The notes beneath the pieces are model-generated. The model saw nothing but the letters and a program-made list of their open reading frames with translations. It did not search any database and was not told the DNA's origin. Shown here piece by piece: positions 1 through 12,994 of a stretch of DNA of 12,994 nt. Position 1 is the stretch's first letter, and every line of letters begins with the position of its first letter. The DNA is from Flavobacteriaceae bacterium (GTDB lineage: Bacteria; Bacteroidota; Bacteroidia; Flavobacteriales; Flavobacteriaceae), in NCBI GenBank assembly GCA_023145595.1, contig JAGLDM010000229.1:1-12994 (forward strand). The letters run 5' to 3'. Position numbers and translations under genes: made by a program.

Positions 1-1014
1 ACACATTATCGGGATATTCTATTAATTATATTCTTTACATCCATTGGACTTGCAACTAAAATTAAGAGCATAATAAAAGGAGGGAAAATATTACTTATTC
101 TTTCAGTTCTAGGTATTGCCTATATTTTTGTGCAAAATTATATCTCCATATTTATTGCTAAAGCATTCAACCTAGAGCCAGTAATTGGTATGGTGTCAGG
201 CTCTACACCTCTACAAGGCGGGCATGGTAACGTTGTCTCTTGGGTGCCGGTTTTTATGGAACAATTTGATGTTTCAAATATTATGGAGATAGGAATGACT
301 ATGGCTACTTTTGGGTTGATTATTGGTGGTCTATTAGGAGGACCCGTTGCAAAATTCCTGATAAAAAAGCACAAATTAAAACCTGATGAAGGAATTGCGG
401 ATTCCGATATTCTTATAGGACAAAAACATGGTGAAAATCTAGTTGTTGATTATGAATCCATGTTGAAAGTTATCATTATGCTAGCGCTATCTATTGGGAT
501 AGGTATATATACTCACGCATTTTTAGAATATATAGATTTCACATTACCCATGTTTGCAACTTGTATGTTAGGTGGTTTAATTGTCGCCAATATTCTTCCG
601 TTGATTAACCCAAAATTGGGGTGTCCTGAAAAATCTCCTGCTCTTTCTATTACCTCAGACCTAAGTTTGGGTTTATTCTTGGCTATGGCAATGATGACTC
701 TTAAGTTTTGGGAAATTGGAGATGAATCCTTTTTTATTATAACGAATATTCTTATCCAAACCATCGCTATTTTACTATTTTCCATATTTGTGATTTTTAG
801 GTTATTGGGAAAAAATTATAATGCAGCCGTAATTTCAGCTGGATATTTAGGCTCTTCAATGGGAGCAACACCAACCGCAATGGCCAATATGGCCGCTGTA
901 ACCAAAGAACACGGATCTTCAGTTATAGCTCTTGCTGTAATACCAATTTTTGGAGCATTTATCATTCAGGTAAGTAATGCAATTGTCATCAATATAATAT
1001 TGATGATACTTTAA
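1..1014 (+). CDS. gltS: Sodium/glutamate symporter, GltS family (5' truncated by the window edge)
   Basis: This is an inner-membrane Na+-coupled carrier for glutamate and possibly aspartate. The frame is open from base 1, so the gene begins upstream; by comparison with E. coli GltS (recalled, not aligned by program) roughly 80 N-terminal residues are missing. A GTG at 130 is internal and should not be taken as the start. The sequence is a series of long hydrophobic segments with the family hallmarks: a FFTSIGL-like segment near the window start, the first pore-loop motif GGHG (about 217-228), a GGLLGGPVA stretch, and in the inverted second half LGLFLAMAMM followed by GATPTAMANM (about 862-891). 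It ends with a short hydrophobic tail. The next gene starts 28 bases downstream on the same strand, so it probably leads or belongs to the asparagine/aspartate operon. Family assignment is firm; the substrate (Glu versus Asp) is inferred. Confidence 0.93.
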   Translation, partial: THYRDILLIIFFTSIGLATKIKSIIKGGKILLILSVLGIAYIFVQNYISIFIAKAFNLEPVIGMVSGSTPLQGGHGNVVSWVPVFMEQFDVSNIMEIGMTMATFGLIIGGLLGGPVAKFLIKKHKLKPDEGIADSDILIGQKHGENLVVDYESMLKVIIMLALSIGIGIYTHAFLEYIDFTLPMFATCMLGGLIVANILPLINPKLGCPEKSPALSITSDLSLGLFLAMAMMTLKFWEIGDESFFIITNILIQTIAILLFSIFVIFRLLGKNYNAAVISAGYLGSSMGATPTAMANMAAVTKEHGSSVIALAVIPIFGAFIIQVSNAIVINIILMIL

Positions 1015-1042
1015 AATAAATAATCAATTAAATCTAAATGTT

Positions 1043-2527
1043 ATGAAAACAAAAAAACAACTATCCTTACTTATCACCTTGCTACTTTTGCTAGTAAGTA
1101 CATCAACTACTTTTGCACAAAAGTATAGAACTGAAACCGACTTATTAGGCGATTTAAAAGTTCCTGCTGATGCCTATTATGGTGCGCAAGGAGCTAGAGG
1201 GATGGAAAATTTTCAAATCTCAGGACAATATATTAATGATTACCCTGACTTTATGAAAGCTTGGGGAATGGTTAAACTAGCCGCTGCCAGAGCCAATACC
1301 GATGTAGGTAAAATGCCTGCCGATATGCTTAAACTTATTGAACCTGCCTGTCAGGAATTAATCGATGGAAACTACCTAGATCAATTCAAACTTGATCTTT
1401 ATCAGGGTGGAGCAGGTACTTCAACCAATATGATTGCCAATGAGGTTCTTGCCAATATAGCCCTTGTAAAAGCTGGCTATAAAAAAGGTGACTATGATAA
1501 AATTTCGCCCAACGATCAATTGAATATGTCGCAATCTACAAATGACGCCTATCCTACTTCTTTAAAAATAACCATGCTTATGCATAATGATAAATTGATA
1601 GCGCAATTAAAGTTATTGATAAAATCATTTAGAAAACTAGGTAACGATAATATAGATATTGTAAAAATGGGTAGAACCGAATTTCAAGATGCTGTACCAA
1701 TGACTGTTGGTCAAGAGTTTCATTCTTTTGCTGCTATGCTTGAATGGGATGTGACCAATATTGAATTTGCAAGTAAATCTTTAACGGTAATCAATATGGG
1801 AGGAACGGCTATAGGTACGGGCTTAAATGCTCCTAAAGGTTATGAAACATCTATAGTTAAACACATAAGAGATATATCTGGTTTTGACTTAAAAAATGCT
1901 GATGACTTGATTGCTGCTACGTCAAGTTTACAAGGTTTTGTAGTATATTCATCTGCTTTAAAAACTTTGGCAACTACATTATCTAAAATTTCAAATGATT
2001 TAATCATTCTTTCTTCTGGACCACGAAATGGTATTTTTGAGATCAATTTACCAGCACGTCAACCAGGGTCTTCTATTATGCCAGGAAAAGTAAATCCTGT
2101 AATAGCAGAATTAATGGCTTTCGTTAGCTACCGTGTTTTAGGTAACGATGTTACAGTAAGTATTGCCGCTTCTGACGGAGATTTGCAGTTAAATGCCTAC
2201 GAACCGGTTGTCGGCTTATCTATTTTTGAATCTCAAAAATTATTAATCAATACGATGAAAACATTTAGAGAACAATGTATTGACGGTATCACTATAAATG
2301 AAGAAGTACACAAACGCAATATGGAAACCACCATTGGTATTGTTACAGCCTTGAACCCAATATTAGGACACCATGTTGGAGATGAATTAGCAAAAGAATC
2401 TATGAAAACAGGAAAAGGAATTTTAGAACTTGTACGTGAGAAAAAACTTCTTACAGAAAAACAAATTAAAGAGATTATGTCTCCAAAAAATATGACAGGG
2501 CTAGATAAATCAAAATACAAAAAATAA
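1043..2527 (+). CDS. aspA: Aspartate ammonia-lyase (aspartase) with a signal peptide, predicted periplasmic
   Basis: Aspartase converts L-aspartate to fumarate and ammonia. It belongs to the fumarase/aspartase superfamily and is normally a cytoplasmic homotetramer. Visible motifs are the GAGTS box at 123-127, STNDAYP at 165-171 (substrate carboxylate binding), MGRTEFQDAVP at 209-219 and the signature GSSIMPGKVNP at 342-352, whose serine loop carries the catalytic base. The 494-aa length is slightly above E. coli AspA because of the N-terminus: residues 1-26 form a Sec signal peptide (KTKKQ, then a leucine-rich core, then TTFA|Q) directly before the normal aspartase start (RTETDLLG). The ATG at 1043 is the natural start and gives a complete signal peptide. 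Two unusual positions are Glu213, where E. coli AspA has Gln and Bacillus AspB has His, and Ile131, where the usual NMNxNEV motif has Asn. Related fumarase activity cannot be excluded, but overall similarity favours aspartase. It is followed by asparaginase after 32 bases. Confidence 0.92.
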   Translation: MKTKKQLSLLITLLLLLVSTSTTFAQKYRTETDLLGDLKVPADAYYGAQGARGMENFQISGQYINDYPDFMKAWGMVKLAAARANTDVGKMPADMLKLIEPACQELIDGNYLDQFKLDLYQGGAGTSTNMIANEVLANIALVKAGYKKGDYDKISPNDQLNMSQSTNDAYPTSLKITMLMHNDKLIAQLKLLIKSFRKLGNDNIDIVKMGRTEFQDAVPMTVGQEFHSFAAMLEWDVTNIEFASKSLTVINMGGTAIGTGLNAPKGYETSIVKHIRDISGFDLKNADDLIAATSSLQGFVVYSSALKTLATTLSKISNDLIILSSGPRNGIFEINLPARQPGSSIMPGKVNPVIAELMAFVSYRVLGNDVTVSIAASDGDLQLNAYEPVVGLSIFESQKLLINTMKTFREQCIDGITINEEVHKRNMETTIGIVTALNPILGHHVGDELAKESMKTGKGILELVREKKLLTEKQIKEIMSPKNMTGLDKSKYKK

Positions 2528-2559
2528 ACAAACATTAATAATAATTAAATATAGAAACC

Positions 2560-3624
2560 ATGAGAAAAATATTTTTAGCATTTTTATTAGTTGCTTTTAT
2601 TTATCCGAGTGCTTTTGCACAAAATAAAAACCTTCCAAATATTGTTGTATTAGCAACAGGGGGAACTATTGCCGGAACAGGAGCAAGTGCTACTGGATCA
2701 AGTTATACAGCCGGTAAAGTAAGAATTGAAGAAATGATAGATGCTGTTCCAAATATCAGGGAATTAGCAAATTTAAAAGGAGAACAAACTACAAATGTAG
2801 GTTCTCAAGATATGAGCGTAGAAGTTTGGCTTATTTTAGCAAACCGAATCAACGAACTTTTAGCAAAAGATGATGTTGACGGGATTGTGATTACTCATGG
2901 GACAGATACCCAAGAAGAAACCGCTTTCTTTCTAAATCTTACTGTAAAAAGTGAGAAACCTGTTGTATTGGTTTCTGCTATGCGATCTTCTACAGCTTTA
3001 AGTGCAGATGGGCCTTTGAACTTATATAATGGTGTTGCCGTTGCTGCAAGCCCTAAAGCTAAGGGGAAAGGTGTGTTAGTTGTAATTAATGATGCTATTC
3101 TTTCAGCTCATTCAGTTAAAAAAATGCTAACGACACCTGTTCACGCTTTTATGTCTCCAGAACACGGACAATTAGGAACCGCTAATTTTGGTCTTGTTGA
3201 ATTTTTTCATGAACCTCACGGTCTTCATACAATAAATAGTCAGTTTTCTGTTGTTGGAGTGAAAAGCCTTCCTCGTGTTGATATTATTTACGGTTGCGCA
3301 GATGTATCTACAGATTTAATTGATCTAATGGTAAAAGCAGGTGCTAAAGGAATTGTTATTGCTGGAGTTGGTGACGGAAATATAAATAAAGGTACGTTGG
3401 CAGCAGCGAAAAAAGCAACAAAAAAGGGAACACATATCGTTAGGGCTTCTCGAATTCCTGTAGGTGCTGTTTTAATACATGGTGAAGTTGTTGATACTGA
3501 TTATGGAACAGTAGCATCAGATGAATTAAGCCCTCAAAAAGCTAGAATAGTTTTGATGCTTGCATTACAACAAAATAAGAATATTAGCAGAGAAGAGTTG
3601 CAAGAACTAATGATTAATTACTAA
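2560..3624 (+). CDS. ansB: Type II L-asparaginase, periplasmic
   Basis: It hydrolyses L-asparagine to aspartate and ammonia; many type II enzymes also have some glutaminase activity. Residues 1-20 are a signal peptide (MRK, hydrophobic core, SAFA|Q), which fits the periplasmic type II class. Every catalytic element I know from E. coli AnsB is visible: nucleophile Thr36 in ATGGTIAGTG, Tyr49 in SSYTAGK, Ser82 in GSQDMS, Thr115-Asp116 in THGTDTQEET, Lys188 in VKKMLTT, and the neighbouring-subunit residues Asn274 (GDGN) and Glu309. The length of 354 aa is normal. It sits between the exported aspartase and the porin. Its product aspartate is the substrate of the upstream enzyme, so the two probably act in sequence in the same compartment. 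The translation has no frameshift or internal stop. Confidence 0.96.
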   Translation: MRKIFLAFLLVAFIYPSAFAQNKNLPNIVVLATGGTIAGTGASATGSSYTAGKVRIEEMIDAVPNIRELANLKGEQTTNVGSQDMSVEVWLILANRINELLAKDDVDGIVITHGTDTQEETAFFLNLTVKSEKPVVLVSAMRSSTALSADGPLNLYNGVAVAASPKAKGKGVLVVINDAILSAHSVKKMLTTPVHAFMSPEHGQLGTANFGLVEFFHEPHGLHTINSQFSVVGVKSLPRVDIIYGCADVSTDLIDLMVKAGAKGIVIAGVGDGNINKGTLAAAKKATKKGTHIVRASRIPVGAVLIHGEVVDTDYGTVASDELSPQKARIVLMLALQQNKNISREELQELMINY

Positions 3625-3636
3625 TTTTTTTAAATT

Positions 3637-4821
3637 ATGAAAATTAAAAAAACTTTAAACCTTGTTCTTGTACTTTTTCTATTTACTATAGGAGTTGCAC
3701 AAGCGCAATTAAGACAAGCAGATAGTACATCAACATATAGAAGCATTATCCCTGAAACAAAACAAGGATTATTGAGTAATGTCGATATGATTGCCAATAT
3801 GCAATTAGGAATGAGAAATGATTTTTTGGACGGCGATCATGTGCAATCTAATTTTAAATTTGAGCAGTTTAGACTTGAAATAAAGGGCTATGTACATGAA
3901 AAAGTTTTCTTTAGATTTAGACATAGATATACTAGTACCTTTGAACCACAGACCGTAGATAAAGTAATTAAGGGAGTTGACTTTGCTTACCTGCGATTTG
4001 ACCTTTCTGACAAAGTACAATTTACTGTAGGTAAGACTTTTGCAGATTGGGGTGGAATAGAGTTTGATCTGAATCCAATTGATATTTACGAATATTCTGA
4101 CATTATTGAAATGGCAGATAATTTTCTTACTGGTGCAGGAGTATATTACCAGGCTTTTGATAATCATGGGTTTTCATTTCAAGTTTTAAATTCCAGAACA
4201 CAATCGTTTGAAGAACTTTATCAGGGTTTGCCAGAGAAGGAAGGATCTGAATTTCCACTTGCATCTGTAATTAATTGGCGAGGAAATTTTTTGGATGGGA
4301 AATTCAAAACTATTTGGTCATATTCTTTATTTAATGAAGCAAAAAGTACTTTTAAGAACTATATAGCTTTAGGTAATCAATTAAATTTGAATAAATTCAC
4401 TGTAGCTTATGATTACAAATGGAGTAGCGAAGGTATAGACAGAACAGGAATAATTAGCAATGATGTTCCGGATACTCTATACCCTTTTGCTTTAGAGAAA
4501 ACACAATATAGTAGTCATTGGCTTAAGGTAGATTACAGGTTTGCAAAAAAATGGCAAGCCAGCTTTGTTGGGTTTGTAGATAACGCAAAATGGATGGATG
4601 ATATAGATCCATTAAAAACTACCGATGACTGGCGAACCGCCTACGGGTTTGTTCCAACCATCGAGTTTTTTCCATGGAATGATTTAAATCTTAAATTCTT
4701 TGCAGGATATGTTGGAAGAGTTTATAATTATTCTGATTATGCAAAATCCCGAGCTGGAGTAAAAGATTATAATACAGGTAGGGTAGTCTTTGGAATAATT
4801 AGTCCTTTACGTATCTTATAA
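3637..4821 (+). CDS. Outer-membrane porin, Porin_O_P (OprP-like) family
   Basis: This is a predicted outer-membrane beta-barrel that lets small, usually anionic, solutes into the periplasm. Residues 1-23 are a signal peptide ending VAQA|Q. The mature protein shows alternating polar/hydrophobic strands rich in aromatics, including a segment of the type FRLEIKGYVHEKVFFRFRHRY and a VGKTFADWGG stretch, both typical of phosphate-selective-porin-like proteins of Bacteroidota. The C-terminus (GRVVFGIISPLRIL) looks like a last barrel strand. It starts only 12 bases after the asparaginase stop, so the two are almost certainly cotranscribed, which suggests it admits asparagine, aspartate or glutamate. 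The family assignment comes from strand pattern and resemblance, not a profile search; the substrate is inferred from context. It is the last gene of the operon. Confidence 0.8.
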   Translation: MKIKKTLNLVLVLFLFTIGVAQAQLRQADSTSTYRSIIPETKQGLLSNVDMIANMQLGMRNDFLDGDHVQSNFKFEQFRLEIKGYVHEKVFFRFRHRYTSTFEPQTVDKVIKGVDFAYLRFDLSDKVQFTVGKTFADWGGIEFDLNPIDIYEYSDIIEMADNFLTGAGVYYQAFDNHGFSFQVLNSRTQSFEELYQGLPEKEGSEFPLASVINWRGNFLDGKFKTIWSYSLFNEAKSTFKNYIALGNQLNLNKFTVAYDYKWSSEGIDRTGIISNDVPDTLYPFALEKTQYSSHWLKVDYRFAKKWQASFVGFVDNAKWMDDIDPLKTTDDWRTAYGFVPTIEFFPWNDLNLKFFAGYVGRVYNYSDYAKSRAGVKDYNTGRVVFGIISPLRIL

Positions 4822-4836
4822 TTTTTTTAGTTGTAT

Positions 4837-4888
4837 AGAATCCACCTCGCGAGCCTTAAAACAAACGGTCTTGTAAAAGGTGGAATCT
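4837..4888 (+). other. Imperfect inverted repeat (stem-loop) downstream of the porin
   Basis: AGAATCCACCT (4837-4847) pairs with AGGTGGAATCT (4878-4888) over 11 positions with a single A-A mismatch, enclosing a loop of 30 bases. It lies 15 bases after the porin stop in the gap between two convergent genes, where a 3'-end structure is expected. The loop is long and no T-run follows on either strand, so it does not look like a standard intrinsic terminator. It may be an mRNA 3'-stabilising structure or simply chance. Confidence 0.35.
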
Positions 4889-4969
4889 CTACCTTTGATG
4901 TAGCGAATTAATGGAGTTCTTAAATTATTAAATCATTTGCGGTTGTCCCAAAATATGGGTTGAATAGAA

Positions 4970-6004
4970 CTAAACCGTTACGCTCTCATAATTTCGTTTT
5001 ACAAAATCTATAGCAGATCCTACAATCTCACCCATATTCTTACATTTTTTAAAGTTTACATCTCCAGAAAACGTAAATATTTGATGACGCAATAATTCAA
5101 CATTTTCAGAAGTAGAAATCTTATCCTCTTTCATACAACTCACTAACTGATTTATCCTGCTTTCTGAACTTAATACCCGTTTGGCAACTATAGAGCGCTC
5201 TTCGAATTTATATTGATTTATCGAACTTTTTTTCAACTTATCAGCAACCAATTGTACCATTTCGTAATTTTCCTTAAAAAATTGTGGAGCGTACACTCTA
5301 AGTTTTCCTTCAAAACATTGTTGATCAAAATCTATTGCACGAATTTTATAAATGACTTGATCAAAATCATGCACCGGAATAATTACATAATTGTAAGACC
5401 GCATATCACCTAACAAGCGAATCATACAACGCTCGTTAAATTTTACAAACTCCTTGGCTATTTGCGCTTTTTCTATATCGGTACACTTAGGCAACATTTC
5501 TTTTATAAAGACATCTCCTGCAATTCCAGCAATATGCTCTTCAATCAATGTATCTTTATACACCAAAAAATTCAAATTAAAAGGCGATAAAATATGTTCT
5601 AATTCCAAACCGTAAATCCGAGAAGCATCCGTTTTTTTGATGTAGAAATAAGTGTAATTATCATTTAATATATTTCTGATCTTTATCCGAAATGGCTTTG
5701 AATTTCCAAAGGTGCAATAATCAATCGCATCTACATTTAAGTATTTTATGACTTTTTCATTTCCGTTAGAATGCAAAATGGTATAAACCTTTTTTAAACT
5801 CAAATCTATCTCATCTCGCTCATATTCAGAATAATATGTTCTAATCCACAATGTATCTTCATGATTCTTGTCATACACCACAATAGAGCCTTGAAAACGC
5901 AATAAATCATCATAGAAAATAGGAATTTTTATATTTCTATTATATTCTACTAAGTATTCATTCAGCTGCTCCGTTACTGGAAATGCTGGTTTTTTTTTGG
6001 ACAT
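4970..6004 (-). CDS. Conserved flavobacterial protein of unknown function with kinase-like motifs
   Basis: I do not recognise a characterised family, although the sequence resembles a hypothetical protein I recall from other Flavobacteriaceae. The product is soluble, with no signal peptide or membrane segment in the chosen form (344 aa). In the second half, LGDMRSYNYVI (198-208) has the spacing Asp200-x4-Asn205, and 20 residues later comes AIDFD (Asp225, Asp227). This order matches the catalytic loop HGDxxxxN and metal-binding D of protein-kinase-like and aminoglycoside-phosphotransferase folds. A Lys150 followed by Glu155/Glu156 could be the ATP-site pair. The reading frame continues upstream to an ATG at 6082, but that start overlaps dprA by 14 bases and lies upstream of the promoter-like site at 6051-6083. 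The ATG at 6025 (351 aa) and this one at 6004 are the realistic starts; 6004 has the A-rich leader that Bacteroidota prefer. Kinase activity is only a hypothesis. Confidence 0.78.
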   Translation of the reverse strand: MSKKKPAFPVTEQLNEYLVEYNRNIKIPIFYDDLLRFQGSIVVYDKNHEDTLWIRTYYSEYERDEIDLSLKKVYTILHSNGNEKVIKYLNVDAIDYCTFGNSKPFRIKIRNILNDNYTYFYIKKTDASRIYGLELEHILSPFNLNFLVYKDTLIEEHIAGIAGDVFIKEMLPKCTDIEKAQIAKEFVKFNERCMIRLLGDMRSYNYVIIPVHDFDQVIYKIRAIDFDQQCFEGKLRVYAPQFFKENYEMVQLVADKLKKSSINQYKFEERSIVAKRVLSSESRINQLVSCMKEDKISTSENVELLRHQIFTFSGDVNFKKCKNMGEIVGSAIDFVKRNYESVTV

Positions 6005-6050
6005 TAATTTTTGCTCATTCGCCATAAAAACACAATTCAAAACTAGACGG

Positions 6051-6083
6051 CAAAAGTAGTGATAAAACCTAAATAACTTCAAA
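6051..6083 (-). promoter_or_regulatory. Bacteroidota-type promoter for the downstream unknown gene
   Basis: On the - strand, TTTG (6083-6080) is followed after 21 bases by TACTTTTG (6058-6051). This matches the TTTG / TAnnTTTG promoter form described for Bacteroidota primary sigma factor. It lies at the end of dprA, and transcription would begin around 6045, leaving a short leader before ATGs at 6025 and 6004. It therefore argues against the upstream ATG at 6082 as the main start. The assignment is by motif only. Confidence 0.5.
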
Positions 6084-7172
6084 TAATTTTCCTTGTAATG
6101 GTCTAAGTATCCCTTTCATTTCCAAATCAAAAAGCAAGGTTGCCAATTTATAAACCGGAATTTTACAACTTAATGCAATCGTATCTACATGTTGTTTTTG
6201 GTTGACCAACAAAAAATCATAAATCAATTGCTCTTCGTCAGAAAGTTCCATGAACAATTGCGGCTGAATCACCTTCCTTTTCTGAGTTCCAACGTCCCAA
6301 TTCAACGCTTCAATCAAATCTTGTGGACAGGTCAATATTCCGGCTTTATTTCTTTTGATTAAATCATTACACCCTTTACTCAAAACATCGGTTGTTTTTC
6401 CTGGTACGGCAAACACATCCCTGCTATAGGAATTTGCAATATCGGCCGTAACTAACGAGCCTCCCTTTGAGGCAGATTCAATAATTATAGTAGCATCTGC
6501 CATTCCTGCTACAATCCTATTTCGTTTTAAAAAATGCTCTCGTAACGGTTCTTCATCATGCCAAAATTCTGTGAAAAACCCACCATTATCATTCACCGAA
6601 TTGATATATTTTTTATGCCCCTTCGGATAAATTTGATCTAATCCGTGTGCTAAAACAGCTATGGTTTGCAGGTTAAAATCTATCGCTTCCTTTTGAGCAG
6701 TGATATCAACTCCGTAAGCGAATCCGCTTACAATAATTGGGTTGTAAGGAGCAATCTCTTCAATTAATTGTTTGATGAAATCACGACCATACAAGGTCAT
6801 TTTACGAGTGCCAACAATACTAATTATAGGCTGATTTTGAATATCTATATTCCCATCCTTAAACATTAAAATTGGAGCGTCGATGCAATGCTTTAATTTC
6901 TCAGGATAAGCATCATCCTGAAAATAAACGTATGCTGTTTTTTTAGAAAGAACATGAGCAACTTCCTTTTCTGCTCTTAATAGTAATTCTTTATTCTTAA
7001 GATTTTGAACCGTGATTCTTCCAATTCCGTTTATTTTTTCAATCGCAGATTTTTTTTCCGAAAACACATTTTGCGCAGAACCGCAATGTGAAATCAACTT
7101 TTTGGCAATAATATCTCCAACACCTTTGGCCTTTTGAAGGGCCAAAACAGCAATTAATTCTTCTTCTAGCAT
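6069..7172 (-). CDS. dprA: DNA-processing protein DprA
   Basis: DprA binds incoming single-stranded DNA and loads RecA during natural transformation. The 367-aa product shows the expected order: an N-terminal helix-hairpin-helix/SAM-like region (about 1-65, with KGVGDIIAKKL and INGIGRIT); the Rossmann-fold core with SIVGTRKMTLYGRDF (118-132), VSGFAYGVDITAQ (148-160), LAHGLDQIYPKGH (174-186), RNRIVAGMADATIIIES (217-233) and KGGSLVTADIA (236-246); then a C-terminal winged-helix region (about 308-367). The frame can be opened from a TTG at 7193, but the ATG at 7172 (MLEEELIAVL) is the normal DprA start and is used here. The unknown gene follows on the same strand. The HU/SPOR gene is divergent, with about 96 bases between the two starts. 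The gene is intact with all core motifs. Confidence 0.96.
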   Translation of the reverse strand: MLEEELIAVLALQKAKGVGDIIAKKLISHCGSAQNVFSEKKSAIEKINGIGRITVQNLKNKELLLRAEKEVAHVLSKKTAYVYFQDDAYPEKLKHCIDAPILMFKDGNIDIQNQPIISIVGTRKMTLYGRDFIKQLIEEIAPYNPIIVSGFAYGVDITAQKEAIDFNLQTIAVLAHGLDQIYPKGHKKYINSVNDNGGFFTEFWHDEEPLREHFLKRNRIVAGMADATIIIESASKGGSLVTADIANSYSRDVFAVPGKTTDVLSKGCNDLIKRNKAGILTCPQDLIEALNWDVGTQKRKVIQPQLFMELSDEEQLIYDFLLVNQKQHVDTIALSCKIPVYKLATLLFDLEMKGILRPLQGKLFEVI

Positions 7173-7252
7173 TTGTAAAAAATTGACTTTCAATATACAA
7201 AAGAATTGTTAATAAATTATCTGATAAATTATAAACAACACGTCCTTTTTGC

Positions 7253-7260
7253 TATATTTG
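7253..7260 (+). promoter_or_regulatory. Possible -7 promoter element (TATATTTG) before the HU/SPOR gene
   Basis: TATATTTG is an exact match to the Bacteroidota -7 form TAnnTTTG and ends 8 bases before the ATG at 7269. No convincing TTG/TTTG is found 17-23 bases upstream. If real, it would give an almost leaderless mRNA. It supports 7269 rather than the upstream ATG at 7206 as the start. Confidence 0.3.
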
Positions 7261-7268
7261 TTCTATAT

Positions 7269-8225
7269 ATGAGAATAGACTCTTACATCAGCGAATTACT
7301 ATACCGTTACAATTGTGTAATTGTACCTAATTTTGGCGGCTTTATTACCAATGAAATCTCTGCGAAAATAAATTCAACTACACACACGTTCTATCCTCCT
7401 ACTAAACAAATTTCATTTAATCGTTACCTACAAAATAATAATGGGTTATTGGCAAACTATATTGCGACTGTTAATAACATCTCCTTTTCTAAAGCTCTAG
7501 GGATCATTGAAGAAAATGTAGAGAAATGGAATCAATCACTTCAAAATGAAGCTCTTGAACTTGAAAAAATTGGAACACTCTCTTTAAACACTGAAGGTAA
7601 TATCTTATTCGAACCGTTAGTTTCAGAAAATTACTTAACGAATTCGTTCGGGCTTTCTAGTTGTACCGTACCATTGGTAAACAGACCTTTGGCAAACAGA
7701 CCTTTGGCAAACAGACCAAAAGTTGTAAAAAAACCTGTTATAGTTTTAGACCCTGTTCTTTCTGATGATGTTAGCAGAAGAAAAATGCCTGTTTTTCTAA
7801 AAGTTGCCGCTTCGGCTGCAATCTTATTTGCTATTGGTAGTTTTACATGGAATAATTACAATCAAAAACAATATCAAGAGCAATTAATAACGGAGCAGCT
7901 ACAACAAAAAGAAGTGAATCAAAAAATACAGGAGGCTACTTTTGTAATTCAGAATCCACTTCCTACCATTACCCTAAACATTACCAAAGAAGTAAATCAG
8001 TACCATATAATTGCCGGAGCGTTTAGAAACCCAATCAATGCCAATAACAAAGTACAACAATTGATTTCTAGCGGGTTTGATGCGCAAATTTTAGGCATTA
8101 ATAAATGGGGATTAACACAAGTTTCTTTCGCTAGTTTTAATTCTAAAATTGAGGCCCGAACACAACTAAAACAGATTAAAAAATCTATTTCTTCTGATGC
8201 TTGGTTATTAATTCAGGAATTTTAA
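7269..8225 (+). CDS. Membrane protein with CCDC81-type HU-like N-terminus and SPOR domain
   Basis: This 318-aa single-pass protein has three parts. Residues 1-120 (opening MRIDSYISELLYRYNCVIVP, then NFGGFI) match the prokaryotic HU-CCDC81 type of HU-fold domain found in Bacteroidota. A basic linker with LANRP repeats precedes one membrane segment (about 175-193, VFLKVAASAAILFAIGSF). After a Q-rich stretch (about 199-222), residues 243-315 (YHIIAGAFRNPINANNKVQQ onward) form a SPOR domain, which binds denuded peptidoglycan at division sites. The predicted topology is N-terminus in the cytoplasm and SPOR in the periplasm. An ATG at 7206 would add 21 residues, but homologues I recall begin at MRIDSYI, and a TATATTTG box lies between the two ATGs, so 7269 is chosen. 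The role is inferred to be in envelope or septum organisation; DNA binding by the HU-like part is unproven. Confidence 0.88.
   Translation: MRIDSYISELLYRYNCVIVPNFGGFITNEISAKINSTTHTFYPPTKQISFNRYLQNNNGLLANYIATVNNISFSKALGIIEENVEKWNQSLQNEALELEKIGTLSLNTEGNILFEPLVSENYLTNSFGLSSCTVPLVNRPLANRPLANRPKVVKKPVIVLDPVLSDDVSRRKMPVFLKVAASAAILFAIGSFTWNNYNQKQYQEQLITEQLQQKEVNQKIQEATFVIQNPLPTITLNITKEVNQYHIIAGAFRNPINANNKVQQLISSGFDAQILGINKWGLTQVSFASFNSKIEARTQLKQIKKSISSDAWLLIQEF
7674..7718 (+). repeat. Three tandem 15-bp repeats coding for (LxNRP)x3
   Basis: Three in-frame 15-bp units read TTGGTAAACAGACCT, TTGGCAAACAGACCT and TTGGCAAACAGACCA, coding LVNRP, LANRP, LANRP (residues 136-150). Copies 2 and 3 differ only at the last base. 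They lie in the linker between the HU-like region and the membrane segment. Near-identity at DNA level suggests recent slippage, so copy number may vary between strains without breaking the frame. Confidence 0.85.
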
Positions 8226-8380
8226 ACCTCACAAAACACCTCTTTTTGTTTGATTCTTTGAGATTGTATTAAGTTTCTCTTTACTCCAAGAAATCGATCG
8301 AACAGTTTTCTTCTGATTATTCTAAAAATCATTTAGTAGAGATTCCGGCTAAAGTTTATATTTACATAAAATTATATACA

Positions 8381-8890
8381 ATGAAAGCGAAAAATCCGAA
8401 AGACTCACTAACTGTTTTAACGGATATGGTTTTGCCTGGTGAAACCAACCCACTAAACAACCTCTTTGGAGGTGAGTTATTAGCGAGAATGGATAGAGCC
8501 TGTAGTATTTCTGCACAAAGACATTCTAGAGAAATTACAGTAACAGCCTCTGTAAATCATGTAATTTTCAGAAAAGCAGTACCTGTTGGAAGTGTGGTTT
8601 CTATTGAAGCAAAAGTATCTCGTTCTTTTAATTCATCTATGGAAATTTATGCAGATGTTTGGATTGAAGACCTTAAAACTGGTAAACGCACCAAAGTTAA
8701 CGAGGGAATTTACACCTTTGTTGCTGTGGATAAAACAGGTATTCCTGTGAAAGTTCCAGAATTAATTCCAGAAACCGATTTAGAGAAAGAACGATTTGAT
8801 AGCGCGCTGAGAAGAAAGCAATTAAGTTTGGTTTTGTCGGGGCGTATGAACCCGAACGACGCTACAGAATTAAAATCTTTGTTTTCATAA
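8381..8890 (+). CDS. Acyl-CoA thioesterase, hotdog fold (BACH/YciA type)
   Basis: It is predicted to hydrolyse acyl-CoA to free fatty acid and CoA in the cytoplasm. The 169-aa protein is a single hotdog domain. It opens with TVLTDMVLPGETNPLNNLFG (11-30) and GGELLARMD (30-38), which holds the Asn/Asp region typical of the family. It continues with ASVNHVIFRKAVPVGSVVSI (56-75) and a final strand (VNEGIYTFVAVD, 106-117), then a charged helical tail. The start ATG at 8381 is the only sensible one and follows an AT-rich leader. The 155-base gap upstream shows no gene, and its only promoter-like element (TATATTTA at 8357-8364) is weak. The 3' end converges with the DHH-like gene, with only 10 bases between stops. 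Confidence 0.92.
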   Translation: MKAKNPKDSLTVLTDMVLPGETNPLNNLFGGELLARMDRACSISAQRHSREITVTASVNHVIFRKAVPVGSVVSIEAKVSRSFNSSMEIYADVWIEDLKTGKRTKVNEGIYTFVAVDKTGIPVKVPELIPETDLEKERFDSALRRKQLSLVLSGRMNPNDATELKSLFS

Positions 8891-8900
8891 TAAAACACTA

Positions 8901-9836
8901 TTAATAGAAGGTAACACTAAAATTATCATCTTTCTGATCACTTTTTACAAAGGCGTACGAAAATACGCGCCTTCCGTTTATCGTATTAAATGTGTTTAGT
9001 TCTAAAATTTGCTTTTTATCTAATTTCAATCTTTCTGATTTTCCTTTAAACTTTTTGTAACCCACATTGAGGTCAAACACTTCAATTTCGATTAAATCTG
9101 CCAAAAACTGAAAGTACCTTTTCCCATTTTCTTTTAATTTTCCTTCTGAAGTTAATTCATACATTCCGCCATCTGAACGGTCGCAATTGTACGGAGCCGA
9201 TTTTAAAACTTGACCAATAATTCGTTTTATGTCTTCTGTGTTTTCGGGAGTCAAAAGATCTAAATATTCGGTTAATTCAGAAATTATTTTACCGTTTTTA
9301 GAAAACTCTTTTAACCATCCCCACCATTGTGCTGCATTTTTTATATACCGGCTATTCACGGTTGTTTTCATAGCGTCATCTACCCGCAATAAAGCATCAA
9401 CAAATGAAATCCCGTTGATAGATTTCTTTAAATCAAATTGCATTTCAATTCCTTCTCGTTCTAACAATGCAATAATAAAATGCACCGTTCCAAATGGATA
9501 TTTAGTGCGATATGAACTATTTGGGACGTGAAATCTTGGCTGCAATAAATTCGGGTTTATCTTATTTTGATTTTGACTCAGCGTATTAAAATGCTCCTCA
9601 TTTGATGCAATAATATGCTGATCAACACAAATTACAGTTGGATTGGCAAGAAAAATATCTACAAAACAAACATCGGCATAAGCAAAACTAGACTCTTCAT
9701 CAAACCAAACAAATTCATCGCTATTTGTAAATCCGACAATCTTACAATTCAAATATTTCTTAAGAATCAAACCACTAAAAACTCCGTCTAAATCAGAATT
9801 GATAATAATGGGTTTATTTCTTAACTTTTGAATCAT
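8901..9836 (-). CDS. DHH-phosphoesterase-like protein paired with the DNA methyltransferase
   Basis: This 311-aa protein is not a family I can name. Its first 160 residues show the order of motifs of DHH-superfamily phosphoesterases (RecJ, NrnA and relatives): a strand then Asp15-Leu-Asp17-Gly (IIINSDLDGVFSG, motif I), an isolated Asp60 after a hydrophobic strand (CFVDIF, motif II), ICVDQHII with Asp72-Gln-His74 in the place of DHH (motif III), a segment KYPFGTVHFIIALLE (112-126), and GISFVDALLRVDDAM (142-156) with Asp153/Asp154 as a possible motif IV. The first His of DHH is Gln. The C-terminal 150 residues are charged and show no domain I recognise. Its ATG overlaps the methyltransferase TGA (ATGA at 9833-9836), so the two are translationally coupled. 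A DNA- or nucleotide-cleaving effector is therefore plausible but unproven. HAD phosphatases share DxDG, but their other motifs are absent. Confidence 0.82.
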   Translation of the reverse strand: MIQKLRNKPIIINSDLDGVFSGLILKKYLNCKIVGFTNSDEFVWFDEESSFAYADVCFVDIFLANPTVICVDQHIIASNEEHFNTLSQNQNKINPNLLQPRFHVPNSSYRTKYPFGTVHFIIALLEREGIEMQFDLKKSINGISFVDALLRVDDAMKTTVNSRYIKNAAQWWGWLKEFSKNGKIISELTEYLDLLTPENTEDIKRIIGQVLKSAPYNCDRSDGGMYELTSEGKLKENGKRYFQFLADLIEIEVFDLNVGYKKFKGKSERLKLDKKQILELNTFNTINGRRVFSYAFVKSDQKDDNFSVTFY

Positions 9837-11269
9837 AAAAATAGATTAAGCACTTTTTCAAAAATGGATTGAACAACCTTTACGTTTACCGAATTCCCTA
9901 ATTGTTTCAGGGCAACTCCGTTTGTTTTTGAAAGCTGATAGTTGTCCGGGAACGATTGCAATCTTTTAGATTCATCAATCGAAATTCGCCTCCGGTATTT
10001 CCCCACAATTTGTTGATGATTCATAGCCACTAAAGTAGAAAATTTATGAGGTCGTTTTACACGTACTCCCGACGGTCTAAACTGAATAATACAGTCGAAA
10101 ATAGATTCATAATCTTTACCTGCTTGCCATTCCATTTTTCGATGGGTTTTAATACACCAATCCAAATTTTCATGCTCTAATAACCAAGCATCAATAAAGG
10201 TTTTATTTCTACTGTATAAATCGATATTTTTTTGAATGAACTTTGCTTTCCATAGCGGATATTCATCCAAACAGCCTTCGTGTTTAAAAAACTCCATCCA
10301 AACAGGAAAACCAATTACTTTTAAATCAACTCCTTTATAAAAGGCGTCCCACATGGTAAGGACACGCTCTTCATAAGGTGATAAATTAGGTGGTAAATTA
10401 GCATCCAAAAAATTGTCAATCGATTCAATTTCTGAAGCAAAGTTTTTCTCAATTTCAAGTTTAAACTTCTTGATTTTAGACACTTTTCCTTTAGTAATAT
10501 CCTTTCTTACGCATGGTATATAAATACGCGGTCTCAAAATAGGCACTCCAAATTTATCTGGTGATAAGATTAACGGTTCTTCAGGAAAATAATAACCCAA
10601 CGCATCCAAACTATTTAAAATAGTTCGATACGTATTTCCTTTATCATGTGTCACCAAATTGGCAACATTTTCTAAAAACAAAAATTTAGGTTGATGCTTT
10701 TCTATGATTTCACACAAATCAAAAAACAAGGTTCCTCGCGTATCTTCAAACCCGTTTCTAAAGCCGCCTTTTGAAAATGGTTGACACGGAAAACCAGCAC
10801 ACAAAACATCAAAATTGTCCGGAATAAAATTCTTTACTTCGGGTTTTGTAATATCACCAAAGGGGTATTCTCCGTAATTTTTAAAATAGGTATTTTTTGC
10901 ATTTTCATCCCATTCTGAAGTAAAAACACACTCCCCTCCTAAGCGCTGTAATGCCATTCTAAATCCGCCGATACCAGCAAACAAATCAATAAACTGAAAT
11001 GACGGTTTTTTATTTGGAAGAAAATTCCCTGTTGATGTGTTTTGGACTAATTCTGCCAATAACTCTTTTGAGGTTACACCCAACAATTCGTTTTCTTGAA
11101 TATATTCAGTCAGAATCTCTTCAGCTTCTTTTTTATAGAATGTAGTATTATCGTCTTGTTTAAAATGGTGTAAATAATGAGTAATTACCGCCTTTGATTC
11201 AGAACCAATACCCAATTCGTTCTTTCTTGAATCAAAATTAAAAAATTCGCTATTTTTCTTAGCAATCAT
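9833..11269 (-). CDS. DNA (cytosine-5-)-methyltransferase, Dcm-like
   Basis: It transfers a methyl group from SAM to C5 of cytosine in a specific DNA sequence. Motifs in order in 478 aa: I FIDLFAGIGGF (93-103), IV AGFPCQPFS (158-166) with nucleophile Cys162, VI LENV (199-202), VIII VPILRPRIYI (242-251), IX SIDESKRLQSFP (430-441) and X QLGNSV (456-461). The usual Gln of motif VIII (QxRxR) is replaced while Arg246 and Arg248 remain. A 90-residue N-terminal extension, as in E. coli Dcm, precedes motif I. The variable target-recognition region (about 255-425) is long and contains aromatic segments (GFPVWMEFF, YPLWKAKFIQKN) seen in a methyltransferase subgroup whose target I cannot state. It starts 42 bases after the envC stop and overlaps the DHH-like gene by 4 bases. 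No Vsr or classical restriction gene is adjacent. The cassette interrupts housekeeping genes, suggesting acquisition. Confidence 0.95.
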   Translation of the reverse strand: MIAKKNSEFFNFDSRKNELGIGSESKAVITHYLHHFKQDDNTTFYKKEAEEILTEYIQENELLGVTSKELLAELVQNTSTGNFLPNKKPSFQFIDLFAGIGGFRMALQRLGGECVFTSEWDENAKNTYFKNYGEYPFGDITKPEVKNFIPDNFDVLCAGFPCQPFSKGGFRNGFEDTRGTLFFDLCEIIEKHQPKFLFLENVANLVTHDKGNTYRTILNSLDALGYYFPEEPLILSPDKFGVPILRPRIYIPCVRKDITKGKVSKIKKFKLEIEKNFASEIESIDNFLDANLPPNLSPYEERVLTMWDAFYKGVDLKVIGFPVWMEFFKHEGCLDEYPLWKAKFIQKNIDLYSRNKTFIDAWLLEHENLDWCIKTHRKMEWQAGKDYESIFDCIIQFRPSGVRVKRPHKFSTLVAMNHQQIVGKYRRRISIDESKRLQSFPDNYQLSKTNGVALKQLGNSVNVKVVQSIFEKVLNLFL

Positions 11270-11311
11270 ATTTATATTCTCATTAACATCACTCGGATTT
11301 CAAAATTAAAA

Positions 11312-12523
11312 TTACATCTTATAAATCCAAAGAGCTGGATTTAATCGTGTCGTGTTTTTCCAAATTTGAAAACTCAAAATAGTTTTATTTGTAATTTTAT
11401 CGGTATATATTTTCCCTAAAACCTGTTTGATAGAAACTTTATCCCCCTTTTTAACCCGCACACTTTCCAAACCGCTATACAGAGTAATATAACTTCCATG
11501 CTGTACAAAAACGGCCTTTTTATTTCCAGAAACTTTTTGAATTAATAAAACAGTTCCGCCAAAAGAGGCTCTGGCATTACTTCCTTTTGCGGTTGTAATA
11601 CGCACTCCGTTACTCTGAATTTCATTGTTTTTATAAATCGGATGCTTTTGTTTTCCATATCTAGTAGATACAAATCCATTATCTACCGGCCAAGGTAACT
11701 TACCTTTATTCCCTTTAAACTTTGTAGCCACCAACTTTGTTTCTGCCGTTAAAACAAATTTTGACGATTTCTTACCCTTTTTCTTGTTGGCTTTAGCAAT
11801 AGCATCTCTAATAATCTTATCTATTTTGGCGTTTATTCGTTGTTGCTGCTTCTGCTTTTCAATAATCTCTGCCTTATACTTTTTTTCTTGTTTTTTAATC
11901 TCCGAAACAATTTCTTCTTGTGATATCTTTTCTTCTTCTAATTTTTTCTGTTCCTTTTTACTACTTACTCGTAATTTTTCTTGCTCTTTTCTTCTAACTT
12001 TCAACGTGTTATTCAGTTGCTCCATTGTTGCCGCTTTTACAGCAATTTGCTCTCCTTGAGTTCTTCTAAAATCAGTATATTGTTTCATATACTGCAACCT
12101 TTTGTAGGCTTGGTAAAAATTATCAGAAGACATAACAAACATAATCCTACTCTGTTCTGATTTACTTTTGTAGGATTTGTAAATCATGTCACCATAATCC
12201 TTTTTTAACGCTTTTAATTCAGCCCTGAGCACATTTATTTTGTTCTGATTTCTTCTAATTTCACTATTAATTGCTCTAGATTCAGCATTGTAAGCAGCAA
12301 TTAATTTTTCTTGAATATCAATTTTTAAAATAATTTCATTTAGTTGACTCAAATACCCCTTTTCCTTAGAAACAGCTTCCGATAGCAACTTGTTAATTTG
12401 TATTTTTTCTCTCTGAATTTCTTTTCTTTTCGCCTCTAATTCTTTACGAGTTTCTTGAGCAACAGAACTGAAGCTAATGAATAGCAATAGACAAATAATA
12501 AAATAGGAGTTTCTTTTATTCAT
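11312..12523 (-). CDS. EnvC-like murein hydrolase activator (degenerate LytM/M23 domain)
   Basis: It is predicted to activate cell-wall amidases in the periplasm during cell separation rather than cut peptidoglycan itself. Residues 1-22 are a signal peptide (MNKR, hydrophobic core, SSVA|Q). Residues 23-245 are a long, charged coiled coil rich in K, E and Q with a break near 110-160, as in EnvC. Residues 275-403 are the LytM domain. Metal ligands of active M23 peptidases are lost: the H-x-G-x-D site reads SNGVRI (304-309), the later HL position is SGL (350-352), and the terminal HxH reads LSFQIW (383-388); only the HG of VQHGSY (340-345) remains. This matches the non-catalytic EnvC class. Its start lies 8 bases inside the end of the upstream DUF4292 gene, so the two are coupled. 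No ftsEX genes are visible in the window. Confidence 0.9.
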   Translation of the reverse strand: MNKRNSYFIICLLLFISFSSVAQETRKELEAKRKEIQREKIQINKLLSEAVSKEKGYLSQLNEIILKIDIQEKLIAAYNAESRAINSEIRRNQNKINVLRAELKALKKDYGDMIYKSYKSKSEQSRIMFVMSSDNFYQAYKRLQYMKQYTDFRRTQGEQIAVKAATMEQLNNTLKVRRKEQEKLRVSSKKEQKKLEEEKISQEEIVSEIKKQEKKYKAEIIEKQKQQQRINAKIDKIIRDAIAKANKKKGKKSSKFVLTAETKLVATKFKGNKGKLPWPVDNGFVSTRYGKQKHPIYKNNEIQSNGVRITTAKGSNARASFGGTVLLIQKVSGNKKAVFVQHGSYITLYSGLESVRVKKGDKVSIKQVLGKIYTDKITNKTILSFQIWKNTTRLNPALWIYKM

Positions 12524-12994
12524 TCAATATTATTTGCTCAAACCCTTTTGGGATTGAAAATGGGAATCTTGTTTTTCTATCAAATTCAACCGTCCTATAT
12601 TCCAAATCCATAAAGACCGTGTCTTTTTTATTAACAGCTGTAATATTTATTTTTTTTGGAAAATCAATATCAGAAATTACTTGGTAATCTGGATAGTTAA
12701 TCGTTAATTTCTTTTGTTCTGATGGCTGGCTAATTTCTTGTTTCGCCATTTTAAAATTCTTTGGATTCACCCAAAACAAAATATTATACAAAAGTTGTTG
12801 ATGGTTTGGCTCTAATTTATAGGACTCTTCAGAAATTTCAGAATGGAATTTACGTTCTTTCAAACTCTCTATTGCTTGTCCTAATAATAAATTCTGAATC
12901 ATTTGAAAATCAACTTCTGTTCCTAAAAAATCACTCAGCAATGTAAAGTCTCCTTTAAAATAGGTCTTTTCTATTTTTTCATAATAAGAAACAG
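12516..12994 (-). CDS. DUF4292 protein, C-terminal part (5' end outside the window)
   Basis: The frame is open to the window edge (158 codons visible), so the gene is 5' truncated here. A TTG at 12941 is not the start: in-frame sequence upstream reads VSYYEKIEKTYFKGDFT without a stop and belongs to the conserved domain. The visible part (YYEKIEKTYF, LLSDFLGTEVDFQMIQNLLLGQ, then a strand-rich end with FPFSIPKGFEQIIL) resembles the C-terminal half of DUF4292 proteins, which in Bacteroidota are usually exported lipoproteins with a LolA/LolB-like character. The lipobox, if present, lies outside the window. Its end overlaps the envC start by 8 bases, a gene order I recall from other Flavobacteriaceae. 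The function is unknown; an envelope role is inferred from the neighbour. Confidence 0.82.
   Translation of the reverse strand, partial: VSYYEKIEKTYFKGDFTLLSDFLGTEVDFQMIQNLLLGQAIESLKERKFHSEISEESYKLEPNHQQLLYNILFWVNPKNFKMAKQEISQPSEQKKLTINYPDYQVISDIDFPKKINITAVNKKDTVFMDLEYRTVEFDRKTRFPFSIPKGFEQIILNE

Follow-up and report, generated by a model that had tools for sequence, protein, structure and literature searches.

An m5C DNA methyltransferase gene and the gene for a 311-aa protein with a predicted DHH-like fold form an overlapping pair in the window (the whole stretch of Flavobacteriaceae DNA analyzed here, 12,994 nucleotides long), and the DHH-fold protein is probably, at roughly 60%, the sequence-matched nuclease of a restriction-modification module that it forms with the methyltransferase. 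This reading is favored because the two genes are linked in relatives and remain coupled where physical linkage is absent, because the partner methyltransferases share a recognition region, and because the pattern of loss is asymmetric. A control-protein-like HTH gene, tandem DHH copies, and viral contigs carrying DHH and methyltransferase genes are further reasons for it. Judged from gene content, the methyltransferase coupling together with the loss pattern is the behavior of a restriction enzyme. In the proposed mechanism the variable region of the methyltransferase would specify a short DNA sequence for marking, and the DHH-fold protein, having a divalent-metal active site built from D15, D17, D60, H74, and D153, would cut DNA in which this sequence is unmethylated, for example that of an incoming phage or plasmid. 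The protein would thus act as a metal-dependent, sequence-specific endonuclease on double-stranded DNA, would be blocked by methylation, and would serve in defense.

The gene pair in the window and its predicted DHH-like protein

The pair, its motifs, and its flanking genes are located in the window as follows.

8381–8890, plus strand: thioesterase-family gene, one flank of the pair (PF03061)
8901–9836, minus strand: DHH-fold protein of 311 aa, candidate restriction nuclease or accessory nuclease (ORF; homologues; predicted structure)
9378–9386, minus strand: motif IV, R151-x-D153 (D153 in 62/66 aligned sequences, the rest being gaps; R151 in 54/66)
9486–9503, minus strand: family signature KYPFGT, residues 112–117, not a classical DHH motif (K112, P114, and G116 in 62/66, the rest being gaps)
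9615–9623, minus strand: motif III, D72-Q73-H74, a variant of DHH (H74 in 62/66 aligned sequences, the other four being gaps)
9657–9659, minus strand: motif II, D60 (alignment conservation)
9783–9794, minus strand: motif I, D15-x-D17-G18 (invariant in the 61-sequence alignment)
9833–11269, minus strand: 478-aa m5C DNA methyltransferase, proposed protecting partner (PF00145; PADLOC MTase_II)
10004–10483, minus strand: variable (target-recognition) region of the methyltransferase, residues 263–422 (bounds chosen by the analyst)
11312–12523, minus strand: M23 peptidase gene, weakly EnvC-like, the other flank (PF01551)

Both ORFs of the pair lie on the minus strand and are joined by an ATGA overlap, exactly at the coordinates given in the initial annotation. 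The methyltransferase matches PF00145 over residues 91–473 (2.3e-78) and the PADLOC model MTase_II (1.2e-92), and the motifs FIDLFAGIGGF, GFPCQPF, ENV, and QLGNSVNV are recognized by eye; by its sequence it is an intact-looking enzyme, and no other PF00145 match was found in the window's genome (77% complete). The description of the pair as lying between two housekeeping genes holds, since the flanks comprise the thioesterase-family (PF03061) and M23 peptidase (PF01551) genes and a LolB-like gene.

In the 61-sequence family alignment, residues N13, D15, D17, G18, D60, Q73, H74, R151, and D153 are invariant and D72 is nearly so; because of this conservation the DHH-like motif order first noticed in the window protein (DxDG at 15–18, D60, DQH at 72–74, and D153) is not a product of chance. 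The five residues D15, D17, D60, H74, and D153 occur together in 58 of 66 aligned family ORFs, a set containing one duplicate (L065, identical to L033), and the remaining eight are incomplete or frame-broken ORFs, including a broken copy (L034) with D17N. N167 and W171 are likewise conserved. With the DHH superfamily (RecJ, NrnA, DhhP, GdpP, Cdc45, and family II pyrophosphatase) the protein shares its predicted fold and the order of motif I (DxD), motif II (D), motif III (a triad ending in H), and motif IV (D). It differs in the KYPFGT signature and in the triad, which reads DQH in the window protein and GHH, GQH, or GNH in the N4C branch of the family, and because this triad is not literally DHH the protein is filed as having a DHH-like fold and not as a classical DHH protein. 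It differs further in that the window protein lacks a match to PF01368, a domain matched weakly by one of 61 family members (E 0.0095), and in that the GGGH motif of DHHA1 is not seen by eye in the alignment.

The structure model of the 311-aa protein has a pLDDT of 97.1 and a pTM of 0.94, and all 50 VIA-align rows listed for it are DHH-superfamily structures, at moderate Z scores of up to 7.6, which agrees with the DHH-like fold proposed from the motifs. Structures resembling the model include DhhP, GdpP, nucleotide phosphatases, and nanoRNases. As regards a C-terminal DHHA1 or DHHA2 domain, the structure alignments extend to residue 311 in many of the rows. Foldseek returned no match with E <0.001 for either of two models, and 48 of the 50 rows listed for the second model are unrelated folds. 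The predicted assignment to the DHH fold draws on the VIA-align rows, the motifs, and the two models.

Library searches returned no Pfam match above the cut-off for the 311-aa protein (best DUF1400, E 0.012), none in NCBIfam, PADLOC, or PHROGs, and no sequence match in the PDB; a PDB search with the family alignments gave only weak matches for A1 (SuWA, plectin, and SpaA) and none for A3. The matches to DUF1400, PHA-1, PtuB (3/39), FldA, and others are scattered and low-scoring and are attributed to chance. As the initial annotation had stated, no known endonuclease fold is apparent: neither the window protein nor the relatives scanned match a restriction-enzyme family in PADLOC, Pfam, or NCBIfam.

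The family is large. A first homologue search yielded 116 proteins, none with a Pfam domain, and a profile that includes distant members gave 697 database matches with E ≤0.001. Among these, the top 120 lack Pfam domains, those with a source name are each called "hypothetical protein", and the organisms named among them comprise Patescibacteria groups, archaea, Planctomycetes, Anaerolineae, and others. A genome scan with the single window sequence found no relative, and the scan with the alignment gave 57 loci, for which gene lists are longest-ORF calls in genomes many of which are incomplete assemblies; L051/L052, L071/L073, and L033/L065 are near-duplicates. Among Bacteroidota, scored for up to seven first-look candidates per genome, the window-type DHH gene is rare, occurring in one of 296 genomes, that of the window itself, and in 0/295 others. 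Within the window's genus, 8/13 relatives carry the gene, compared with 0/46 others in the same search.

Methyltransferases that accompany the DHH gene

A DNA methyltransferase gene lies no more than 4.5 kb from the DHH gene at 37 of the 57 loci. It is an m5C enzyme related to that of the window at 28 loci (at one of these, L021, a contig-end fragment 3 kb away), an N4C/N6-type enzyme at seven (L050–L053 and L055–L057, with PF01555 confirmed for L050 and L057), and an N6_Mtase at two (L043, confirmed, and L045, a 57% identical homologue); the DHH subtype tracks the methyltransferase type. The gene does not always adjoin an m5C methyltransferase: the coupling recurs in distant phyla (38/57 loci when L007 is counted, whose pair is split over contigs C118 and C103 of G004), but some loci stand alone or have methyltransferases of other types. 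Among the 27 m5C loci with a methyltransferase longer than 300 aa, the two genes are on the same strand at 21 and facing at six, and the arrangement is therefore not one frozen operon. Tandem DHH copies occur at L025, L029, and L032 (those of L025 are 35% identical), and two m5C methyltransferases are present at L027 and L041. Small HTH genes lie close to the pair in several relatives, and the one tested, from L024, matches control-protein models as well as other HTH families.

Homologues at ordinary loci without a methyltransferase, which the initial annotation had named as evidence against the proposed module, do literally occur, but most of their genomes encode a matching enzyme elsewhere. 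Of 18 genomes searched that have a standalone DHH gene, 12 contain an intact window-type m5C methyltransferase at another position, counted as full-length when a one-piece match runs from residue ≤90 to residue ≥467 of the window methyltransferase; in one of the 12 (G364) a single TAG precedes an intact 401-aa methyltransferase ORF. In another genome (L022) the DHH gene is intact and the window-type m5C methyltransferase is frame-broken, perhaps through an assembly error. The other five have no window-type m5C methyltransferase, and three of them (L042, L044, and L046) encode instead an N6 methyltransferase of the L043/L045 type elsewhere, at 47–50% identity over residues 15–518, 13–518, and, in G371, where the match starts at a contig end, 8–435. 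When sought in three m5C-type genomes, this N6-type enzyme is absent from two and gives a weak 23% match in one. No convincing partner was found for L014 and L054 among m5C and L056-type enzymes, nor for L014 among the N6 type, and for L058, searched with the L056-type methyltransferase only, the best match is 36% over part of the protein. In total, 53 of 57 loci have a matching methyltransferase nearby or elsewhere in the genome (38 + 15), and beyond these are the one frame-broken methyltransferase and three loci without a convincing partner.

For comparison, some match to the window methyltransferase is found in 126/296 Bacteroidota genomes (125/295 without the window's own), scored for up to five first-look candidates per genome, and among the matches listed a full-length window-type methyltransferase is present in 0/295 others; four genomes (G161, G166, G263, and G331) have two weaker pieces that reach the recognition region and are not counted as full-length. 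Among relatives without a DHH gene, 1/51 (G006) has a full-length match. The proportion in standalone-DHH genomes differs from both by Fisher's test (12/18 versus 0/295, p 1e-17; 12/18 versus 1/51, p 2e-8; both uncorrected for kinship). Chance adjacency is rejected as an explanation, since the association is seen repeatedly, with several types of methyltransferase and also where the genes are unlinked.

The partner methyltransferases also share their variable region. At each of 26 loci selected solely for adjacency, the m5C methyltransferase that matches best aligns with the window's variable region over 155–160 of 160 columns at 31–72% identity. The 12 unlinked methyltransferases fall in the same range, which is partly a matter of selection because they were chosen as full-length matches. 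In contrast, eight of nine methyltransferases from genomes without a DHH gene (nine of 14 loci offered gave a usable methyltransferase) retain 52–68% identity in the catalytic part but diverge in the variable region (12–21% over 78–146 columns), and the ninth, L115 of G006, keeps the variable region at 72%. Distances between DHH proteins correlate with those between methyltransferases (r 0.46, n=39, reached in 0/5000 permutations, host kinship uncorrected) in a pair set that leaves out L021, L028, and L034 as partial or broken; for the unlinked pairs and the window, r is 0.56 (n=13, 1/5000 permutations, host kinship likewise uncorrected).

When a restriction enzyme is lost first, its methyltransferase remains alone. 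In G006, a 97% complete genome of the window's genus, the methyltransferase has the same thioesterase and M23 neighbors as in the window, the thioesterase and methyltransferase stop codons are separated by 19 bp, and a DHH gene was not found in the genome; the difference may reflect loss of the DHH gene in G006 or its gain in the window's lineage. At L028 the methyltransferase is intact and the DHH gene is in three pieces.

Third genes and other possible roles for the DHH protein

The DHH protein could instead be a second nuclease or an accessory, because another candidate nuclease is encoded at 17 of the 27 m5C loci: R300 in 13, for which no library match is found and which appears PD-(D/E)XK-like by eye, and an MTaX1 protein in four. 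MTaX1 proteins lie beside DHH genes at L015, L037, and L038 (PF20296 matched), with homologues at L013 and L047, and each of the three examined is recognized by a type II restriction-enzyme model of PADLOC; PMC10853773 describes MTaX1 as potentially discriminating modified DNA and as found in several restriction-modification systems. The MTaX1 proteins thus touch on the module through their position beside DHH genes, but they are unrelated to the window protein. L043 and L045 combine an N6 methyltransferase and a DHH gene with a further protein that looks PD-(D/E)XK-like by eye. The main rival explanation is accordingly an exonuclease or nicking subunit acting at the sites of a separate PD-(D/E)XK enzyme, the window module having lost or become separated from its main endonuclease, and the exonuclease activity of RecJ-type DHH nucleases is consistent with it.

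This accessory role is nevertheless a distinctly less likely one, given that no R300, MTaX1, or L043/L045-type third gene is present at 10 of the 27 m5C loci, in the window, or at the seven N4C/N6 loci, a count of three families that leaves room for other nucleases there. Moreover, the third-gene family varies while the DHH and methyltransferase genes stay constant, and MTaX1 adjoins a single one (L128) of the 12 unlinked methyltransferases, with no R300 or R373 within ~1.5 kb of any. R300 was not found in plasmids. A search of the window's genome for MTaX1 gave no match, but its control gave none either.

A repair or sanitizing enzyme, whether a Vsr-like mismatch enzyme acting where the DNA is methylated or a phosphohydrolase clearing away modified nucleotides, is unlikely. 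Coupling to a methyltransferase need not imply restriction, nucleotide phosphatases and nanoRNases are found among DHH enzymes, and a DHH subtype that follows the methyltransferase type would suit such an enzyme. Repair of deamination fits m5C best, yet relatives of the DHH protein pair also with N4C/N6-type and N6 methyltransferases, a difference from Vsr-type mismatch endonucleases, and a pool sanitizer should suit any m5C methyltransferase, yet a match to the m5C enzyme occurs in 125/295 Bacteroidota genomes and the DHH gene in 0/295 (apparently the same draw of genomes). Hydrolysis of cyclic nucleotides or oligonucleotides in a signaling defense, with the methyltransferase a mere neighbor, is very improbable despite the similarity of the fold to the phosphodiesterases DhhP and GdpP, as no recurrent cluster of cyclase- or receptor-like neighbors is seen by eye and the methyltransferase accompanies the DHH gene even when unlinked. 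Thus, of the two effector roles initially proposed, the nuclease restrained by methylation agrees with the presence and absence of the genes, and the nucleotide-signal hydrolase is not supported, for want of such neighbor clusters and in view of the recognition region shared by the partners.

Relation to known systems

If the DHH protein is the restriction nuclease, the pair resembles type II restriction-modification systems in joining a methyltransferase to an unrelated partner gene, in its presence/absence polymorphism, in a methyltransferase retained alone (G006), and in the control-protein-like gene of a relative. It differs in that the window partner is assigned to none of the catalytic classes PD-D/EXK, HNH, GIY-YIG, PLD, and half-pipe into which type II enzymes are grouped in the available part of a 2014 review (PMC4081073), where the word DHH has 0 occurrences. 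Orphan m5C methyltransferases are likewise comparable through G006, which has the methyltransferase at this locus without a DHH gene, and the window copy, unlike them, overlaps a partner gene by ATGA.

Only a handful of catalytic folds account for the known site-specific restriction enzymes, and the known activities of DHH enzymes are those of exonucleases, nanoRNases, and phosphatases acting on small molecules. The balance of evidence tilts, somewhat cautiously, toward a new catalytic class of restriction enzymes, namely DHH-fold nucleases that would cut unmodified DNA alongside methyltransferases of the m5C, N4C, and N6-adenine types. This class would extend over Bacteroidota, Bacillota, candidate-phylum bacteria, archaea, and viruses, and it has no name in the databases searched. 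Among the titles and abstract openings found in the open-access literature, no DHH restriction enzyme is reported. In the accessible portion of PMC1564403, DHH appears only in the reference list, and an accessible portion of PMC7824862 mentions DHH as counter-signaling phosphodiesterases of jumbo phages. A DHH-fold restriction enzyme, if confirmed, would extend the list of catalytic classes, assign a role to a large family that has no name, and provide new candidate sequence-specific nucleases; even as an accessory, the protein would be a conserved component of restriction-modification systems that is unrecognized in the libraries searched.

The DHH-fold family has no match in the phage collection, and plasmids gave none for the window protein and one weak match for a distant member. 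No methyltransferase adjoins the weak relatives L072 and L176, and the next gene on the Alkaliphilus plasmid is dnaE. On two near-identical viral contigs (L071 and L073), the DHH gene is flanked by two m5C methyltransferases.

Third genes at DHH loci

The R300 family, an unnamed family of ~300 aa that forms a third gene at some m5C methyltransferase loci, is present at 13 of the 57 loci recovered in the genome scan for DHH relatives (L024, listed here, and 12 more).

L024:2818-3726, + strand, R300 gene

Its conserved motifs are TGxE..E, TQxD..GP(A/S)D and G(L/I)S(I/V)K, and inspection of the sequences by eye indicates a candidate PD-(D/E)XK restriction enzyme. The four members scanned gave no library matches, and the family profile matched none of the PDB sequences. 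A different unnamed family, of 373-382 aa and carrying GIDSALIT...IEFKEP, adjoins the N6 methyltransferase and the DHH gene at two loci.

L043:8915-10036, + strand, unnamed-family gene
L045:5665-6813, + strand, unnamed-family gene

Variant and duplicated genes

Two methyltransferases, read by eye, combine a TSPPY motif, giving them an N4C look, with a LexA-like N-terminal half, and a small HTH gene and the DHH gene are convergent to them.

L051:7697-10387, N4C-look methyltransferase
L052:729-3434, N4C-look methyltransferase

Two m5C methyltransferases are found at each of L027 and L041, and the DHH gene itself occurs as diverged tandem copies at three loci, an arrangement that may recall heterodimeric restriction enzymes.

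L025:4302-6320, tandem DHH copies
L032:6950-8942, tandem DHH copies
L029:6951-8942, tandem DHH copies

Viral and plasmid relatives, and other window genes

On two viral contigs the DHH gene is flanked by m5C methyltransferases whose match to the window's enzyme is so weak that, by eye, they look like another subfamily; the neighbouring genes of two distant relatives include no methyltransferase.

L071 and L073, viral contigs, about 7069-9996, DHH gene with an m5C methyltransferase on each side
L072, viral contig, 7941-8894, distant DHH relative
L176, Alkaliphilus plasmid pB6464, 5956-7044, distant DHH relative adjoining dnaE

Elsewhere in the window, one gene run was read by eye.

1-4821, + strand, putative genes for a glutamate/aspartate-type transporter, aspartate ammonia-lyase, L-asparaginase and an outer-membrane porin
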